From positions 1-64,000 of the forward strand of contig VBGM01000012.1 in the NCBI GenBank assembly GCA_005880855.1: DNA of 64,000 bases, read 5' to 3'. Numbering within the stretch: the stretch's first letter is position 1; each line of letters starts with the position of its first letter. The position numbers were made by a program, and so were the translations under genes. Of this stretch, positions 1 to 64,000 are shown in pieces. Source of the DNA: Chloroflexota bacterium (GTDB lineage: Bacteria; Chloroflexota; Dormibacteria; Dormibacterales; Dormibacteraceae). Below the pieces are notes generated by a model that made no database searches, had not been told where the DNA came from, and saw only the letters and a list, made by a program, of their open reading frames with translations.

Positions 1-2
1 AT

Positions 3-1907
3 GTGACCGTGGCGGCCACCGCCGAGGTCACACTGCCCGCCTCGGCCTTCGATACGCCGCCGCCCAACGCGCTCGTCCTGTACGAGCCTCAGGCCGGTTG
101 CAGCACAGGCAGCCAGCAGTGCTTTGACGAGAACAAGGCCGTGGGCCGCACCCAGCTGGCGTGCACCGGCGGAACCAACAATTGCCCAACTTTCTGGACG
201 ACGGCCAGCGTGAGCATCTATGGCTTCGACGGCTCGACGCTGACTCCCGCTGCCGACCTCACCACGCTGCAGTCGAACGGCGACATGGTCATCCAGCAGC
301 GCACCACCATCTGCGACCCGTACGCCGGCGCGGCCTGCGCCAAGAATGCTGTCGTCGGCGCGAGGGGCTTCGCGACGCCGGGTGGCTCGAACATCTACTG
401 TTCGAGATTCGGTGGCGGTGCGGCGATCATCACGCCCTGCACCACGACCGGTCAGGCCCTGCCCCAGGAGATCGACGCGAGCCAGACCGCGTTTCAACCG
501 CAGTACTACTGGAAGCCCACCGTCAGCACCATCGGGCTGAAGTCATGCGGCTCGCTGGTCCTAAACGGCGGGCCGGTGAGCAGTCCCTGCACGGACCCGC
601 AGGAACCGTACTTGATCAAGCCAGGGATCTACGGCTACATCGCTGTCAACCACGGCACGTATGAGTTCGACCCCGGCCTCTATGACATCACCGGCGTGGC
701 TCCCGTCAACACCGCCTCAGGCGCCGGCTACAACGCCAACGGGATCGACCACAGCCGAGAAACAGCGGTGGACTTCGACCTGTGCACCGGCGGCCTCGCC
801 AACTCATGCCCGAGCCTGACCGCGGGCGTGTGGATCGGGCACGGTGGCGGCAACTTCGGCGCATACGTGCCGCCGACCTCCGGCACTTGCCTCGGCAGCG
901 TGGGCGGAGGCAGCAGTGGCGGCGGCGGCGACGCCACCGTTATCACAGGCAGCGGCGCCGTCTTCCGGCTCGAGTCGGGCGGGTTCGTCTCGACGAACGA
1001 GGTGACGGGCCTGACGCTGTCCGGTGCCGGCGTTGGAGCCCTCGCCGCGGTCAACGGATCGCCGCTGCTGCTGGATGAGGAGAACAGCTCGTTCATCCAC
1101 ATCGACGCCCATGCCTCGAGTAACAACGTCGTCACCGGCGTGATCTACCAGACCAATGCCGCAACAGGTGGCGGGGTGGAGATGAACATGGGCATGACCA
1201 CCGGCGGTGGCAAGTCGGCGCTGCTGGGACAGGTTCTGGCGTACAGCTTCACCGCCTTCGGCGGCAGCGGAACCATGGACTTCCAGAGCGGTTACGGGTC
1301 CTCGTCGCTGCCCGGTATAGCCACCAGCGGCAAGAACGAGACTTCGATCATCAGCAGCGTTTCGCTGACGGCGGCCGCGGGCCAGCCCAACTACTCGACC
1401 CTGACGGTCAACTACGTCGACGAGTGGGCGATGGATGCCTACGACGTTTACATCAAGGTCAACAACGGGAGCCCGATCTTCTTTTCCCAGGGTATCTGGA
1501 CATCGACGCCCGGTCCTGGCTCCCCACTGCCGCCGCCCGGCAACAACCCTGGCGACCAGAACCCAGCCGACCCGAGCTCGTCGGTCCCGGGCGCCTACGT
1601 GATCAAGTCGATGAACCCGCCCGACTGGCTGTACAACATCCCCAACAGCGGGGGCGCACAGATCGAGGTCAAGGGCAGCTGGACCTGGGGACATCAGAGC
1701 GACATCCCCAACGCCAACTCCGGCAATTACACGGCGCAGGTGCTGTACACGTTTCCGAACCCGAGCGGCAACTACGTCGCCATCTCCGTCTTCACCACCG
1801 ACGGCGACCACTGTGGTGACTACGACATCGCCAACTACACATTCAAGAACACGGGACTTCCCGCCGGTGGCACCCAAACCGTCGGTTCGGTTTCGCTGGT
1901 CCAGTGA
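3..1907 (+). CDS. TadG-like secreted pilus-associated protein (5' end missing)
   Basis: The frame is already open at the left edge, so the N-terminus is missing and the GTG at 3 is only the first in-frame start in view. The 634 visible residues are rich in Gly, Ser, Thr, Asn and Cys, have no membrane segment and look like an extracellular beta-rich protein. Near residues 408-421 the motif LGQVLAYSFTAFGG matches the C-terminal part of the large Tad protein at 23811-26036 (AGQVIAYTATVTGG), so the two are probably paralogues. It ends in a 4-bp GTGA overlap with the TadE gene, which supports a Tad/Flp pilus or surface-assembly role. The exact function is not known to me; family assignment rests on the paralogue and the neighbour. 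Confidence 0.6.
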   Translation: MTVAATAEVTLPASAFDTPPPNALVLYEPQAGCSTGSQQCFDENKAVGRTQLACTGGTNNCPTFWTTASVSIYGFDGSTLTPAADLTTLQSNGDMVIQQRTTICDPYAGAACAKNAVVGARGFATPGGSNIYCSRFGGGAAIITPCTTTGQALPQEIDASQTAFQPQYYWKPTVSTIGLKSCGSLVLNGGPVSSPCTDPQEPYLIKPGIYGYIAVNHGTYEFDPGLYDITGVAPVNTASGAGYNANGIDHSRETAVDFDLCTGGLANSCPSLTAGVWIGHGGGNFGAYVPPTSGTCLGSVGGGSSGGGGDATVITGSGAVFRLESGGFVSTNEVTGLTLSGAGVGALAAVNGSPLLLDEENSSFIHIDAHASSNNVVTGVIYQTNAATGGGVEMNMGMTTGGGKSALLGQVLAYSFTAFGGSGTMDFQSGYGSSSLPGIATSGKNETSIISSVSLTAAAGQPNYSTLTVNYVDEWAMDAYDVYIKVNNGSPIFFSQGIWTSTPGPGSPLPPPGNNPGDQNPADPSSSVPGAYVIKSMNPPDWLYNIPNSGGAQIEVKGSWTWGHQSDIPNANSGNYTAQVLYTFPNPSGNYVAISVFTTDGDHCGDYDIANYTFKNTGLPAGGTQTVGSVSLVQ

Positions 1908-2482
1908 GGCTCCACCGGCGTCGCGGAGAGAGGGGTCAAGCGCTCGTCGAGTTCTGCCTGCTGACCCCGGTGCTGCTGTTGTTCGTACTGCTGACGGTCG
2001 ACGTGGGCCGCGCGTACTTCCAGGCAGTAGACGCCGCCGGGGCTGCTCGAGCCGGCGCTCGCATGGGCATCATCAGCGACACCAGCGACATCGGCTCGGC
2101 GGTTCGCGCCGAACCCAACACTGGAATCCCCGACAGCGTCGCCGCGTGGGGCCCGGAGGGGCCGGGGCAGGCAAACGGTGTATGCACGAGTGCGGGGGCG
2201 ACCTGCGGTGACGCCAGTGGATGCACTTTCGGTGCATTCAGCGGAACGCAGTACGCGTGCTTCTCGGTGCGCGCCTGCCAGCTCAGCGGAGGAGGCGACT
2301 TTGGATCGTGCATGTCTTACGGGCCTTGGGGGATGCGGCCGCAGGATGGGAGCTCGAACCACGGCCTACAGGTGCTGGTCGTCATCAAGTTCTCAGCGGT
2401 CACACCGGCCCTGTCGGTGATCGTGCCGGGCGGCTTGCTGTACCTGCATCAGTCGGCGATCGCCGAAGAGCTTTACTTCTAG
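1904..2482 (+). CDS. TadE-like pilus assembly protein
   Basis: This 192-residue protein starts with a basic stretch, then GQALVEF followed by one hydrophobic helix (about residues 13-35) and an ARAGARMG segment. That is the standard N-terminus of TadE minor pseudopilins, in which the Glu after the GQA-LVEF motif is conserved. The rest is a Cys-containing extracytoplasmic domain. It probably sits in the membrane as an accessory subunit of Flp/Tad pilus assembly. The GTG start overlaps the previous stop, so it is translationally coupled to the TadG-like gene. Its stop interlocks with the stop of the convergent phosphotransferase in a CTAG. The ATPase, secretin and major pilin genes are not in this window. 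Confidence 0.85.
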   Translation: MRLHRRRGERGQALVEFCLLTPVLLLFVLLTVDVGRAYFQAVDAAGAARAGARMGIISDTSDIGSAVRAEPNTGIPDSVAAWGPEGPGQANGVCTSAGATCGDASGCTFGAFSGTQYACFSVRACQLSGGGDFGSCMSYGPWGMRPQDGSSNHGLQVLVVIKFSAVTPALSVIVPGGLLYLHQSAIAEELYF

Positions 2483-3417
2483 TCCCAGCCCGTTCGCTCT
2501 CGAAGCCATCGGAGCGCGATCTCACCCTGCGCGGCCTGGAACGCCCTGACTGTCGGAATACCAGGAGGCGGTGGCCGTCGAGCGTAGGCGAGGAAATAGC
2601 CCGCGAGTGAGGCGATGACGGCATCGATCGCGTCAGCCGCGACTTTTAGCTCGGCCATCGCCAGCAGCTCGTCGGGCTGCGGGCCACCCTGCATCGCCAC
2701 CGACGGCGCGAAGCCGACCCAGTCGACCAGCGGCGCGCCGATCAGCGCCCACGGCCAGTCGACGAAGTAGACCCGATCAGCGGCGATGAGCAGGTTGTCG
2801 GCGCGCACATCGACGTGCAGCAGCGTCTCGCCCACCGCAGCGGTGGGAGCCCTGGCCTCCAGCTCCACCAACCTTTCCAGGTTGCGGTTCGACCACTGAT
2901 CGAGCCCACCGGCCTCCCGCAGCTCGCCCCATCCTTTGATATGTGTCGCCAGAAGGTTTGACGCCGTGTCGCTCGCGATGGGAGACGGCGTGAGCGCCTG
3001 ATGAAGTCTGTGCAGCGCCGCCACGACCAGGCCCAGCTCATCGTCGCGCCACGGCTGGACCGGCATGTGGCCGTCGACAGCCTCGAAGGCAAGGGCTACC
3101 CACCCCGCCTCATCGAGGGTCCACAACAGTCGTGGCACCGGCGCCTCGGGCGGAAGCGCGGCGACAACCTCCGCCTCCCGGCGATGCATCTGCGGCGTGT
3201 CGGGATTGGCCTGCTCGCTCACCGCCTTGACGAAAACCTCGCGACCGCCGGCCGTGGTGAGGCGCGCCGCCATTCCCGGCGAGAAGCCGCCCGGCTGCGT
3301 GATCGCTCGCACCACGCGCTCGCCTATGCGCTCCTCGATCTGGCGCCTGATGAACGGCGGCAGCTGCTCCCAGTGGACGCGCACGCCCTCGGCGGCGGGC
3401 GGATTAGACGAAGACAC
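2479..3417 (-). CDS. APH-family phosphotransferase
   Basis: This 312-residue protein has the aminoglycoside/choline kinase-like fold: FVK with a candidate ATP-binding Lys64, the Brenner motif HVDVRADN at 201-208 with catalytic Asp203, and VDW at 219-221 supplying the metal-binding Asp. In the family it transfers phosphate from ATP to a small hydroxylated substrate in the cytoplasm. The substrate cannot be read from the sequence; a drug-resistance role should not be assumed. The Brenner motif carries Val-Asp-Val-Arg where Gly-Asp-Leu-His is common. It starts with GTG and overlaps the end of the acyltransferase by 14 bp, so the two are co-transcribed. Confidence 0.8.
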   Translation of the reverse strand: MSSSNPPAAEGVRVHWEQLPPFIRRQIEERIGERVVRAITQPGGFSPGMAARLTTAGGREVFVKAVSEQANPDTPQMHRREAEVVAALPPEAPVPRLLWTLDEAGWVALAFEAVDGHMPVQPWRDDELGLVVAALHRLHQALTPSPIASDTASNLLATHIKGWGELREAGGLDQWSNRNLERLVELEARAPTAAVGETLLHVDVRADNLLIAADRVYFVDWPWALIGAPLVDWVGFAPSVAMQGGPQPDELLAMAELKVAADAIDAVIASLAGYFLAYARRPPPPGIPTVRAFQAAQGEIALRWLRERTGWD

Positions 3418-4456
3418 CTCGGCGCAGCTTCAGATTTTCGTAGACGCCTTTCTGGATTGTGTTGCGCACCTCGTCCGAGATGGACATGACCAGGCTCTGG
3501 TCCTCGGCCGACTCCGCCGCAATGAGCTCCGTGTGGACCGGCGGATGGAACTGGATCCGCCACTTGCTGGGTAGCGGGATCATGCCGAGCATGCCGAGCC
3601 ACGGCCACATCGGCGTGATCGGGAAGTAGGGCAAGCCGAAGACCCTCGCGATCGGCGTCGCGTCGGCAACCATCGGATAGATCTCTTCGGATCCGACGAC
3701 GGAGATCGGGACGATGGGGGCGCCGGCGCGGATCGCGGTGGCGACGAAACCTCCGCGACCAAACCTTCGCAGGCGGTAGCGGTCCTTGAACTGCTTGCCC
3801 GTCCCCTTGACACCTTCCGGAAACACGAGCACGAGCTCATCGCGTTCAAGCAGGCGGCGCGTGTCGTCCGGATGACCCACCGTCTGACCCGTGCGACGCA
3901 GAAACCAGCTGAGCACGGGCATACCCATGAAGAGGCTGGCGACCAGCGCCCGCACATGGCGCGGATGCGGATGCTCGGCGAACATCGCCGTCTTGATCAT
4001 GGTGCCGTCCCATGGGAGGACGCCCGCATGATTCGCGACGAGCAGCGCCCGCCCGGTGATGGGAACGTTTTCTATCCCGGTGGTCTCCACGCGCCAGTAG
4101 TCGCGGTACAGCATGTTGAACAACGTCAGCAGCGACTCGGTCCACTGCGCATCGAAACCGAATTCGTCGACCGCATAATCGGGACCGCGGTTGGCGAGCT
4201 GGCGCTGCTGATAGACGAACTGAACGATCTCCATGACGCGGTTCATGTCGATGACCTCGCGGCCCGTCATCTCACGTAGCCGGGTGGAGAGCCCGCTGAG
4301 GCCCTGCACGGCGTACATCGGCGCCCGCCGCTGGAGCCGGCGAATTGGCTTGGGGACGCGCAAGCGCCCGGTTGGTGGCGGAGTCACCACCTTCGCTCTG
4401 CGGCTGCGGCGGCGCAACTCCTTGCTGTCGAGCGAGTCCACGCGCGCCACGCTCAC
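3404..4456 (-). CDS. PlsC-like lysophospholipid acyltransferase family protein
   Basis: The 350-residue protein has NHAGVLPWD at 142-150, a longer version of the NHX4D acyltransferase motif, and VFPEGVKGTGK from 211 with the FPEG acceptor-binding motif. These identify the glycerolipid acyltransferase fold acting at the membrane face. The basic N-terminal 45 residues and RRAPMYAVQGL stretch precede the core. Its GTG start overlaps the stop of the upstream epimerase by 4 bp (GTGA). Pairing of such an acyltransferase with an atypical epimerase is, to my knowledge, common in actinobacterial genomes, and points to a lipid or lipid-linked product. The actual acyl acceptor is unknown. Confidence 0.85.
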   Translation of the reverse strand: MSVARVDSLDSKELRRRSRRAKVVTPPPTGRLRVPKPIRRLQRRAPMYAVQGLSGLSTRLREMTGREVIDMNRVMEIVQFVYQQRQLANRGPDYAVDEFGFDAQWTESLLTLFNMLYRDYWRVETTGIENVPITGRALLVANHAGVLPWDGTMIKTAMFAEHPHPRHVRALVASLFMGMPVLSWFLRRTGQTVGHPDDTRRLLERDELVLVFPEGVKGTGKQFKDRYRLRRFGRGGFVATAIRAGAPIVPISVVGSEEIYPMVADATPIARVFGLPYFPITPMWPWLGMLGMIPLPSKWRIQFHPPVHTELIAAESAEDQSLVMSISDEVRNTIQKGVYENLKLRRGVFV

Positions 4457-5538
4457 TGCCGCAGGGTCAACGTGGCCGTTCCACGGTGCCCATCTACTGC
4501 CAACCTGCGCCGGCGCCGGCGCTGCAGATACACCTGGAGCTCGTACTCCTGCGGGGGTGAGGGAGATTCGATCACCTCGGCCTCTTTGCCGCGGGCGAGG
4601 CTGTCCATCACGGCCCTCGTGCTGTAAGCGGGCTTCCAGCCAAATGTTCGCGCCAGCTTGGCGCTGTCGGCCACAGAACCGAATGTGAGCACGTCGGTGA
4701 GGTGCCCCGGCATATCGATCCCGATCACCCGCAGGGCAAGCCGTCCAATCCAGCGGCCGTAAAACGGCAGCACCGGGGCGGCCTTGCCGCCCATGATGCC
4801 GATCGCCTGGCTGAGGAGAACGATGCCGTCGCCGGCGACATTGAACGCGCCTTCGTGGTCCTGCAGCGCCGAGCGCACCAACGCCTCGGCGGCGTCATCC
4901 TCGTGCAGAAGCTGCAGGCGGGGATCGAAGCCGGCGAACGTGGGCACGATCGGCAGGGACAGATACTGCCCGAGCGTGGTGCCTTCGCTGACGCGGTAAC
5001 CGAGGCGCAGGATGCAGACCCGGCAACCTGGGGTACGAAGCGAGAACTCTTGCGCGAGCTGTTCCATCTCGAGCAGGTCGCGCCTCAAGCCGTAGGCGAG
5101 CCGATCCGATCCGACCGCATCTTCCGTAACAAAAGACGCGTAGGCAGGCGATGCGCCATACAAGGCCTGGCTCGATTTCACGACGAGACGCCTGACTGGG
5201 CTCGACGGGCCCGCGCAGCCGGTGAGCACGTTCATGGTCCCGATCACGTTGGTCTCATGCGCTGTTCGGTCGTCGCCGTGCGAATCGACCTTGACCGCCA
5301 TGTGGACGACGGTGTCGATGTGGAGCTGGCGCACAAGCTTGCCGATAACCGCATGCCTGGTGTCGGCGTGCACGAAGTCCATCGCCTCGACCGCGCTCAC
5401 CGGGTCAGCGACGTCGCAGCCGAACAGGGTCGGCACCTGAGTCGCCAGCCGCCGCGCGACCTCCGCCCCAAGTGGGTTGGAGACGCCCGTGATCAGGACG
5501 CGCTGGGGTGTGTGCGACTTCAAGGCTGGAGGAGTCAC
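4453..5538 (-). CDS. NAD-dependent epimerase/dehydratase family protein (extended SDR-like)
   Basis: The Rossmann motif RVLITGVSNPLG lies close to the N-terminus, followed by a DVADPVSAVE stretch typical of NAD(P)-binding extended SDR proteins. At the usual YxxxK position the protein reads YGLRR, so the catalytic Lys is replaced by Arg. This suggests altered catalysis or a non-catalytic role. I chose the GTG at 5538, which leaves 7 bp after the dehydrogenase stop; the longer frame to 5598 would run 53 bp into that gene. It is followed by the acyltransferase with a 4-bp overlap. The sugar or lipid substrate cannot be told. The protein would be about 361 residues. Confidence 0.75.
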   Translation of the reverse strand: MTPPALKSHTPQRVLITGVSNPLGAEVARRLATQVPTLFGCDVADPVSAVEAMDFVHADTRHAVIGKLVRQLHIDTVVHMAVKVDSHGDDRTAHETNVIGTMNVLTGCAGPSSPVRRLVVKSSQALYGASPAYASFVTEDAVGSDRLAYGLRRDLLEMEQLAQEFSLRTPGCRVCILRLGYRVSEGTTLGQYLSLPIVPTFAGFDPRLQLLHEDDAAEALVRSALQDHEGAFNVAGDGIVLLSQAIGIMGGKAAPVLPFYGRWIGRLALRVIGIDMPGHLTDVLTFGSVADSAKLARTFGWKPAYSTRAVMDSLARGKEAEVIESPSPPQEYELQVYLQRRRRRRLAVDGHRGTATLTLRQ

Positions 5539-5545
5539 CCCCAGA

Positions 5546-6802
5546 TTATGGATAGATCCCCCGAACCATCGTCGCGTTGGCAACCCGCTGGACGGCAAGC
5601 GAGTAGGCGGCCAAGCGCATGTCGATGCGCTTGTTCACCGACGTGTGAAGGATGTCGTAGAAGGCGCGCGTGATGATGTGATGCAGCTTGGTGTTGATCT
5701 CCTCCTCCTCCCAGAAGAAGGCCTGGAGGTCTTGGACCCACTCGAAGTAGGAGACGATCACGCCTCCCGCGTTGGCGATGATGTCGGGGATCAGGAAAAC
5801 CCCGCGGTCGTTGAGGATGGGATCCGCGTCTGGGGTCACGGCCGCGTTGGCGCCTTCGGTGATCAGGCGCGCCCGGATCCGCGGAGCGTTGTGCGCCGTG
5901 ATGACATCCTGGGTGGCCGCCGGCACAAGCACCGTGACGGGCAGCTCGAGCAGCTCCGCATTGGTGATGCCGTCGGCCTTCTTGAAGCCGGTGACACCGC
6001 CGCGGACCTGCCTGTGCTCGTCCAGCGAGGCGAGGTCGAGGCCGTTCGGGTTGTAAACGCCGCCTTTCGAGTCGCTGACGGCGACGACCTTGAGCCCGGC
6101 CTCCGTCAGCAGGCGAGCAGCCGACCTGCCGACCTGGCCGTAGCCCTGCACGGCGACGGTCGGCGTCTCATCCTCGACGTGTAGGTACTTGATGGCCTCG
6201 AGCGTCAGGTAGGTGGCGCCTCGCCCGGGTGCGTCGACACGGCCCTCCGATCCGCCCACGTCGACGGGCTTGCCCGTAACCGCCGCCGGCACCGAGTGGC
6301 CGGAGTGCATCGAGATCGTGTCCATGATCCATGCCATGACCTGGGGGTTGGTGCCCATGTCGGGCGCAGGGATGTCCTTCTCTGGACCGATGAGGATGGC
6401 GATCTCGGTCGCGTAGCGCCGAGTGAGGTGCTCGAGCTCGCTCAACGAAAGCTTGCTGGGGTTGACTGCAACAGCCCCCTTGGAACCGCCGTATGGAAGG
6501 CCGACCGCCGCGCACTTCCATGTCATCAGCATCGCCAGCGCCTTGACAAGGTCGAGGTCGACGTCGGGGTGATATCGGACGCCGCCCTTGGCCGGCCCGC
6601 GGCTGATGTTGTGCTGGACGCGCCAGCCGGTGAAGACATGCACCGAGCCGTCGTCCATGTGCACGGGGAAGTGGACCGTCAGCTCCCTTTTGACCTCGCG
6701 CAGCCCGCGCCGGACATCGTCTGATAGGCCAATGACGTCGGCCGCCGCATCGAAGCGGCGCTGGGCGGTCTGGAAAGCCGAGGAGCGTGTTTCGACCGCC
6801 AT
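5546..6802 (-). CDS. gdhA: Glu/Leu/Phe/Val dehydrogenase (glutamate dehydrogenase)
   Basis: The protein from the ATG at 6802 is 418 residues, the usual length for hexameric GDH. It shows KGGVRYHPDVDLDLVKALAMLM, here seen as KGGVRYHP then the signature LPYGGSKGAV with the catalytic Lys, the APDMGT substrate region, and a Rossmann motif VQGYGQVGRSAA. The enzyme interconverts glutamate and 2-oxoglutarate plus ammonia with NAD(P). Leucine or phenylalanine dehydrogenases share the fold, but the KGGVRYHP/APDMGTNPQ pattern favours glutamate. A further 23 upstream codons are open but unlike the family. TACTAT at 12 nt before the ATG is a possible -10. It leads a minus-strand run with the epimerase 7 bp downstream. 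Confidence 0.88.
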   Translation of the reverse strand: MAVETRSSAFQTAQRRFDAAADVIGLSDDVRRGLREVKRELTVHFPVHMDDGSVHVFTGWRVQHNISRGPAKGGVRYHPDVDLDLVKALAMLMTWKCAAVGLPYGGSKGAVAVNPSKLSLSELEHLTRRYATEIAILIGPEKDIPAPDMGTNPQVMAWIMDTISMHSGHSVPAAVTGKPVDVGGSEGRVDAPGRGATYLTLEAIKYLHVEDETPTVAVQGYGQVGRSAARLLTEAGLKVVAVSDSKGGVYNPNGLDLASLDEHRQVRGGVTGFKKADGITNAELLELPVTVLVPAATQDVITAHNAPRIRARLITEGANAAVTPDADPILNDRGVFLIPDIIANAGGVIVSYFEWVQDLQAFFWEEEEINTKLHHIITRAFYDILHTSVNKRIDMRLAAYSLAVQRVANATMVRGIYP

Positions 6803-6963
6803 GTACGGTTTTCGATAGTACTCTTGAGAACGCTGGCAAATCTTCGATTTGCCAGTGGAACTCCAGACCACGATTCGTGGCGATTGGATAGTGGGACGCC
6901 GGGGGGCGGCCGGGTAAACCGGGCCTGAACACCACGTTTCGAGCTGTCAACGAGAATGGCGGC

Positions 6964-7686
6964 ATGGCACGCAACCGGCTGCTCGGCATCCTCGTGGTGG
7001 CAGCCGTCGCCCTGGCCACGGGGTTTCTGGTGGCTGGCCAGGTCAGGGCCCAGCTGCTCACGCCGTCGAACCAGGTCGCGCGCTACCAGGCCCTCGTGCG
7101 GAGCGTCCAGGACCTCGAGAAAGCGAACGCGTCTTCGCGCGCGAAGATCGCCTCGCTGAGGTCGGACATCGATGGGCTGGAAGGAGCCGCAGCCCAGCAA
7201 TCGGCCACGACCCGGGCGCTCCAGAACGAGGTCGCCGACCTGCGCGCCCATTCGGGGCTGACCACGATCCACGGACCCGGGGTATTGGTCGACCTTCGGA
7301 ACGGGACGCCCGCTCCAGATGTGAACGGCCAGATCGGCTACCTGATCAACTACCAGGACATGCAGGACGTCGTGAATCTCCTCTTCGCCAGCGGCGGGGA
7401 AGGGGTTTCGGTCGGCGGCCGGCGGATCACTCCTCTGAGCTCCTTCTCGGGCTCGGCGGGGCAGATCGTCATCGACCAGGGACCACCCCTGACGGCGCCG
7501 GTCAGGGTCCTGGCGGTCGGCGACCGGAACCGAATGTTCGCTGCGCTGGAAGACCCGAGCGCACTACCCGACCTGCGCGATCGCGAGGTTCGATTTCAAA
7601 TCTCGCTCGCGGTCACCGGCGTGCCTGACGTGAAGCTGCCCGCGTACGACTCGAGCTTGCAGATACCACATGTCAGCACCCCCTAG
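6964..7686 (+). CDS. DUF881 family membrane protein, first copy
   Basis: The 240-residue protein has an N-terminal membrane helix (about 5-25), a coiled-coil stretch with LEKANASSRAKIASLRSDI near 50-95, then the HGPGVLVDL motif and a ligand-like beta domain typical of DUF881. It is probably an anchored extracytoplasmic protein. In Gram-positive bacteria DUF881 proteins are often near cell-division or envelope genes, but their biochemical role is not established. GAGAAT ends 6 nt before the ATG and may act as a leaderless -10. The gene overlaps the second DUF881 gene by 17 bp, so the two are one operon and may form a heteromer. Confidence 0.85.
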   Translation: MARNRLLGILVVAAVALATGFLVAGQVRAQLLTPSNQVARYQALVRSVQDLEKANASSRAKIASLRSDIDGLEGAAAQQSATTRALQNEVADLRAHSGLTTIHGPGVLVDLRNGTPAPDVNGQIGYLINYQDMQDVVNLLFASGGEGVSVGGRRITPLSSFSGSAGQIVIDQGPPLTAPVRVLAVGDRNRMFAALEDPSALPDLRDREVRFQISLAVTGVPDVKLPAYDSSLQIPHVSTP

Positions 7687-8362
7687 GCGCGTGTCGAGCC
7701 CGCGCCGGCGGCCGAAGCGGGCCCTCGAGATCTGGCTCATAGCTCTGCTGGTTGCCCTGGTCGCTACCGTCCAGATTCGCAGCCAGGCCGAGGTCGAGCG
7801 AAGCCTGGTTGGCACCGACACGACCACATTGGCCTTCTTGATCGACGACCTCCATCGTGCCAACGACGCACTCTCAGCGGAAGCGGCAGACCTCGCGCAG
7901 AGGAAGGCCGCCCTGCAGACAGGAGGCAGCTCCGCGGCCGACCAGGAGCTCTCGGCCGAGGCCAACCGGCTGCGGGCTATCGAAGGCCTGGTGCCAGTCC
8001 ACGGTCCCGGGATCGTCGTCATCGTCGATGCGTCAGGCCTGCAGGCGCTCGACCTTCAAGACGCCATCAACAATCTCGCCGCTGCGGGTGCCGAGGCAAT
8101 TGCCGTCAACGATCATCGGGTTGCGATGGGCGTCGCGGTGGTGCAGACGCCGAACGGGGTGAGCATCGACGGTGCGCTGGTCCTGCCGCCGTGGACGATC
8201 TCGGTGATCGGCGACACCAACCGGCTTGCGGAGGCAGCCGACCTGATGACGCAGCAAATGCACAGCGACCGTCGCGTGCGCCAGGCGACCTATCGGGTGG
8301 AGGCAGACGTCGTGATCACAAGCATCATCACCCAGCGCCCTTTCGTCTACGCCAATCCGTGA
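7670..8362 (+). CDS. DUF881 family membrane protein, second copy
   Basis: This 230-residue protein repeats the layout of its upstream neighbour: basic N-terminus, one membrane helix (about residues 20-40), coiled-coil segment with AEAADLAQRKAAL, then VHGPGIVVIVDASG and the DUF881 domain. Both the HGPG motif and the later LQDAINNLAAAGAEAIAVNDHR stretch, seen as AEAIAVND, match the family. The ATG at 7670 overlaps the first gene by 17 bp; a GTG at 7691 is an alternative. The pair stands between convergent and divergent neighbours, so it seems to be a stand-alone two-gene operon. Function is unknown beyond envelope association. Confidence 0.83.
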   Translation: MSAPPRRVSSPRRRPKRALEIWLIALLVALVATVQIRSQAEVERSLVGTDTTTLAFLIDDLHRANDALSAEAADLAQRKAALQTGGSSAADQELSAEANRLRAIEGLVPVHGPGIVVIVDASGLQALDLQDAINNLAAAGAEAIAVNDHRVAMGVAVVQTPNGVSIDGALVLPPWTISVIGDTNRLAEAADLMTQQMHSDRRVRQATYRVEADVVITSIITQRPFVYANP

Positions 8363-8368
8363 ACCAGC

Positions 8369-8875
8369 CTAACCGCGACGCTTGATCGCCGTCCGAGGCT
8401 TGACTCCGTTCGGGTTCGCCTTTTTCAGCTCGGCCGAGAGCTTGTCGACACGTTCATTCAGGCGGTCGATGTCATGACGGCTCGGTATACGCAGCCTTCG
8501 CAGGGCCCGCTCGATGGCCTCATCGACCATTCCCTCGAGATCACTGCGGCGGCGCTCGACCTGGTTGACCAGGTCGCCAGGCACGTTGAGCGTCTTGCGT
8601 ACGTAATCGAGGAGCGCCTGACCGCGATCGTGGATCGCGTCCGCACCCGCATCGACGAGTCGCGCCGGCCCGCGCTTCTCCTCTTCGAGCACGATCTGCG
8701 AGAGCACGACCTGCGTCAGGTCCTGGCCTGTGTCGCGATCGACGACCTCGATGGTGTGGCCGTCACGCACCAGGCCTGCAATTCCTTCCAGCGTTATGTA
8801 GCGACTCGTCTGCGTGTCGTAAAGCTTGCGATTCGCATACTTCTTGATAAGGTGTCTCTCGGGGGTCTGTGTCAA
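8369..8875 (-). CDS. phaR: PHA/PHB synthesis regulator PhaR
   Basis: Residues about 8-65 contain LIKKYANRKLYDT, SRYITLEGIAGLVRDG and VVDRDTGQDLTQ, the hallmark of the PHB accumulation regulator DNA-binding domain. In known systems PhaR binds polyhydroxyalkanoate granules and represses phasin genes when no polymer is present. The C-terminal half is helical and charged. The start is a TTG at 8875, because the domain begins within a few residues and no ATG or GTG fits; TAGTAT lies 9 nt upstream as a possible -10. The gene faces a phasin/histone-like gene across 65 bp, where an operator would be expected. No PHA synthase is in the window. Confidence 0.88.
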   Translation of the reverse strand: MTQTPERHLIKKYANRKLYDTQTSRYITLEGIAGLVRDGHTIEVVDRDTGQDLTQVVLSQIVLEEEKRGPARLVDAGADAIHDRGQALLDYVRKTLNVPGDLVNQVERRRSDLEGMVDEAIERALRRLRIPSRHDIDRLNERVDKLSAELKKANPNGVKPRTAIKRRG

Positions 8876-8884
8876 TTCGAAGCA

Positions 8885-8890
8885 ATACTA
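8885..8890 (-). promoter_or_regulatory. Putative -10 of phaR (TAGTAT)
   Basis: TAGTAT on the minus strand ends 9 nt before the TTG start of phaR and there is no clear Shine-Dalgarno sequence between them. This agrees with leaderless or nearly leaderless transcription and supports the TTG start. Confidence 0.4.
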
Positions 8891-8940
8891 ATGCGGTGCG
8901 TTATGGCCGGCCGCACAGCGTCATAAGGGGAGGTTGAGGC

Positions 8941-9462
8941 ATGGCGAAGAAGAAGCGTGCGTCATCGCGTTCGAAGTTCTTGAACCGGGCGGTGAAGGCC
9001 GGCCGGTCGTACCTTCGGGAGGCCGAGCGACGGTTACCGCCTGAGGTACGAAAGCAGATCGATCGCAGCATCAAGGACGGCCAGAAGACGGTTGAAGGCG
9101 CGATCAAGCAGCTGCGGACGCGTCTCGACCGCACCGCCAACCAGGTCGACCTCGAGAAGGCATTGAAGCGCCTCGACGGGTTGAGCAAGCAGGTGCAGCA
9201 ATTGGCACGCTCGGTGTCATCGCGACCCGCCGCGACTCCCAAGCGACGAGTGACCGGCCGCCCCGCCACGCGACGGAGGACCGCGGCTCGAGCCGCGGCT
9301 CCCAAGGCTGCCGCCACACGAGTCACCGCGACCAGAAAGGCCCCGGCCCGAAGAGCAGCACCGCGGCGCAGAGCGGAACGGACCACGATCGTTGCGCCGG
9401 CTACGTCCGAATCACCGTCGATGGCGATCCCGGACCCATCCCCGCGCGAGCCGACGGGCTAG
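8941..9462 (+). CDS. Phasin-like protein with histone-like Ala/Lys/Arg/Pro tail
   Basis: The 173-residue protein has a basic start (MAKKKRASS), a helical heptad-rich core to about residue 95 (VRKQIDRSIKDGQKTVEGA, VDLEKALKRLDGLSKQVQ), then a low-complexity tail of Ala, Arg, Pro, Thr and Lys resembling histone H1 or the AlgP/PhaF tail. PhaF of Pseudomonas combines a phasin half with such a DNA-binding tail and segregates PHA granules with the chromosome. The divergent phaR gene makes a PhaF-like role attractive, but this is inference: the core is not certain to be a phasin. A purine-rich GGGGAGG stands upstream of the ATG. Its stop interlocks with the amidohydrolase stop in CTAG. Confidence 0.6.
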   Translation: MAKKKRASSRSKFLNRAVKAGRSYLREAERRLPPEVRKQIDRSIKDGQKTVEGAIKQLRTRLDRTANQVDLEKALKRLDGLSKQVQQLARSVSSRPAATPKRRVTGRPATRRRTAARAAAPKAAATRVTATRKAPARRAAPRRRAERTTIVAPATSESPSMAIPDPSPREPTG

Positions 9463-10991
9463 GAGAGCGCCCCGAAGACAGGGACGCCGCCCAGGAGCAC
9501 CGTGCGCGGGCGGAGTCGAGGCCATTCCTCGCGGGCCCGGGCGAGTGGGTCGCCCTCATAAACCTGGAGGTCGGCCAGCATCCCTGGCTCGAGCGTGCCC
9601 TTGATTCGTTCCTCGAAGCTCGCGTACGCGCCGGCGGCTGTGTAAGCCCGGAGCGCCGCCAGCTCGCTGATGCCATTGATACGGTCGTCGACGGCGGCAG
9701 CGATGCCCGGCCACGGGTTGGGATCCTGGAGCACGGGTAAATCGGAGCTGAACGCAACCGGCACACCGGCACGCAGCAGGGGACCGTGCGCGGCGAGATC
9801 CCACCGATGGTGGGCCGGGAAGCCGGCCGACGGAAACTCTCGCGCGAATCGGGCGGCCATCGGCTGCATCACAGCAACCATTCGCAGGCGGGCAAGGCGC
9901 CGCTGAAGGTCCGGAGGGCAGATCGTGCAGTGCTCGACGCGGTGACGCAGGCTGGTCGCGCCTGCCGCGTCGACCGCGTCGCACATCGCGGCGATCGCGC
10001 TGTCGCCGATCGCGTGCGCGGCGACCTGCAGGCCTGCGCGCGAGGCCGCACCGACGAGCTCGCGGAGCTCCGCGGGGGGCGTTCGCCACACGCTCTTCCC
10101 GGATCGCATCGCGACGCGTTCCGCCCCGCCGTCGACGAACACCTTGATGGGCCCGGCGCGGACCATCGCCCCGCCAAAGCCCACCCGCACTCCCAACCCC
10201 GACGCCGCGTCGAGGAGCTCCCACGAAAGGAACTCGTTGACGCGCATCCGCAGCTGTCCACGCTCGGCCAGCAGCTCGTAAGCGCGGAGGTCGTCCGCGA
10301 ATCCACGATTGACCGCGGCGCCGACCGACGTGATGCCTCGTGAGACCAGTAGGCGCTGAGCCTTGAGGATCCCCTGCATGCGGCGACGCAACGGCGGATG
10401 TGGCTGCACATCCGCGACCAGCCTCATCGCGGACTCGAGGAGCAGGCCGTTGGGCGTGCCGTCGGGATCGCGGCCAATGCGTCCGCCCGGCGGGTCTTTG
10501 GTCGCGTCGGTCACGCCTGCGGCGGCCAGCGCGCCGGTGTTCGCGACGCGGGCGTGGCCGCCTCGCTCATCGATGTACGCTGGCCGCGCTCTGGTCGCCT
10601 GGTCGAGCTCCAAACGGTGCGGTGCTCGCTTCTCGGCCAGCTCGGCCGCGCGATAGCCCATACCCTGCTGCCACTCGCCGGCGGAGAGGCGCTTGCCGTG
10701 GATGCGGAGACGCTTCTGGATGTCCGCAACGCTGACCGCGCCGCCGAGGTCCGCCCCGAATCGCGTCAGGCCGTAGTAGACGACGTGAGCGTGAGCGTCA
10801 TTGAATCCCGGCAGCACGGCCGCTCCGTCGAGGTCGATCACGGTAGTGCGTGGCCCGCGCAGACCTAGCACTTCCTTGCCTCCTGCGGCGACCACCAGTC
10901 CACCCGCGATCGCGAGGTGGCTGTGAATGGCCAAACCACTGCGTCCGAGCGTACGGACGCGACCACCCGCGAATATCAGGTCGGCTTTCAC
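9459..10991 (-). CDS. Amidohydrolase family protein (YtcJ-like)
   Basis: The protein from GTG 10991 is 510 residues. The start ADLIFAGGRVRTLG and the metal motif PGFNDAHAHV near residue 65 are typical of amidohydrolase family 3. Later AHAIGDSAI, RVEHC and FSSDLPV supply the remaining His/Asp metal and catalytic positions. The family hydrolyses amide or ester bonds in varied small substrates; the substrate here is unknown. TAATCT lies exactly 7 nt before the GTG with no ribosome site, which supports this start over the longer frame reaching 11051. It is transcribed alone, convergent with the phasin-like gene. Confidence 0.83.
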   Translation of the reverse strand: MKADLIFAGGRVRTLGRSGLAIHSHLAIAGGLVVAAGGKEVLGLRGPRTTVIDLDGAAVLPGFNDAHAHVVYYGLTRFGADLGGAVSVADIQKRLRIHGKRLSAGEWQQGMGYRAAELAEKRAPHRLELDQATRARPAYIDERGGHARVANTGALAAAGVTDATKDPPGGRIGRDPDGTPNGLLLESAMRLVADVQPHPPLRRRMQGILKAQRLLVSRGITSVGAAVNRGFADDLRAYELLAERGQLRMRVNEFLSWELLDAASGLGVRVGFGGAMVRAGPIKVFVDGGAERVAMRSGKSVWRTPPAELRELVGAASRAGLQVAAHAIGDSAIAAMCDAVDAAGATSLRHRVEHCTICPPDLQRRLARLRMVAVMQPMAARFAREFPSAGFPAHHRWDLAAHGPLLRAGVPVAFSSDLPVLQDPNPWPGIAAAVDDRINGISELAALRAYTAAGAYASFEERIKGTLEPGMLADLQVYEGDPLARAREEWPRLRPRTVLLGGVPVFGALS

Positions 10992-10998
10992 CCAGGTT

Positions 10999-11004
10999 AG
11001 ATTA
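10999..11004 (-). promoter_or_regulatory. Leaderless-type -10 (TAATCT) of the amidohydrolase gene
   Basis: TAATCT on the minus strand is followed by 7 nt and then the GTG start at 10991. The hexamer fits TANNNT and the spacing equals that of six other genes in this window. Confidence 0.5.
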
Positions 11005-11103
11005 AGTAGAGTGGCGGACCTGAAGTTTTCTGCCGACGGACCATGGGCCACGATGAAGGAATACCAGTGGGCGGTCCTTCCGCCGGCGCCGGCCGGCTGA
11101 ACC

Positions 11104-11814
11104 GTGGCTGAGCTGAAGCTCTCCGACGACGGCCTGTACTACTGGGACGGCTCCAGGTGGGTCAGCACACTCTCGCCGGACGGCCGCTGGCGATGGAACG
11201 GATCCGCGTGGGTGCCGCTGACAGGCATGGTTCCGCCGCCCGACCCCGCGGCGTACCAGGCATACCCGCCCCAGGCCGCTCCACGCGTACCCACGCGCTG
11301 GACGAAGCCCCTCCAGTACGCCGTCGTGGCAGTGTCCATCGTCTATGCGGCATACACGTTCAGCCTCCCCTTCTGGATGACAGGGACGATGTCTCAGGCC
11401 ATGAACCAAGCGATACAACAGCAGGCTGCGCAGAATCCCGACATGGGCACCCCGCCACCGGAGATTCTCTCCACCTACACGTCGATGATGACGGTGACGC
11501 TGTGGTTTGCCGTCTTCATCGTGGTCGCCCTCGCCACCGTCGTGATCATCGGGGCGCTCAAGCGATGGACGTGGATCTTCTATGCCGTCCTGGTCCTGCT
11601 CGGCCTGAGCACGCTATCGCTGCCATTCAACATCATCGCCGCGGTCTCGGGATCGTCGGGACTCAACGTGTACAGCCTGCCCTCATTGATCTATTGGATT
11701 GCCGTCGGGATCGGGATCCCATTGGCTGCCTTGTTCGTGTGCATGTTGGTAGCCGTCATCCGTTACGGACCCTGGGCGATGCCGCGCAAGTCGGACACGC
11801 CGGCCGCTAGTTGA
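11104..11814 (+). CDS. Membrane protein with tandem tryptophan-rich N-terminal motif
   Basis: The 236-residue protein begins with GLYYWDGSRWVSTLSPDGRWRW, seen as two Trp-rich short repeats (YYWDGSRWVS and RWRWNGSAWVPL), of the kind found in DUF2510-like cytoplasmic caps. Four hydrophobic segments follow at roughly 65-90, 130-150, 160-185 and 205-230. The loop after the first helix is Gln/Met-rich. The Trp motif in this class precedes membrane domains in many Gram-positive proteins; its role is not known. The start is GTG at 11104. Its 3' end overlaps the convergent dehydratase by 8 bp. I cannot assign a function. Confidence 0.72.
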   Translation: MAELKLSDDGLYYWDGSRWVSTLSPDGRWRWNGSAWVPLTGMVPPPDPAAYQAYPPQAAPRVPTRWTKPLQYAVVAVSIVYAAYTFSLPFWMTGTMSQAMNQAIQQQAAQNPDMGTPPPEILSTYTSMMTVTLWFAVFIVVALATVVIIGALKRWTWIFYAVLVLLGLSTLSLPFNIIAAVSGSSGLNVYSLPSLIYWIAVGIGIPLAALFVCMLVAVIRYGPWAMPRKSDTPAAS

Positions 11815-12733
11815 GGAGGTTCGCGAGCAGCTGGGAATCGATGTTGCCGCCGCTCACCACCGCGACGGTGGCCGGGCCTGGCTGCAACTGTTCGAGCGCG
11901 GCGTAGGCAAGGGCGCCGGCGCCCTCGGCGACCACTTTGCTCGCGACTGCGAGCTCTGGGATCGCGGCGCGCAGCCGCGGCTCGGGCACGGTCAACCACC
12001 GATCCACGACCTCCTTCATCAAAGGCAGCATCCGGGCGTCGAATGGAGCGGTCGTGCCGTCGGCGATGGTGTCCGGGGTGATGGAAACCGGGCCGCCGAC
12101 CTCCAGGGCACGCGTCCAGAGCGGATAGCCGTCTGACTGCACGCCGATCACCTCCACGTCGGGACGCACTCCTTTGATCGCGGAGGCAACGCCGCCGATC
12201 AATCCCCCGCCGCCGACGGGAACGAGAACCCGCGCGAGGTCCGGTAAGTCTTCGAGCAGCTCGAGCCCGAGCCCTCCATGGCCCGCCATGACCTCCGGGT
12301 CCGCGAAGGGATGGATGAAGGCTTCCGGCTCCGATCTCCAGCCGTCGTTGGCAAGCCAATCGAGGAGCTCCGGGCGCGGCATCAGCATCGGCTTGCCGCC
12401 CCATCGCTTGACGCCGTCGATCTTGGTCGCGGGGGCGGTCTCGTACATCACCACGCGGCACTGCACCCCCAGCGAGTGCGCCGCGTACGCGCAAGCCTGG
12501 GCTGCGTTCCCAGCGCTGACGGTGATCAACCCCTTCCTGCGCTTCTCGTCGGGCAGGGCAAGCGCCGCAGCGAAGAAACCCCTCACCTTGAAGCTCCCGG
12601 TCGGCTGCAGGCACTCGAGCTTCAGCAATGCGCCTTCCACCGGCGCCATCGGCGTCCGGTGCACGTGCGGGCGCGCCCGTTCGGCCGCCGCACGGATGCG
12701 CTCGAGGTCGATCACGTTGAAAATGGTAGCCAT
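11807..12733 (-). CDS. PLP-dependent threonine/serine dehydratase family protein
   Basis: The 308-residue protein contains LQPTGSFKVRG, in which the Lys binds pyridoxal phosphate, followed by TVSAGNAAQACAYAA for phosphate contact and VPVGGGGLIGG as the glycine-rich loop. These match type II PLP enzymes such as catabolic threonine ammonia-lyase, which yields 2-oxobutanoate and ammonia. There is no ACT regulatory domain, so it resembles the short, unregulated enzymes; serine racemase activity is possible. The ATG at 12733 is preferred; another ATG is two codons upstream. Its start codon overlaps the FmdB start on the other strand in one CATG. Confidence 0.83.
   Translation of the reverse strand: MATIFNVIDLERIRAAAERARPHVHRTPMAPVEGALLKLECLQPTGSFKVRGFFAAALALPDEKRRKGLITVSAGNAAQACAYAAHSLGVQCRVVMYETAPATKIDGVKRWGGKPMLMPRPELLDWLANDGWRSEPEAFIHPFADPEVMAGHGGLGLELLEDLPDLARVLVPVGGGGLIGGVASAIKGVRPDVEVIGVQSDGYPLWTRALEVGGPVSITPDTIADGTTAPFDARMLPLMKEVVDRWLTVPEPRLRAAIPELAVASKVVAEGAGALAYAALEQLQPGPATVAVVSGGNIDSQLLANLLN
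12719..12724 (+). promoter_or_regulatory. Possible leaderless -10 (GAAAAT) of the FmdB-family gene
   Basis: GAAAAT stands exactly 7 nt before the ATG at 12732. It keeps the A at position 2 and T at position 6 of the TANNNT pattern but has G first, so it is weaker. It lies inside the 5' end of the opposite gene. Confidence 0.3.
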
Positions 12734-12986
12734 GCCCATCTACGAGTACCGCTGCGAGGAGTGCGGCAAGCGTTCGTCCGCGCTGTTGCCCAGCTACTCA
12801 TCCCCCGACCCCGTGTGCCCGCACTGCGGCAAGCCGGCCCTTGGCCGGCTGGTGTCGACGTTCGCCACCGCCCGCTCGGGTGAGGATGGAGGCGATGATT
12901 TCGGTGGCGACGAAATGGGCGGCGAGGACTTCGGCGGTGACAGCGACGGCGACGGTGGTGGCTTCGACGACGGAGACGACCTCTGA
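12732..12986 (+). CDS. FmdB family zinc-ribbon protein
   Basis: The 84-residue protein starts MPIYEYRCEECGKRS and has a second CPHCG at residues 29-33, so the Cys residues at about 8, 11, 29 and 32 make one zinc ribbon. This is the FmdB-type regulatory domain, whose role is unproved in most bacteria. The last 35 residues are nearly all Asp, Glu and Gly (GGDDFGGDEMGGEDFGGD), a strongly acidic tail often seen in this family. The ATG lies in a CATG that also forms the start of the divergent dehydratase. The TGA stop overlaps the next ATG by one base, which points to coupled translation. Confidence 0.88.
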   Translation: MPIYEYRCEECGKRSSALLPSYSSPDPVCPHCGKPALGRLVSTFATARSGEDGGDDFGGDEMGGEDFGGDSDGDGGGFDDGDDL

Positions 12987-13687
12987 TGGGAATGCACCAG
13001 GGCATCCTGGCGGCGAACAAACCGTGGCCCGACCTCCTCAGCGCGCTGCAGAAGCACTGCGGAACGCTCCAGGACCAGGGCACGGTCGCGCCTGGGCAGT
13101 GGCTCGACCTGCCACAGGGCGAGGACGCGTTCCACGTGACTTCGCGCGACGGCCAGAGCTATCTGCTGGACCCGGCATTGGTGCTGACGAGCAGTCCCGA
13201 CCTGGTCGTTTCCCTCTCGCGTGAGCTCGACTGCATGGTCGCATCGGTTGGAGCCGAGACCGTGAGTGGAACCTTCTGGCTAGCCGCGGCTGAGCACGGT
13301 CGGCTCGTCAGGCTTCACTGGAACGTGCGCACAAGCCTCACCCAACCATTCGATCTCGGGGAGAAGCTCGCCAGCGAGAACGAGATCCCTCTCGAGGACG
13401 TCGATGGAAAGGGATTGCTCGCAGGCATGGGTGACCTCGGGCTCGATCCCGCTCCGGTGATGACTCCCACCTCGGGTCAGAAATACCTGTGGACAGGGGA
13501 TACCCTGCCCCCGGCGGGTGATCTGCAGGCTCAGATCAACGCGCACCACGACAGGTTCAAGCGCCCTGAAGAGGGAGACTGGACGAAGCGCATCAAGGTG
13601 GTGCCCCGTTCGGGCGGCGGTTTCGACCTCCAGTACCGGCCGCCATCCCAGAAGCCCTCGCTGTTCAAGCGCCTCTTCGGAAAGTAG
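12986..13687 (+). CDS. Hypothetical protein coupled to FmdB-family gene
   Basis: I do not recognise this 233-residue soluble protein. It has no signal peptide or membrane helix; it contains HVTSRDGQSYLLDPALVL, EDVDGKGLLAGMGDLGLD and ends with a basic SLFKRLFGK tail that could touch membrane or nucleic acid. It starts on the last base of the FmdB-family stop (TGATG), so its product is probably made with that zinc-ribbon protein. The stop is directly adjacent to the stop of the convergent HD hydrolase. Confidence 0.7.
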   Translation: MGMHQGILAANKPWPDLLSALQKHCGTLQDQGTVAPGQWLDLPQGEDAFHVTSRDGQSYLLDPALVLTSSPDLVVSLSRELDCMVASVGAETVSGTFWLAAAEHGRLVRLHWNVRTSLTQPFDLGEKLASENEIPLEDVDGKGLLAGMGDLGLDPAPVMTPTSGQKYLWTGDTLPPAGDLQAQINAHHDRFKRPEEGDWTKRIKVVPRSGGGFDLQYRPPSQKPSLFKRLFGK

Positions 13688-15076
13688 TCAGCCCGAGCCC
13701 AGGACCGCGTTCGCCGCGGCGGTGAGCTCCCGGCTGTGCGCGGTGTCGCGCGCGAAGATCCTGAACAGGGTCATGCGCACCGGCAACCTCCGGAAGAGGT
13801 CGAGGACCTGACTCTGCTGGTAGCGATCCTCCAGCGGATCGTAGACAAGGATCTCGGAGGTTTCGTTCAGCGGATTGAAGGCGCGTGACTCCTGAGCGGC
13901 GACATCGACCTCGAACTCGATCGAGCGCATCCGGGCGGGCAGCCTTTCGCGGAGCATGTGCGCGAACTGCTCCCGAGTCACGCCGAGCGCAGGGCCGGAT
14001 GCGTCGACCGCGTCCGTGTGCCCCTGGTAGATGAGCTTCCACTTGAGCTTGCGCGCGACCACATCGGCCCATGCGCTGCCCAGCTCGCGCTTCCGTGCGT
14101 CGCCATCGCCGAGCGCCCACCGGTTGACCTCGGAGAGCAGGGCCCATTCGGTGAACATCAGGTACTCGTCCAGCCGTTCGAGCGGGTTGCCGCTCAGGAG
14201 CAGCTCGACGGTCGGCCGGAACACCTCACGAAGCTGCAGATCTATCCGGCGCACCGTGCGGTGGAAGTAGACCTGCTCGTAGAGGTACAGCCTTGCGCTC
14301 AAGAACATGTAAAGCGCTTCGGCGGCGTGGGCGTGGAGCGCCAAGCCGCGCTCAGAGATAAAGGAATAGTGGAGGATGCGCTGAACGTCGACTGGCCCCG
14401 CGGCGACACCACATATATAGGAATCGCGAGGGACGTAGTCCATGTTGTCCGCCGAATACGCGCCGACCATGGCCGGCTTCAGCGCGACCAGCCAGGCCGG
14501 GGCATCAAAACCCTCCAGGTCGGGGGCCGCGATGAGGTAGGCCACCCACCTGGGATCGATGTGCTCGCGGGGCTCGAAGTCGGCATTGGGGGAGGCGCCC
14601 AGCCCAGCGACCAGGTCCGCCAGCGGTCCCGTGATCAGCGCCCGGCCCAGCACCTCGTGGTCGATGCCCCACGCGTCCAGGTAGTTTTCGTCGAAGAAAT
14701 GGCCGAACGGGCCATGGCCCACGTCGTGGAGAAGGCCGGCCATTCGCATCGTCTCCTCGACCAGCGCGACCGACGGCGTGCCGGCGCAGCAGGAAGCCAG
14801 CGTCGGGTGGAGATGCCGGGCCCATTCGCCGGCCAGGTGCATAGCACCCAGGGCGTGCTGGAAACGCGAGTGCTCCGCGGTCGCGAAAACCCACCATGCG
14901 CTCTGAAGCTGGTGAATGCGGCGCAGCCGCTGCAGCCAGGCGCTGTCGACCAGGTCTTGCTCCGCCGATCTCCCAGGCACGCCCCCAGGGCCGCCTTTTG
15001 TGATGCGGAGATATCGGTAGATGGGGTCGCTCGACAGGTTGACCCGGGAATACTCGGGCGGGAGCTCGGCCATCAC
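13688..15076 (-). CDS. HD-domain phosphohydrolase (dGTPase/SAMHD1-like)
   Basis: The 462-residue protein has the HD metal site: RFQHALG with His74, LLHDVGHGPFGH with His117-Asp118, and a later Asp around DNMDYVPRD. The arrangement matches the dGTPase/YdhJ-like HD family, which cleaves deoxynucleoside triphosphates or related phosphates in the cytoplasm. Substrate is unverified. The N-terminal DPIYRYLRIT plus RLRRIHQLQ stretch is also typical of the family. The ATG overlaps the DUF309 stop by 4 bp, making this the last gene of a three-gene operon with a MoeA-like protein and DUF309. Confidence 0.85.
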   Translation of the reverse strand: MMAELPPEYSRVNLSSDPIYRYLRITKGGPGGVPGRSAEQDLVDSAWLQRLRRIHQLQSAWWVFATAEHSRFQHALGAMHLAGEWARHLHPTLASCCAGTPSVALVEETMRMAGLLHDVGHGPFGHFFDENYLDAWGIDHEVLGRALITGPLADLVAGLGASPNADFEPREHIDPRWVAYLIAAPDLEGFDAPAWLVALKPAMVGAYSADNMDYVPRDSYICGVAAGPVDVQRILHYSFISERGLALHAHAAEALYMFLSARLYLYEQVYFHRTVRRIDLQLREVFRPTVELLLSGNPLERLDEYLMFTEWALLSEVNRWALGDGDARKRELGSAWADVVARKLKWKLIYQGHTDAVDASGPALGVTREQFAHMLRERLPARMRSIEFEVDVAAQESRAFNPLNETSEILVYDPLEDRYQQSQVLDLFRRLPVRMTLFRIFARDTAHSRELTAAANAVLGSG

Positions 15077-15411
15077 GCGATTATCGGCATGACGAGCTCA
15101 GGCCATCCCAGCTCGCCCATCGCCTCGAGGTAGCCATCAACCGAACGCACGAGCGGGGTCAGGGTGATGCCCCGATGCTCGGGCAGGTACGGCCTCAGGT
15201 AGTCCGCGCCGCTGCGCCATTTGTTGATTGCACCCCGCCGGTTGCGTCGCGTGTAGTGCAGGCAGCCGGCCGCCACCTGGATGAGGCCTTTGTAAAAGCC
15301 CGACTCCGGTCCCTTCCGGTCTGGCATCCACTCGTGCTCCCAGACCTCGTGCGCGTCCCAGTACCGCCCGCTGTTGAAGAGCTCGACACCGCGCCTCAGG
15401 CCGGGGGTCAT
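15073..15411 (-). CDS. DUF309 domain protein
   Basis: From ATG 15411 the protein is 112 residues. It shows GVELFNSGRYWDAHEVWEHEW followed by FYKGLIQVAAGCLHY, here as AHEVWE and GLIQVAAG, the conserved helical core of DUF309. The His and Glu residues of HEVWE suggest metal or catalytic chemistry, but the family has no proven activity. The 64 codons upstream in the same frame are antisense-like and overlap the MoeA-like gene, so I excluded them. It overlaps both neighbours by 4 bp (ATGA), showing tight coupling. Confidence 0.83.
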   Translation of the reverse strand: MTPGLRRGVELFNSGRYWDAHEVWEHEWMPDRKGPESGFYKGLIQVAAGCLHYTRRNRRGAINKWRSGADYLRPYLPEHRGITLTPLVRSVDGYLEAMGELGWPELVMPIIA

Positions 15412-16400
15412 GAGTAGGGAGGGAATCGCCGACCGGCACCCGATTCGATCAAGCCGCCGTGCCCGAGCCGCAGCAGGTCCTTGGCGTCGGCACGTCCATA
15501 CGCGAAGACGAAGGGCAGCAGCAGGTCCAGCGAGCTCGAGCGGCCAAAGCCTGCACAGGAGGCCACACCAACCACCGCGGCATGGTTCAAGCGGGCGAGC
15601 CACAACATGCTGCCCGGGTGCATGGGGGCGCCGAGCTGTAGGAGCCGGCCGCCGGCTCTCGTCAACTCTGCGTACGCGGGGTCGAGGGGATCGATCGCTG
15701 ACGCGCCCGCGAACAAGATGAGCTCGGCCTCCTTCTCGGCCGCCTCGCGATAAGCGCCCGCGACCGCCTCGGGCGTTCGCGCCACCTCGCGTACCGCAAG
15801 CACCTCCGCTCCGTACCAGCCGAGCTTGGCTGTGACCGCGCCGCGGAAGAGATCCCGTGCCTTCGGCTTGAGGCGTTCGGTCGCCACTACGAAGGTGCGC
15901 AGGGGCCGGAACGGAAGCAGCTCGATGACCGGGCCCTGCTCGTGTGCGATGCGTTCCGCGTCCGCGATGAGGCGGCCGGGCACCGCCACCGGCGTCACCT
16001 TGCAGCCCGCCACCTCCTCACCTTCCGACACCGCTTGACCATCCATGAGAGTGAAGACGGACATGTACCCGAGGGCATTGATGGCGTCCACCACCTCGGC
16101 GCGTACACGCACCAGCCCTCGCCGCTTCGCGATCAGCCGCACTTGGCTCTGGACCGGCGGCTGGGCCTCGAGGTTCGGCGCCGACAGGGCGGCGGCGAGC
16201 CTCCTGGCAGCCACGTCTTCGTGCAGGTCGCCAGGCTCGAGCTCGACGACGTGGACTTCGCCGGAACGGCGAACTTGGTCCAGATGTCCGGCCTCTAGAG
16301 TCGTGCCCTTACGCAGGTCGGGACCGAGGTCGTGGACCAGGATTCGGCCTTCGATATCGGCCGCCGTGGCCGTCGCGCCTTCGAGCCTGTGCGCTCGCAT
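15408..16400 (-). CDS. MoeA/MoaB-like molybdopterin-binding protein
   Basis: From ATG 16400 the protein is 330 residues. It opens with ADIEGRILVHDLGPDLRKGTTL, then LEPGDLHEDVAARRLAAAL, a pattern of stand-alone MoeA-like proteins. The C-terminal half contains LILFAGASAIDPLDP and LQLGAPMHPGSMLWLA, comparable to the MoCF nucleotide-binding region. It may bind molybdopterin or be a cofactor-metabolism regulator; no molybdoenzyme gene lies nearby. TATGCT lies exactly 7 nt before this ATG, favouring it over ATG 16412. It heads the operon with DUF309 and the HD protein. The frame stays open to 17231, antisense to cysS, but that extension is not coding. Confidence 0.8.
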   Translation of the reverse strand: MRAHRLEGATATAADIEGRILVHDLGPDLRKGTTLEAGHLDQVRRSGEVHVVELEPGDLHEDVAARRLAAALSAPNLEAQPPVQSQVRLIAKRRGLVRVRAEVVDAINALGYMSVFTLMDGQAVSEGEEVAGCKVTPVAVPGRLIADAERIAHEQGPVIELLPFRPLRTFVVATERLKPKARDLFRGAVTAKLGWYGAEVLAVREVARTPEAVAGAYREAAEKEAELILFAGASAIDPLDPAYAELTRAGGRLLQLGAPMHPGSMLWLARLNHAAVVGVASCAGFGRSSSLDLLLPFVFAYGRADAKDLLRLGHGGLIESGAGRRFPPYS

Positions 16401-16407
16401 TACTGCG

Positions 16408-16413
16408 AGCATA
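16408..16413 (-). promoter_or_regulatory. Leaderless-type -10 (TATGCT) of the MoeA-like operon
   Basis: TATGCT on the minus strand is 7 nt before ATG 16400. It shares bases 16412-16413 with the -10 of cysS on the other strand. Confidence 0.5.
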
Positions 16414-16417
16414 GATT
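16412..16417 (+). promoter_or_regulatory. Leaderless-type -10 (TAGATT) of cysS
   Basis: TAGATT is followed by 7 nt and the cysS ATG at 16425. No Shine-Dalgarno sequence fits. It interlocks with the minus-strand TATGCT hexamer of the divergent operon. Confidence 0.55.
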
Positions 16418-16424
16418 CGATCTG

Positions 16425-17825
16425 ATGACGGCATTGCGCCTGTACAACACGCTCACGCGGCAGAAGGAGGAGCTGCGCCCGGTTCGCGAAGACATCGTCC
16501 GCATCTATTCGTGCGGTCCGACCGTCTATCGCTACGTCCACATCGGCAACCTGCGCACCTTCATGCTGCCGGACCTGCTGCGCCGCAGCCTCGAATATCT
16601 CGGGTACCGCACAGAGCAGGTGATGAACATCACCGACGTCGGGCACCTGACCGACGACACGTTCGACAGGGGTGAGGACAAGATGCTGGTCTCGGCGCGG
16701 CTGGAGCACAAATCGCCCAAGGAGATCGCGGCCTACTACACCCAGGCGTTCATGACGGACGCCGCCCTGGTCAACATCCGAGCGGCCGACCACAACCCGC
16801 GAGCCTCGCAGTACATCGCACAGATGATCGAGCTCATCGAGAAGCTCATCGCCAGGGGCCATGCATACGAGGTGGGCGGCACAGTCTATTACGACATCGC
16901 GAGCTTTCCGGCTTACGGCCGGCTGTCGCGCAACAGCACCGACAAGCTGCTGGCCGGCGCGAGGGGCGAGGTCGATCCGCGGAAGCATCACCCCGGCGAC
17001 TTCACGCTCTGGAAGGCTGCCGGTGAGCATCGCTTGCAGGTGTGGCCCAGCCCTTGGGGGCCGGGTTTCCCCGGCTGGCACATCGAATGCTCGGCGATGT
17101 CGATGTCGCTCCTCGGTGAGACCTTCGACATCCACACCGGCGGGGCCGACAACGTGTTCCCACATCACGAGGCCGAGCTCGCACAATCCGAGGGCGTCAC
17201 CGGCCATCGGGTGGTGAACCACTGGATGCACGGAGGCCTGCTGATGCTGTCCGGCGCGAGGATGGCGAAGTCTGCGGGAAACTTCTTTCGCGTCACGGAG
17301 CTCGTCGACCAGGGTTTCGATCCGCTGGCGTTTCGCTACCTCGCGCTGCAGGCGAAGTACCGGACCACGCTCAACTTCAGCACCGAGGGGCTGGCGGGCG
17401 CCGACCGGGCGCTGGCGATGCTCCGCCGGCGGGTGGGCGAGTGGTCGACGGGCAGTGACGACTCGTCACAGGGCCGGGAGTTCGAAGACTTCGAGGCTCG
17501 CTTCCGCGCAGCGCTGGCGGATGACCTCGACCTGCCCGCAGCGATGGCGCTCGTCTCCGAAGTAACTCACTCGAATCTTCCCGCAGCGCGCAGGGCCGAG
17601 CTGCTGCGCAGGTGGGATCGCGTGTTGGGCTTGGACCTCGACAGGGTGGCGCCCGACATCGAGCTCCCGGCGGGCGCCGAGGCGCTCCTCGAAGCACGCG
17701 AAAAGGCGCGCACGGCCGGGGATTTCGAGACCTCAGATCGGCTTCGCAACGAGCTCGCGGCCATGGGCATGACGGTCACCGATACCCCCGAAGGGCAACG
17801 CTGGAAGAACGCCCCACATAAATAA
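16425..17825 (+). CDS. cysS: Cysteine--tRNA ligase
   Basis: The 466-residue protein carries the class I motifs: HIGN at 39-42, zinc ligands Cys30, Cys222 and His247 region (PHHEAE), and RMAKS at 279-283 in place of KMSKS, followed by AGNFF. The C-terminal tRNA-binding domain includes EKARTAGDFETSDRLRNEL. The length and this domain separate it from the shorter MshC mycothiol ligase. It charges tRNA-Cys with cysteine using ATP. The first Lys of KMSKS is Arg here. The ATG at 16425 is fixed by family alignment and a TAGATT -10 at 7 nt. The frame extends 31 codons upstream without homology. Confidence 0.95.
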   Translation: MTALRLYNTLTRQKEELRPVREDIVRIYSCGPTVYRYVHIGNLRTFMLPDLLRRSLEYLGYRTEQVMNITDVGHLTDDTFDRGEDKMLVSARLEHKSPKEIAAYYTQAFMTDAALVNIRAADHNPRASQYIAQMIELIEKLIARGHAYEVGGTVYYDIASFPAYGRLSRNSTDKLLAGARGEVDPRKHHPGDFTLWKAAGEHRLQVWPSPWGPGFPGWHIECSAMSMSLLGETFDIHTGGADNVFPHHEAELAQSEGVTGHRVVNHWMHGGLLMLSGARMAKSAGNFFRVTELVDQGFDPLAFRYLALQAKYRTTLNFSTEGLAGADRALAMLRRRVGEWSTGSDDSSQGREFEDFEARFRAALADDLDLPAAMALVSEVTHSNLPAARRAELLRRWDRVLGLDLDRVAPDIELPAGAEALLEAREKARTAGDFETSDRLRNELAAMGMTVTDTPEGQRWKNAPHK

Positions 17826-17835
17826 GGAGAAGAGG

Positions 17836-17876
17836 TGGCCCGTAGGCCGGACTGATCCGGCCGTCCCCATTACGTG
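17836..17876 (+). repeat. Hairpin repeat element, copy 1
   Basis: The core is TAGGCCGGA (17843-17851), loop, TCCGGCCGTCCC (17856-17867), then 4 nt and ACGTG. The 7-bp GGCCGGA/TCCGGCC stem has a different loop from copy 2 at 28633-28675, while the outside bases are kept. It begins 11 nt after the cysS stop, so it could act as a 3'-end structure or terminator. Confidence 0.6.
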
Positions 17877-17969
17877 GTTACTCGGACTCCATGCATGGCC
17901 TGGAGTTACCTCTTGAGGAAATCCCTACCGATAAGGGAAAAAGAGCAGCCACGCGCGAAGCGCCTGGCG

Positions 17970-17998
17970 ATGAGGGAAAACCGTAGGTTGTCCCTCAT
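17970..17998. repeat. Extended inverted repeat
   Basis: ATGAGGGA (17970-17977) pairs perfectly with TCCCTCAT (17991-17998). Inside, AACC pairs with GGTT around a GTA loop after one A/G mismatch, giving a 12-bp hairpin. It is not followed by a T-run on either strand, so a simple intrinsic terminator is unlikely. Confidence 0.6.
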
Positions 17999-18009
17999 AT
18001 GGGGTTTAA

Positions 18010-18035
18010 GGGGCCGAGCCTTGCGGCCCGGCCCC
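18010..18035. terminator. GC-rich stem, possible terminator
   Basis: GGGGCCG (18010-18016) pairs with CGGCCCC (18029-18035) around a 12-nt loop. It lies about 30 bp beyond the stop of the minus-strand gene at 18066. The tail toward that direction reads TTAAACC, only weakly T-rich, so the terminator call is tentative. Confidence 0.35.
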
Positions 18036-18065
18036 GACGAGAGGAAGGGTCTTAACTAGCCGCGA

Positions 18066-18581
18066 TCAGGGGTTGCCGCCGCTTCCACCTGACCCCGGGC
18101 TCTTGTGGGCGTTGGCGTTGGCATTGCTCTTGCCCTTGTCCTGGCTCTTGCCGTCGGACTTGCCTTTGTCCTTGCCGTTGCCGCGGGCGTCGCTCGCCTT
18201 GTGGCTCTGCTGCTGGCCGTGCTGCTTGGCGATCGCGCTCACGCAAGGGCCGATGCCACGGGTGCCGGACGCCCTGAGGGTGTCCTTGCACGTCTGCACC
18301 GCCTGCGTGACCGACTGACCCCAGTTGGACGGGTTCAGGCTGCCGGTCACCGCGACCTCGGTCGCCACCCCAGCCGCGGCGGCCGCAAAGGCGGCCACGG
18401 CCACCCCAGTCGCAAGCTTCATGCCGAGTGCGGCTCCCGCGCCACCCAGCAGCCTCTTCCTGAACCCTCCTGACACGGGGGCCCGACGGGGCGGAATGGG
18501 CACCGCCGCGATCGGATCGAGGATCCGATGCAGCTCACGCTCCAGCTCCAGCTCGAAGTCGCCGGTCCCGTTCATCGGCAA
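18066..18581 (-). CDS. Single-pass membrane protein downstream of ECF sigma factor
   Basis: The 171-residue protein has an acidic N-terminus (about 1-30), a Pro-rich joint, a hydrophobic Ala/Val segment near 50-75, and an outer domain with two Cys (VQTCKDTLR and GPCVSAIAK). The last 50 residues are low-complexity Lys, Gly, Ser, Asp and Asn (GKDKGKSDGKSQDKGKS). It starts 24 bp after the ECF sigma gene, which makes it the natural candidate for the anti-sigma or sensor partner, but it lacks the zinc-binding anti-sigma motif HxxxCxxC. I therefore call it a possible atypical partner only. Confidence 0.7.
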   Translation of the reverse strand: MPMNGTGDFELELERELHRILDPIAAVPIPPRRAPVSGGFRKRLLGGAGAALGMKLATGVAVAAFAAAAAGVATEVAVTGSLNPSNWGQSVTQAVQTCKDTLRASGTRGIGPCVSAIAKQHGQQQSHKASDARGNGKDKGKSDGKSQDKGKSNANANAHKSPGSGGSGGNP

Positions 18582-18605
18582 GAAAGAACAAGGTCCAGGG
18601 CGGAT

Positions 18606-19172
18606 CTACCCAAACTTCTCTTGGCCCGCCCGGGTCCCCTCCAGCAGGCCCTGAAGCCGGGCCCGGGCCGCCGCGAGGCGAGATGCGACCGTCCGTTCGG
18701 GCACCTCCAGGGCGATGGCGATCTCCCGATTGGTATAGCCGTGGAAGTGACGTAGGACGATTGCCGCCGCCTGCTTCGGAGGCAGCTTGCGCAAGGCAAC
18801 GAGCAGGTCGGAGCGTTCGGCCAGGACCGCAGGGTCGGCCGGGGCAGTCGGCCTGCCCACTTTCTTGAGCAGCGCGCCGACCTCCTGGAGCCGCTCCTTC
18901 CTCTGCCCGTTGATCGCCACGTTGATGGCGATGCGGTGGAGCCAGGCTTCCGCCGGCGCATCGGGCCGCCATGTCTTCCAGGCCTTGTAAGCGCGCTCGA
19001 AGGCGTCCTGGGTGCAGTCCTCGGCGGCCGACCGATCGCGCAACATCGTGATCAGGGTCCCGAGGATGCGGCGGTAGGAGTTTCGGTAGAGGCGCTCGAA
19101 ATCCGCCTCAGACCCAGGGCGGTACTCGGCCGCGGGCTCCCCCCGTTGCTCTTCGCTTGACTCCGAACGAAT
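18606..19172 (-). CDS. ECF RNA polymerase sigma factor, apparent ATT start
   Basis: Region 2 (EADFERLYRNSYRRILGTL, SAAEDCTQDAFERAYKAW) and region 4 (LPPKQAAAIVLRHFHGYTNREIA, seen as LPPKQAA and REIAIALEVPERTV) identify an ECF sigma factor that directs RNA polymerase to a specific regulon. The first ATG, at 19046, would delete most of region 2.1-2.2, and no ATG, GTG or TTG occurs upstream before the in-frame TAA at 19181-19179. The best start is ATT at 19172, with GGGGAGG 10 nt upstream; this yields 188 residues, normal for the family. ATT starts are known for infC. A sequence error or broken start is the alternative. The membrane protein downstream may be its partner. Confidence 0.8.
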   Translation of the reverse strand: MRSESSEEQRGEPAAEYRPGSEADFERLYRNSYRRILGTLITMLRDRSAAEDCTQDAFERAYKAWKTWRPDAPAEAWLHRIAINVAINGQRKERLQEVGALLKKVGRPTAPADPAVLAERSDLLVALRKLPPKQAAAIVLRHFHGYTNREIAIALEVPERTVASRLAAARARLQGLLEGTRAGQEKFG

Positions 19173-19189
19173 GTTCGTTTAACCTCCCC
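19164..19189 (-). promoter_or_regulatory. Shine-Dalgarno site and start-codon hairpin of the ECF sigma gene
   Basis: On the minus strand GGGGAGG (19189-19183) precedes CGAAC-ATTC-GTTCG (19177-19164). The 5-bp inverted repeat would place the ATT start in the loop of a small RNA hairpin, or it may be a protein-binding site. Confidence 0.45.
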
Positions 19190-19197
19190 GACGCGCC

Positions 19198-21459
19198 ATG
19201 GCTGCCTCTCCCACCTTCGCTGCCGCCGATTTTCCGGGAGAGATCACCCTGGACCACGTCATTCCTGCGGTTGCCGCGGAGTTCGCCGCCCTGCCTTCCG
19301 ACCTCCGGGCCGAGCTTGCACAGGCCCTCGCCGCGCGCGGCATCGTACGCCTATACACACACCAGGCCGACGCATATAACGCGGTCCGGAACGGCCGCCA
19401 TCTCGTTGTGGTTACGCCCACCGCCAGCGGCAAGACGCTCTGTTACAACCTCCCCGTCCTGCAGCGCCTGCTCGAGAATCCTGAGCGCCGCGCGCTGTAT
19501 CTGTACCCGACGAAGGCGCTCGCGCAAGACCAGCTCGCCGAGCTGAGCGCGCTCAAGCACGGACTTCCCATTGACGTACGAGTCGACACCTACGACGGCG
19601 ACACCGCGCCCGGACGTCGCACCGCGATCCGCGAGGCGGGCCACGTCGTGATGACGAACCCGGACATGCTGCACACGGGCATCCTTCCGCATCACACGCG
19701 TTGGCGCAGGCTCTTCTCGAGCCTCGAGTTCGTCGTCATCGATGAGCTCCATACATATCGAGGCTTGTTCGGCAGCCAGGTCGCCAATGTCATCCGCCGG
19801 CTGAAACGCATCTGCGCCTTCTACGGGTCGAGCCCGACCTTCATCTGCGCATCGGCGACGATCGCCAATCCTCTGGAACTCGCCAGCAAGCTGCTGGAGG
19901 AGGAGAACATCGAGCTGATCGATCGCAGCGGTGCGCCCCGCGGAGAACGCCGCCTCATCTTCTACAACCCGCCGCTGCTGAATCGGGAGATGGGCATCCG
20001 CCGGAGCTCGATGCTCGAGGCTCGGCGCATTGCCGCGCCGTGGATTCGATCCGGCGTGCAGACCATTCTCTTCTGCCGCAGCCGGCTCCAGGTCGAGGTG
20101 ATGCTGAGCTACCTGCGCCAGGACCTCGCCCCCCGCCTCGATGCCTCCCAACGCGTGCGCGGGTATCGGGCCGGCTATCTACCGCTGCACCGTCGCGAGA
20201 TCGAGGCCGGCCTGCGCGACGGCGACATCACGGGAGTCGTCAGCACCAATGCCCTCGAGCTGGGCATCGACATCGGCAGCCTCCAGGCGGCAGTTCTCGT
20301 CGGATACCCCGGAACCATCGCCTCTACGTGGCAACAGCTCGGCCGGGCCGGAAGGCGGTCGGGGTCGGTTGGCGTCTTCGTCGCCTCGAGCTCGCCCCTC
20401 GACCAGTTCATCGTCCGCCACCCGGAATACTTCCTGAGCACGGATCCCGAGGAGGGTCTGATCGATCCGGACAACCTGCTGTTGCTCGCCGGCCACCTGC
20501 AAGCCGGGCTGTTCGAGCTTCCATTCGAGGCCGAGGAGAAGCTCGGTCGCTCAGATGTCGGCGAGCTGCTGCGGGTCTTCGAGGAGGACGGTTCGGCAAC
20601 ACGTTCCGGAGACCGCTGGTTCTGGAGCCGCCAGGCTTTTCCCGCCGAGGAGGTCCACCTCCGGCGCATCGCTGCCGACAACGTCGTCATCATCGACACC
20701 TCGAAACCACGCCCTTCGGTGATCGGCGAGATGGACCAGTTCTCCGCGCCGGTGCTCCTGCATGAGGAGGCGGTCTACCTGCACGAAGGCGCCCAGTTTC
20801 ACGTCGACCGCCTCGACTGGCACGAGAAGAAGGCATATGTGCATCCAGTCGACGTCGACTACTACACCGACGCCCTCGCCTCGGTGACGGTGCAGGTGCT
20901 CGACACGTTCGCTGGTCCGGAGGGAGACGCGATCGCCCGCAGTCATGGCGAGGTGAAGATCACGTCGCTGGCCAGCATGTTCAAGAAGATCCGATTTCAC
21001 ACGCACGAGAACATCGGCTCGGGACCCATCCATCTACCCGAGCAGACGTTGCACACGACCGGCTACTGGATCACCGTCGACGATCAGCTGTGGACAGCGC
21101 TCGGACGAGAAACTCTCGAAGCCGGGCTGCAGGGGATGGCGCACTCGCTTCGACACGTCGCCAGCATCCGGCTGATGTGCGACCCGCGCGACCTTGGCGC
21201 CGTGGCCGAGGTGCGCTCCGCCACCACGCGGCTGCCGACGGTGACGGTCTACGAGATCTACCCCGGGGGCGTCGGGTACTCGCAGCGCATGTACGAGCTG
21301 CACCTCGAGCTGCTCGAGCAAGCGGCCGCGCTGGTCAGCGACTGCCCCTGCCTCGCCGGATGTCCTTCCTGCATCGGACCGCTGCATCTCGTCGAAGGAG
21401 CCAAGAGCGCATGCCTGCGATTGCTGTCCGCGACCTCAGAGAGCGTCTTGATCGTCTAG
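19198..21459 (+). CDS. mrfA: DEAD/DEAH-box helicase MrfA-like with C-terminal zinc site
   Basis: The 753-residue protein has Walker A TPTASGKT at 73-80, VVIDELHTYRGLFG as the DEAH-type box II, CASATIANP motif III, and QQLGRAGRRSG motif VI. The C-terminal part is the DUF1998 region with four Cys in SDCPCLAGCPSCIG, the zinc site found in MrfA (YprA). In Bacillus subtilis MrfA works with MrfB to repair mitomycin C damage independently of UvrABC. The next gene is the matching MrfB-type nuclease, overlapping by 49 bp. TAACCT 12 nt before the ATG is a possible -10. Confidence 0.88.
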   Translation: MAASPTFAAADFPGEITLDHVIPAVAAEFAALPSDLRAELAQALAARGIVRLYTHQADAYNAVRNGRHLVVVTPTASGKTLCYNLPVLQRLLENPERRALYLYPTKALAQDQLAELSALKHGLPIDVRVDTYDGDTAPGRRTAIREAGHVVMTNPDMLHTGILPHHTRWRRLFSSLEFVVIDELHTYRGLFGSQVANVIRRLKRICAFYGSSPTFICASATIANPLELASKLLEEENIELIDRSGAPRGERRLIFYNPPLLNREMGIRRSSMLEARRIAAPWIRSGVQTILFCRSRLQVEVMLSYLRQDLAPRLDASQRVRGYRAGYLPLHRREIEAGLRDGDITGVVSTNALELGIDIGSLQAAVLVGYPGTIASTWQQLGRAGRRSGSVGVFVASSSPLDQFIVRHPEYFLSTDPEEGLIDPDNLLLLAGHLQAGLFELPFEAEEKLGRSDVGELLRVFEEDGSATRSGDRWFWSRQAFPAEEVHLRRIAADNVVIIDTSKPRPSVIGEMDQFSAPVLLHEEAVYLHEGAQFHVDRLDWHEKKAYVHPVDVDYYTDALASVTVQVLDTFAGPEGDAIARSHGEVKITSLASMFKKIRFHTHENIGSGPIHLPEQTLHTTGYWITVDDQLWTALGRETLEAGLQGMAHSLRHVASIRLMCDPRDLGAVAEVRSATTRLPTVTVYEIYPGGVGYSQRMYELHLELLEQAAALVSDCPCLAGCPSCIGPLHLVEGAKSACLRLLSATSESVLIV

Positions 21460-22571
21460 GCGGGCTTACCAGGCCGAGATCGAGGCCGCAACCCCAAGCC
21501 GAGCTCCCGCGCGGATTCGAGGCGGTGTCGACTCCATTCGGTGATGCGTTCCTTCGGGAGGACGTCATCCCGCTGCCGGCGCTCGATCCACATCCAGGAT
21601 CGGTCGCCTACATCGACACGGAGACCACTGGTCTCGGCGGCGGCGCGGGCACGTATGTTTTCGCGGCGGCGGTTGCACTGCCGATCGACTGCGGCCTCCG
21701 GCTGGCCCAGCTATTCCTGCCCCAGCCGGGCCTGGAAGCGGCGTTCCTGCATCGCTTGCGCCAGGAGCTGGAACCCGCCGGTAGTCTCGCCAGCTTCAAT
21801 GGAGGCTCGTTCGATCTCCCAGTGCTGAAGACGCGGTGGGTGATGGCGCGAATGCCCGGTGAGCTCGACCACCCGCCGCATGTGGACCTGCTCACGCTGG
21901 TCCGAGCCCTCTACAGGCACCGCCTCGAGAGCTGCACTCTGCGCATGGTTGAGGAACGAGTCCTGGGATACGAACGCAACGACCCGGTCACGGGCATGCT
22001 GGCCCCGGACGCCTACTTCGCTTATCTGCGCCGCGGGTCGAGCCCCATTCTCGAAGCGGTCCTCGAGCACAACCGGCTGGACGTCATCAGCCTCGTCCAC
22101 CTCCACTCGCGACTGCTCTCCCGGCTGAAAGGCGGCGACGGGAGCATGGACGCATCGGACTGGTTGGCGCTGGGCCGCCACAGGCTGCGCCGGGGAGCCC
22201 GCGCCGACGGCTGGCGCGCGCTCCGTAACGCGGCCGAATTCGCCGACGAGTCAGCCGCCACGGCGGGTCTGCTGCTGGCCCGGCGAATGGCGCGCCGGCG
22301 ATCGTCGGTGCCGGGCGCCGAGCAGCTGCTCGGGCTGCTCGAGTCTCGCGTCGCCACCGACATACGGCTGCCGGTGGCACGCGCGAGGCTGCTCGAATGG
22401 CGGCGCCGCGACCCCCAGCGGGCTTTGGCTGTCGTGGAGGCCGCTCAGAGCCGGCTTCCCGATGAAGCGGCGGCGCTGGAAGCTCGTCGAAACCGCCTCC
22501 GCCGTAAGGTTGCCAACCGGCATCCGATTAACAAGAGCACGGAAATGCCTGCTGCCTCGTTATTCGGTTAA
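21411..22571 (+). CDS. mrfB: MrfB/YprB-like exonuclease with helical repeats
   Basis: From ATG 21411 the protein is 386 residues. It has the RNase H-like DEDD exonuclease motifs: YIDTETTGLGGG with Asp69 and Glu71, SFNGGSFDLPVL with the second Asp, and EHNRLDVISLVHL with the last Asp. About 150 C-terminal residues form TPR-like helices (DWLALGRHRLRRGARADGW, seen as ALGRHRLRRG). Family and order match MrfB, the nuclease partner of MrfA in mitomycin C damage repair. The start lies inside the end of mrfA; frame upstream of 21411 is antisense-like and excluded. Conservation of the pair outside Bacillota is the notable point. Confidence 0.85.
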   Translation: MPAIAVRDLRERLDRLGGLTRPRSRPQPQAELPRGFEAVSTPFGDAFLREDVIPLPALDPHPGSVAYIDTETTGLGGGAGTYVFAAAVALPIDCGLRLAQLFLPQPGLEAAFLHRLRQELEPAGSLASFNGGSFDLPVLKTRWVMARMPGELDHPPHVDLLTLVRALYRHRLESCTLRMVEERVLGYERNDPVTGMLAPDAYFAYLRRGSSPILEAVLEHNRLDVISLVHLHSRLLSRLKGGDGSMDASDWLALGRHRLRRGARADGWRALRNAAEFADESAATAGLLLARRMARRRSSVPGAEQLLGLLESRVATDIRLPVARARLLEWRRRDPQRALAVVEAAQSRLPDEAAALEARRNRLRRKVANRHPINKSTEMPAASLFG

Positions 22572-22610
22572 TGCGCTCCATGCGGCGGTCCGATCAGGTT
22601 CAATTCCCCT

Positions 22611-23198
22611 GTGCCAGTGAAAACTAGGGTCCGCCGAGGGCGTGGTCAGCGCGGCCAGTCGCTGGTCGAGTTTGCCATCTCATCGATCGTCTTGCTGCTC
22701 TTGATGATGGGACTGCTCGACCTGTCGCGCGCGTTCTACTTCGCCGTGAACCTACAGGGAGCTGCGCGCGAAGGCGCTCGACACGGTGCCTGGTTCAACA
22801 CCTCCTCGCGCGCCAACCTCTACCTCGACGACGCCGACGTCATGGCGGCGGTCAACTCGGGCCTGTCCGGGTCTGGCCTGGTCGGAACCTTCGTACCGTC
22901 GGCAAACTGCCTCGTGCCGACTGATAGCAACACGCTCAACAACAAGCCCTACCCCGCTTCGGCATTCCCGGCGACGCCGCAGGCGGTCAACGTCTACATC
23001 TGCTACACGCAACCCAATGGCGGCCCCCAGACCGGGACGCTGCCGAACCATCCCACCGACAACTCGTGGCGCCTGGGCGACATCAACGTCTCTCTGCTGA
23101 TGAACTTCCAGCTCATCACTCCTTTCATCCAGAGCCTCTTCGGCAACGGCATCAACATGGCGTACAACGAGCATTTCACCATCCAGGGCAAGCCGTGA
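22611..23198 (+). CDS. TadE-like pilus assembly protein
   Basis: This 195-residue protein has the TadE start: basic residues, GQSLVEF, a long hydrophobic helix (about 20-42) and AAREGARHG. The rest is an extracytoplasmic domain with two Cys and a C-terminal hydrophobic LITPFIQSLFGNG stretch that recurs in the next gene (LTPLIQQVVGNK), so the two TadE proteins are paralogues. It probably serves in Flp-type pilus assembly. GTG 22611 is preferred; GTG 22617 is an alternative. It is the first gene of a three-gene cluster that ends with a TadG-like protein. Confidence 0.87.
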   Translation: MPVKTRVRRGRGQRGQSLVEFAISSIVLLLLMMGLLDLSRAFYFAVNLQGAAREGARHGAWFNTSSRANLYLDDADVMAAVNSGLSGSGLVGTFVPSANCLVPTDSNTLNNKPYPASAFPATPQAVNVYICYTQPNGGPQTGTLPNHPTDNSWRLGDINVSLLMNFQLITPFIQSLFGNGINMAYNEHFTIQGKP

Positions 23199-23206
23199 GG
23201 ACCCGC

Positions 23207-23842
23207 ATGAAGCGCCTCGAGGCAAGCGCCAGGCGAGCGATCGCCACCGTCCAGGAGTGGACGCGCAGTGAGCGGTCGCAGGGCATGACTGAGTTCGCCC
23301 TGATCGCTCCGGTGATCCTGCTGCTCACCTTCGGCATCATCGACTTCGGCCGCGGGCTGTACTTCTACATCACGCTGCAGCAGGCGGCCAACGAAGGCGC
23401 CAGGGTAGCGGTGCGCGCCTCCTACTTCATCGACCCCAACGGCGCTTTCCACACCTGGCCGACCGACGCCGACGTCGCGTCTGCGGTTCAGGCGCATGCG
23501 GTCACCGAGGTTCTCGCCAACCCTTGCCCCAACGGCCCCATTCCCAACGGCGGCAACCCGGTCGGCTCCGCGCAGCTGCCGGCGTCCAACACCGGTTGGA
23601 TCTTCGTCACCGACCCAAGCACAGCAGGCAACGGCGTGCCCAACGGTCCTCGTGGCGGGCTTGGCACGCTTCCCGCGCCAGGTCCCGGTTGCAACGCGAT
23701 CACTCCCGCGGTCGGAAACGAGCCCATCAAGGTGACGCTCTGGTTTAACTTCCAGCCTCTCACTCCATTGATCCAGCAAGTTGTCGGAAACAAGATCGTC
23801 ATCACTGCTTATGCGGTTTATCGCGCCGAGTACTCGAACTAG
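23207..23842 (+). CDS. TadE-like pilus assembly protein, second of the cluster
   Basis: The 211-residue protein has SQGMTEFALIAPVILLL, again Glu before the helix, then FGRGLYFYITLQQAANEGARVA. It matches the preceding TadE along its length, but has a longer Pro/Gly/Asn-rich middle (PNGPIPNGGNPVG). ATG 23207 has GAGG 6 nt upstream; GTG 23195, overlapping the previous stop, is a possible earlier start. The gene overlaps the TadG-like gene by 32 bp, so all three are made together as minor pilins or assembly subunits. Confidence 0.87.
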   Translation: MKRLEASARRAIATVQEWTRSERSQGMTEFALIAPVILLLTFGIIDFGRGLYFYITLQQAANEGARVAVRASYFIDPNGAFHTWPTDADVASAVQAHAVTEVLANPCPNGPIPNGGNPVGSAQLPASNTGWIFVTDPSTAGNGVPNGPRGGLGTLPAPGPGCNAITPAVGNEPIKVTLWFNFQPLTPLIQQVVGNKIVITAYAVYRAEYSN

Positions 23843-26036
23843 CGCCCTGCGGCGAAAGCTGCAGGAGGGCCAGGCGATCGTGTTGATCGCGCTGCTGATG
23901 CTCGTTCTCTTCGCCATGCTCGGCCTTGCCATCGACTCCGGCCGCGCCTACGTCGACCGGCGCGACCTGCAGGCCGCAGTCGATGCGTCGGCACTCGCCG
24001 CCGGCGACTGGTACGAAAACTACGGGAACCTGGCCGGCTCGACCATTCCGCAGTCGGTGACGCTGTTCGAGAGCGACCTGCGCCTGTACTCCGGCTCGAC
24101 GTCCTCTTCCTGCCAGGCGCCGTGCCCAAAGCTGGTCGGGCCGAACACCAGCCTGACCGAATACACGTACGTCTACAACTACCCAGGCAACCTGGTGCTC
24201 ACGATCGTGGCGACGAACACGCAGTTCAACGGCTACCAGTTCGTGTTCACGGCCGAACACCAGCTGCCGCTCGCCTTCATGCAGATCTTCGGCGGCCCGA
24301 CAACTGCGTACGTCATGGCCACGGCCACGTCGATCGTCGGCAACCAGCGCCAGACCCCTGCCCTGCTTACCTTGAGCACCGGCAGCTGCGCAACGAACCT
24401 CAAGGGTTCTGCGGAGCTGACCGTTCTCGGCGACGTCTATACCAACGGCACTGCGTGCGTGGATGCCAACCTACACGAAGCCGGCAACTGCTATGGAGCC
24501 GCCGGCTCGAACTGCAGCGCGGCCACCTACTACTGCTACAACTCGACCCCAGGATTCGTCCCGTACGACCCGGCGACCAACGGAGGCGTCTGCAAGTCCG
24601 GTGACACCATCGGCCAGCCGGTCGTGCCCGCCCCGAGCCTACCCGACCCGGGCTTTCTCGCGCCATCGGTCGGGTACTACACATCCGCGGTGGGCTACAG
24701 CCAAAACAACCGCGGCACGTGGACGGAGATGTACCCGGGCCAGTACGGCACCTTCCACCTCAGCGGCGGCTCGGCCAGCTGTGCCTTCCTGGACCCAGGC
24801 GTGTACACCTGGACCGGCGGCTACCAGTCCGACGCGACGGGCAGCCTGCTCTCCAACGAATTGAAGGCTCCGGAGGAGGAGAGCGTGGCCGCACCGGGCA
24901 CGACCGCAGTCGTCAATCCGCAGTTCTGGAACATGAACGGGACCGGGTGCGCAGGCCACTTCAACGTGACGGCGACGCCCGCGCCAGGCTTCGGTATCAA
25001 GCACCAGGGCGGCAACGGCGGCTGGGGTATCGAGCTGACCTCGGTCCGGTGGGACACCTTCAACGACCCCACGATCCTGCCCGACCCGTGCCTCGGATCT
25101 CCAGGCTGCCGGCGCGAAAGCGCACCGTCATCGTGCCAGGCCGTGAGCACCATCGACGCCAGCAACCAGGGCATCAACGTCAACATCACGCAGAACGCGC
25201 CGGGCGCGCAGTACTACAACGTGTACATCAACCCCAATGGATGCCTGCCTTACGCCGGCGGGTCCCAGAACGACTTCTCGTTCGTCGGCCGGTTCCTGGC
25301 TCCCGGCTTCGTGGACGGCGGCGGCCCCCCCGCGACTCCAATCGGTCCGTTCCCGAGCGGAGCCAACAAGACCCTGGTATTGGGTACCGGTGGATGGAAC
25401 TGCGGAGTGCCGACCGTGACCATCTGCGGCCTCGCCTACAACAGCATGTCGCCGACGATCCAGTGCTTCGCACAGACGCGGACCAAGCTGTGCCAGGCGC
25501 CCGACGACGAATATCCTCCCCAGTGCTTCAGCAACTGCCCGCCGCCTGCCGGCCTGCTCTCGCAGGAAAACGCGCCGATGTCACTCGAGTACTTCCCGTA
25601 TCCGGGCGGAGACGTGGCCAACGAGAACTACTGCCAGCAATCGCCCCCCGCTGGAACGGGTGACCCGACCGCGCCATGCGCGACGGCAAAGATCACTCCG
25701 GGAGCCGTGCAGTTCTACTTTCCTGCCGGTTCGTGCCTGAGCCAGAACGCACAGGGAGCCACGTATGTGTTCTCGGGAGAGCAGTACAACTGGATCGTGA
25801 TCTACTCGCCGCCCGCGAATACGTGCTCTAACACGATGAACGGTGGCGCGTCCACCCAGTTCATCGGCACGATCTATACGCCGGGTGCGGACTGGTCCAT
25901 CAGCGGCGGCGACCGCTCGCCTCTCGCCGGCCAGGTCATCGCCTACACGGCGACCGTCACCGGAGGGGCAGCCGTCGGCATCGACTTCAACCCCAACTAC
26001 GCGCCCGCCCCGCCGGCCGCCCGCCTGATCAACTAG
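23811..26036 (+). CDS. Large TadG-like surface protein
   Basis: From ATG 23811 the protein is 741 residues. The N-terminus has EGQAIVLIALLMLVLFAM followed by LAIDSGRAYVDRRDLQAAVDASALAAG, the TadG/putative Flp pilus N-terminal domain with one helix. The remaining 680 residues are extracellular, Cys-, Gly- and Asn-rich, ending with AGQVIAYTATVTGGAAVGIDF. This end resembles the truncated gene at the left edge, so the strain has at least two such loci. The N-terminal helix anchors the protein while the large domain faces outward, perhaps for adhesion. Its stop interlocks with a convergent gene in CTAG. Confidence 0.83.
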   Translation: MRFIAPSTRTSALRRKLQEGQAIVLIALLMLVLFAMLGLAIDSGRAYVDRRDLQAAVDASALAAGDWYENYGNLAGSTIPQSVTLFESDLRLYSGSTSSSCQAPCPKLVGPNTSLTEYTYVYNYPGNLVLTIVATNTQFNGYQFVFTAEHQLPLAFMQIFGGPTTAYVMATATSIVGNQRQTPALLTLSTGSCATNLKGSAELTVLGDVYTNGTACVDANLHEAGNCYGAAGSNCSAATYYCYNSTPGFVPYDPATNGGVCKSGDTIGQPVVPAPSLPDPGFLAPSVGYYTSAVGYSQNNRGTWTEMYPGQYGTFHLSGGSASCAFLDPGVYTWTGGYQSDATGSLLSNELKAPEEESVAAPGTTAVVNPQFWNMNGTGCAGHFNVTATPAPGFGIKHQGGNGGWGIELTSVRWDTFNDPTILPDPCLGSPGCRRESAPSSCQAVSTIDASNQGINVNITQNAPGAQYYNVYINPNGCLPYAGGSQNDFSFVGRFLAPGFVDGGGPPATPIGPFPSGANKTLVLGTGGWNCGVPTVTICGLAYNSMSPTIQCFAQTRTKLCQAPDDEYPPQCFSNCPPPAGLLSQENAPMSLEYFPYPGGDVANENYCQQSPPAGTGDPTAPCATAKITPGAVQFYFPAGSCLSQNAQGATYVFSGEQYNWIVIYSPPANTCSNTMNGGASTQFIGTIYTPGADWSISGGDRSPLAGQVIAYTATVTGGAAVGIDFNPNYAPAPPAARLIN

Positions 26037-26341
26037 ACCTTGGCGGAGGGCTTCACCTCGTAGCCCAGCTCGCGCAGCGCCTCGTCGATCCACTGCAGCG
26101 CCATCTCTTTGGTGTTGAGCCACGTCTCGGGTGACGAATCCGGCAGCCCGGTGTCGATGACGGCGCGCCCGGCCACCCGCAAGAGCCGCCGCACCAGGGG
26201 CGCGGCCTCGGGGACCGAGAAGGTCATGTCCTGCAGGGCACGCGAGAGCATGAAGCAGGCGGCATTGAAGGTCTCGGCGTCGATCGGTTCTGACCGGGCC
26301 AGCCGTTCCGCAAGGCCGGCCCTCAAATCGGAGGGGTCCAT
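26033..26341 (-). CDS. Small hypothetical helical protein
   Basis: I do not recognise this 102-residue protein. It is soluble and probably all-helical, with FNAACFMLSRALQDM, PLVRRLLRVAGRAV and ETWLNTKEMALQWIDEAL. No metal or catalytic motif is seen. It faces greA across 30 bp, where the greA -10 TATCAT overlaps its own upstream region. It ends in a CTAG shared with the TadG-like stop. Coding status rests on protein-like composition and neat borders. Confidence 0.65.
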   Translation of the reverse strand: MDPSDLRAGLAERLARSEPIDAETFNAACFMLSRALQDMTFSVPEAAPLVRRLLRVAGRAVIDTGLPDSSPETWLNTKEMALQWIDEALRELGYEVKPSAKV

Positions 26342-26349
26342 GCGCCAGT

Positions 26350-26355
26350 TATCAT
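26350..26355 (+). promoter_or_regulatory. Putative -10 of greA (TATCAT)
   Basis: TATCAT lies 16 nt before the greA ATG, leaving room for a short leader with GGGAG near the start. This is the conventional, leadered layout, unlike several other genes here. No good -35 is visible. Confidence 0.4.
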
Positions 26356-26371
26356 TTCAGAAGGCTGGGAG

Positions 26372-26836
26372 ATGGACCTCACCGAACCTGTATTGCTCAC
26401 GCCAGAGGGGCTGGAGAAGCTCAAGCGCGATCTCGAGGTCGCGCTACAGCGGCGTGCCGAAGCGGGCGAGCGCCTGAAGGAGGCGTTCCAGCCTGGGGAT
26501 ATCGAGGACAACCCCGAGTACGAACAGGCCAAGGAGGAGGTCGGCCTCCTCGACAGCCGGATCTACGAGCTTCAGGAGATGATCGGCCGCGCGCAGATCA
26601 TCAAGGAGTCGCACTCGAGCGTGGCCCAGCCGGGCTCGACCATCGACGTGGTGGACTCCGACGGCCATGCAGAGACGTATCACCTGGTCGGCGCGGTGGA
26701 GAGCGATCCTTCGGCCGGGCGGATCTCTGTGGACTCGCCTGTGGGTCGCGCGCTCGTCGGCAAGAAGAAGGGCGACCGCGTCACCGTCAGCGTCCCGTCG
26801 GGCACGCTCACCCTCTCCATCAAGGCGGTCAAGTAG
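26372..26836 (+). CDS. greA: Transcription elongation factor GreA
   Basis: The 154-residue protein has the N-terminal coiled coil (LTPEGLEKLKRDLEVAL to about residue 75) with the acidic tip GDIEDNPEY, then the C-terminal FKBP-like domain with ISVDSPVGRALVGKKKGD. Length and motifs are standard for GreA/GreB. It enters the RNA polymerase secondary channel and stimulates cleavage of backtracked transcripts. The two acidic residues of the tip are Asp-Glu-Asp as expected. The acyl-CoA ligase starts 74 bp downstream and may be co-transcribed. Confidence 0.93.
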   Translation: MDLTEPVLLTPEGLEKLKRDLEVALQRRAEAGERLKEAFQPGDIEDNPEYEQAKEEVGLLDSRIYELQEMIGRAQIIKESHSSVAQPGSTIDVVDSDGHAETYHLVGAVESDPSAGRISVDSPVGRALVGKKKGDRVTVSVPSGTLTLSIKAVK

Positions 26837-26910
26837 CGACGTCCAACACCGTCGGGACCTCCGTCTCGACCGACGCGGTCAACCCCGACGCGATCGCCGA
26901 TCGCACCACA

Positions 26911-28599
26911 GTGGGTGTCTTCTTCCGCCAGGCTGCCCGCTTCGGCGACCGCCCGCTCGTCCACTATCGCGGGACGGAACCAACTTGGAGCGTCGCGACC
27001 TGGGCCGATATGGAGCGGTGGGTCCTGGCCGTGGCTTCCGCGCTGGTGGAGGCAGGCGTCAAGGCGGGCGACTCGGTGGTCCTGATCTCGGAGAACCGCG
27101 TCGAGTGGATCTACTGCGATGTCGCAATCCAGTCCGTCGGCGCCATCGCGGTACCGATATATCCAAGCAGCCCGCCCGAGCTCGCGCAGAAGATAGCCTC
27201 CGACAGCGGCGCTGTGCTCGCGATCGCATCGGGCGAGAGGCTGGCCGGCAAGCTCGCGACGACGGCCCAGCTTCGGCGCATCGCGCGCATCGACGCCGAT
27301 GTTGTGGAATGGGTGAAGCAGGAACCCCAACGACTGGTCGAGGTCCGCTCCAGGCTCGAATCGATCCAGCCCGACGACCTGTGCACCATCGTGTACACGT
27401 CCGGCACGACCGGCGAGCCTAAAGGTGCCGAGCTCGCACATCGAAACCTGGTCGACATCTCGCGAGCGATCCTCAAGGTGTTTCCGCTGAGCGCTGATGA
27501 CTCCACGCTCTCGTTCCTGCCGTTCTCACACGTTTTCGAACGCATCAACGGCCTGTTCATCGGCATGATGTTCGGCGGCCAGGCCTGGATCTCGCGCGGC
27601 ACCGACCGCCTCGCTGAGGAGCTGGGCGACGTCAAGCCGACGGTGATGAACTCCGTACCGCGTGTCTACGAGAAGATGTACGGCGCGGTCATGGCGCGCG
27701 TGCGGGAGGCGCCCGCTGTCCGGCGCGCGCTGTTCAAATGGGCAGTCAGAGTCGGCACATCATTCGCCCATGCGGCCCAACCCAGTCCATGGCTCCGATG
27801 GCAGCACCAGCTAGCCGACCGCCTCGTGCTGGCCGCCCTGCGGCGCCGCCTTACCGGAGGCCGCCTGCGGTTCTTCATCAGCGGCGGCGCGGCCCTCGCG
27901 CGCGAGATCGAGGAGTTCTTCTGGGCGATCGGGGTTCCGATCCTCAACGGCTGGGGCATGACCGAGGTGTCGTCCGGGGCTTCGTCCAACACGCTGGCCG
28001 AACACCGCTTCCTCACCGTCGGCAAGCCGTTCCCAGGCGTCGAGCTGAAGATCGCCGAAGACGGCGAGATCCTGATCAAGAGCCCGGGCAACATGGTGGG
28101 CTATCACAACAACCCTGCGGCCACGGCCGAGATGATCAAAGACGGCTGGGTCTACTCAGGCGACATCGGCGAGATCGACGCCGACGGCTTTCTGAAGATC
28201 ACCGACCGCAAGAAGGCGCTCTTCAAAACGGCGGTCGGCAAGTACGTGGCGCCGCAGCCGCTCGAGTTCGACCTCATGCGCGACCACCTCATCGAGCGCG
28301 CCGTCGTCGTCGGCGAGGGCAAGCCGTATGTCACCGCGCTGATCGTGCCCGACTGGGACGCCGCCCGTAAGGAAGGTCTCGACGAGAACGCGCTGCGGGG
28401 GCACATCCAGAAGGTGGTCGATGGCGCCAACGCGAGCCGCGGCAACTGGGAGGCCATCCAGTATTTCGAGCTTCTGCCCCGCGACTTCTCGGAGGCGGAG
28501 GGCGAGCTTTCGCTCAAGCTGGACATCAAGCGGAAGGTCGTCCAGGAGCACTACAAGCAGCAGATCGAGTCGATGTACGAGAGGAAGAAGCCTCCTTAG
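26911..28599 (+). CDS. Long-chain acyl-CoA synthetase (FadD15-like AMP-dependent ligase)
   Basis: The 562-residue protein has YTSGTTGEPKGAELAH as the AMP-binding P-loop, LSFLPFSHVFER, LNGWGMTEVSSG and the hinge region GWVYSGDIGEIDADGFLKI followed by DRKKALFKTAVGKYVAP. This is the long-chain fatty acid:CoA ligase group that activates fatty acids through an acyl-adenylate. The GTG at 26911 is the only usual start that fits. In-frame codons upstream to 26837 are open and look protein-like (SVSTDAVNPDAIADRT), so a rarer start is possible. A repeat hairpin lies 34 nt after the stop. Confidence 0.88.
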   Translation: MGVFFRQAARFGDRPLVHYRGTEPTWSVATWADMERWVLAVASALVEAGVKAGDSVVLISENRVEWIYCDVAIQSVGAIAVPIYPSSPPELAQKIASDSGAVLAIASGERLAGKLATTAQLRRIARIDADVVEWVKQEPQRLVEVRSRLESIQPDDLCTIVYTSGTTGEPKGAELAHRNLVDISRAILKVFPLSADDSTLSFLPFSHVFERINGLFIGMMFGGQAWISRGTDRLAEELGDVKPTVMNSVPRVYEKMYGAVMARVREAPAVRRALFKWAVRVGTSFAHAAQPSPWLRWQHQLADRLVLAALRRRLTGGRLRFFISGGAALAREIEEFFWAIGVPILNGWGMTEVSSGASSNTLAEHRFLTVGKPFPGVELKIAEDGEILIKSPGNMVGYHNNPAATAEMIKDGWVYSGDIGEIDADGFLKITDRKKALFKTAVGKYVAPQPLEFDLMRDHLIERAVVVGEGKPYVTALIVPDWDAARKEGLDENALRGHIQKVVDGANASRGNWEAIQYFELLPRDFSEAEGELSLKLDIKRKVVQEHYKQQIESMYERKKPP

Positions 28600-28632
28600 C
28601 GGCGAGCTGCCTTCCTTTTGGTAAGTGCCATG

Positions 28633-28675
28633 TGGAGCCTTAGGCCGGATTTCATCCGGCCGTCCCTCAAACGTG
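28633..28675 (+). repeat. Hairpin repeat element, copy 2
   Basis: TAGGCCGGA (28641-28649) and ATCCGGCCGTCCC (28654-28666) form an 8-bp stem with a TTC loop, followed by 4 nt and ACGTG. Copy 1 at 17836-17876 shares these blocks and the 5' TGG, but has a different loop. Both lie just after plus-strand genes. Confidence 0.6.
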
Positions 28676-28721
28676 TCCCTTTCCAAACGCCTCCCAACGT
28701 GGTTGTGGAGAGGGGTCGGTC

Positions 28722-28748
28722 CGCGGGGGGACATCTGTCCCCCCCGCG
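28722..28748. repeat. Very stable G/C hairpin upstream of Cys-cluster gene
   Basis: CGCGGGGGGACA (28722-28733) pairs with TGTCCCCCCCGCG (28736-28748) around a TC loop, with one bulged C. It lies 25 nt before the ATG at 28774 but upstream of the probable -10, so it may act at the DNA level, end transcription of the ligase operon, or reflect a protein site. Confidence 0.55.
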
Positions 28749-28760
28749 AATAGCGCGGCG

Positions 28761-28766
28761 TAGATT
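28761..28766 (+). promoter_or_regulatory. Leaderless-type -10 (TAGATT)
   Basis: TAGATT is followed by exactly 7 nt and the ATG at 28774. The same hexamer and spacing are seen at cysS. No ribosome-binding site is present. Confidence 0.5.
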
Positions 28767-28773
28767 AGTCGCC

Positions 28774-29142
28774 ATGGCGGGACCGGCGGACATGTCAGAG
28801 GTGCACGCGGCGCTCGATCGCCTGCGCCCGCAGCTGTGCCATTGCGGACTGAAGGGCGAATGCCTCGGCTGCAAGGGCATCGAGATGATCCGCGTCCAGG
28901 CCGAGGCGGTGGTCGCGGCCGCCAGCCAGCCCATCCTGCTCCAGGTCGCTCAGGAAGCATCCATGAAGGACATGGCCACGCGATTTCAAGCGATGTCCGA
29001 GCGCCTGCTGTCCGACCCCGAGATCCGCCGCTCGGCCGAGGAGATGCAGCAGCGCCTGATGTCAGACCCCGAGACGCGCCAGCTGCTCGAAGAGCTCATG
29101 CGCAGGCTCGGCGCCCCACCCGAGGAAAGCGAGGGACGCTAG
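28774..29142 (+). CDS. Small protein with CxC/CxxC cluster and STI1-like helical repeats
   Basis: The 122-residue protein has four Cys in LCHCGLKGECLGCKG (about residues 22-36), a likely zinc or other metal site. The second half is amphipathic with two repeated units, RLLSDPEIRR and RLMSDPETRQLLEELMRRLG, whose SDPE pattern resembles STI1/Hsp-binding helical repeats. I know no named family for the combination, so a chaperone-adaptor role is speculative. Start ATG 28774 is supported by the TAGATT box at 7 nt; the longer frame to 28618 would cross the hairpin and repeat. Confidence 0.7.
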   Translation: MAGPADMSEVHAALDRLRPQLCHCGLKGECLGCKGIEMIRVQAEAVVAAASQPILLQVAQEASMKDMATRFQAMSERLLSDPEIRRSAEEMQQRLMSDPETRQLLEELMRRLGAPPEESEGR

Positions 29143-29146
29143 CGCG

Positions 29147-29884
29147 CTAGCCGGTCGGGGTCGGGCTCGCGGTGGTGGCCTTCTTCGGCTGTCGCATCGG
29201 CGTGTTCCAGTAAGGCATCGGCCCAGTCTGCAGCTTCTGGATGATCGCCTTCTCCTGGGCGGTGGTGAGGGTTTTCTTGGCCACCGCTGCGTCGAGCATC
29301 GGCGTCAGCTTCGCGATGAGACGCGAGCGAAACTGGGCCTCGGTCACGGGCGGCGCCTGGGCCGCGGCGATCTGCGAGAGCGTCATGCCCTGCGCGAGAT
29401 CGGCCTTCAGCTGCGTGTCGGTGATCCCGAGCGCGGAGGCGGCGGCGCTGAGGAAGGCCTGCTTGTAAGCGCCGAGCTCTGACGCCGAGCCCTTTCCAGC
29501 CGAGGCTGGCAACAGTGAGCACGGAGACTGGTTCGTGAGCTTCTTCTTGAGGGCGTCGGCCTGAGCCTGAGTGAGGTCGCCGTTTTTGACCTCGTCGTCG
29601 ATCGTCTGGCCGGCGGCCTTCTGGAAGGCGGCGTCGACCTTGGTCTGGGTGGTGCCGAGATTGGAAGCGAAATGCGTCACGAAGTCAGTGCACGCGGCGG
29701 AAGCCTTGCCCGCCCCGGCGGCGGTAGCGTCCGAAGCCGGCAGGCTCTGGGACGGTGAGTGGAATCCGATGTTCAACCCAGCGGCGGAGGCGGTGATCCA
29801 AACCGCTCCGACGGCGATGGCGACAGTGCCGGCAGCGAAGCCGAGGATGCGAAGGTGGCGGAAAGTCGCGATGCTCTTGATCAC
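29147..29884 (-). CDS. Secreted or anchored helical protein of unknown function
   Basis: The 245-residue protein has an N-terminal membrane segment (about 13-33) that could be a signal anchor, then an Ala/Ser-rich linker and an outer helical domain. Two related units are visible: NGDLTQAQADALKKKLTNQ and KKTLTTAQEKAIIQKLQTG, both of the LTxAQ-KKL type common in periplasmic helical repeats. Two Cys (ACTDF and PCSLL) may be bridged. It starts with GTG at 29884. It is monocistronic and its role is unknown. Confidence 0.72.
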   Translation of the reverse strand: MIKSIATFRHLRILGFAAGTVAIAVGAVWITASAAGLNIGFHSPSQSLPASDATAAGAGKASAACTDFVTHFASNLGTTQTKVDAAFQKAAGQTIDDEVKNGDLTQAQADALKKKLTNQSPCSLLPASAGKGSASELGAYKQAFLSAAASALGITDTQLKADLAQGMTLSQIAAAQAPPVTEAQFRSRLIAKLTPMLDAAVAKKTLTTAQEKAIIQKLQTGPMPYWNTPMRQPKKATTASPTPTG

Positions 29885-29956
29885 CCAACTAATAGACCCC
29901 GAAATGCCCTGCGATTTCCGCGCATGGACATAAAGGTTTTGTAAGTCTCGGTTGAC

Positions 29957-29962
29957 TAGACT
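29957..29962 (+). promoter_or_regulatory. Leaderless-type -10 (TAGACT)
   Basis: TAGACT lies 8 nt before the GTG start at 29971, and no Shine-Dalgarno sequence is visible. Confidence 0.4.
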
Positions 29963-29970
29963 CAGCTGAA

Positions 29971-31662
29971 GTGGAGTCGCCGCCGCAGGCCGGATGGAGA
30001 GGGAAGCAGGCCGTCGAGCTGTACGTGCGCACGTACACGACGATGCTGCAGAGCTCGGGCGACATCAAGGTCGAGTCCCTCGTGCACGCACACCTCGCCA
30101 TGGGCTCGGTGCTCCATCCGCTGGCCGCCGAGGCGCAGGTCGACATGGGCGCGCTCCTGTACGCCATCCGCCGCCTGCCCAGCGCGATCGTCCGCAGCCG
30201 GCGCGTGATCATGGGCCAGAGCCCGCAAGGGTTCCGGGCGGTGATCGGGGCGGACATCCTGAGCTGGCAAGCCGTGAAGGCTCCGGCTCGCCGCCGCAAG
30301 TGGTACGAGAAGGGCGACACGCTCGCGGTCCTCATCGCGTCGCCATCCGACATCGATGACCTCGTGCCGACGCTCGTCGCCTTTCAGATCGAGTGGAACA
30401 AGATGCACCGGCTGCTGCAGGACGTGCCCCTGAACGACGCGGATGCACGCTCGGCCGCCGGCGCCGGCGAGGAGGACTGGCACCGCTTGCGTCAGACGTG
30501 GGGCGACGACTTCGACGCGAACCTGGCCCGGATCAAGCGCGAAGAATGCCGGATCGTCATCAGGCTGATCGGGGGCAGCCACCTCGGCTATGCGCGCAAC
30601 GCCAGCCGTTGGTGGCAGCCCATCGCCGCGGCGATGGACGAGATGGGTATGCGTGAAGCGCCGATCTACTTCGTGTCGTCGAACGCTCATAGCCTGGTCA
30701 ATGTTTTTACGGGCGTCGCCCGCCAGTTCGAGAAAGACATTCTCGACTTCGTCCGCACCAGGGACCCCGAGCTCGACGAGGAGCGGCGCAAGCTAGAGGC
30801 CGGCCACAGCCGGGCATCGCGATATAACTGGATGTATTACGGCGCCCGCGAGCTGTTCGATCAGCATCCCGAGCGAAACCGCCTACGCAGCCAGCGCGCC
30901 GAGATGGAGAAGACCAACGGTATCCGCCACATTCCCGCCAAAGGGACCGGCGTCGACTCGGCTACGCAGGTTTTCAAAATCTCGCAGCTCGACCCGGCCG
31001 CGATCGATCCGCGTGTCGGTCCTGTGGACGAGAGCAAGCTTCGAGCATCCGGCGCGTGCATCGTCAACGTCGACTATCCCCTCGGCCTCGCGGCGTATCA
31101 CATCCTCCGTCAGGTCGCGGAGCACAGCGCGTGGGTCGCGGGCGTGTACGTGCTGGGCAAGGCGGCCACCCTCAACGCCGAGGTTGGGGACGTGATGATT
31201 CCCAACGCGGTTTACAACGAGCATTCCGGCAACACGTACTGGCTCGACAACTGCATCGCGGCGGCAGATGTGCAGCCCAACCTGGTCTACGGCTCCGCGC
31301 TCGACAACCAGCGAGCGGTCACGGTGCGCGGCACGTTCCTGCAGAACCGCGATTATCTCGACATGTACTACCAGGGCCGCTACACGGTTGTGGAGATGGA
31401 AGCAGGCCCATACCTCGACGCGTGTTACGAGATCACGCAGCCCGACCGCTATCCACTCGGCGAGAGCGTGAACATGGCCAAGGTGGGGTTCGACCTCGGC
31501 ATCGTGTTCTATGCATCTGACACGCCTTACACACAGGCGCGCACTCTGGGCGCGCGCGGCCTCAGCTACCGAGGCATGGACTCGACGTACGCGGCGGCTA
31601 TCGCCCTCGCTCGGAGGATCCTGCGACAGGAGGAGGCACTGCCCGCGCGTTCGATGGGCTGA
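29971..31662 (+). CDS. Two-domain protein with C-terminal nucleoside phosphorylase-like region
   Basis: The 563-residue soluble protein has an N-terminal all-helical region (AVELYVRTYTTMLQSSGD, seen from residue 14) and a middle domain with EWNKMHRLLQDV and FVSSNAHSLVNVF. The C-terminal 220 residues resemble purine nucleoside phosphorylase: GVYVLGKAATLNAEVGDVMIP, NEHSGNTYWLDN and VVEMEAGPYLDA, where the EMEA motif contacts ribose in that family. From memory the layout recalls DUF6909; I could not verify that. It might act on a nucleoside-like ligand. The 3' end overlaps the convergent CDF gene by 65 bp. Confidence 0.7.
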   Translation: MESPPQAGWRGKQAVELYVRTYTTMLQSSGDIKVESLVHAHLAMGSVLHPLAAEAQVDMGALLYAIRRLPSAIVRSRRVIMGQSPQGFRAVIGADILSWQAVKAPARRRKWYEKGDTLAVLIASPSDIDDLVPTLVAFQIEWNKMHRLLQDVPLNDADARSAAGAGEEDWHRLRQTWGDDFDANLARIKREECRIVIRLIGGSHLGYARNASRWWQPIAAAMDEMGMREAPIYFVSSNAHSLVNVFTGVARQFEKDILDFVRTRDPELDEERRKLEAGHSRASRYNWMYYGARELFDQHPERNRLRSQRAEMEKTNGIRHIPAKGTGVDSATQVFKISQLDPAAIDPRVGPVDESKLRASGACIVNVDYPLGLAAYHILRQVAEHSAWVAGVYVLGKAATLNAEVGDVMIPNAVYNEHSGNTYWLDNCIAAADVQPNLVYGSALDNQRAVTVRGTFLQNRDYLDMYYQGRYTVVEMEAGPYLDACYEITQPDRYPLGESVNMAKVGFDLGIVFYASDTPYTQARTLGARGLSYRGMDSTYAAAIALARRILRQEEALPARSMG

Positions 31663-32587
31663 TACTCGAGCTGGCCATCAGGACGTGCTCGTGCGGATGG
31701 TTGTGCTCGCCGGCGCCGTGATGAATCTCCCCGCACGGGTGGCAGCTCTCGACCTGGATGGTTGTATGCCCGATATCGAAGCGGCCGCAGAGCCTGCTCT
31801 CCAGGTCACGGACGACGTGTTCCGCATCACCCAGCGGGCATTCCTCGAGGACCACGTGGACGCTGAGGGCGGTCTCTTCCGAGGACAGCGCCCAGACGTG
31901 CAGATCATGAATACCGATCACATGCTTGGTGCCGGCGATCTCGCTCGTCACCTCGCCGAGGTTGACCTCGCTCGGCGTGCCCTCGAGGAGAAGATTGACC
32001 GTTTCGCGCACGATGCGCCAGGCGCCGTAAGCGATGAGCGCGGCGATTCCCAATGAAAGAATGGGGTCGATGTAGAGCCACCCGGTCACCAGGATGATGG
32101 CGCCGGCCACGACCACTCCCGCCGATGCTCCGATGTCGCCCGTGACATGAAGGACAGCCGCGCGCATGTTCAGGCCCTTGCCTTGCCCGTGAAGGCCAAG
32201 CGCGACATAAGCGTTGATGGCGATTCCAACCAGCGCCGCAACGACCACCACCGCGCCCTGGACCGGCTCCGGGTTGGCGAGCCTGCGGGCAGCCTCGATG
32301 GCGATGGCGATGACGATGACGATCAGGGCCACGGAGTTCACCAGGGCGGCCAGGATGGTGACCCGCTGGTAGCCGTAGCTGCGGCGACGGTCGGCGGGAC
32401 GCCGGGCCTGCTCGACGGCGAACCAGGCCAGGCCGAGCGCGAAAACATCCGTGAATACGTGGCCTGCATCCGAAAGAAGGGCCAGGGAGTGGGAGATCAA
32501 TCCGCCGGCCAGCTCGACGGCGAGTACCAGGCATGTCAGCAGGAGTGCCCTCTTCAGGGCCGACCCCTGGTTGCTCACAGGCTCCAT
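31598..32587 (-). CDS. CDF-family cation efflux transporter (CzcD/ZitB-like)
   Basis: The 329-residue protein has six membrane segments between about 10 and 205. SDAGHVFTD and TGDIGAS carry the HxxxD-type and paired-Asp metal sites of the zinc-transporting subgroup. The cytoplasmic domain has GIHDLHVWALSSEE, and the last 50 residues include CHPCGEIHHGAGEHNHPHEH, a His/Cys metal-binding tail. It should export Zn2+ or related ions in exchange for protons. TAGGAT lies 6 nt before the ATG. The stop lies 65 bp inside the convergent neighbour. Confidence 0.9.
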   Translation of the reverse strand: MEPVSNQGSALKRALLLTCLVLAVELAGGLISHSLALLSDAGHVFTDVFALGLAWFAVEQARRPADRRRSYGYQRVTILAALVNSVALIVIVIAIAIEAARRLANPEPVQGAVVVVAALVGIAINAYVALGLHGQGKGLNMRAAVLHVTGDIGASAGVVVAGAIILVTGWLYIDPILSLGIAALIAYGAWRIVRETVNLLLEGTPSEVNLGEVTSEIAGTKHVIGIHDLHVWALSSEETALSVHVVLEECPLGDAEHVVRDLESRLCGRFDIGHTTIQVESCHPCGEIHHGAGEHNHPHEHVLMASSSISPSNARAVPPPVAGSSERGR

Positions 32588-32593
32588 GAATTC

Positions 32594-32599
32594 ATCCTA
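32594..32599 (-). promoter_or_regulatory. Leaderless-type -10 (TAGGAT) of CDF gene
   Basis: TAGGAT on the minus strand lies 6 nt before the ATG at 32587 and no ribosome site is visible. Confidence 0.4.
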
Positions 32600-32631
32600 C
32601 CCACGTGCTCAACGGCCGAAAGCTCATAACC

Positions 32632-33525
32632 TCACCTCCACCAGTCCTCTCCACGTTCGAGGTAGGCGAGGAGCATGCCGTGACGCAGCCCCTGGTGGCT
32701 GATCTGCAGCACCGCCAGCCCGTACCAGTCGAGGAGGAGGAGGAGGGCTTCGACGCCTCCGCGCATCGCCCTCACGCGGCTTGGTTCCAAGCCGTACTTT
32801 TTCGCCACCTGCACGACCCTGCCGGAGTCGAGGCGGCTCTCGCAGGTGAGAAGGTCGGCTGTGGTGAGGACCGTGGGCGGGTGGCGGCGGGAGAGGAGGA
32901 GGGGGAGGTTGGAAGCGGTGCCGCCCGTCGCCACAAGCCAGTCGACCTCGCCGTCGGGAGCGCGGGCCAGCTCCCGCAGAGCGGCCTTGCGCAGGCGCGC
33001 CCGCTCCTCGGGCCGGGGCGGATCGGACAGATACGTGCTCGACAAGACGCCGGAGCCGATCGCCAGCGAAGCCGAACGGAGCATCTCGCGGCCGCGGGCG
33101 ATCACGATCTCGGTCGAGCCCCCACCGAGATCAACCATCGCCCACTCGCGCTTGGTGGCGTGATACGTGGCGACGCCTAGGAAGCTGAGCTCGGCCTCGC
33201 GGCTGGTCGAGATGATGTGCACCGGCGCGCCGATGGCCTCGCCGGCCTGGCGCGCGAACGCCTCCCCATCCTTGGCTTCGCGCACGGCCTCGGTTGCCGC
33301 CGCGAGAAGCTTGTCGTATCCGTCCTTGCGCGCGCGGTTCACGACCGACCGCAGGGCACGGATCGCGAAGCGTCCCTTGGTGCCGATGGAACCGGTGCGG
33401 GCGACCCGCGCTCCCAGCTCAGGCATCTCGACGTAATGGGCGACCTCTTCCAGCCGGTTGCGAACGACGTCGGCGACCAGTGCGTGAACCGTGTTGCTTC
33501 CAATATCGACGGCAGCCAAGCGCAT
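32632..33525 (-). CDS. ppx: Ppx/GppA family phosphatase
   Basis: From ATG 33525 the protein is 297 residues. RLAAVDIGSNTVHALV is the N-terminal ATP/phosphate motif, ATEAVREAKDGEAF the conserved second block, and MVDLGGGSTEIV plus ATGGTASNL complete the actin-like fold. These enzymes hydrolyse polyphosphate or guanosine pentaphosphate. The short length lacks the C-terminal HD-type part, as in many high-GC Gram-positive Ppx proteins. A TTG three codons earlier is possible. Its possible -10 TAAGTT overlaps the -10 of divergent fumC. Confidence 0.87.
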   Translation of the reverse strand: MRLAAVDIGSNTVHALVADVVRNRLEEVAHYVEMPELGARVARTGSIGTKGRFAIRALRSVVNRARKDGYDKLLAAATEAVREAKDGEAFARQAGEAIGAPVHIISTSREAELSFLGVATYHATKREWAMVDLGGGSTEIVIARGREMLRSASLAIGSGVLSSTYLSDPPRPEERARLRKAALRELARAPDGEVDWLVATGGTASNLPLLLSRRHPPTVLTTADLLTCESRLDSGRVVQVAKKYGLEPSRVRAMRGGVEALLLLLDWYGLAVLQISHQGLRHGMLLAYLERGEDWWR

Positions 33526-33534
33526 TCCGAGCAA

Positions 33535-33540
33535 AACTTA
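33535..33540 (-). promoter_or_regulatory. Possible -10 (TAAGTT) of ppx
   Basis: TAAGTT on the minus strand lies 9 nt before the ppx ATG and shares bases 33539-33540 with the fumC hexamer on the plus strand. Confidence 0.4.
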
Positions 33541-33544
33541 CAAT
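33539..33544 (+). promoter_or_regulatory. Leaderless-type -10 (TACAAT) of fumC
   Basis: TACAAT is followed by exactly 7 nt and the GTG start of fumC at 33552. It is close to the TATAAT consensus. Confidence 0.55.
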
Positions 33545-33551
33545 CCCTGCG

Positions 33552-34967
33552 GTGGCTGCGAAGGAGACGAGGATCGAAAAAGACTCTATGGGCGAGATGG
33601 AGGTCCCCGCGGACGCTTATTACGGAGCGTCCACGCAGCGAGCCGTCCTCAACTTCCCTATCTCCGGCCAGCCGTTTCCGCGCCGGTTCCTCCGTGCGCT
33701 CGGGCTGGTCAAGAAGGCGGCGGCACAGACCAATGGCGAGCTCGGTCTCCTTTCACAACGCCGCGTGCGCGCGATCGTCAAGGCGGCGCAAGAGGTCGTC
33801 GACGGCAAGCTCGACGACCAGTTCCCCATCGACGTCTACCAGACCGGTTCAGGCACGTCCACCAACACCAACGCCAACGAGGTCATCGCGAACCGCGCGA
33901 CCGAGATTCTCAGTGGGGCGCGGGGGTCCAAGCTCGTGCATCCAAATGACCACGTCAACCTCTGCCAGTCCTCTAACGACGTCATCCCCACCGCGATCCA
34001 GGTCTCATGGGCGGTCGCGATCGCGGATGAGCTGATCCCCGCGCTGCAGCAGCTGCAAACTGCGCTCGAGGCGAAGAGCAAGGAGCTCTGGCCCGTGGTC
34101 AAGACCGGCCGCACCCACCTGATGGACGCGACGCCAATCCGGATGGGCCAGGAGTTCAAGGGCTACGCAGGGCAGGTGGAGGATTCGATCCGCCGGGCAC
34201 GCGCGGCGGTCGCCGAGCTGACCAGCGTGCCTCTCGGTGGCACCGCCGTCGGGACCGGACTCAACGCGCATCCTCGGTACGCGCGGCTCACTTGTGCCCG
34301 ACTGGCAACGGCGACCGGCGTGCCGATCCACGAAACTTCCAACCACTTCCACGCACAGGCGACGCTTGACGTGCCGATCGCCGCTCATGGTGCGCTGCGC
34401 ACGATTGCGGTGAGCCTGTGGAAGATCGGCTCGGATATCCGGCTCATGGGCACCGGGCCAGTCGCCGGCATTGGCGAGCTGCGCCTGCCCGAGACGCAGC
34501 CCGGCTCGAGCATCATGCCGGGCAAGGTGAACCCGGTTATCGTCGAGTCGATGACGATGGTGGTGGCCCGCGTCCTCGGCAACGACCTGACGGTCACCTT
34601 CTGCGGGCAGTCCGGAAGCCTCTTCGAGCTCAACGTGATGATGCCCGTCGCAGCGGTCGTAGGCCTCGAGTCGATCACGTTGCTCGCGGCCACGGTTCGC
34701 AACTTCCGCGAGCGCTGCATTGAAGGGCTGCAGGCGACCGAACGCGGGCCTGAGCTCGTCGAGCGCAGCCCGATGCTGGCGACGGCGCTGAATCCGGTGA
34801 TCGGCTACGACGAGGCCGCCAAGATCGCGAAGGAGTCGATCCGCACCGGCAAGTCGATCCGTGAGCTGGCCCGCGCCCGAGGCGTATCCGAGGCGGTGCT
34901 GAACAAGGTGCTAGACCTGGGCAAGATGACAAAACCCGGGCTGGAAGGTCCTGGCGCGGGCGGCTGA
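33552..34967 (+). CDS. fumC: Class II fumarate hydratase
   Basis: From GTG 33552 the protein is 471 residues, normal for class II fumarase. It shows GSGTSTNTNANEV, a THLMDATPIRMG region and the superfamily signature GSSIMPGKVNPV containing the catalytic Ser loop. It converts fumarate and malate in the TCA cycle. The start is fixed by the homologous beginning (EKDSMGEMEVPADAYYG) and a TACAAT box at 7 nt; the frame upstream is antisense to ppx. The potassium channel gene starts 34 bp downstream and may be co-transcribed. Confidence 0.93.
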   Translation: MAAKETRIEKDSMGEMEVPADAYYGASTQRAVLNFPISGQPFPRRFLRALGLVKKAAAQTNGELGLLSQRRVRAIVKAAQEVVDGKLDDQFPIDVYQTGSGTSTNTNANEVIANRATEILSGARGSKLVHPNDHVNLCQSSNDVIPTAIQVSWAVAIADELIPALQQLQTALEAKSKELWPVVKTGRTHLMDATPIRMGQEFKGYAGQVEDSIRRARAAVAELTSVPLGGTAVGTGLNAHPRYARLTCARLATATGVPIHETSNHFHAQATLDVPIAAHGALRTIAVSLWKIGSDIRLMGTGPVAGIGELRLPETQPGSSIMPGKVNPVIVESMTMVVARVLGNDLTVTFCGQSGSLFELNVMMPVAAVVGLESITLLAATVRNFRERCIEGLQATERGPELVERSPMLATALNPVIGYDEAAKIAKESIRTGKSIRELARARGVSEAVLNKVLDLGKMTKPGLEGPGAGG

Positions 34968-35001
34968 GGGCAAAGAGATTGGAGGGGCGCCGCCGGAGTA
35001 G

Positions 35002-36009
35002 GTGATAAGGCGCCTGCCGCACCCGCTGCGACGGTTTCGGCTGCCTGCGGTGCTCCTGCTGGTCGTGATCCTCTACGGCATCACCGGTTACACGGTCATC
35101 GAGCGGTGGAACCTGCTCGACGCCTTCTACATGACGATCATCACGATCTCGACGGTGGGCTACATGGAGATCCATCCGCTGTCGAACGCGGGCGAGATCT
35201 TCACCTCTACGCTCATCGTGGTCGGCGTGGGTACGATGCTCTACGGCTTCGGCGTCTTCGCGGAGACGCTGACCGACAACAGCTTTGTCATCTACAGGAG
35301 AGAGCGGCAGTTGGAGCGTTCGCTGAACCAGCTCCGGGATCACTTCATCATCTGCGGCTACGGCCGGATCGGCACTCAGATCGTCGCCGAGTTCGAGGAG
35401 CACCACATCCCCTACGCCGTCATCGACCAGACCGAGGAGGCGCTGGTTCGCCTGCGCAACGAGGACCGGCTGCACGTTGAAGGCGACGCATCGAGCGAAG
35501 AGATCCTGAAGCTCGCGGGCATCGAGCGTGCGCGTGGCCTGATCTCCGCCGTCGACTCCGATGAGCGCGCCGTCTATATCATCCTCGCCGCCCGAGCGCT
35601 CAAGCCGAACCTCTACCTGATCTCCCGTGCCGGCCGGCCCGAATCGATTCGCAGGCTCGAGCTAGCCGGCGCCAACCGCGTCATCTCGCCCTATCAGATG
35701 GCAGGACACCGCATGGCCGAGCTCGCGGTGAGGCCCGCGCTCGTCGACGTTCTCGACACGCTCCACCATGGGATGGCGGAGATCGTGGTCGAGGAGATGC
35801 TCGTCAAGCAGGGCATGGCGGCGGTTGGCAAAACGGTCGACGAGGCTGGGCTCCTGAGCCCGAACGCGGCCAAGCTGCTTGCAATCCGACGGCGGGATGG
35901 CACGCTGCACGTCAACCCGGGTCCTGGCTTGCGCCTGGAAGAGGGCGACCTCCTGATCGCACTGGGATCCGAAGATCAGCTCTTGGTGTCCGCCGCGATG
36001 CTGAAGTAG
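35002..36009 (+). CDS. Potassium channel with RCK/TrkA domains
   Basis: The 335-residue protein has two membrane helices (about 15-32 and 68-85) around a pore helix with the selectivity filter TVGYM at 51-55, so it is a two-helix K+ channel subunit. The TrkA-N Rossmann domain follows (FIICGYGRIGTQ near 115) with GDASSEEILKLAGI, and a TrkA-C domain ends the protein. Filter TVGYM is a minor variant of TVGYG: the final Gly is Met. The channel probably conducts K+ with nucleotide control. The GTG at 35002 is preceded by GGAG close to the start. Confidence 0.88.
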   Translation: MIRRLPHPLRRFRLPAVLLLVVILYGITGYTVIERWNLLDAFYMTIITISTVGYMEIHPLSNAGEIFTSTLIVVGVGTMLYGFGVFAETLTDNSFVIYRRERQLERSLNQLRDHFIICGYGRIGTQIVAEFEEHHIPYAVIDQTEEALVRLRNEDRLHVEGDASSEEILKLAGIERARGLISAVDSDERAVYIILAARALKPNLYLISRAGRPESIRRLELAGANRVISPYQMAGHRMAELAVRPALVDVLDTLHHGMAEIVVEEMLVKQGMAAVGKTVDEAGLLSPNAAKLLAIRRRDGTLHVNPGPGLRLEEGDLLIALGSEDQLLVSAAMLK

Positions 36010-36035
36010 CGCGGGCCCACCCCAAAGACGACCTC

Positions 36036-36041
36036 TAAAGT
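36036..36041 (+). promoter_or_regulatory. Leaderless-type -10 (TAAAGT)
   Basis: TAAAGT is followed by exactly 7 nt and ATG 36049. It supports that ATG over the GTG at 36040 and marks the start of a five-gene operon. Confidence 0.5.
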
Positions 36042-36048
36042 GGGGACC

Positions 36049-37422
36049 ATGAAGGTCCTCGGACGAAGGCCGGAGCTCGTTGCGCTCGCCTCGGTCGTCA
36101 TCGGCGCGGCAATCGTGATCGGCAAGCTTGGCGTTGGGGTGCTGACAGGCAGCCTAGGCATCATCAGCGAGGCAGTCCACTCGCTGCTCGACCTCGCCGC
36201 GAGCGGCTTCACGCTCGTCGCGGTGCGGACGGCGCGCAAGCCCGCTGACCAGGAGCATCCGTACGGCCACGGACGGGCCGAGAACCTCGCCGCCTTCGCC
36301 GAAGGCGTGCTGTTGCTGATCACCGCCGCAGGCATCGCATACCAGGCAGTCCATCGCCTTACCGCGGGCGGCGCCGCGGTCAATGCCGCCGGTTATGCGT
36401 TCGCCCTGCTCGTAGTCACGCTGCTGATCGAGCTCGGCCGTGCCGCCGTCCTGCGACGGGTCGGACGCGAGGCTGGCAGCGACGCGCTGCTGGCTGACGC
36501 CACCAACCGCTGGTCCGACGTGCTCGCCACGATCGGCGTCCTGGCTGGTCTCGCCGGTGTGCGGATGGGCTTGGCCTGGGCGGACTCGGTGGCAGCACTC
36601 CTGGTGGCCGTGATCATCGCGCGCGCCGCAGCCGTGCTGGCCTGGCGCTCCGGCGACATCCTCATCGATCGAGCCCCGGCCGGCGCCGAACGCAACCTGC
36701 GCTCAGCGATCGAGGCTGTGAACGGCGTGCGCGAGGTGCGTTCCGTGCGGGTGCGCCGCTCGGGGCCGAACCTGCTCGGCGACGCAAGCATCGCAACGGC
36801 CCGGATGCTGCCGCTCGAGGCTGCGGGCGGACTCGTCGATGACGTGAAACGGGCGGCCCGCGAGGCGCTGCCCGAGCTCGAGCTCACGGTCCTTGTCGAA
36901 GCCCAGTCGCAGCCAAGTGACCTCGTCGAGCGCATTCACGCCGCGGCCGCGCGCAACGGTGGCGTGCGTGATCTTCACAACGTGACGGTTGAGCGGGAGA
37001 GCGATGGCTCCCTCCACCTCACGATGCACGCGAAGCTCCCCGGCGACATGACGCTGGCCGCTGCGTCGCAGGCGAGCGCACGACTCGAGAAGACGCTGCG
37101 GACCGAGCTGCCTGACGCGACGCGCATCGACATCCACCTCGAGCCCATGGAGCCGCACGTCGTGCGAGGCGAGGACGTCACGCAGCGCCGCGCGCAGCTC
37201 GCAGAGCGAATGCGAGAGGTGGTGGAGTCGCATCCGGCTGTGAAGCGCTGCGTCGACGTCGAGCTCAGCGATCGGCACAACCGCATCCACGCGCATGTGG
37301 TCGCGGAGCTGGCAGGCGATGTGAGCCTGGAGCAGGCACACCGGGTCGAGACCGAGCTCGAGGAGCAGATTCGGCGCGCACTACCCGAGGTCAGCGAGGT
37401 GACGGCGCGGGCCACGGCGTGA
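36049..37422 (+). CDS. CDF-family cation transporter with three C-terminal modules
   Basis: The 457-residue protein has six membrane segments to about residue 200, with SEAVHSLLDL and DATNRWSDVLAT as the metal-site helices. The cytoplasmic part is about 250 residues instead of the usual 80-100. Three ferredoxin-like units can be traced: about 208-283 (RNLRSAIEAVNGVREVRSVRV), 290-370 (VRDLHNVTVE) and 380-455 (HPAVKRCVDVELS). They may sense metal or set dimer geometry. The metal is probably Mn, Fe, Co or Zn. It begins an operon whose next four genes all overlap start on stop. Confidence 0.85.
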   Translation: MKVLGRRPELVALASVVIGAAIVIGKLGVGVLTGSLGIISEAVHSLLDLAASGFTLVAVRTARKPADQEHPYGHGRAENLAAFAEGVLLLITAAGIAYQAVHRLTAGGAAVNAAGYAFALLVVTLLIELGRAAVLRRVGREAGSDALLADATNRWSDVLATIGVLAGLAGVRMGLAWADSVAALLVAVIIARAAAVLAWRSGDILIDRAPAGAERNLRSAIEAVNGVREVRSVRVRRSGPNLLGDASIATARMLPLEAAGGLVDDVKRAAREALPELELTVLVEAQSQPSDLVERIHAAAARNGGVRDLHNVTVERESDGSLHLTMHAKLPGDMTLAAASQASARLEKTLRTELPDATRIDIHLEPMEPHVVRGEDVTQRRAQLAERMREVVESHPAVKRCVDVELSDRHNRIHAHVVAELAGDVSLEQAHRVETELEEQIRRALPEVSEVTARATA

Positions 37423-38300
37423 GACCGGGTCGCGAGGATGACCTGTTCGCGGTTCTCGAGCTGTGGCATGCGGAGGTGCGCGCCGGGCGTCAGGACTGCG
37501 TGCCGGGCGAGGCGCACATGACCAAACTGCTGGCTGGCTTCGACTGGGGAGCTCGCTCGAGGATGGTTGAAGGCGCGAACGGCGTCGAGGCCGCAGTCCT
37601 CGTCGCGGGCCGCCCCACTCCGGGCGGCACCGTCACTCAGATTTCGGTTGCGTGCGAGCGGCCGGCGTTGCGGAACGACCTTCTGCGCTGGGGACTCGAC
37701 CTGTCGAAGGCGGCGGGCGCGGTTGCGGCGCAGGTTTGGTCCGGACGCGGCCACAGCGACGGCCTGGCCGAGTTGGGCGCTCATTACGTCCGTCCGTGGT
37801 GGCGCATGGACATGGACTTGACCGGCGCGCTTCCAAATCCCCAGCCCGTCGCCGGCTACGTGGTCCGCGATGGAAATCAGGTCGCCCCTGGCGGCTGGTC
37901 GGAGGTGCACAATCGGTCGTTCGCGGACCACTGGCGTTTCTCGCCACGTTATGAGGCGGAGCTGGTGACCGGCCGGCTGCCTCATCTGGCGCTGATGGCC
38001 ATCACGGACAAGGGCGGGCCGGCTGCGGTCACGCTCGCCCATCTCGAGTCGTATGCCGAGGATGCACGGCCTCAGCCGGTCGGCCTCGTGAGCTCCGTGG
38101 GCACGGTTCCTGAGCACCGACGCAGGGGACTGGCCACCTGGCTGGTGGCTGAGGCGCTCCGGCGCCTGCGGAAAGAGGGAGCGGCTTCCGCTTCGCTCTA
38201 CGTCGATGGTTGGAACCACACGCGGGCGTTCGACGCCTACCGCAAGCTCGGATTCGAGTTGTCGTTCGAGTCAGAGGTCTGGGAAGCTACCTTCCAGTGA
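37419..38300 (+). CDS. Tandem-domain GNAT acetyltransferase (MshD-like layout)
   Basis: The 293-residue protein has a degenerate N-terminal half and a C-terminal GNAT domain with VSSVGTVPEHRRRGLATWL, the acetyl-CoA pyrophosphate loop Q/RxxGxA pattern, then ASLYVDGWNHTRAFDAYRKLGF. The double layout resembles mycothiol synthase MshD, but nearby mycothiol genes are absent and the substrate is unknown. The GTG start overlaps the CDF stop by 4 bp (GTGA), and its own stop overlaps the sedolisin start in the same way. Confidence 0.8.
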   Translation: MRPGREDDLFAVLELWHAEVRAGRQDCVPGEAHMTKLLAGFDWGARSRMVEGANGVEAAVLVAGRPTPGGTVTQISVACERPALRNDLLRWGLDLSKAAGAVAAQVWSGRGHSDGLAELGAHYVRPWWRMDMDLTGALPNPQPVAGYVVRDGNQVAPGGWSEVHNRSFADHWRFSPRYEAELVTGRLPHLALMAITDKGGPAAVTLAHLESYAEDARPQPVGLVSSVGTVPEHRRRGLATWLVAEALRRLRKEGAASASLYVDGWNHTRAFDAYRKLGFELSFESEVWEATFQ

Positions 38301-39946
38301 GGATCCGCGTGGTGGGGGCGCTGGCCGCTGTGGCGATCCTTGGCCTGACAGGTTGCAGCTCACCCCAAACGGCGAGAACCGCGGCGCCGGTGCGCAGTGT
38401 GACCGCGACACCACCACCCCTCGCGACGGCGATCAAGCAGGCCGCGAAGCTGGGCCCGTCGGGCATGGCAACCCACATTGAACTCAGCCTCGGTCTCAAG
38501 GTGAGCCAGGGCGACGAGCTGGCAAGGCTCGTGGCGTCGGGACGAACCGTGACACCCGAGGAGTACACCGCCCGATTCGGCCCCGATCCCATGCGCGTCC
38601 AGGCAGCTCTTAAGGTGCTTGTTGCAGCCGGCCTCCACGCCACGTGGCGTCCAGGTTCCGCGCTGATCGCGGCGGATGGTCCGGCGCCGGCGGTCGCGGC
38701 CGTGTTCGCGATCGACATCGAGGACTACCGGCTACCCAGCGGCGCTACGTTCTACGCATCCCTCGACACCCCGAAGCTTGCACCCGTCCTGGCCGCGGTG
38801 ATCAGCAGCGTGAACGGGCTGGACAACTACCGCCACGAGCGCACATACGCGGTGCGGCCGGGCGGACTGACGCCGACCGACGTGCTCGCGTTCTACAACC
38901 TGAAGCCACTGCGTGATGCCGGGCTCGACGGCGCCGGCATCACGGTCGTCCTCCCCGAGATCGACGACCTCCCCAACCTGACCGACCTGAACAAGTTCGC
39001 CGGCGAGTTCGGGTTGCCGCCGTACGATGCCGTCTTGACTCTCAAGCGCGACACGTCGTGGGGCACGCCTGAAAAGCCTCAGGGTGAGACCGCGCTGGAC
39101 CTCGAGATCATCCACCAGGTCGCGCCGGCGGCAAAGATCGTCGTCTACTTCTCAGCCCCGGACTTCGCCCATGCCGATCGCGCGTTCGACCAGATGATCA
39201 ACGACCACCTGGGTTCCGTCATCTCGGAAAGCCTGGGCGCGTGCGAGTCGGATACGCCAAGCGGTCATCGCGACCTGTACGCGAGCATCCAGAACCGATC
39301 GGCCGCCCAAGGCATGTCGCACTTCGTGGCCAGCGGAGACGGGGGCGCTTACACATGCGGCGTGACCGCGACGCCTGCCACCAGCTTTCCCGCAACGCTG
39401 CCCAACGTGACCGCGGTCGGCGGCACCACCGTCTTCGAATCGGTCCAGGGCGTCTACTTCAAAGAGACGGCCTGGGGCGGTCCGCTCACGGAGAGCGGCA
39501 GCGGCGGCGGCGCGAGCCAGTTCTATGCCATTCCCGACTATCAGAAAACCGTCAGCCAGGCCGCCGGCCACTCCTTCCGGCAGGTGCCCGATGTCGCTGC
39601 GGACGCCGATCCCTCCACCGGATTTCACATCGTCTTCGGAGGACGTGACGGCCAGGCAGGCGGTACTTCGGCGGCGGCTCCGCTGTGGGCGGCGACCGTC
39701 GCCCTCATCGACCAGGACCTCAAGCGCAAAGGCCTGCGTGAGACGGGCTTCGCCAACCCGGCCATCTACTGGATGGGTGCCAACACATCACGCCTGCCTG
39801 CGCGTCCGTTCCATGACGTCACCGGGGGCAACAACCTCGCATTCGACGCCGTTGCGGGCTGGGACTTCGCCACCGGCTGGGGAAGCATGGACGGCGCTGC
39901 TCTCGACGCCGCCTGGATCACGTACATAAAAGGAGGGGGGGCGTGA
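38297..39946 (+). CDS. S53 sedolisin-family protease, lipoprotein form
   Basis: From GTG 38297 the protein is 549 residues with a lipobox LTGC ending at Cys20. A pro-kumamolisin-type prodomain covers about 60-185. The catalytic domain has GETALDLE with Glu264 and Asp268, and AGGTSAAAP with Ser458. The C-terminal DVTGGNNLAF to WDFATGWGS region is the calcium site. Such enzymes are secreted acid-active endopeptidases that self-activate. Being a lipoprotein would hold this one on the outer face of the membrane. It lies in an operon with a GNAT, PrsW-like and zinc-ribbon protein, which is unusual. Confidence 0.87.
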   Translation: MRIRVVGALAAVAILGLTGCSSPQTARTAAPVRSVTATPPPLATAIKQAAKLGPSGMATHIELSLGLKVSQGDELARLVASGRTVTPEEYTARFGPDPMRVQAALKVLVAAGLHATWRPGSALIAADGPAPAVAAVFAIDIEDYRLPSGATFYASLDTPKLAPVLAAVISSVNGLDNYRHERTYAVRPGGLTPTDVLAFYNLKPLRDAGLDGAGITVVLPEIDDLPNLTDLNKFAGEFGLPPYDAVLTLKRDTSWGTPEKPQGETALDLEIIHQVAPAAKIVVYFSAPDFAHADRAFDQMINDHLGSVISESLGACESDTPSGHRDLYASIQNRSAAQGMSHFVASGDGGAYTCGVTATPATSFPATLPNVTAVGGTTVFESVQGVYFKETAWGGPLTESGSGGGASQFYAIPDYQKTVSQAAGHSFRQVPDVAADADPSTGFHIVFGGRDGQAGGTSAAAPLWAATVALIDQDLKRKGLRETGFANPAIYWMGANTSRLPARPFHDVTGGNNLAFDAVAGWDFATGWGSMDGAALDAAWITYIKGGGA

Positions 39947-41124
39947 CCGACGAAGGCGGCCCCAAGAAGCGCCCGCCTGCGGAAACGCCCATCCCGTCCG
40001 AGCCGCATTCAGGCCCAGAGCTGGTCGCATGCCCGCACTGCGAAAACATGGTTCCCGCCGGCGAATTCTGTGGTCACTGCGGCGCCCATCTGACGTGGGG
40101 GGTCGCCTCGAGGCAGCACGCCTTCGCCGCGGTTCCCTCCGAGCCGGTCGTGCACCTCTCCATCGTCTCGACGCTCTTTCCGCACCTGCCCCACCGCCGC
40201 GGCGGCGCATTTCGTTGGGCGCTGCTCGCGGGCGTCGCGACAGTGGTCATCCTCGCGGCCCTACACCTGTTCGCGCCGGCGACGATCGCCGCCGTCTTTC
40301 TGCTCCCGGTGCTATATGGGCTGTACCTGTACGAGGTCGAGGTGTACGAGTCCGAGCCTTGGCTGCTGATCGGGACCACGATGGTGGCCGGCGCCATCCT
40401 CGGGTACGTGTTCACGATTCTCACCGGCGGCGCCGTGGCCCGCCTCGCCATCAGCGGCGATGTCGGAACCAACTTCGCATTTGCTGGAGTGGTGATCCCG
40501 ATCGTCGCCCAGGCTCTGATGCTGGCGGGGCCCGTGTTCCTTTATTTCTTCCGGGCGAGGCTGCGCGAGCCGCTCGACGGCCTCACCTTCGGCGCGGCCT
40601 CGGCTCTGGGGTTCACGTTCGCGACGACGCTCACAGCGACCTGGCCACTGCTCGCAGGCCCGCTGGTGGGCACTGGCTCGACCATCGACTGGGCGCTCCG
40701 CCTTCTGACCGCCGGGATCCTGTTCATGCTCATCAACGCCAGCACCACCTCGGTGGTGGCGGCCGCTCTCTGGCTGCAGCGCTACGACCTTCGCAAGGCC
40801 GGACGCGGCTGGGAGGCGAGCCTGCCGGCAACCGTGGTCATCGCAGCCGGCGCGCAGGTCGTCCTCGGCATCCTGGCAGTCACGGTGCCGGACCTCGCCC
40901 TGCAGGTCGGCCTGCGAGCGCTGGCTGCGGTCGCGGTGCTGATGTACGTCAGGCTCGTCATCCACCGGTCACTGCTCGCCGAAGGCGCGGCCCACGAGAT
41001 CGGTCCGGACGCACCCTGCCCTGAATGCCACCGCATCGTGCCGACTATGGCGTTCTGTCCCGCCTGCGGAGTGGCCCGGGCGGCTTCCAAACCGACGCGC
41101 ATGCACGCGGAGCCCAGAGGCTGA
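39943..41124 (+). CDS. PrsW-like membrane protein with zinc ribbons at both ends
   Basis: The 393-residue protein begins with a zinc ribbon (CPHC near 30, CGHCG near 45) and ends with another (CPECH, CPACG). Eight or so hydrophobic helices lie between. REPLDGLTFGAASALGFTF matches the DG-YGAA-GLGF motif of PrsW-type intramembrane proteases, but the EExxK motif that should precede it reads as VAQALM, so the catalytic Glu pair is absent. I infer a catalytically inactive relative. It overlaps the sedolisin stop by GTGA and the next gene by TGATG-type coupling. Confidence 0.7.
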   Translation: MTDEGGPKKRPPAETPIPSEPHSGPELVACPHCENMVPAGEFCGHCGAHLTWGVASRQHAFAAVPSEPVVHLSIVSTLFPHLPHRRGGAFRWALLAGVATVVILAALHLFAPATIAAVFLLPVLYGLYLYEVEVYESEPWLLIGTTMVAGAILGYVFTILTGGAVARLAISGDVGTNFAFAGVVIPIVAQALMLAGPVFLYFFRARLREPLDGLTFGAASALGFTFATTLTATWPLLAGPLVGTGSTIDWALRLLTAGILFMLINASTTSVVAAALWLQRYDLRKAGRGWEASLPATVVIAAGAQVVLGILAVTVPDLALQVGLRALAAVAVLMYVRLVIHRSLLAEGAAHEIGPDAPCPECHRIVPTMAFCPACGVARAASKPTRMHAEPRG

Positions 41125-41903
41125 TGGCCGTACCGGGACGATTCTGCGGGCGATGCGGCGCCCCGATCGCTGCGAACGCGCCGTACTGCGGGCAATGCGG
41201 AGCGCCGCAATATCCCGCCCAACCCGCCACCGCTCCGGCCTATCACTACGCGTACGCGCCGGCGCGGCCGCAATCCACGATGCGCAGGTACAGCGGCACA
41301 CAGATCGCCGTGGCCGTCGGGCTGCTCGCCATCCTGGCGGTCGTGACCGTGGGCTTGAGCGCGTTTGCGGTGTCGCAAGCAATCGGCAACCACAGCACAT
41401 GCACGTCGAACTGCGGGCCGAGGATAGTCACGCCTCTTGCCGCGCCTGCGACGTACAAGAGCTCGGCCTTCGGATACCAGGTCGACTACGACCCCACCTG
41501 GACCGTGCGCAGCCAGGATGCTCAGGGTGTCGTCCTCGCCACCAAGCTCGGGCTGCTCCAGGTTGCCGGCACCAAGTCTGGCCAGCCACTAGACCAGGTC
41601 GTCCAGGCCGTGGTCAGCGCGCTGCCGTCGTCCACGTGGCAGAGCGTCGCCCAGGTCAACCAGCTCAAAGGCGCTCATATCGGCGATCAGGACGGGGTCG
41701 GGATCGTCTACTCAGCCAACCTGATCGCTTCCAGCGGATCAGCGACCAAGGTGCGGTTCTTCGTGATCGCGGCGACGAAAGGCGGAACCACCATCTCTAT
41801 TTTCGGTGTCAACCCCGCCGATCCCAAGACCTATCCCAACGGCATTCCGGAAGGTGAGTCGTTCGACGCGGTGTGCCAGCAGTTCCAGTGGAGCCAGACC
41901 TGA
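41124..41903 (+). CDS. Double zinc-ribbon membrane protein with extracytoplasmic domain
   Basis: The 259-residue protein starts at ATG 41124, whose A is the last base of the previous stop. FCGRCGAPI and YCGQCGAPQ give one double-CxxC zinc ribbon. One membrane helix (about 60-85) follows, then a Cys pair (CTSNCG) and an outer domain with FGYQVDYDPTWTV resembling lipoprotein-type beta domains. It is the last gene of the CDF-GNAT-sedolisin-PrsW operon, suggesting a shared envelope stress or proteolysis role. No known family name comes to mind. Confidence 0.75.
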   Translation: MAVPGRFCGRCGAPIAANAPYCGQCGAPQYPAQPATAPAYHYAYAPARPQSTMRRYSGTQIAVAVGLLAILAVVTVGLSAFAVSQAIGNHSTCTSNCGPRIVTPLAAPATYKSSAFGYQVDYDPTWTVRSQDAQGVVLATKLGLLQVAGTKSGQPLDQVVQAVVSALPSSTWQSVAQVNQLKGAHIGDQDGVGIVYSANLIASSGSATKVRFFVIAATKGGTTISIFGVNPADPKTYPNGIPEGESFDAVCQQFQWSQT

Positions 41904-41910
41904 CGTCGAG

Positions 41911-42540
41911 CTAGACCCGTTCCACCGCCAGCCTCGCTCCGAACCCCAGCAGCACGACGCCGGTCACTCGCTGCATCCACTGCCTCACTCGCGGAGCGGT
42001 GATGAAGTCCCGGATGCGCGATATGAGCAGCCCGTACACGATCATCCACGACCAGCCGATGATCGCGAAGGTCAAGCCGAGCTCCAGAAGACGCGGTAAC
42101 AGCGCTTGGCCAGGCGACACGAACTGAGGCAGAAAGGTCACGAAGAACACGCCGAGCTTCGGGTTCGAGATCGCCGAGAGGAAACCCTGGCGGAAGATGG
42201 CATGGGCGGGCGCGGGCGGCGGCGCATCGGCAAGCAAGTCCGAGGGACGCTGCCGCGACTCGAGCAGCGCGCGCACGCCGAGGTACGCGAGATAAGCGGC
42301 GCCGACCAGCTTGAGCCCGAAAAGGAGCTCGCCCGACGAGCGCAGCAGCGCCGATAGGCCGACGGCGGTCGCGGTGACCCAGATCGCAAGCGCGAGCGCG
42401 ATACCGGTAGTCGTGAGAACGACTCCGCGCCGCCCGTGTGCGAGCGCGTTCTTCGTCACCACAGCCATGTCGGGTCCGGGCGTCACCGCCAGAAGCAATG
42501 AGACGCCGGCGAACGCGAGCAGCTGCGTATCCAAGCTCAC
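41911..42540 (-). CDS. LysE/RhtB family amino-acid exporter
   Basis: The 209-residue protein has six hydrophobic helices and the family signature TPGPDMAVVTKNALAHGRRGG-like stretch, seen as VTPGPDMAVVTKNALAHG, followed by GLKLVGAAYLAYLGVRAL. Members export amino acids or small metabolites in exchange for protons. The specific substrate is unknown. The GTG start overlaps the preceding GNAT stop (GTGA), so the two genes form an operon; the GNAT might modify an exported compound. Confidence 0.88.
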   Translation of the reverse strand: MSLDTQLLAFAGVSLLLAVTPGPDMAVVTKNALAHGRRGVVLTTTGIALALAIWVTATAVGLSALLRSSGELLFGLKLVGAAYLAYLGVRALLESRQRPSDLLADAPPPAPAHAIFRQGFLSAISNPKLGVFFVTFLPQFVSPGQALLPRLLELGLTFAIIGWSWMIVYGLLISRIRDFITAPRVRQWMQRVTGVVLLGFGARLAVERV

Positions 42541-43073
42541 AGATCGCCCGGAAGGTCGAACGTGATCTCGTAGACGCCGCCGGTCAGCTTGGCTTGATGG
42601 ATCCAGCCCATCTTCCGGAGCAGGCCGAGCATCTGCTGATTCTCCGGCAGCACGATCAGGGTAAACATCTTGATGCCGTGGTCGCGAGCCACCCTGGCGA
42701 GGATCGTGAGGAGAGCGCTGCCCAGCCCGCGACGCTGGAACTCATCGATGACGGCGACCGCGGTCTCGGCGACGTCTGTGTCGACGGCGCGGTCGTAGCG
42801 GGCGACGCCGACGATCCGCTCCTTGCCGTCGTGCTTGCGGGTGGTGGCGACGAGCGCGAAACGGTCGTTGTAGTCGACCACGGCGAGGCGGTGCGCAAGA
42901 GCATCCGGGAGACGCTTGAGCGGCGAGAAGAACCGGAAGTAGACGGTCCGCTCCGACATCGCCGCCACAGCCTCGATCAGCAGTGGCTCGTCTTCGGGGA
43001 CGATCGGCCGCACGTGGACCTTGGTCCCGTCTCTCAGCTCGAGGACGCGTGGCTCGAACCCCGGTGATGCCAT
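42537..43073 (-). CDS. GNAT family N-acetyltransferase
   Basis: From ATG 43073 the protein is 178 residues. It has VRPIVPEDEPLL, RTVYFRFFSPLKRL and VIDEFQRRGLGSALLTIL, the last containing the acetyl-CoA loop RRGLGS. This resembles the Pat-like or RimI-like single domain that is also found fused to acyl-CoA synthetases. It may acetylate a protein or metabolite. The frame goes 18 codons further upstream but would enter the divergent promoter. TACATT lies 9 nt before the ATG. Confidence 0.83.
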   Translation of the reverse strand: MASPGFEPRVLELRDGTKVHVRPIVPEDEPLLIEAVAAMSERTVYFRFFSPLKRLPDALAHRLAVVDYNDRFALVATTRKHDGKERIVGVARYDRAVDTDVAETAVAVIDEFQRRGLGSALLTILARVARDHGIKMFTLIVLPENQQMLGLLRKMGWIHQAKLTGGVYEITFDLPGDL

Positions 43074-43102
43074 TGCCGGTGAAATGTACGGGAACCTACG
43101 GA

Positions 43103-43108
43103 TACCAT
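43103..43108 (+). promoter_or_regulatory. Leaderless-type -10 (TACCAT)
   Basis: TACCAT is followed by 8 nt and ATG 43117 of the GT87-like gene. No ribosome site is visible. Confidence 0.4.
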
Positions 43109-43116
43109 CCGCGTCG

Positions 43117-44349
43117 ATGGGCGGCACGCGACGGTGGCAGAACCTCGGGATCGCGGCAGGCGCGACCGCGGCCGTGATGTTTGCTGCCTTCGACGTCTAC
43201 CAGTGGGTGGTCGCCTACGCCTCCGATCACTTCCACAACGACTTCACCTTTTATTACGCCGCGGCGGTGATCGGCGTCACCCACGGCTGGCCGTCGATAT
43301 ACGACCTCGGTCGCCAGCAGGCTCAACTCGACGCGATGGGCTCCGGCATCGGCATCGCTCAGCTGGCTCGGTTCATCAGCCCGCCTCCGGTCGCCTGGCT
43401 CGCCCTCCCGTTCACCCTGCTGCCTTATCCCGTCGCCTACTGGCTGTGGAGCGGGCTCTTGCTGGCGGCGCTCGCCGCCACCTGGTATCTCGCGGCCCCA
43501 GGCGCGGGGCGCTCGAGGCTCATCTACCTGGTCGCGGCATTGGGCTGGCTGCCGGTCATCTACGGCCTTCAGCTCGGCCAGCCCGGCCTGTTCGTCGCGC
43601 TCGGCGTGGCCGCGTCGTATGTGCTCCTGCGGTCGGGCCGCCCGCTCGAATCTGGGCTTGCCCTCGGGTTGACCGTGCTGAAGCCGCAGCTCGGCTTCCT
43701 CGTGCCGGTGGCACTCCTGGTTGGCGGTCGCTATCGCGCCTTCGCCGGCGCGGCGATCGCGATCGGCCTGCTGGTGCTGGCGTCGGCGCTCAACGTGGGG
43801 ACGGGAGGCGTCGCCACCTACGAGCAGCGGCTGACGTTCGCCGCCGGCGTGCCGGTCAACCGCGAGCTCACGCTGGCGCCATACATCGGCGACCTGACGG
43901 TGACGCGCATCGTGCAGGGCGCGATCGCGATTTGGGCCCTCGCGCTGGTATTTCGATTTCGCAAGAGAACACCGGAGTGGATCTTCGTGCCGGCCATCGT
44001 GGGCGGGTTGCTGGCGAGCCCATATCTGCACATCGACGACCTGGTGATGCTCGGCCTCGCGGCCTGGCTCTACCTCCGCATCCCCGGGCAGCCGCGATGG
44101 TCGTGGGCCTTGATGCTGGCGCTCATCATCGCGGCAGAGGGGATCGGGGAATGGGGACCCCTGCCGATCATCGCCGGCGAACTCGCGGTCTTGGCGCTGC
44201 TCTCAGTCGCGGCGCTGAAACATGACGACGGCGATGCCGAGCATGACCGCGCCAAACCCGAGCACGATGCCGGCCTCCAGCGGGATCGGCAGCACCTGAC
44301 CGTTGATGGTCAACCCGAAGCTATCGACCAGCGCGCTGGATCGGCCTGA
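43117..44349 (+). CDS. GT87-like (DUF2029) membrane glycosyltransferase
   Basis: From ATG 43117 the protein is 410 residues with about ten membrane helices. DFTFYYAAAVIGVTHGWPSIYDL near the start and GLQLGQPGLFVALGVAAS, seen as QLGQPGL, are typical of DUF2029/GT87 polyprenol-phosphate mannosyltransferases, which add sugars outside the membrane. Donor and acceptor are inferred only. After about residue 368 the frame runs antisense into the ABC permease and is hydrophilic and low quality (EHDRAKPEHDAG); no earlier stop exists, so the tail is either translated or the frame is damaged. Confidence 0.8.
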   Translation: MGGTRRWQNLGIAAGATAAVMFAAFDVYQWVVAYASDHFHNDFTFYYAAAVIGVTHGWPSIYDLGRQQAQLDAMGSGIGIAQLARFISPPPVAWLALPFTLLPYPVAYWLWSGLLLAALAATWYLAAPGAGRSRLIYLVAALGWLPVIYGLQLGQPGLFVALGVAASYVLLRSGRPLESGLALGLTVLKPQLGFLVPVALLVGGRYRAFAGAAIAIGLLVLASALNVGTGGVATYEQRLTFAAGVPVNRELTLAPYIGDLTVTRIVQGAIAIWALALVFRFRKRTPEWIFVPAIVGGLLASPYLHIDDLVMLGLAAWLYLRIPGQPRWSWALMLALIIAAEGIGEWGPLPIIAGELAVLALLSVAALKHDDGDAEHDRAKPEHDAGLQRDRQHLTVDGQPEAIDQRAGSA

Positions 44350-45108
44350 CTCCGCAAGCACCACACGTCGCAGGGGATCAACCCCGTACGACGCCGGATC
44401 CAGGCGGGTCAAAACGGTCATCCAACCCGGCAGGTTGGTGAGCGGAAAGAGAGCGCCGGACAGGAAGAACATCGGCATCATCAGGAAGTTCATCACCACC
44501 TGGAAGCCCTGCAGCGATTTCATCGAGGACGCGAGGGCGACGCCAAATGTCGAAAGCCCGAATGCAAGCACGGCGGCGAGCGGGATGAGCTCGACGATCG
44601 TCAGGAAGCTGAGCTTGACGCCGACGAAAGGCGCCAGCACCAGGAGGATCAAGCCCTGGATCATCGCCTGGGTGGTGCTGCCGAGCGCTTTTCCAATCGC
44701 TACCGCGGACCGGTCGATGGGCGCCACCAGGACTTCTTTCAGGAAGCCGAACTCTCGGTCCCAGACGATCGACATCGCGCCGAAGATCGCGGTGAACAGG
44801 ATCGCCATGCCGATGATGCCGGGATATACGAACTGGATGTATGAGAATCCCCCGGCGGTTCCGAACAGCGAGCCGCGTCCCAATGCTGAGCTCAGACCCG
44901 AGCCGAACACGACAAGAAACAACAACGGCTGCGCAAGCGATGCCACCAGCCGCCAGCGGTCTCGCCAGTACCGAAGGATGTCGCGGTACCAGATGATGTA
45001 GATGGCGCGCAGGCTCGCAAGCCGCGTGTCGATGGGCTCGACAGCAGGAGCCGACTGCTTGGTGCCTTGCGCCGCGGTCTTGACGCTCATCTCCTCCGGC
45101 CCATCCAT
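44203..45108 (-). CDS. ABC-2 type transporter permease (DrrB-like)
   Basis: The 301-residue protein has six membrane segments and the ABC-2 features IWYRDILRYWRDRW, FLVVFGSGL, REFGFLKEVLVAPI and MMPMFFLSGALFP. With the upstream ATPase it forms a DrrAB-type exporter that pumps drugs, lipids or glycans. It overlaps the ATPase by 22 bp, and its last 147 bp overlap the GT87-like frame on the other strand. Its C-terminal membrane segment and MFQRRD end look genuine. Confidence 0.9.
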   Translation of the reverse strand: MDGPEEMSVKTAAQGTKQSAPAVEPIDTRLASLRAIYIIWYRDILRYWRDRWRLVASLAQPLLFLVVFGSGLSSALGRGSLFGTAGGFSYIQFVYPGIIGMAILFTAIFGAMSIVWDREFGFLKEVLVAPIDRSAVAIGKALGSTTQAMIQGLILLVLAPFVGVKLSFLTIVELIPLAAVLAFGLSTFGVALASSMKSLQGFQVVMNFLMMPMFFLSGALFPLTNLPGWMTVLTRLDPASYGVDPLRRVVLAESGRSSALVDSFGLTINGQVLPIPLEAGIVLGFGAVMLGIAVVMFQRRD

Positions 45109-46091
45109 CTGCTCGCCATCGCTCGCATCTGGTCTTTGGTGCCCGCCGCCTCGTCGCGGATGGCGTGGCCCGTCAGCTTCAGGAAGACGTCGTCCAGGCT
45201 CGGCCGCCTGAGCGTGACCGTGTCCACCGGGGCCGTCAGCTCGCGCACCAGGCGCGGTACGAATACCTTGGCGTCCGGCACCTCCATGCGCAGGCTTCCG
45301 TTGTCGCGAACGGGCGTGACTCCGAGCATCTTGGTGATCTCCGCGGCAGCCTCATCAGGACGGCTCGAGGTGATCGTCACAACGTCGCCTCCGACCATCG
45401 CCTTCAATTCGTCCGGTGTGCCCTGGGCCACGATCTTGCCCTGGTCGATGATCGCTATGCGATCGCAGAACTCGGCCTCGTCCATGTAATGGGTGGTCAT
45501 GAAAATTGTGATGCCCTTGTCGGCCCGCAGCTCGTTGAGGTGCGTCCAGATGCTCTGCCGCGTCTGCGGGTCCAGGCCGAGGGTCGGCTCGTCGAGGAAC
45601 AGGATCTGTGGCTGGTGCAGCATTCCGCGCGCGATCTCGAGGCGGCGTTTCATGCCTCCCGAATAGGTCCGCACCTGCGAGTTGGCGCGGTCGGTCAGCT
45701 GCAGCAGCGCCAGCATCTCGTCGATGCGCTTGCCTCGTTCGCTCGACGGGACGCTGTAGATCCAGGCGTGAAACTCCAGGTTCTCGCGGCCGGTGAGCTG
45801 GTCGTCGAGCGACGGGTCCTGGAAGACGAGGCCGATGCGCTGGCGCACCCGCGCCGGGTCGTGCGCCACGTCGATCCCCGCCACGCGGGCCGTGCCGGCT
45901 GTGGGCGTAAGAAGCGTGCAGAGGATCGAGATGGTGGTCGACTTCCCGGCGCCGTTCGGACCCAGGAAACCGAATATCTCGCCGTGCCGGACCTCGAGGT
46001 CGATGCCCCGCACTGCCTCTACCTCTTTGTATCTCTTGACCAGGCCCGTTGCCTGGATCACGGCCTCCGCGCCGACGCTAGGGTCCATCAC
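45087..46091 (-). CDS. ABC transporter ATPase (DrrA-like)
   Basis: The 334-residue protein has Walker A GPNGAGKST, Q-loop LVFQDPSLDDQLTG, signature YSGGMKRRLEIARG, Walker B ILFLDEPTLGLD and an H-loop MTTHYMDEA. A C-terminal domain of about 90 residues (ITSSRPDEAAAEI onward) is typical of DrrA-type exporters. I chose GTG 46091, directly before ATG 46088, because TAGAGT lies 8 nt upstream. The enoyl-CoA hydratase gene ends 29 bp upstream. It energises the permease encoded next. Confidence 0.9.
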   Translation of the reverse strand: MMDPSVGAEAVIQATGLVKRYKEVEAVRGIDLEVRHGEIFGFLGPNGAGKSTTISILCTLLTPTAGTARVAGIDVAHDPARVRQRIGLVFQDPSLDDQLTGRENLEFHAWIYSVPSSERGKRIDEMLALLQLTDRANSQVRTYSGGMKRRLEIARGMLHQPQILFLDEPTLGLDPQTRQSIWTHLNELRADKGITIFMTTHYMDEAEFCDRIAIIDQGKIVAQGTPDELKAMVGGDVVTITSSRPDEAAAEITKMLGVTPVRDNGSLRMEVPDAKVFVPRLVRELTAPVDTVTLRRPSLDDVFLKLTGHAIRDEAAGTKDQMRAMASRWMGRRR

Positions 46092-46099
46092 TTGAATCG

Positions 46100-46105
46100 A
46101 CTCTA
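46100..46105 (-). promoter_or_regulatory. Leaderless-type -10 (TAGAGT) of ABC operon
   Basis: TAGAGT on the minus strand lies 8 nt before GTG 46091, between the hydratase stop and the ABC genes, so the exporter may have its own leaderless transcript. Confidence 0.4.
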
Positions 46106-46120
46106 GCAGCGAGCGGTCTG

Positions 46121-46879
46121 TCACTCGCCGTGCCGGCCGGCGCCGCCCGAGAAGCGACGCGCGCCTTCTTGTGCCTCGCCAGAGGCGATGACGTCGATGC
46201 CGCCCCGATACTCCTGTCGCATCGCCTGGTCCATCTCGAGCGACCACTGCCTCAGCAAGCTCCGCCGATCCGCGCGCAGCGCGCCCTGCGGATGCGCGGC
46301 GAGCCGGTGCGCGAGCGCGATTGCTTCGGTGAGCGCTTCGCCCGGCGGCGCCACCCTCTCGACCAGGCCGATGCCCAGCGCCTCGACCGCGGGCACCGGG
46401 CGTCCGGTCAGCACCAGATCCATCGCCCTGCCCTGCCCGATCATCCGAGGCAGACGAACCGTGCCGAGATCGATCAGCGGGACGCCGAAGCGCCGGTTGA
46501 AAACTCCCAGCGTCGCGTCACGCGCCGCCACCCTGAGGTCGCACCAGAGGGCGAGCTCCAGCCCGCCGGCGACGGCGAAGCCTTCGATGGCGGCGATGAC
46601 CGGCTTGTCGAGGCTCATCCGGGTCGGACCCATCGGCCCAGGCCCGGTCTCTTCGACCAGGGTCGCCTCGCCACGCGCGATCGTCTTCAAGTCGAAACCG
46701 GAGCAGAACGTCCCGCCCGCGCCGGTCAGCACCGCCACCGCCAATGCATCGTCTGCCTCGAAGCGTTCGAAATACTCGACGAGCCGGCTTGCCGTTTCCG
46801 GGTCGACCGCGTTGCGAACTTCGGGACGGTCGATGGTCACCACGACCACTGGGCCGTCGGGTTCGTAACGAACGGTCAT
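46121..46879 (-). CDS. Enoyl-CoA hydratase/isomerase family protein
   Basis: The 252-residue protein has crotonase features: VVVVTIDRPEVRNAVD, GGTFCSGFDLK, IAAIEGFAVAGGLELALWCDLR and FNRRFGVPLIDLGTVRLP. The oxyanion-hole Gly residues are in place. The second of the two catalytic Glu positions is not obvious (LIDLGTV), so hydratase activity is less sure than isomerase or another crotonase reaction. It starts 18 bp after pruA, so the two are probably one transcript in amino-acid or fatty-acid breakdown. Confidence 0.85.
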   Translation of the reverse strand: MTVRYEPDGPVVVVTIDRPEVRNAVDPETASRLVEYFERFEADDALAVAVLTGAGGTFCSGFDLKTIARGEATLVEETGPGPMGPTRMSLDKPVIAAIEGFAVAGGLELALWCDLRVAARDATLGVFNRRFGVPLIDLGTVRLPRMIGQGRAMDLVLTGRPVPAVEALGIGLVERVAPPGEALTEAIALAHRLAAHPQGALRADRRSLLRQWSLEMDQAMRQEYRGGIDVIASGEAQEGARRFSGGAGRHGE

Positions 46880-46897
46880 GGGCTTTGGCCCCCCGAA

Positions 46898-48532
46898 CTA
46901 CTCCGCGTCCATGAACGGATAGCGATGGTCGGTTGGCGGCGCGTACGTCTCCTTGATCACCCGCGGGCTCGTCCAGCGGATGAGGTTGAGGATGGAGCCG
47001 GCCTTGTCGTTGGTGCCCGATGCGCGAGCACCGCCGAAAGGTTGCAGCCCGACCACGGCGCCGGTCGGCTTGTCGTTGATGTAGAAGTTGCCCGCCGCGT
47101 TGACGAGCGTCTCCGATGCCTTTCGAATTGCCTTCCGCTCGGTCGCGAAGACGGCGCCCGTCAAGCCGTAAGGGCTGGTGCGGTCGACCAGCTCCAGCGT
47201 GTCCTCGTACTTTCCGTCCGCATATGGATAGACGGTGAGGATCGGGCCGAACAGCTCTTCCTTCAGGAGCTTGAAGTCGGGGTCGGTGGTTTCGATGACG
47301 GTGGGCCGCACGAACCATCCGACCTTGTCGTCACCCTTGCCGCCGGCAACCACTTTCGCCGAGTCCGATTTCTTCGCGAACTCGATCGCGCTCATGTGCT
47401 TTGCGTACGCGTTGCCATCGATCACCGCGCCCATGAAATTGCGGAAGTCTGCGACGTCCCCCTGGGAAATGGCCTCGACCTCCTCGGCCATCTCGGATCG
47501 CAGCCGCTTCCACATCGACTGCGGGATGTAAGCGCGCGAGGCGGCCGAACACTTCTGGCCCTGGTACTCGAAGGCGCCGCGGATGAGCGCGGTGCGGAGA
47601 GCGTCGGAGTCCGCCGACTCGTGGGCGACCACGAAGTCCTTGCCACCCGTCTCGCCAACCAGCCGCGGATAGGTGCGGTAGTGGTCGACGTTCTGGCCGA
47701 CCGTGCGCCACATGCCCTGAAATACCTCGGTCGATCCGGTGAAGTGGATGCCCGCGAGCTCGCGGTGCGCGAGCACCTGCTCGGAGATGTTCGCGGCGCT
47801 GCCGCTGACCATGTTGATGACACCGGGCGGCAGTCCCGCCTCATTGAAGAGCTCCATCAGGAAATGCGTCACCAGCAGCGTCTGCGTGGCGGGCTTGAAG
47901 ACGACGGTGTTGCCCATCAGCGCCGCGGCGGTGGGCAGGTTGGCCGCGATCGATGTGAAGTTGAACGGGCTGACGGCGAAGACGAAACCTTCGAGGGGCC
48001 GGTACTCGAGGCGGTTCCAGGCGGTGCCGTCGTTGTACGGCTGCTGCCCGAGAAGCTGGTCGCCGAAGAAGGCGTTGTAGCGCCAGAAGTCGATCGATTC
48101 GCAAGCGGCGTCGATCTCGGCCTGATGCACCGTCTTCGACTGCCCCAGCATCGTGGCCGCGTTGATGGTGTCCCGCCACGGTCCGGCCAGCAGCGCCGCC
48201 GCCCGAAGGAGCACAGCGGCCCGCTCGTGAAATGAGGTGGCGGCCCATGCCTTGCGTGCCTTCAGCGCAGCGTCGATGGCATCGGAGAAATCCTTGTCCG
48301 AGCCGACCGCGTACTCGGCGATCGCCAGCTCGTGCCGATGCGGCGACCGGATGTCGCCGCGAGACGCCCCCCATCGACGCTGACCGCCGATCTGCATCGG
48401 AACTTCGGTCCGGGCGTCGGTCAGCTCGGCCAGGCGCGCCTTGAGGCTCTTGCGGTGGGGATCGCCGGGCGCGTAGGAGCGCACAGGTTCGTTGACGGGG
48501 GTGGGGACCTTGAAGTGTCCGTCGGCGGTCAT
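46898..48532 (-). CDS. pruA: 1-pyrroline-5-carboxylate dehydrogenase
   Basis: The 544-residue protein is an aldehyde dehydrogenase with the general-base motif VGETGGKD, the catalytic Cys in YQGQKCSAASR, and FKPATQT plus FTGSTEVF for NAD binding. The long N-terminus with VRSYAPGDPHRKSLKARL and the C-terminal PFGGARASGTNDKAGS fit the PruA/ALDH4A1 type that oxidises glutamate semialdehyde to glutamate in proline use. AGGAG lies 5 nt before the ATG, giving it a leadered start; TAACAT about 42 nt upstream may be its -10. No proline dehydrogenase is in view. Confidence 0.92.
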   Translation of the reverse strand: MTADGHFKVPTPVNEPVRSYAPGDPHRKSLKARLAELTDARTEVPMQIGGQRRWGASRGDIRSPHRHELAIAEYAVGSDKDFSDAIDAALKARKAWAATSFHERAAVLLRAAALLAGPWRDTINAATMLGQSKTVHQAEIDAACESIDFWRYNAFFGDQLLGQQPYNDGTAWNRLEYRPLEGFVFAVSPFNFTSIAANLPTAAALMGNTVVFKPATQTLLVTHFLMELFNEAGLPPGVINMVSGSAANISEQVLAHRELAGIHFTGSTEVFQGMWRTVGQNVDHYRTYPRLVGETGGKDFVVAHESADSDALRTALIRGAFEYQGQKCSAASRAYIPQSMWKRLRSEMAEEVEAISQGDVADFRNFMGAVIDGNAYAKHMSAIEFAKKSDSAKVVAGGKGDDKVGWFVRPTVIETTDPDFKLLKEELFGPILTVYPYADGKYEDTLELVDRTSPYGLTGAVFATERKAIRKASETLVNAAGNFYINDKPTGAVVGLQPFGGARASGTNDKAGSILNLIRWTSPRVIKETYAPPTDHRYPFMDAE

Positions 48533-48610
48533 GTCAGCTCCTGGGAGGGTGAATCGGCCAGCGCCAAACGTTGATGTTAGGAGGTCTCAGTAACCCGGGG
48601 TCGTATCGGA

Positions 48611-49561
48611 TTGGTGAGCAGTCCGATTGTGGGAGGCACTGCGGTGATCGGCCATTCTCCAGCCCAATCCTCGTCCACGTCGGAGCGGGTCCGGCGAACC
48701 GCCGCCCTCCTCTCGCGCCGAGGCTTTGCGCTCGACGCAGGGCGGCTGGCGAGCACGTGCCTGGGCGGAGCCCTTGCGGAGCAGGACGTTCGCTGGGCCG
48801 TCGCCGCCTCGCCGGAGCTGACCTTTGCACAAGATCTGGTGGTTCTGCGCTCGGACGGAACGCGCGCCGTTGCCATCAGGTCGCGGGCCGCGGCCCACGC
48901 CACTGACGCCCCCCCGTACCTGGAGATGACCGTGCTCTTCGTCCGCACTCTGGTCCGCGTCGCTCCGTTCATTCGCAGCGTCTCGATTGCGGGTTCGCTG
49001 GCGAGCGGAGGCTTTCGAGCGACCGATGACGTGGACCTGAACCTCATCGTCGATGATGGCCGGCGCCACCTCGCCTACGTGGCAGTCAACGTGCTTGCGT
49101 TGCTGCACGCACTGCGTCATCGTGCCAAGCCTGTCGACGACCTGACGCGGCGACCGCTGGCACCACGGTTGATGACGGCGAACCTGATCCTCGAGCGGTC
49201 CCAGTGCCATCCGCTGGCGCGCCAGGACGAGGACATGGCGTTCGAGCTGCTGATGTCACAGCCGATCTTCGGCCTGGACATCTTCGATGAAGTCGTCGAG
49301 GCGAACCCCGCTCTCCTGGACCATTTTCCGCAGCTCGAATCCCGATCGCCGATGCTCGTCATCGAAGCTCCGGCGCGGCCGTGGCTGCCGGTCTGGCTCT
49401 TCCCAGCGATATTCGACGGTTTCGCGAGGAAGATCGGCGGCTCTGCGTGGCGCTTCATGCAGTGGACGCGCCGCGGCAAGCCGGATGCGCTGGCGCGAGT
49501 CGCCTATGTGCGTGCCACCATGCGCCCCTACACGTTGTTCGACGAGACCCACCCGACGTGA
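48611..49561 (+). CDS. Nucleotidyltransferase-fold protein heading glycan operon
   Basis: The 316-residue protein contains SIAGSLASGGFRATDDVDLNLIV (residues about 117-140), i.e. the GS...DxD signature of the polymerase-beta nucleotidyltransferase superfamily, so two Asp can bind metal. N- and C-terminal parts are not familiar. RWAVAASPELTFAQDLVVL precedes the core and a hydrophobic WLPVWLFPAIFDGF segment follows. It may transfer a nucleotide to a small molecule or protein. The TTG at 48611 and GTG at 48614 are both possible starts. Its stop overlaps the glycosyltransferase start (GTGA). Confidence 0.72.
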   Translation: MVSSPIVGGTAVIGHSPAQSSSTSERVRRTAALLSRRGFALDAGRLASTCLGGALAEQDVRWAVAASPELTFAQDLVVLRSDGTRAVAIRSRAAAHATDAPPYLEMTVLFVRTLVRVAPFIRSVSIAGSLASGGFRATDDVDLNLIVDDGRRHLAYVAVNVLALLHALRHRAKPVDDLTRRPLAPRLMTANLILERSQCHPLARQDEDMAFELLMSQPIFGLDIFDEVVEANPALLDHFPQLESRSPMLVIEAPARPWLPVWLFPAIFDGFARKIGGSAWRFMQWTRRGKPDALARVAYVRATMRPYTLFDETHPT

Positions 49562-52500
49562 TCGCCGCGATCACGATCGGGGTGCTCGCGGCGACGAGCT
49601 TCGCTCTGCTCTGCTTCGGATTGAATCTTCTCTACCTCACCTGGAGCTCCACGCGCATCCGCCCCTCGATTCCGTCGGACGTTCAGCCCGGCGAAGAACC
49701 AAGAGTCTGCGTGCAGGTCCCCATCTACAACGAGCGCTACGTCGCCGAGCGCGTCATCGACGCGGTGTGCGCGATGAAGTGGCCGCGTGACCGCCTCGAG
49801 GTGCAGCTGCTCGACGACTCGGATGACGAGACCTGTTTCATCGTCAGCCGCCGGACAGCGCACTGGCGGCGAAAGGGGACAAGGGTCACCCACGTCCGGC
49901 GCGGTTCGCGTGAAGACTTCAAGGCCGGCGCGCTCGCGCACGGACTGAACCTCACCGCCGCACCTTTCATCGCCATCTTCGACGCCGACTTCGTGCCGCC
50001 CCGCGACTTCCTCCGCCGCATCCTTGGCGTCTTCGACGACGCGCAGGTCGGTTTCGCGCAGGCGCGGTGGGGGCACCTCGACGAGGGCTACTCGTGGTTC
50101 ACGCGCCTGCAGGCGCTGGCCATCGACTTCCACTTTCTCGTCGAGCAGGCCGTGCGCTCGGACAAAGGCTTCTTCACCAACTTCACCGGCACGGCGGGAG
50201 TTTGGCGGCGTCAGGCCATCGACGACGCCGGCGGATGGAGCGCTGCCACGCTCACCGAGGACCTGGAGCTCAGCTATCGCGCCCAGCTCCGAGGCTGGAA
50301 GGCCGCATACGTCGAGGACCTGGTGGTACCGGAAGAGCTGCCGGTGTCCATCGATGCATACCGGCGCCAGCAGTCGCGGTGGGCGACTGGCAGCTTCCAA
50401 TCGGCGTTTCTCCTGCTCGTCCCGGTCATGCGCAGCTCGAACCGCATGGCGGTCAAGTTCCAGGCCGCGGTTCACCTCGTCGCCTATGGCGTCGGCCCGG
50501 TGATGCTGGTGCAGCTCGCCTGTTATCCGCTGCTTCTAGTCGTATTCGCCCATCAGAGACTGGAGCTGCCCTGGTACATCAAAGACGCGGCCGCTGTGGC
50601 CATCCTTGTCGGGATCTCGCCCTGGATCGGATTCATGGTCGCCCAGGTGCGGCAGGGACGACGCTGGTGGGCGGGAGTGCCGTCGTTCCTGTGCCAGGTG
50701 GTGGGCGCCGGCATGTCGCTCAACACGTTGATCGCCATCGCGCGTGCCACGAGGCGCGGAGGCGAGTTCGTGCGCACGCCGAAGCACCGCATCGTCGAGC
50801 GCGGCCAGGAGTGGCGCGACCAGGCGTATGTGCAGGTCGGCGATCCGCGCGCACTGGCAGAAGCCGTCGTCGGTCTCGGCGCGCTGGCGATCGTGCCGGC
50901 GGCACTGGGCATGGGCCAGGGCCTGGTCGCGGTCTACGCGAGCATGTTTGGGCTCGGGTTCCTGACGATCGCCGCCCTCAGCGCGGCGGACCTCGTCCAG
51001 GTGGTGGCGCTGCGGCGGCTCGGCGCTCGCGCGCTGGCGCGCGTGCGGGCTCTCACGCCCGCCCTCGGACTGTTCGGTCTGTGCGGAATTCTCCTTCTGC
51101 TCGCGGCGCAGATGCCGGAGCCGTTCGAGGACGGTTACGGCCACTGGCTCATCGCCGCCAACCTCGCCCAGACCGGACATCTGCACGACCCGCTCTTCGG
51201 GATGGAGGACACCTGGCTGCCGGGATATCACGTGCTGGGCGCCGCCGTCCTCAGCGTTTTCGGATGGCACCAGCTGGCCGCCCTCAAGGCACTTGGCGCG
51301 GTGCTCGGGCTCGCCACCCTCGCATGCGTTTACTGGATTGCGCCCAATGCCCGCCAGGGCCGGCTGGCCGTTGTCCTGCTCGCGCTCAACCCGGTCTTCC
51401 TGCTGACCTCGGGTTCGGCCGTGGTCGAACCCCTGATGACGGTCCTGCTGGCCGGCGCCGCACTCGCCGCGATTCGCCATCGCATGCGGTTGGCCGCCCT
51501 GCTCGCAGCGCTGGCCGCGGTCACCGCGACCAAGGCATGGATCTGGATCGCGGCGGCCGTCGCGTTCGTAGTCATCGAGGCGATCCATGCTCGGCTCACG
51601 CGGCGTGCGGCGCGACCACTCGCCGCCGCCGCATGGGCGGTGCCCGCGGTCGCGCTGCTGGTCTTCGTGCAGCTCGGCTATGGCCCGGCGAGCCATTCGA
51701 TCGCGCGCGGTTCCGTCGAGGTGCTTTCCGCCTCGGCCCGGGGCAGCTTGCCAGGCGGGGCTGTCGCCCGCCTGCTGGAGCTGGCGCGGACGTACGGGCT
51801 CGCGGCGCTCCCGCTGTTTGCGCTGGGTTTGGTCGGTCTGGTCTCGTCCGCACGCCGGCCGACTGGCGAGATCGCCGCGCTCCGTTTCCTTCACGCACCG
51901 GCGCTGGTCTACCTGGCGGCGGTGTTCGGACTGGTCGCCGCCGGTGCCTACACCGGCAGCCACCGCTACCTCTACCCAGCGCTGCCGTCGCTCGCGCTGC
52001 TGGCAGCGGCCGCGCTGGACCGGGTGCGTTGGCCTGCCGTGATGGGCATCGCGGCCGCATCCGCACTCCTTGTGTTGGGCTTTCTACCTCTATATGCGAG
52101 CTTCGGCGCTGACAACGCCGGCCTGGTCGCCGCGGGGAGAGCGTCGGCCGGTCCCGGTATCCTCATCACCGACTCCCCCGTCGTCGCGTATTACAGCGGG
52201 CGGGCGCCGTCAGACATCTCCGGCTCTCGCGTGTTGCCGGCCGACCGCATCCAGGCGATCGCATGGATGACCTCGCACCAGGTGCGCGACATCGTGCTCG
52301 AGGGCATCAGCTACTACCCGGCGACCGGGCTGTTCCCCGACCTGGCGAGCGGCCACGCCACCCCCCCGTTCAGGTCGTTGGGCGATCAGGCCCAGTATCA
52401 GGTCGCGGGCGGGAAACCCGTGTTCGCCTACCGCCTTGGAGCGCCGCTTCTGACGCAGTCGATCACGCCAGGCATCGCTGCATGCATCGAAGGCAATGCC

Positions 52501-53130
52501 GGTCGTGGCAAGACGGCACAGCTCGCAAAGGGTGTCGTACTGGAGGTGGCCGGGAGCGACGTGTCCGGCGAAGGCATGGGCTTCGGAGTGCCGATCGTCC
52601 ACTATCCGGATGGGTGGGTCTTCTCGCGGACCGTCACCACAACCGATGTCTCCACGCCGACGGAAACGATCTGGCAGAGCGACTTCGAACTGGACGAGGC
52701 CGGTGGCAACGCGATTCCGGGTGGAGGTTTCGACTTCAAACCCGTTGCCTCACATGGGCGAATCGAGGTCACCTACACGATCTCGACTGCAGGGATAGCC
52801 GTGAACGTAAAAGTAATCCGTTTGGAGCCGGGCTACACGGAGGTTGCGATCCTGAACGAAGAGTCAGCGGCGTTCAACGACCTCGCCGACCACTCGAAGA
52901 CTCTTGTTGGTTCCGCTTTCGGCCGCTGGGTGCCGGTGGCCGGCGACTGGGCACGGTTGCGCTCAGGAAGCCTAGGCGTCGAATGGTCCGTGCCTGCCAT
53001 CAAGGGAGCACAGCTCTACGGAGGCCGCGAATGGGCCGCTCCCAATTTCGACTGGGCTGGTCTGGACTACGTGTTCTCGGGGCCGTTCTACGGCACGAGT
53101 TATCGCATCAACGTGCAAGAAGCGAGGTGA
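49558..53130 (+). CDS. Fused GT2 processive glycosyltransferase and GT-C mannosyltransferase-like protein
   Basis: From GTG 49558 the protein is 1190 residues. Residues 1-30 are a membrane helix; 45-280 are a GT2 domain with DADF at 142-145, TED at 233-235 and QQSRW at 271-275, the cellulose/mannan synthase-type set; membrane helices follow to about 515. A second half from EPFEDGYGHW (521-530) to about 860 has ten or more helices like GT39/GT-C enzymes using polyprenyl-phosphate sugars. The last 300 or so residues are hydrophilic with few helices and probably lie outside the membrane. A single chain could make a lipid-linked or polymeric glycan and add a terminal sugar. Fusion is judged genuine because the frame is open throughout. 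Confidence 0.85.
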   Translation: MIAAITIGVLAATSFALLCFGLNLLYLTWSSTRIRPSIPSDVQPGEEPRVCVQVPIYNERYVAERVIDAVCAMKWPRDRLEVQLLDDSDDETCFIVSRRTAHWRRKGTRVTHVRRGSREDFKAGALAHGLNLTAAPFIAIFDADFVPPRDFLRRILGVFDDAQVGFAQARWGHLDEGYSWFTRLQALAIDFHFLVEQAVRSDKGFFTNFTGTAGVWRRQAIDDAGGWSAATLTEDLELSYRAQLRGWKAAYVEDLVVPEELPVSIDAYRRQQSRWATGSFQSAFLLLVPVMRSSNRMAVKFQAAVHLVAYGVGPVMLVQLACYPLLLVVFAHQRLELPWYIKDAAAVAILVGISPWIGFMVAQVRQGRRWWAGVPSFLCQVVGAGMSLNTLIAIARATRRGGEFVRTPKHRIVERGQEWRDQAYVQVGDPRALAEAVVGLGALAIVPAALGMGQGLVAVYASMFGLGFLTIAALSAADLVQVVALRRLGARALARVRALTPALGLFGLCGILLLLAAQMPEPFEDGYGHWLIAANLAQTGHLHDPLFGMEDTWLPGYHVLGAAVLSVFGWHQLAALKALGAVLGLATLACVYWIAPNARQGRLAVVLLALNPVFLLTSGSAVVEPLMTVLLAGAALAAIRHRMRLAALLAALAAVTATKAWIWIAAAVAFVVIEAIHARLTRRAARPLAAAAWAVPAVALLVFVQLGYGPASHSIARGSVEVLSASARGSLPGGAVARLLELARTYGLAALPLFALGLVGLVSSARRPTGEIAALRFLHAPALVYLAAVFGLVAAGAYTGSHRYLYPALPSLALLAAAALDRVRWPAVMGIAAASALLVLGFLPLYASFGADNAGLVAAGRASAGPGILITDSPVVAYYSGRAPSDISGSRVLPADRIQAIAWMTSHQVRDIVLEGISYYPATGLFPDLASGHATPPFRSLGDQAQYQVAGGKPVFAYRLGAPLLTQSITPGIAACIEGNAGRGKTAQLAKGVVLEVAGSDVSGEGMGFGVPIVHYPDGWVFSRTVTTTDVSTPTETIWQSDFELDEAGGNAIPGGGFDFKPVASHGRIEVTYTISTAGIAVNVKVIRLEPGYTEVAILNEESAAFNDLADHSKTLVGSAFGRWVPVAGDWARLRSGSLGVEWSVPAIKGAQLYGGREWAAPNFDWAGLDYVFSGPFYGTSYRINVQEAR

Positions 53131-54461
53131 GTGAGGTGAAGGCGGATGTCGTTTTGGTCTACCCGCAGGTGGCGCCCGCGCAGGGTCGTCACTGGATCAT
53201 GCCTTCCCTTGGGCTCATGTACCTGAGCGCGTCCTTGAGGCGGGCCGGATACGAGGTGAGGCATATCGACCGTACCTTCATGACGCGCGCCGAACTTCTC
53301 GCCGAGATCGAGCACTTGCAGCCGTCAGTCATCGGCATCTACTGCATGATCACGATGCAGGACGAGGCGCTTTGGATCGCAGAGCAGGTTCGTGGCAAGG
53401 CGCTTACGGTGGTTGGCGGCCCCTACCCCTCGGGCGAGCCCGACACCTTCGTCGACCAGTTCGACCTGGTTGCAGTAGGCGAAGGCGAGGAGACGATCGT
53501 ACAGGTCATGGAACACCTCGACGACCGCCGCTTCGAGGAGATTCCTGGGTTGGTTTTCAAGCGCGACGACGAGATCGTGCAGACGACCCCGCGGGTCCGC
53601 ACCAAGGACATGTCGCACCTGCCGCTGCCCTATCGGGGGGATATCCCCAACGCCAAGTACATCGATTACTGGCGCAAGCACTGGAAGGACGCGACCACGC
53701 CGCTGATGTCTACACGCGGCTGCCCGTTCCGCTGCGACTTCTGCCACAAGTCGGTGTTCGGCGACCTGTTCAGCGCACGGCCCGTCGAGTCCGTGGTGGC
53801 GGAGATGCGCGAGATCGCCGAACTCGGCTACGACCACATCTGGATGTCGGATGACCTGTTCACCCTCAACTACAAACGCACATTCGAGCTGGCCCAGGCG
53901 ATCGAGCGTGAGCATCTGCCCTTGACGTGGGAATGCCTCAGCCGCGTGACCCACGTCGACCAGACATTGTTCGAGCAGATGCATCGCGCGGGCTGCAAGC
54001 GGATCTTTTTCGGTATCGAGTCCGGCGACGCCGGCGTGCTGAAGGAGATGAAGAAAGGCATCACGCCGGAGCAGGCGCGCTCAGCGGTCGAGGCGTGCGT
54101 CGCGGCCGGAATCAAGGCGGCCGGCTTTTTCATGGTCGGTTACCTCGGCGAGACCACCGACTCTTTGATCCGCAGCATCAACTTCTCCAGCAGCCTTCCG
54201 CTCGACTACGTCAGCTACACCATCGCCTACCCGCTGCCCGGCACTGGCTTCTACGAGAGGGTGCGGGAACGCAGGCAACGAGGCGAGTGGCACAAGGTCA
54301 GGCACAACCGCCTCCTTTTCAACACGGACTTCTCCGAGAACAAGCTGCGTGCGGCGATTCTCAAGGGCGCGATCCAGCACCGGCTGAACAAGATGAATCT
54401 GCGGCCGGCCTCGAGAGCTTTCGAGCTCGCCACCAACCCACTCCTACGCGTTCTTCGTTGA
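53127..54461 (+). CDS. B12-binding-domain radical SAM protein
   Basis: From GTG 53127 the protein is 444 residues. The N-terminal 130 residues form a Rossmann-like B12-binding domain (PSLGLMYLSASLRRAGYEV and TVVGGPYPSGEP). TRGCPFRCDFCHKS carries the CxxxCxxC iron-sulfur site (Cys199, 203, 206). Later IFFGIESGDAGVLKEMKKG is a SAM-contact block. Such enzymes methylate or rearrange lipids, sugars or natural products. The axial-ligand DxHxxG motif is not clear, so B12 use is uncertain. Start overlaps the previous stop (GTGA), and the next starts in its TGA (TTGA). Confidence 0.88.
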   Translation: MSEVKADVVLVYPQVAPAQGRHWIMPSLGLMYLSASLRRAGYEVRHIDRTFMTRAELLAEIEHLQPSVIGIYCMITMQDEALWIAEQVRGKALTVVGGPYPSGEPDTFVDQFDLVAVGEGEETIVQVMEHLDDRRFEEIPGLVFKRDDEIVQTTPRVRTKDMSHLPLPYRGDIPNAKYIDYWRKHWKDATTPLMSTRGCPFRCDFCHKSVFGDLFSARPVESVVAEMREIAELGYDHIWMSDDLFTLNYKRTFELAQAIEREHLPLTWECLSRVTHVDQTLFEQMHRAGCKRIFFGIESGDAGVLKEMKKGITPEQARSAVEACVAAGIKAAGFFMVGYLGETTDSLIRSINFSSSLPLDYVSYTIAYPLPGTGFYERVRERRQRGEWHKVRHNRLLFNTDFSENKLRAAILKGAIQHRLNKMNLRPASRAFELATNPLLRVLR

Positions 54462-55381
54462 CGGCAGCTCTGGCTGCGCTGGTGATGATGTGCGGCTGCT
54501 CGCATGCTCCCGCCGCACCCCGAGCGGAGCATCCATACCCGAAAGTTGGCGTGATCCTCCTTTCGTTGGCGACAGGAGCCGTGAAGGCGTCGGCGTCCGT
54601 CGGCGGGGATCTCGTCGCGGTGACCTTGTCCGAGGATGGGGAGATCGCATATGTCGCCGATAGCGCGCCAGGAGACGTGTACGCGCTTACGATGCCCGCG
54701 CTGACCGTCGTCTGGAAGCAGCATGTCGGAGGCTCGCCGTTCGGACTACTTTTGCATGGAGGTCGCCTCCTTGTGAGCTTGTTCGCAGGAGCGGCGGTCG
54801 TAGCCCTCGATCCTTTCAACGGAGCACAGATGGCCTCGTACCATGTGCCCGCAGGCCCCGCGGAGATCGCACTGGATGCCCAAGGTCACGTTGTAGTCGC
54901 GGGCACGCGCGGGCAAGTCACGTACCTGGACGGCACCCAGCTTCGCGCCGGAACTGGATTTGCGATCGCGCTGGTGAATGGCACGATGTGGACCGAGGAC
55001 TACGAGCGCTCAGAGCTTGTACATCTTGGCGATGGTCATCGGATTGGCTTGCCGCTACCCCTGTTTCCGTTCTGGCTCGCCCCGGGCGGCCCCGGGCAAC
55101 TGCTCGTTTCAGCCGAGGGCGGTAATGAAGACGACGATCCCGGCGGTGTCTTTGCACTGGACACCACATCCGAAAAATTCACGACTCTGGCACGGCCCAG
55201 AGATCCCGACCAGGTGGTGCAATTCGGAACCAAAGTCCTGGTCGCAGCACATGGTGACAAGGAGGTATTGGCCATCGATGCCGAGAAAACCAATACGTGG
55301 GCGCCAGGCATGCCGGCGGTAGCGCTAGCGCCCGACGCTCAACTCGGCCTTCTGGCTGTCGTTGTGAATGATCATGAGTGA
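54458..55381 (+). CDS. YncE-like beta-propeller lipoprotein
   Basis: From TTG 54458 the protein is 307 residues with a short hydrophobic signal and a possible lipobox around MMCGC. Repeated units such as GVILLSLATGAVKASASVGG, GDVYALTMPALTVVWKQHVG and GAAVVALDPFNGAQMASY, each close to 40 residues, look like YncE/WD40-type beta-propeller blades. It may bind a glycan or protein outside the membrane. TTG overlaps the radical SAM stop in TTGA, so the gene is fully coupled to the operon. Function is not known. Confidence 0.75.
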   Translation: MTAALAALVMMCGCSHAPAAPRAEHPYPKVGVILLSLATGAVKASASVGGDLVAVTLSEDGEIAYVADSAPGDVYALTMPALTVVWKQHVGGSPFGLLLHGGRLLVSLFAGAAVVALDPFNGAQMASYHVPAGPAEIALDAQGHVVVAGTRGQVTYLDGTQLRAGTGFAIALVNGTMWTEDYERSELVHLGDGHRIGLPLPLFPFWLAPGGPGQLLVSAEGGNEDDDPGGVFALDTTSEKFTTLARPRDPDQVVQFGTKVLVAAHGDKEVLAIDAEKTNTWAPGMPAVALAPDAQLGLLAVVVNDHE

Positions 55382-55811
55382 CGCTTGGCCGAGCGTCTTC
55401 AGAATCGTTGTGGGCATTTATTGGCTGTACTTCGCGAGCCAGAAGTGGCAAGGCGTTGGCTGGATGCAGGGCGTGATCAAGTCAACCGCTCAGTCAAATC
55501 CAATTCCGGGTTTGCACGAGTTCCTGAATGGCGTGGTGGTCCCGAACTGGTTTTTGTTCGCCGTCGGCCAGACGATCGGAGAGACGCTCGTCGCTGTCCT
55601 TCTTATCCTCGGCTTTGCAACACGCTGGGCGGCCGTTTTGGGCCTTCTGCTTGCCCTCAATCTGGCCGTTACGGTCGCGTTCGGGGTCAACGATAACGGC
55701 TTCAGGTGGATGTATTACCTCGCGGTCATCGCCAACGCGCAGGTGATCGTGTCCGGTGGGGGCCGCTACGCGGCCGCGAATGCCAAGTGGATGCCCGCGT
55801 TTCTGCGCTAA
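55368..55811 (+). CDS. DoxX family membrane protein
   Basis: The 147-residue protein has four membrane helices (about 10-28, 60-80, 83-103, 110-130). LRIVVGIYWLYFASQKWQG-like opening, seen as VVGIYWLYFASQK, and QTIGETLVAVLLILGFATRWAA are typical of DoxX/TQO-small-subunit proteins, which are linked to quinone reduction or membrane redox complexes. ATG 55368 and ATG 55374 are both possible starts; both overlap the propeller gene. In this operon a redox or sulfur-linked membrane role would be a guess. Confidence 0.8.
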   Translation: MIMSDAWPSVFRIVVGIYWLYFASQKWQGVGWMQGVIKSTAQSNPIPGLHEFLNGVVVPNWFLFAVGQTIGETLVAVLLILGFATRWAAVLGLLLALNLAVTVAFGVNDNGFRWMYYLAVIANAQVIVSGGGRYAAANAKWMPAFLR

Positions 55812-56290
55812 CCGGTTTGGTGATGCTTCTGATCGGCTTTGGCGCGTGCACAAGCGATAAGCCCACAGCGCAGTCAGGGGGGAGCACCGGATGCCGACAG
55901 GGCCCTCCGCTGGCCGGGGTCTGGAGCCCGGACCGGCTTCGGCTCCTAGCGCCATGCAAACACGTGTCGGGAACAGTTGAGGTAACCCAAGGGGAGCCGG
56001 ACGGCGACCATCACGTCTGGCTGCGGGTGGACGCCGGCTACGAATATCTACTTGATGACGAGAACCATTTCCAGGCCAAGCCGGCCTTGCTGGCCGAGAT
56101 AACACCTAGCTGCCGCCTCGACAGCAACCCGCCTAACGCCGAGGCAGCCGACCGATGCCCGCCAGCGGAGCTCCCCATCCCAGCCGCCGGTGACCACATC
56201 GCAATCGATGGCCCGTGGGTGCTGGACACCGATCACGGCTGGCGGGAGATTCACCCGGTGGAGGCGATCCAAATTCTGGCCCAAGCTTGA
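55787..56290 (+). CDS. Lipoprotein with OB-fold-like domain
   Basis: From GTG 55787 the protein is 167 residues with a signal peptide ending in GFGAC, a lipobox at Cys21. The mature part has LLAPCKHVSGTVEVTQGEPDGDHHVWLRVD and GPWVLDTDHGWREIHPVEAIQIL, here noted as PCKHVSGTV and HGWREIHP, a compact beta-barrel pattern seen in secreted Chloroflexota-type proteins of unknown role. It overlaps DoxX by 25 bp, so it belongs to the same operon. Two pairs of Cys could form disulfides. Confidence 0.72.
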   Translation: MDARVSALTGLVMLLIGFGACTSDKPTAQSGGSTGCRQGPPLAGVWSPDRLRLLAPCKHVSGTVEVTQGEPDGDHHVWLRVDAGYEYLLDDENHFQAKPALLAEITPSCRLDSNPPNAEAADRCPPAELPIPAAGDHIAIDGPWVLDTDHGWREIHPVEAIQILAQA

Positions 56291-56321
56291 AGGCTGGCTT
56301 CCCGGTTACCCTAGACAGCCT

Positions 56322-56747
56322 ATGGGCGTCGACGCCGAGGGCTACGGGTTTCCAGAACACAAGCGCACGATCGCACGCCTTATGGATGACGTCCGCGTCC
56401 TCTCGCCTGCCGGCGTGGAGCGAGTGGCCCAGGGCTGGGATGAGCACGTCGGCGAGGGCGGCCTTGCCGCGTTCCGCGAAGCCGAGAAGGCCGCGCTGCA
56501 CGCGATCGAGCAGGCTGATCGGGGCGGGGCATGGGACGAGGTCCGGCGCACGCTTTTTGGGCTGACCGAGTCCGGCGCTTCCCTCATCTCATGGCGGGCA
56601 GAGCACGGTGACATGGGTCACAAGGCCGAGAACGCAGCCTTCGCAGCGGCGCTCGGGCTCCTCGCCGATAGCCTGATCGGCAAGCAGCAGCAGCAGACTC
56701 TTCTCCGACCCATGGCCGAAGCCCTGCCCTGGCTGCTGCAGGAGTAA
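56322..56747 (+). CDS. Small hypothetical soluble protein
   Basis: From ATG 56322 the protein is 141 residues. It is helical and soluble, with PEHKRTIARLMDDVRVLSP, AAFREAEKAALHAIEQADRGG and a Gln-rich KQQQQTLLRPM segment. No known motif is visible. TACCCT lies 9 nt before the ATG as a possible leaderless -10. It follows the glycan operon by 31 bp and may or may not belong to it. The upstream frame overlaps the lipoprotein gene and is excluded. Confidence 0.68.
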   Translation: MGVDAEGYGFPEHKRTIARLMDDVRVLSPAGVERVAQGWDEHVGEGGLAAFREAEKAALHAIEQADRGGAWDEVRRTLFGLTESGASLISWRAEHGDMGHKAENAAFAAALGLLADSLIGKQQQQTLLRPMAEALPWLLQE

Positions 56748-56753
56748 CCGCCC

Positions 56754-57983
56754 TCATCCGGCGGTAGGCAGCAGATCCTCGAGGTTGGTCGAAAGGTCGG
56801 CCAGAGCCTTCTCACCCACCCGAATCCGCCTCTCGATGAGGTTGCCGCCGGTCTCGTTGACCTTCTTGTCGTTCATCGAAAGGACGGCCTTGATGACCCC
56901 ATCGCGCAGATAGAAGACTGAGAATCGAAGCGCTTCCTTGTCGCCGCGCCAGACCGCGCGGTCGTTGCCGGAGGCATGGCCTCGATACTCGAGGCTGACG
57001 TCGTACTGGTCGGACCAGAAGTACGGCAGCCGCGTCACCGGCGCATGGCCGGAGGCGATGGATGTGGCAATCCCCCGTCCATGGTGCTTGGCCACCTCCC
57101 AATGCTCGACCCGAATCGCTTCCTCGAGCACCGGATGCGGATGGAGCGCGATGTCGCCGGCGCAGTACGCGCCGTCGGCGGCCAGCAAGCCTTCGTCGAC
57201 CCTCACACCCGTACCCTCGATGGGCAGGTCGAGCGCGCGTGGCAGGTCGAGGTTGGGCTCGATGCCGATGGCGATCAGCACCAGGTCGACCGCCTCGCGG
57301 CGTCCGTCGGAAAGGGTGACTCCGCTGACCCGGCCGCGTTCGAGGTGCCATTCCTTGACCGTGGTCCCGGTACGCATGTCGACCCCGCGGGATCGATGGA
57401 TGGAGGCGTACACCTCGCCCACCTCATCCCCCAGGGCCCGAGCGAGCGGCACGGGCGCGGCCTCGACCATCAGGACCTCCTTGCCGAGCTGCCTGGCGGA
57501 CGCGCCCACCTCGGCGCCGATGAAGCCGGCGCCCACCAAGAGCAGCCGCGAGCTCCGCCGAAGCAGATCGCGGAGATGCTGGCTGTCGCGCAGGGAGCGC
57601 AGCGTCATCAGGTTGGCCGCGGACGGTGCGTCCGGGAGGCGGCGCGGCGTGCCGCCGGTAGCGATCACGAGAACGTCAAACCCCACCTCGCCCCCGCTTT
57701 GCAAAGAGACGGTGCGGTCGGCGAGCGAGCCCCCGACGACCCTCTCCTGGAGCCGGAGCTCGATCTTCTCCTTCGAATACTCGGCCTCGTCGTGGAGGAA
57801 GACCTTCTTCAGCTCGACCTCGCCGCGCAGGAACTCCTTGGATAGATAAGGACGGTCGTATGGCCGGTCGCTGTCGGCGCTGAGGATCGCCACCTCACCG
57901 TCGAAACCCCTCTTCCTGAGTCCGAAGGCGGCCGCGTCGCCGGCCCCGCCGCCGCCCACGATGACAACCCGTTTCGCGGTCAT
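56754..57983 (-). CDS. FAD-dependent NAD(P)H oxidoreductase (ferredoxin reductase type)
   Basis: The 409-residue protein has VVIVGGGGAGDAAAFGLR for FAD, LLLVGAGFIGAEVGASAR for NAD(P)H, a VLVIATGGTPRR motif and DGAYCAGDIA as the second FAD motif. RPYLSKEFLRGE also fits the BphA4/AIF-like ferredoxin and rubredoxin reductase family. It probably passes electrons to a ferredoxin or oxygenase component, which is not nearby. GGAGG 7 nt before the ATG is a good ribosome site. The convergent neighbour ends 6 bp away. Confidence 0.9.
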   Translation of the reverse strand: MTAKRVVIVGGGGAGDAAAFGLRKRGFDGEVAILSADSDRPYDRPYLSKEFLRGEVELKKVFLHDEAEYSKEKIELRLQERVVGGSLADRTVSLQSGGEVGFDVLVIATGGTPRRLPDAPSAANLMTLRSLRDSQHLRDLLRRSSRLLLVGAGFIGAEVGASARQLGKEVLMVEAAPVPLARALGDEVGEVYASIHRSRGVDMRTGTTVKEWHLERGRVSGVTLSDGRREAVDLVLIAIGIEPNLDLPRALDLPIEGTGVRVDEGLLAADGAYCAGDIALHPHPVLEEAIRVEHWEVAKHHGRGIATSIASGHAPVTRLPYFWSDQYDVSLEYRGHASGNDRAVWRGDKEALRFSVFYLRDGVIKAVLSMNDKKVNETGGNLIERRIRVGEKALADLSTNLEDLLPTAG

Positions 57984-58072
57984 CGCCGCACCTCCAGATG
58001 GCCGCGGCCGGATGGCGCGGCGATTGTCACCCTTTCCCGTCCCCTACATGAAAAATCATCCATTAATTCGTG

Positions 58073-58098
58073 TTGACGCGTCTGGCCGGGTCTAGAAT
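58073..58098 (+). promoter_or_regulatory. Possible promoter of the sedolisin gene (TTGACG / TAGAAT)
   Basis: TTGACG (58073-58078) and TAGAAT (58093-58098) are separated by 14 bp, shorter than the usual 17, so the pair is tentative. An AT-rich stretch lies just upstream, which is rare in this window. Confidence 0.35.
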
Positions 58099-58134
58099 TT
58101 CCGCCACGATCTAGCCCGGCTGGACGGGAGTCGT

Positions 58135-58140
58135 AGGAGG
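58135..58140 (+). promoter_or_regulatory. Strong Shine-Dalgarno (AGGAGG) of the sedolisin gene
   Basis: AGGAGG is 6 nt before the ATG at 58147, the best ribosome site in the window. It contrasts with the many genes that have none and marks a leadered, probably well translated message. Confidence 0.7.
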
Positions 58141-58146
58141 AGAGGG

Positions 58147-59505
58147 ATGTTTTCGATGTGGGCGCGCGCCCAATTGGCGCGCGTGGCCGCCTGTGCGGTG
58201 GCCGCGCCGTTGCTGTTCGCCGGGGTCGCTCCGGTGTCGGCCGGACACCCCATGACCCCAGCCTTCGGCAGCGATTCCCAGGTCGATTACATCGACGACT
58301 TTCAGCCCGATGCAGGAGGGCTACCGATGCTGGGTTGCCTGCACTCGACCCCGATCGGCTGCTTCGGCGCCGACACCATCCGGCCTGCGTATGGCATCCC
58401 TACTTCTAACGATCCAACGATCAACGGAACCGGCCGCACGATCGTCATCATCGATGCGTTCAAGAACCCGAACATCCGGACAGACCTGGCCCATTTCGAT
58501 GGCTTCTGGAGTATTCCCGCCGCGCCCAGCTTCACCATCCTGTCGCCGTTCGGCGACCCAGGTTTCGATGCCACCAAAAAGATCCAGCGTGGCTTCTCAG
58601 TCGAGATTTCGATCGACGTCGAGTGGGCACACGCCGTCGCGCCGGGAGCGGCGCTGGTGTTGGTTCAGGCCACCAGCGAGAAAGACGTCGACCTCGTCGC
58701 CGCCTTGAAGTACGCAGTCGACAACAACCTGGGGGACGTGATCACCCAGAGCTTCGGCGAGGCCGAGTCGTGCATCGACCCGGTCGTCCTTGCGGACCAG
58801 CATGCCGCGTTCGAGGACGCCAGCCGGCTCGGAATCACGGTCCTGGCCTCGTCAGGCGATCAAGGCGGGGCTAGGCAATCATGCGATGGCACGACTCTGG
58901 TGGCCGGTCCTTCAACCCCGGCGTCGGACCCCGAGGTCCTCAGCGTTGGAGGCACGAAGTTGGTAGCAGACAGCTCGGGCGCATATACCTCGGAGACCGC
59001 CTGGAATACCGCCATGGGAGCGGCGACCGGAGGCGGAGGAGCCAGCGGAGGAGGGTTCAGCACCCTGTACCGCCGCCCCGGTTACCAGGCACCGTTCCAG
59101 AAAAACAACAAGGCGAGAGGCGTACCCGACGTCGCCTATAACGCGTACTTCACGCGTAGCACGGGCTTCATCGCGGTGTACAGCGGCATCACGCCCCCCA
59201 AAACGAATCCGCTCGGTGTCATCGTTGTCGGCGGTACCAGCGCAGGAACGCCTCAGTGGGCCGGGATCGCGGCCCTGGCCGCGCAGATGGCCGGGCACCG
59301 GCTCGGGTCGATCAACAAGGCGCTGTACCACATCGCCAAGAGCGACGCCTACTCCAGCGCTTTCCACGACGTAACCGCCGGGAACAACAGGTGGGGCGGA
59401 CTCCCCGGCTTCGACGCCGGACCGGGTTGGGATGCTGTCACCGGCCTCGGCACGCCGAACGTCTCGAGCTTGCTTCCCTTGCTGGCCGCCGGCGAAGATG
59501 GCTAA
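58147..59505 (+). CDS. S53 sedolisin-family secreted protease without prodomain
   Basis: The 452-residue protein has a signal peptide (about 1-32, ending VSA-GHP). It carries the S53 triad: EISID with Glu153 and Asp157, SSGDQGGARQSC, and VGGTSAGTP with Ser365. The C-terminal FHDVTAGNNRW and GPGWDAVTGLGTP make the calcium site. Unlike the enzyme at 38297 it has only about 60 residues before the catalytic domain, so the usual prodomain is missing. It is probably exported as a soluble acid-active peptidase. A frameshifted gene overlaps its stop. Confidence 0.88.
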   Translation: MFSMWARAQLARVAACAVAAPLLFAGVAPVSAGHPMTPAFGSDSQVDYIDDFQPDAGGLPMLGCLHSTPIGCFGADTIRPAYGIPTSNDPTINGTGRTIVIIDAFKNPNIRTDLAHFDGFWSIPAAPSFTILSPFGDPGFDATKKIQRGFSVEISIDVEWAHAVAPGAALVLVQATSEKDVDLVAALKYAVDNNLGDVITQSFGEAESCIDPVVLADQHAAFEDASRLGITVLASSGDQGGARQSCDGTTLVAGPSTPASDPEVLSVGGTKLVADSSGAYTSETAWNTAMGAATGGGGASGGGFSTLYRRPGYQAPFQKNNKARGVPDVAYNAYFTRSTGFIAVYSGITPPKTNPLGVIVVGGTSAGTPQWAGIAALAAQMAGHRLGSINKALYHIAKSDAYSSAFHDVTAGNNRWGGLPGFDAGPGWDAVTGLGTPNVSSLLPLLAAGEDG

Positions 59506-59904
59506 AGGGCAGGGCACCAGGCAGTCGCCCTGGCAGCTGAAGACGCCGAGCGGATCGTCGGAGAACCAGATGTACAAGGACGAAGCCGCAACCCGCCGGC
59601 CCTGGTTTGCACGGTCGGCAAGACCGAGCTCCGATACCAGCTCCGGGCGATCGACGACCTCCACAAGATGCTGAAGGCGAATGGCGGCTGGGTGCCGCTC
59701 GGCAGCGCCGATGAGCAGAAACCCGCGGCCGAGGGCACGGTCGAGGCCTGGGGCCGATCAGTCAAGAACCCGGTCGGCGGTTGGTACGGATTGAGGAAGG
59801 GCTACCGCGGCCGTTTCGGCATGTACATGCCACCACTGCTGGAAGCGCTTGGCCTCGCAGAGGTCGAGCACAACGCCAAGAACAACCGGATGAGAGCGCT
59901 CTAG
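59498..59904 (+). pseudogene. Small conserved protein gene with a single frameshift
   Basis: The start ATG 59498 gives MAKGQGTRQSPWQLKTP and MYKDEAA, but translation in that frame then breaks down near 59590. From there the frame one base back gives PALVCTVGKTELRYQLRAI, WVPLGSADEQKPAAEGTVE and a Gly-rich end to 59904. Joined together these make a credible small protein of about 135 residues with no known function; from memory it resembles DUF6855. One missing base at about 59590 explains the break. It could be a real pseudogene or a sequencing error. It overlaps the sedolisin stop by 8 bp. Confidence 0.7.
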
Positions 59905-59917
59905 AAAGCTCCCGCCT

Positions 59918-61036
59918 TCAGGCGGAGGTCGGAACGGCGTGCATCCAGCCGTGAACATCTCGGGCTGCGCCACGCTGGATGTCGACAAGCTCCTGACGCA
60001 GCCGCATGCTGATCGCGCCGGGCTTGCCGGCGCCGACCGGCCAAGATCCGCCCGCCGATTTCACCGCTCCGACCGGGGTGATGACCGCGGCGGTGCCGCA
60101 AGCGAAAACTTCGGTGAGGGAGCCATCGGCGCAGCCGGACCGCCACTGCTCGACGCTGATGCGACCCTCCTCCACCCCGTAGCCCAGGTCTTTGCCGAGA
60201 GTGAGCAGGGCGTCTCGGGTGATTCCCGGCAGCAAGGTGCCGGTCAGGGCCGGCGTCATCAGCTTGGCCTTGGCGCCGGTGCCGAACACAAAGAACAGGT
60301 TCATGCCGCCCATCTCTTCGACCCAGCGGTGCTCGATTGCATCGAGCCACACCACCTGGTCGCAACCCTGCTCCGCCGCCTGCGCCTGAGCAAGCAGGCT
60401 GCCCGCGTAGTTGCCGCCGGTCTTGGCCTCGCCCGTGCCGCCGGGCGCGGCCCGGCTGAAGTCTTCGGACAACCAGACGGTGACCGGCTTGACCCCGGAC
60501 GGGAAGTAGGAGCCGGAGGGCGATGCGATCAGCACGAACGTCACCTCGTCAGACGGATGTACCGACAGGTTGACCTCGCTGGCGTACATGAACGGGCGTA
60601 GATAGAGGCTGTGCTCGGGGGCGGACGGCACCCAGTCGGCGTCCAGCCCGACGAGGAGGTCGATGGCCTCCACGAAAGCGCCATCTGGCAGCTCGGGCAG
60701 AGCCAGCCTCCGAGCCGAGCGTCTGAACCTGGTGGCGTTTGCCCCTGGGCGGAAGACGGCGACTCGGCCGTCCTGCAAGCGGTACGCCTTGAGGCCCTCG
60801 AAGACAGCCTGCGCATAGTGAAGGACGGATGTGCCCGGGTCCATCGAGATCGGCCCGTACGGCCGCACCTGCGCATCGTGCCAGCCACTCGCGCGATCCC
60901 ATCGGGCCGTCGCCATGTGCTCGCTGAACACCTTGCCGAAGCCGGGGTTGGCGAGGACGCGCTCGCGGTCGGCGGCCGGCACACGCTTGGCCACTCCTGT
61001 GACCGTGAACCTGACATCGACCGCTGCCGTGCCCAT
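59918..61036 (-). CDS. ilvE: Branched-chain amino acid aminotransferase
   Basis: From ATG 61036 the protein is 372 residues, matching the BCAT type II family. It has VLHYAQAVFEGLKAYR, LYLRPFMYASE, AKTGGNYAGSL with the PLP Lys region, VVWLDAIEHRWVEEMGGMN and ACGTAAVITPVG. It exchanges amino groups between glutamate and the 2-oxo acids of Leu, Ile and Val. AAAATT lies 7 nt before the ATG as a possible leaderless -10, and a strong terminator hairpin lies just upstream, so it could be regulated by its own promoter or by attenuation. Confidence 0.92.
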   Translation of the reverse strand: MGTAAVDVRFTVTGVAKRVPAADRERVLANPGFGKVFSEHMATARWDRASGWHDAQVRPYGPISMDPGTSVLHYAQAVFEGLKAYRLQDGRVAVFRPGANATRFRRSARRLALPELPDGAFVEAIDLLVGLDADWVPSAPEHSLYLRPFMYASEVNLSVHPSDEVTFVLIASPSGSYFPSGVKPVTVWLSEDFSRAAPGGTGEAKTGGNYAGSLLAQAQAAEQGCDQVVWLDAIEHRWVEEMGGMNLFFVFGTGAKAKLMTPALTGTLLPGITRDALLTLGKDLGYGVEEGRISVEQWRSGCADGSLTEVFACGTAAVITPVGAVKSAGGSWPVGAGKPGAISMRLRQELVDIQRGAARDVHGWMHAVPTSA

Positions 61037-61043
61037 GGCAAAC

Positions 61044-61049
61044 AATTTT
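61044..61049 (-). promoter_or_regulatory. Possible leaderless -10 (AAAATT) of ilvE
   Basis: AAAATT on the minus strand is exactly 7 nt before the ilvE ATG. It keeps A2 and T6 of TANNNT but lacks T1, so it is a weak match. Confidence 0.3.
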
Positions 61050-61064
61050 GACTCAAAACAAATG

Positions 61065-61090
61065 GAGGTCGAGCCTTTCGGCTCGACCTC
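61065..61090 (-). terminator. Intrinsic terminator or attenuator upstream of ilvE
   Basis: On the minus strand GAGGTCGAGCC pairs perfectly with GGCTCGACCTC around a GAAA loop (11 bp). It is followed by CATTTGTTTTGAG, a T-rich tail. It lies 28 nt before ilvE and 29 nt after the stop of a small upstream ORF. It could end that ORF transcript or act as an attenuator. Confidence 0.7.
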
Positions 61091-61119
61091 GCGAGAGGAA
61101 GGAAGGGGTGTTCTTCTGG

Positions 61120-61368
61120 TCAGATGAGCGCCGGGGCGGCCGCGACGGGCGCCTCGGCGAGAGCGATGGCGTCCAACCTGGGGTCCCCGGCGTCCGCCAG
61201 GACGGCGACCGGCGGGTGCTCCTGCTTGGCAACCGACATGGTCACCATGGAGAGGAGGTGGAGGGCAGGCCGCCCGCCGGCCCGGCGGCGAGGGGGCGGA
61301 GGAGTCGTGACCACCCTGTCGAGCATCTGTGCGAGCCCAGCTTCCAGGCGACGGTCGAAGTCGTTCAT
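61120..61368 (-). CDS. Possible small protein upstream of ilvE
   Basis: From ATG 61368 the frame gives 82 residues beginning MNDFDRRLEAGLAQMLDRVV, then a Pro/Arg-rich joint (TPPPPRRRAGG) and an Ala/Pro/Val-rich end. AGGAGG lies upstream but 14 nt away, which is long. I know no family. A terminator hairpin follows the stop. It is not a classic branched-chain leader peptide, because Leu, Ile and Val are not in runs. Coding status is uncertain. Confidence 0.4.
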   Translation of the reverse strand: MNDFDRRLEAGLAQMLDRVVTTPPPPRRRAGGRPALHLLSMVTMSVAKQEHPPVAVLADAGDPRLDAIALAEAPVAAAPALI

Positions 61369-61474
61369 TTGTAGTGAAAACGCCTCCTGCAACGGGAGTA
61401 CTCATTGGCATTCCTACCAGTGAGCAATCCGGTCCCAGGAGCCCTGAAGGCCCCGGGGAACCCCCGCCCTGGCG

Positions 61475-61642
61475 TCAGGCCGCGATGCGACGGGCCTGGC
61501 GATCGTCGAGCTCGTGAGCGAGCTTGACCATCTTCAGGCGCAGCGGCCCAGGGCCGAGAAATCTCGCGGCGAGGACCACCAGTGGCTTCACGACCGGCGC
61601 GGCGCTGACATCGCTGCCAAGTCTCGGCACCCTCACTCCCAT
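61475..61642 (-). CDS. Possible very small protein
   Basis: The ATG at 61642 opens 55 codons with PVVKPLVVLAARFLGPGPL and KLAHELDDRQARRIAA. The composition is reasonable, but there is no clear ribosome site or homologue that I know. It lies in a run of three small minus-strand frames. Treat as low confidence. Confidence 0.25.
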   Translation of the reverse strand: MGVRVPRLGSDVSAAPVVKPLVVLAARFLGPGPLRLKMVKLAHELDDRQARRIAA

Positions 61643-61694
61643 CCCGATTAGAAAACGCGCGCCCACAGCCGAGTATTGGCTTTGCGGAGATGCT

Positions 61695-61961
61695 TCACGC
61701 CACCGGCGGCGGCACATCCAAATCGAAGGCTGATGCAGCGTGACGAAGAAGCTGACGCTTGCGGTTCCACAGCCGCTCGATCAGCTCCTTTCGCGGCGGG
61801 ACACGCCCGCCGGTAAACACCCCGAGGGCGAGCAGCTCCCCGCGGGACATCGGCGCCGGCCAGTCGTCGGTCAGCGATGGCCTGGCCAGCATGGTCAGCG
61901 CCCGGTTGAGGCGCGTAAGCTCGAACGCATCACCGCCTGCAAAGCCGAACCCCTCATTCAT
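61695..61961 (-). CDS. Possible small soluble protein
   Basis: From ATG 61961 the frame gives 88 residues with FELTRLNRALTMLARPSL, PMSRGELLALGVFTGGRVP and KELIERLWNRKRQLLRHAA. It is charged and helical like a real protein, and GGAAGAG directly precedes the ATG. No family is known to me. The overlapping plus-strand frames look poorer. Confidence 0.45.
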   Translation of the reverse strand: MNEGFGFAGGDAFELTRLNRALTMLARPSLTDDWPAPMSRGELLALGVFTGGRVPPRKELIERLWNRKRQLLRHAASAFDLDVPPPVA

Positions 61962-62143
61962 CTCTTCCCTCTGCGCTCTCCCCTCCAGCACCGGACGCTG
62001 AAGCAACCAGGTCCGGCCTTTGCTTCGAGAAACGCTGTGGGCAAGGCGAGTACCGGGAGATGTCGGTCCGTTGAATCTGCGGGGCCGAGCGCTCGCGTCC
62101 TCTATATGCGAAGCTGGGCAGTTCGTAATATCCGCTAGGGGGT

Positions 62144-62149
62144 TAGGCT
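62144..62149 (+). promoter_or_regulatory. Leaderless-type -10 (TAGGCT) of sensor kinase
   Basis: TAGGCT is followed by exactly 7 nt and the TTG start at 62157. This supports the TTG and adds to the window-wide pattern. Confidence 0.5.
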
Positions 62150-62156
62150 CCTGTCC

Positions 62157-63920
62157 TTGGAGACCGCGGGTTATTCGGAGACCGGCCTGTGGGACCGGCT
62201 CGAGGCATTTCAAGCGGTGTCGGCCGAGATTGCCGGCGCCCCGGACATCGCGCACGTCGCGGATCAGGCCCTCCAGCTGGCCCTCGAGCTGACCGGGGCC
62301 GTGGTGGCTTTCATGGCCTTGGTCGACGACGCCGGCAACCGCCAGCAGGTGTATTCGCGCGCGGTCGACCCCTCGCGCCTCGTCACTGGCGACGAGATCG
62401 ACGAGCTTTTCGCTGCGGCATCGCTCGCGGGGTCGCCGAAGAGCGCGGCACGCATGCCCGACCCCGGCCTGAACGCGTACGTCGGCCTGCACCTGAAGGC
62501 GGGCGGTCGCATCGTCGGCATGCTCGGCGTAGCCGGGGGCACCGTCTACACGGTCGTGCAGCGCAGCGCGCTGTCGATTCTCGCCAACCAGGTGGCTGCC
62601 GCCCTCGAGATGTCGCGCCTCCAGCTACGCCGGCAAGAGCTCGTCGAGGCGCTCGTTCACATGCGCGCGGACCTCGATCGGAGCGAAAAGGAGCGAGTGC
62701 TCAACGAGGAGCGCGCCAGGTCTGCGCTGCACATCGAGAGGGCACGTGAGCTGGCGGTCAAAGCCCTGGTGGCGGTCTCGACCCATGCGCGGACGGGCGC
62801 CACTTTCGGCGCGTTCTACCGAGGACTCACGGAGAGCGTGGCCACCCTCGTTGGCGCGGGCAAGGTGCTGTTCTGGCAGCTGAATCAGGATCGGACGCTG
62901 ACTCCGATACCGGGCGCGCACGGCATCGAAGACGAGTTCATCGCCCGCCTCTACCCTGCGCCGGCCGAACCTTTTGGCAACGACCTGACCAGCCAGGTGG
63001 TGTACCAGGACCATGTCTTCAGGGCGGCGATGTCGGACGACGAGAACCCAGCGCATCGCGCTGTGCTGGAAGTGCTCGGCGTGTCGAGCGCCATCAGCGT
63101 TCCGTGGCGCGCAGGGGACCAGCGCCTCGGAGTGGTCGCCGCCTACGACTCGCGGCAGCGTGAAGGTTTTTCGTTGGAGGATGCGTGGCTCCTGCAGATG
63201 GTCGGACTCGCGGCGGGGCTGGTGTGGCAGCTGAAGCTGGCCGAGACCGACCTGAACAGCACCGTCTACCGGCTGCAGAAGGTGGATGAGGCACGCCAGC
63301 TTCTGCTGCGGAACATGTCGACCGCGGTGGACTCCGCGCGCCGGCGTTTCGCGAGCGAGCTCCACGACGATGCGCTGCAAAAGCTGACCGCCGCCGAGCT
63401 CCACCTCCAGCGGGCCAGCGACGATCACCCCGCACCGGTTGTGGACGCGCGCAAGCTTCTCGACCAGGCCGAACAGGCGCTGCGGAAGCTGCTCTTCGAG
63501 GTGAGGCCGCCGGCCCTCGAGGTGCCCGGAGGTTTCGAGGAGACGATCCGTGACCGGGTGGCGATGATGCGCACGATGACCGGCATCGAAGCCGAGATCG
63601 AGCTCGGGCTGCCCGACGATGAGCCTTACGAGATCAAATCCATCATCTTCCGGCAGGTGTCGGAAGCCCTGAACAATGTCGAGAAGCACGCCGCGGCCAC
63701 TCGCGTCCACGTCATGGTGAAGGCGCGGGACGGAGGGATTCATGGCAGAGTCATCGACGATGGGCGAGGCTTCGTCGTCGATGAACGCGATCACCTGCCC
63801 GGACACCTCGGCCTCCTCGCGCTTCGGGAGCGGGCTCTGCTCGCGGGCGGTTGGTGCGAGGTGACCAGCGAGCCCGGAAACGGAACCACCGTCGAGTTCT
63901 GGGTGCCGTCGGCTCAGTGA
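62157..63920 (+). CDS. GAF-domain sensor histidine kinase (NarX/DevS-type)
   Basis: The 587-residue protein has no membrane helix. Two GAF domains cover about 15-160 and 205-365, joined by a coiled coil (DRSEKERVLNEERARSAL). The HisKA_3 motif RFASELHDDALQKL carries the phospho-accepting His, and a HATPase domain has EALNNVEKHAAA and DDGRGF. It is a cytoplasmic NarL-class kinase whose GAF domains may bind a small ligand or heme; no heme ligand can be called. The TTG start is supported by a TAGGCT box at 7 nt. Its stop overlaps the response regulator start (GTGA). Confidence 0.9.
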   Translation: METAGYSETGLWDRLEAFQAVSAEIAGAPDIAHVADQALQLALELTGAVVAFMALVDDAGNRQQVYSRAVDPSRLVTGDEIDELFAAASLAGSPKSAARMPDPGLNAYVGLHLKAGGRIVGMLGVAGGTVYTVVQRSALSILANQVAAALEMSRLQLRRQELVEALVHMRADLDRSEKERVLNEERARSALHIERARELAVKALVAVSTHARTGATFGAFYRGLTESVATLVGAGKVLFWQLNQDRTLTPIPGAHGIEDEFIARLYPAPAEPFGNDLTSQVVYQDHVFRAAMSDDENPAHRAVLEVLGVSSAISVPWRAGDQRLGVVAAYDSRQREGFSLEDAWLLQMVGLAAGLVWQLKLAETDLNSTVYRLQKVDEARQLLLRNMSTAVDSARRRFASELHDDALQKLTAAELHLQRASDDHPAPVVDARKLLDQAEQALRKLLFEVRPPALEVPGGFEETIRDRVAMMRTMTGIEAEIELGLPDDEPYEIKSIIFRQVSEALNNVEKHAAATRVHVMVKARDGGIHGRVIDDGRGFVVDERDHLPGHLGLLALRERALLAGGWCEVTSEPGNGTTVEFWVPSAQ

Positions 63921-64000
63921 GGGAGCCGATCAGGGTCCTCATCGTCGAGGATCACCAGGTGGTGGCGGACGGCCTCGCGGCCCTGCTCAACGACCAGCCC
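63917..64000 (+). CDS. Response regulator receiver (truncated by window end)
   Basis: The GTG at 63917 opens REPIRVLIVEDHQVVADGLA, the receiver-domain start with the acidic Glu-Asp pair of the NarL/FixJ family. Only 28 codons are visible. It overlaps the kinase stop by 4 bp, so it is almost certainly the cognate regulator with an expected C-terminal HTH. Confidence 0.85.
   Translation, partial: MREPIRVLIVEDHQVVADGLAALLNDQP

Follow-up and report, generated by a model that had tools for sequence, protein, structure and literature searches.

A predicted weak ATT start codon of an ECF sigma factor gene within the LexA operator of a divergent mrfAB promoter in Dormibacterota

The window, by which we mean the whole stretch of 64,000 nucleotides analyzed in the present study, raises the question of the codon at which an ECF sigma factor may be translated when its reading frame offers no standard start. 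The frame extends on the minus strand over 18606-19178 with its stop ending at 18606 (190 codons from stop to stop), and an in-frame TAA at 19181-19179 lies between the GGGGAGG and ATT sites listed in Table 1. The predicted protein matched the Pfam families Sigma70_r2 (E 1e-14; PF04542 at residues 30-96) and Sigma70_r4_2 (E 1e-15; PF08281 at residues 124-175) and scored above the cut-off of TIGR02937 (sigma70-ECF); it has sigma-70 regions 2 and 4 without region 3, as expected of an ECF (group IV) factor. The first ATG of the frame, at 19046, is located within region 2, and no ATG, GTG, or TTG was found in frame between the TAA and this codon in the window. The initial annotation, which had given these coordinates and pointed out the lack of a standard start upstream of the first ATG, was right in both respects, as shown by reading of the frame and by eight genomes in five genera that similarly lack any standard start from the upstream stop as far as region 2.

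Table 1. Positions of the features discussed in the text (window coordinates).
Feature	Position	Strand	Remarks
ECF sigma factor gene	18606..19172	-	Sigma70_r2/r4_2 in Pfam; 188 codons, excluding the stop, from the proposed ATT start at 19172
Proposed start codon ATT	19170..19172	-	Sole start-like codon common to relatives without ATG/GTG/TTG; ATG there in G002
Shine-Dalgarno sequence GGGGAGG	19183..19189	-	10 nt before ATT; GGAGG in 24/25 ECF-bearing genomes
Gene 2 behind the ECF gene	18066..18575	-	Small protein with a putative membrane segment; no Pfam family
LexA box CGAACGAATGTTCG	19164..19177	.	Perfect CGAAC-N4-GTTCG; contains ATT; the palindrome previously annotated as a hairpin
mrfA promoter	19157..19185	+	TTGACT 19157-19162, N17 spacer holding the LexA box, TAACCT 19180-19185
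mrfA-type DNA-repair helicase	19198..21459	+	DEAD PF00270, Helicase_C PF00271, MrfA Zn-binding domain PF09369
mrfB-like exonuclease (RNase_H_2)	21411..22571	+	PF13482, E 8e-30; likely start ATG 21411

Regarding the relatives, which are soil genomes labeled Chloroflexi CF_ or Candidatus Dormibacterota, the comparison covered 25 genomes of the Dormibacterota family, not independent of each other, in which the box separates mrfA from a divergent ECF gene. The codon at the ATT position was ATT in 21 of these 25 genomes and ATG, ATC, GTC, and GTT in one each, a distribution that, together with the retention of GGAGG in all but one, backs the initial proposal of ATT at 19172 as the likely start behind GGGGAGG. 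The recommended comparison with homologues went partly against this proposal, because the closest relative, G002 (92% identical), carries ATG exactly at this position; most of the other relatives keep ATT. A short contig of G002 (C153, L252) holds a second ECF-mrfA region that is nearly identical to that of G036 from genus g8 and is a probable contamination. Three g8 relatives have ATC, GTC, or GTT in place of ATT, and most members of this genus have TTG in frame two codons further on, which was created by a C to T change in the LexA half-site (GTTCG to GTTTG) and might be used as a start there.

An error in sequencing or assembly, or decay of the gene, would also leave a frame without a start, and the source genome is indeed fragmented (255 contigs), while the ECF gene of one relative, G033, is interrupted by a stop. 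This TAA lies in the ECF frame after about 45 codons (L033), and the gene of G033 is either a pseudogene or a sequence error. However, the eight genomes of five genera noted above share the same lack of a standard start, which rules out a base error, the refutation envisaged by the initial annotation, as a general explanation; the frame in the window is, moreover, intact with the domains of both regions 2 and 4 present, and we regard error or decay as scarcely credible.

No stops were found in the ECF frame of the stretch between ATT and region 2 (0/413), whereas the other two frames had 10/388 and 12/388; the stretch occurred in 11 lengths, all of which were multiples of three. This preservation of the frame indicates that the stretch is translated and, thus, that the start lies before it. 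Substitutions after ATT showed a mild excess at third codon positions (109 versus 78 and 79, from pairs that are not independent), which as evidence alone is weak. Among the first codons, ATT was the only one that was start-like in every genome without a standard start. The conserved (A)DFERLY stretch follows ATT at a distance of 22 codons, and all 33 ECF paralogues examined have a standard start, mostly ATG 22-29 codons before DFERLY. The gene thus shares with infC and sigR the absence of ATG, GTG, and TTG and a conserved non-canonical codon behind a Shine-Dalgarno sequence. The distance of 10 nt from GGAGG to ATT lies toward the upper limit of usual spacings; GGAGG-to-ATG spacing elsewhere, intended as a yardstick, provided too few GGAGG sites for a peak. 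GGAGG also shares positions with the mrfA -10 region on the opposite strand, and part of its conservation accordingly belongs to the mrfA promoter.

The palindrome CGAACATTCGTTCG around ATT is a perfect CGAAC-N4-GTTCG site. Fourteen such sites were present in the genome versus two for the reversed control pattern, and the same motif stands in front of recA, lexA, and uvrB; the match is therefore common to recA and lexA of the same genome, as expected of an SOS operator. The arms of CGAACATTCGTTCG also match the LexA consensus of Gram-positive bacteria, CGAACRNRYGTTYC (PMC2248561), and on these sequence criteria the palindrome is a LexA box. It was present at mrfA in most genomes of the class that were examined, with or without an adjacent ECF gene, and the promoter geometry, with the box in the spacer, is repeated at two other boxes of the genome (L007 and L011) and in relatives. 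The operon downstream qualifies as a MrfAB pair, with a helicase carrying PF09369 (E 2e-19) and a neighboring PF13482 exonuclease, the start of which was assigned by eye after AAGGAG. Within 19180-19200, just 12 bp separate the -10 element from the ATG of mrfA, and because of this short distance the mRNA of mrfA probably has little or no leader. Neither the LexA site nor the divergent DNA-repair operon had been noticed in the initial annotation.

Several other boxes were encountered in the same survey. At L011 (G000 C162:4516), a LexA box lies between lexA and a divergent gene for a small protein with a LysM domain and a putative membrane segment, an arrangement that recalls yneA next to lexA in Firmicutes; a DUF222/HNH endonuclease gene lies directly behind a perfect LexA box at L004 (G000 C107:5422); and g8 relatives (e.g., L024 and L032) have a second LexA-like box, CGAACATATGTCC, over the start of mrfA.

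CGAAC-ATTC-GTTCG had previously been interpreted as a hairpin with ATT located in its loop. The palindrome is real, but represents no specific RNA feature and corresponds to the LexA operator of the divergent mrfA promoter. A hairpin hiding or presenting ATT in the mRNA draws some support from the isolated 19-nt stem-loop, which folds at -5.4 kcal/mol, and from the C to T change in g8, which retains a G-U pair; however, the 66-nt leader was no more structured than shuffled sequences (z = +0.88), and genomes that lack the ECF gene retain the palindrome at mrfA, besides which it occurs at recA, lexA, and uvrB. We rejected the hairpin on these grounds and give it very little credence; since the mrfA box is kept irrespective of the ECF gene, the RNA structure is best seen as a by-product of the LexA box.

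A more serious alternative is that ATT is conserved for the LexA box alone and that translation starts elsewhere, at a near-cognate codon, by frameshifting, or by reinitiation from an upstream ATG-TAA frame. ATT sits in the box, the box sequence CGAACGAATGTTCG recurs at another gene of the genome (L007), and G000 contains a short upstream frame, ATG GCG CGT CGG GGA GGT TAA, which G002 nearly matches. Nevertheless, this upstream frame is not conserved, and codon 1, ACG, is TCG in two of the genomes without a standard start. Furthermore, among the boxes of recA and lexA in this family, N4 was of 6 and 15 types, respectively, but never ATTC, and a preference of LexA alone thus does not explain ATT. 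At mrfA boxes of the family without an adjacent ECF gene, the position was occupied by ATG, ATC, GTC, or ACT, and never by ATT. Fisher tests, which ignore phylogeny, gave p values of about 1e-5 for the association of ATT with the ECF gene and 5e-5 for that of GGAGG.

Phylogeny was considered through nesting on the mrfA tree alone, on which four genomes placed within the ECF-bearing clade have lost or displaced the ECF gene. In G003 and G027, cysS now follows in its place; in G021, the ECF gene is lost and gene 2 remains; and in G013, an ECF gene is 580 nt away. ATT has changed in all four (to ATC in G003 and to ATG in G027, G021, and G013) and GGAGG has decayed in three, whereas the LexA box and -35 element are retained. 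ATT and GGAGG, which change when the ECF gene is lost or moved, therefore go with this gene, and conservation for LexA alone appears unlikely to us. The LexA site appears, from these sequences, to tolerate ATG at the ATT position, and because ECF-bearing genomes nonetheless keep ATT, its retention suggests selection for a weak start.

Considering these findings, the ECF sigma factor is most likely translated from an ATT start, predicted to be weak and IF3-sensitive, within the LexA operator of the divergent mrfAB promoter, a conclusion drawn from comparisons of sequences. Translation would begin at ATT 19172 with the aid of the strong Shine-Dalgarno sequence GGGGAGG, and ATT would hold the output of the sigma factor low and make it sensitive to IF3, as in Streptomyces sigR. 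Since ATT must be contained in the mRNA, the ECF transcript would have to start upstream of it, in or near mrfA. LexA occupying the box, and with it the DNA of the start codon, may obstruct RNA polymerase that arrives from an upstream ECF promoter, which would lower ECF expression until SOS induction, when the sigma factor may rise together with mrfAB. We advance more tentatively, as a possibility that we would not yet call probable, the wider proposal that a single 14-bp element has two jobs, as the LexA operator for mrfAB and as the start-codon site of the sigma factor, with the weak ATT under selection and the output of the sigma factor dependent on both the SOS state and the fidelity of initiation.

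We searched for the ECF promoter and did not locate it; GCGTTAT on the ECF strand, corresponding to a rare ATA codon in mrfA that is kept in most ECF-bearing relatives, is absent in this genome. In g8 relatives, the gap between the ECF gene and gene 2 holds a conserved AATGGTTG followed, after about 16 nt, by CGTTAT just before gene 2, and some g1 relatives have a weaker version, AATGGGTA. The arrangement in g8 may represent a promoter recognized by the ECF sigma factor. A gene 2 with a similar beginning comes after the ECF gene in relatives, and its product is possibly an anti-sigma factor; gene 2 gave no significant match in Pfam or NCBIfam, and an RsrA-like zinc anti-sigma factor was not recognized downstream.

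Regarding IF3, feedback of this factor on infC is known from Escherichia coli and Streptomyces. The infC gene had no in-frame ATG, GTG, or TTG before the conserved N[DE]QIR in any of the 30 family genomes read (L224, in G000 C162, and L265-L294), and this feedback thus probably operates in the family too. Candidate infC starts were ATC, ATA, or ATT after GAGGT, or ATC or GTC after AAGGAG. The lack of a standard start in infC of the family, together with sigR as an experimental precedent, makes the predicted IF3 sensitivity of the ECF start plausible.

Non-canonical starts of ECF sigma factors (sigR), ATT starts (infC), and LexA-controlled repair genes are already known. The literature searched, the coverage of which was limited, contained no case of a sigma factor with a conserved ATT start inside a LexA operator, and nothing on point was obtained for LexA sites in this phylum, mrfA under LexA, or a start codon inside a LexA operator. 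If the present interpretation is true, this would be a second ECF sigma factor with a non-canonical start, from another phylum and with another codon, and a second case would suggest that limiting the amount of a sigma factor by means of a weak start is a strategy used repeatedly. The overlap between the start codon and the LexA operator would, in addition, link the control of DNA damage with that of translation.

Among known systems, mrfAB of Bacillus subtilis, which functions in the repair of mitomycin C damage (PMC11194089), similarly consists of a helicase with the MrfA Zn-binding domain followed by an exonuclease; the operon described here differs in the presence of a LexA box and, within one clade, of an ECF sigma gene in divergent orientation. 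In Gram-positive bacteria, SOS promoters controlled by LexA likewise hold CGAAC-N4-GTTCG in the promoter spacer (PMC2248561), whereas the box in the window also covers the start codon of the divergent gene. The ATT/ATC-type start of infC resembles that of the ECF gene; however, infC regulates its own product, while the ECF gene would be a target. The closest parallel is sigR of Streptomyces, an ECF sigma factor gene with a GTC start that is repressed by IF3; the start is GTC in 32 of 34 relatives and GTT in two, and its change to ATG, GTG, or TTG led to overproduction of the sigma factor relative to its anti-sigma factor (PMC5472188). Both genes encode an ECF-type sigma factor and have a strong conserved ribosome-binding site, a conserved non-canonical start, and a partner gene downstream. 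They differ in that the codon here is ATT (ATC, GTC, GTT, or ATG in single relatives), lies inside a LexA operator, and belongs to Dormibacterota, that the downstream protein is not a recognizable RsrA, and that control by IF3, demonstrated for sigR, is predicted here.
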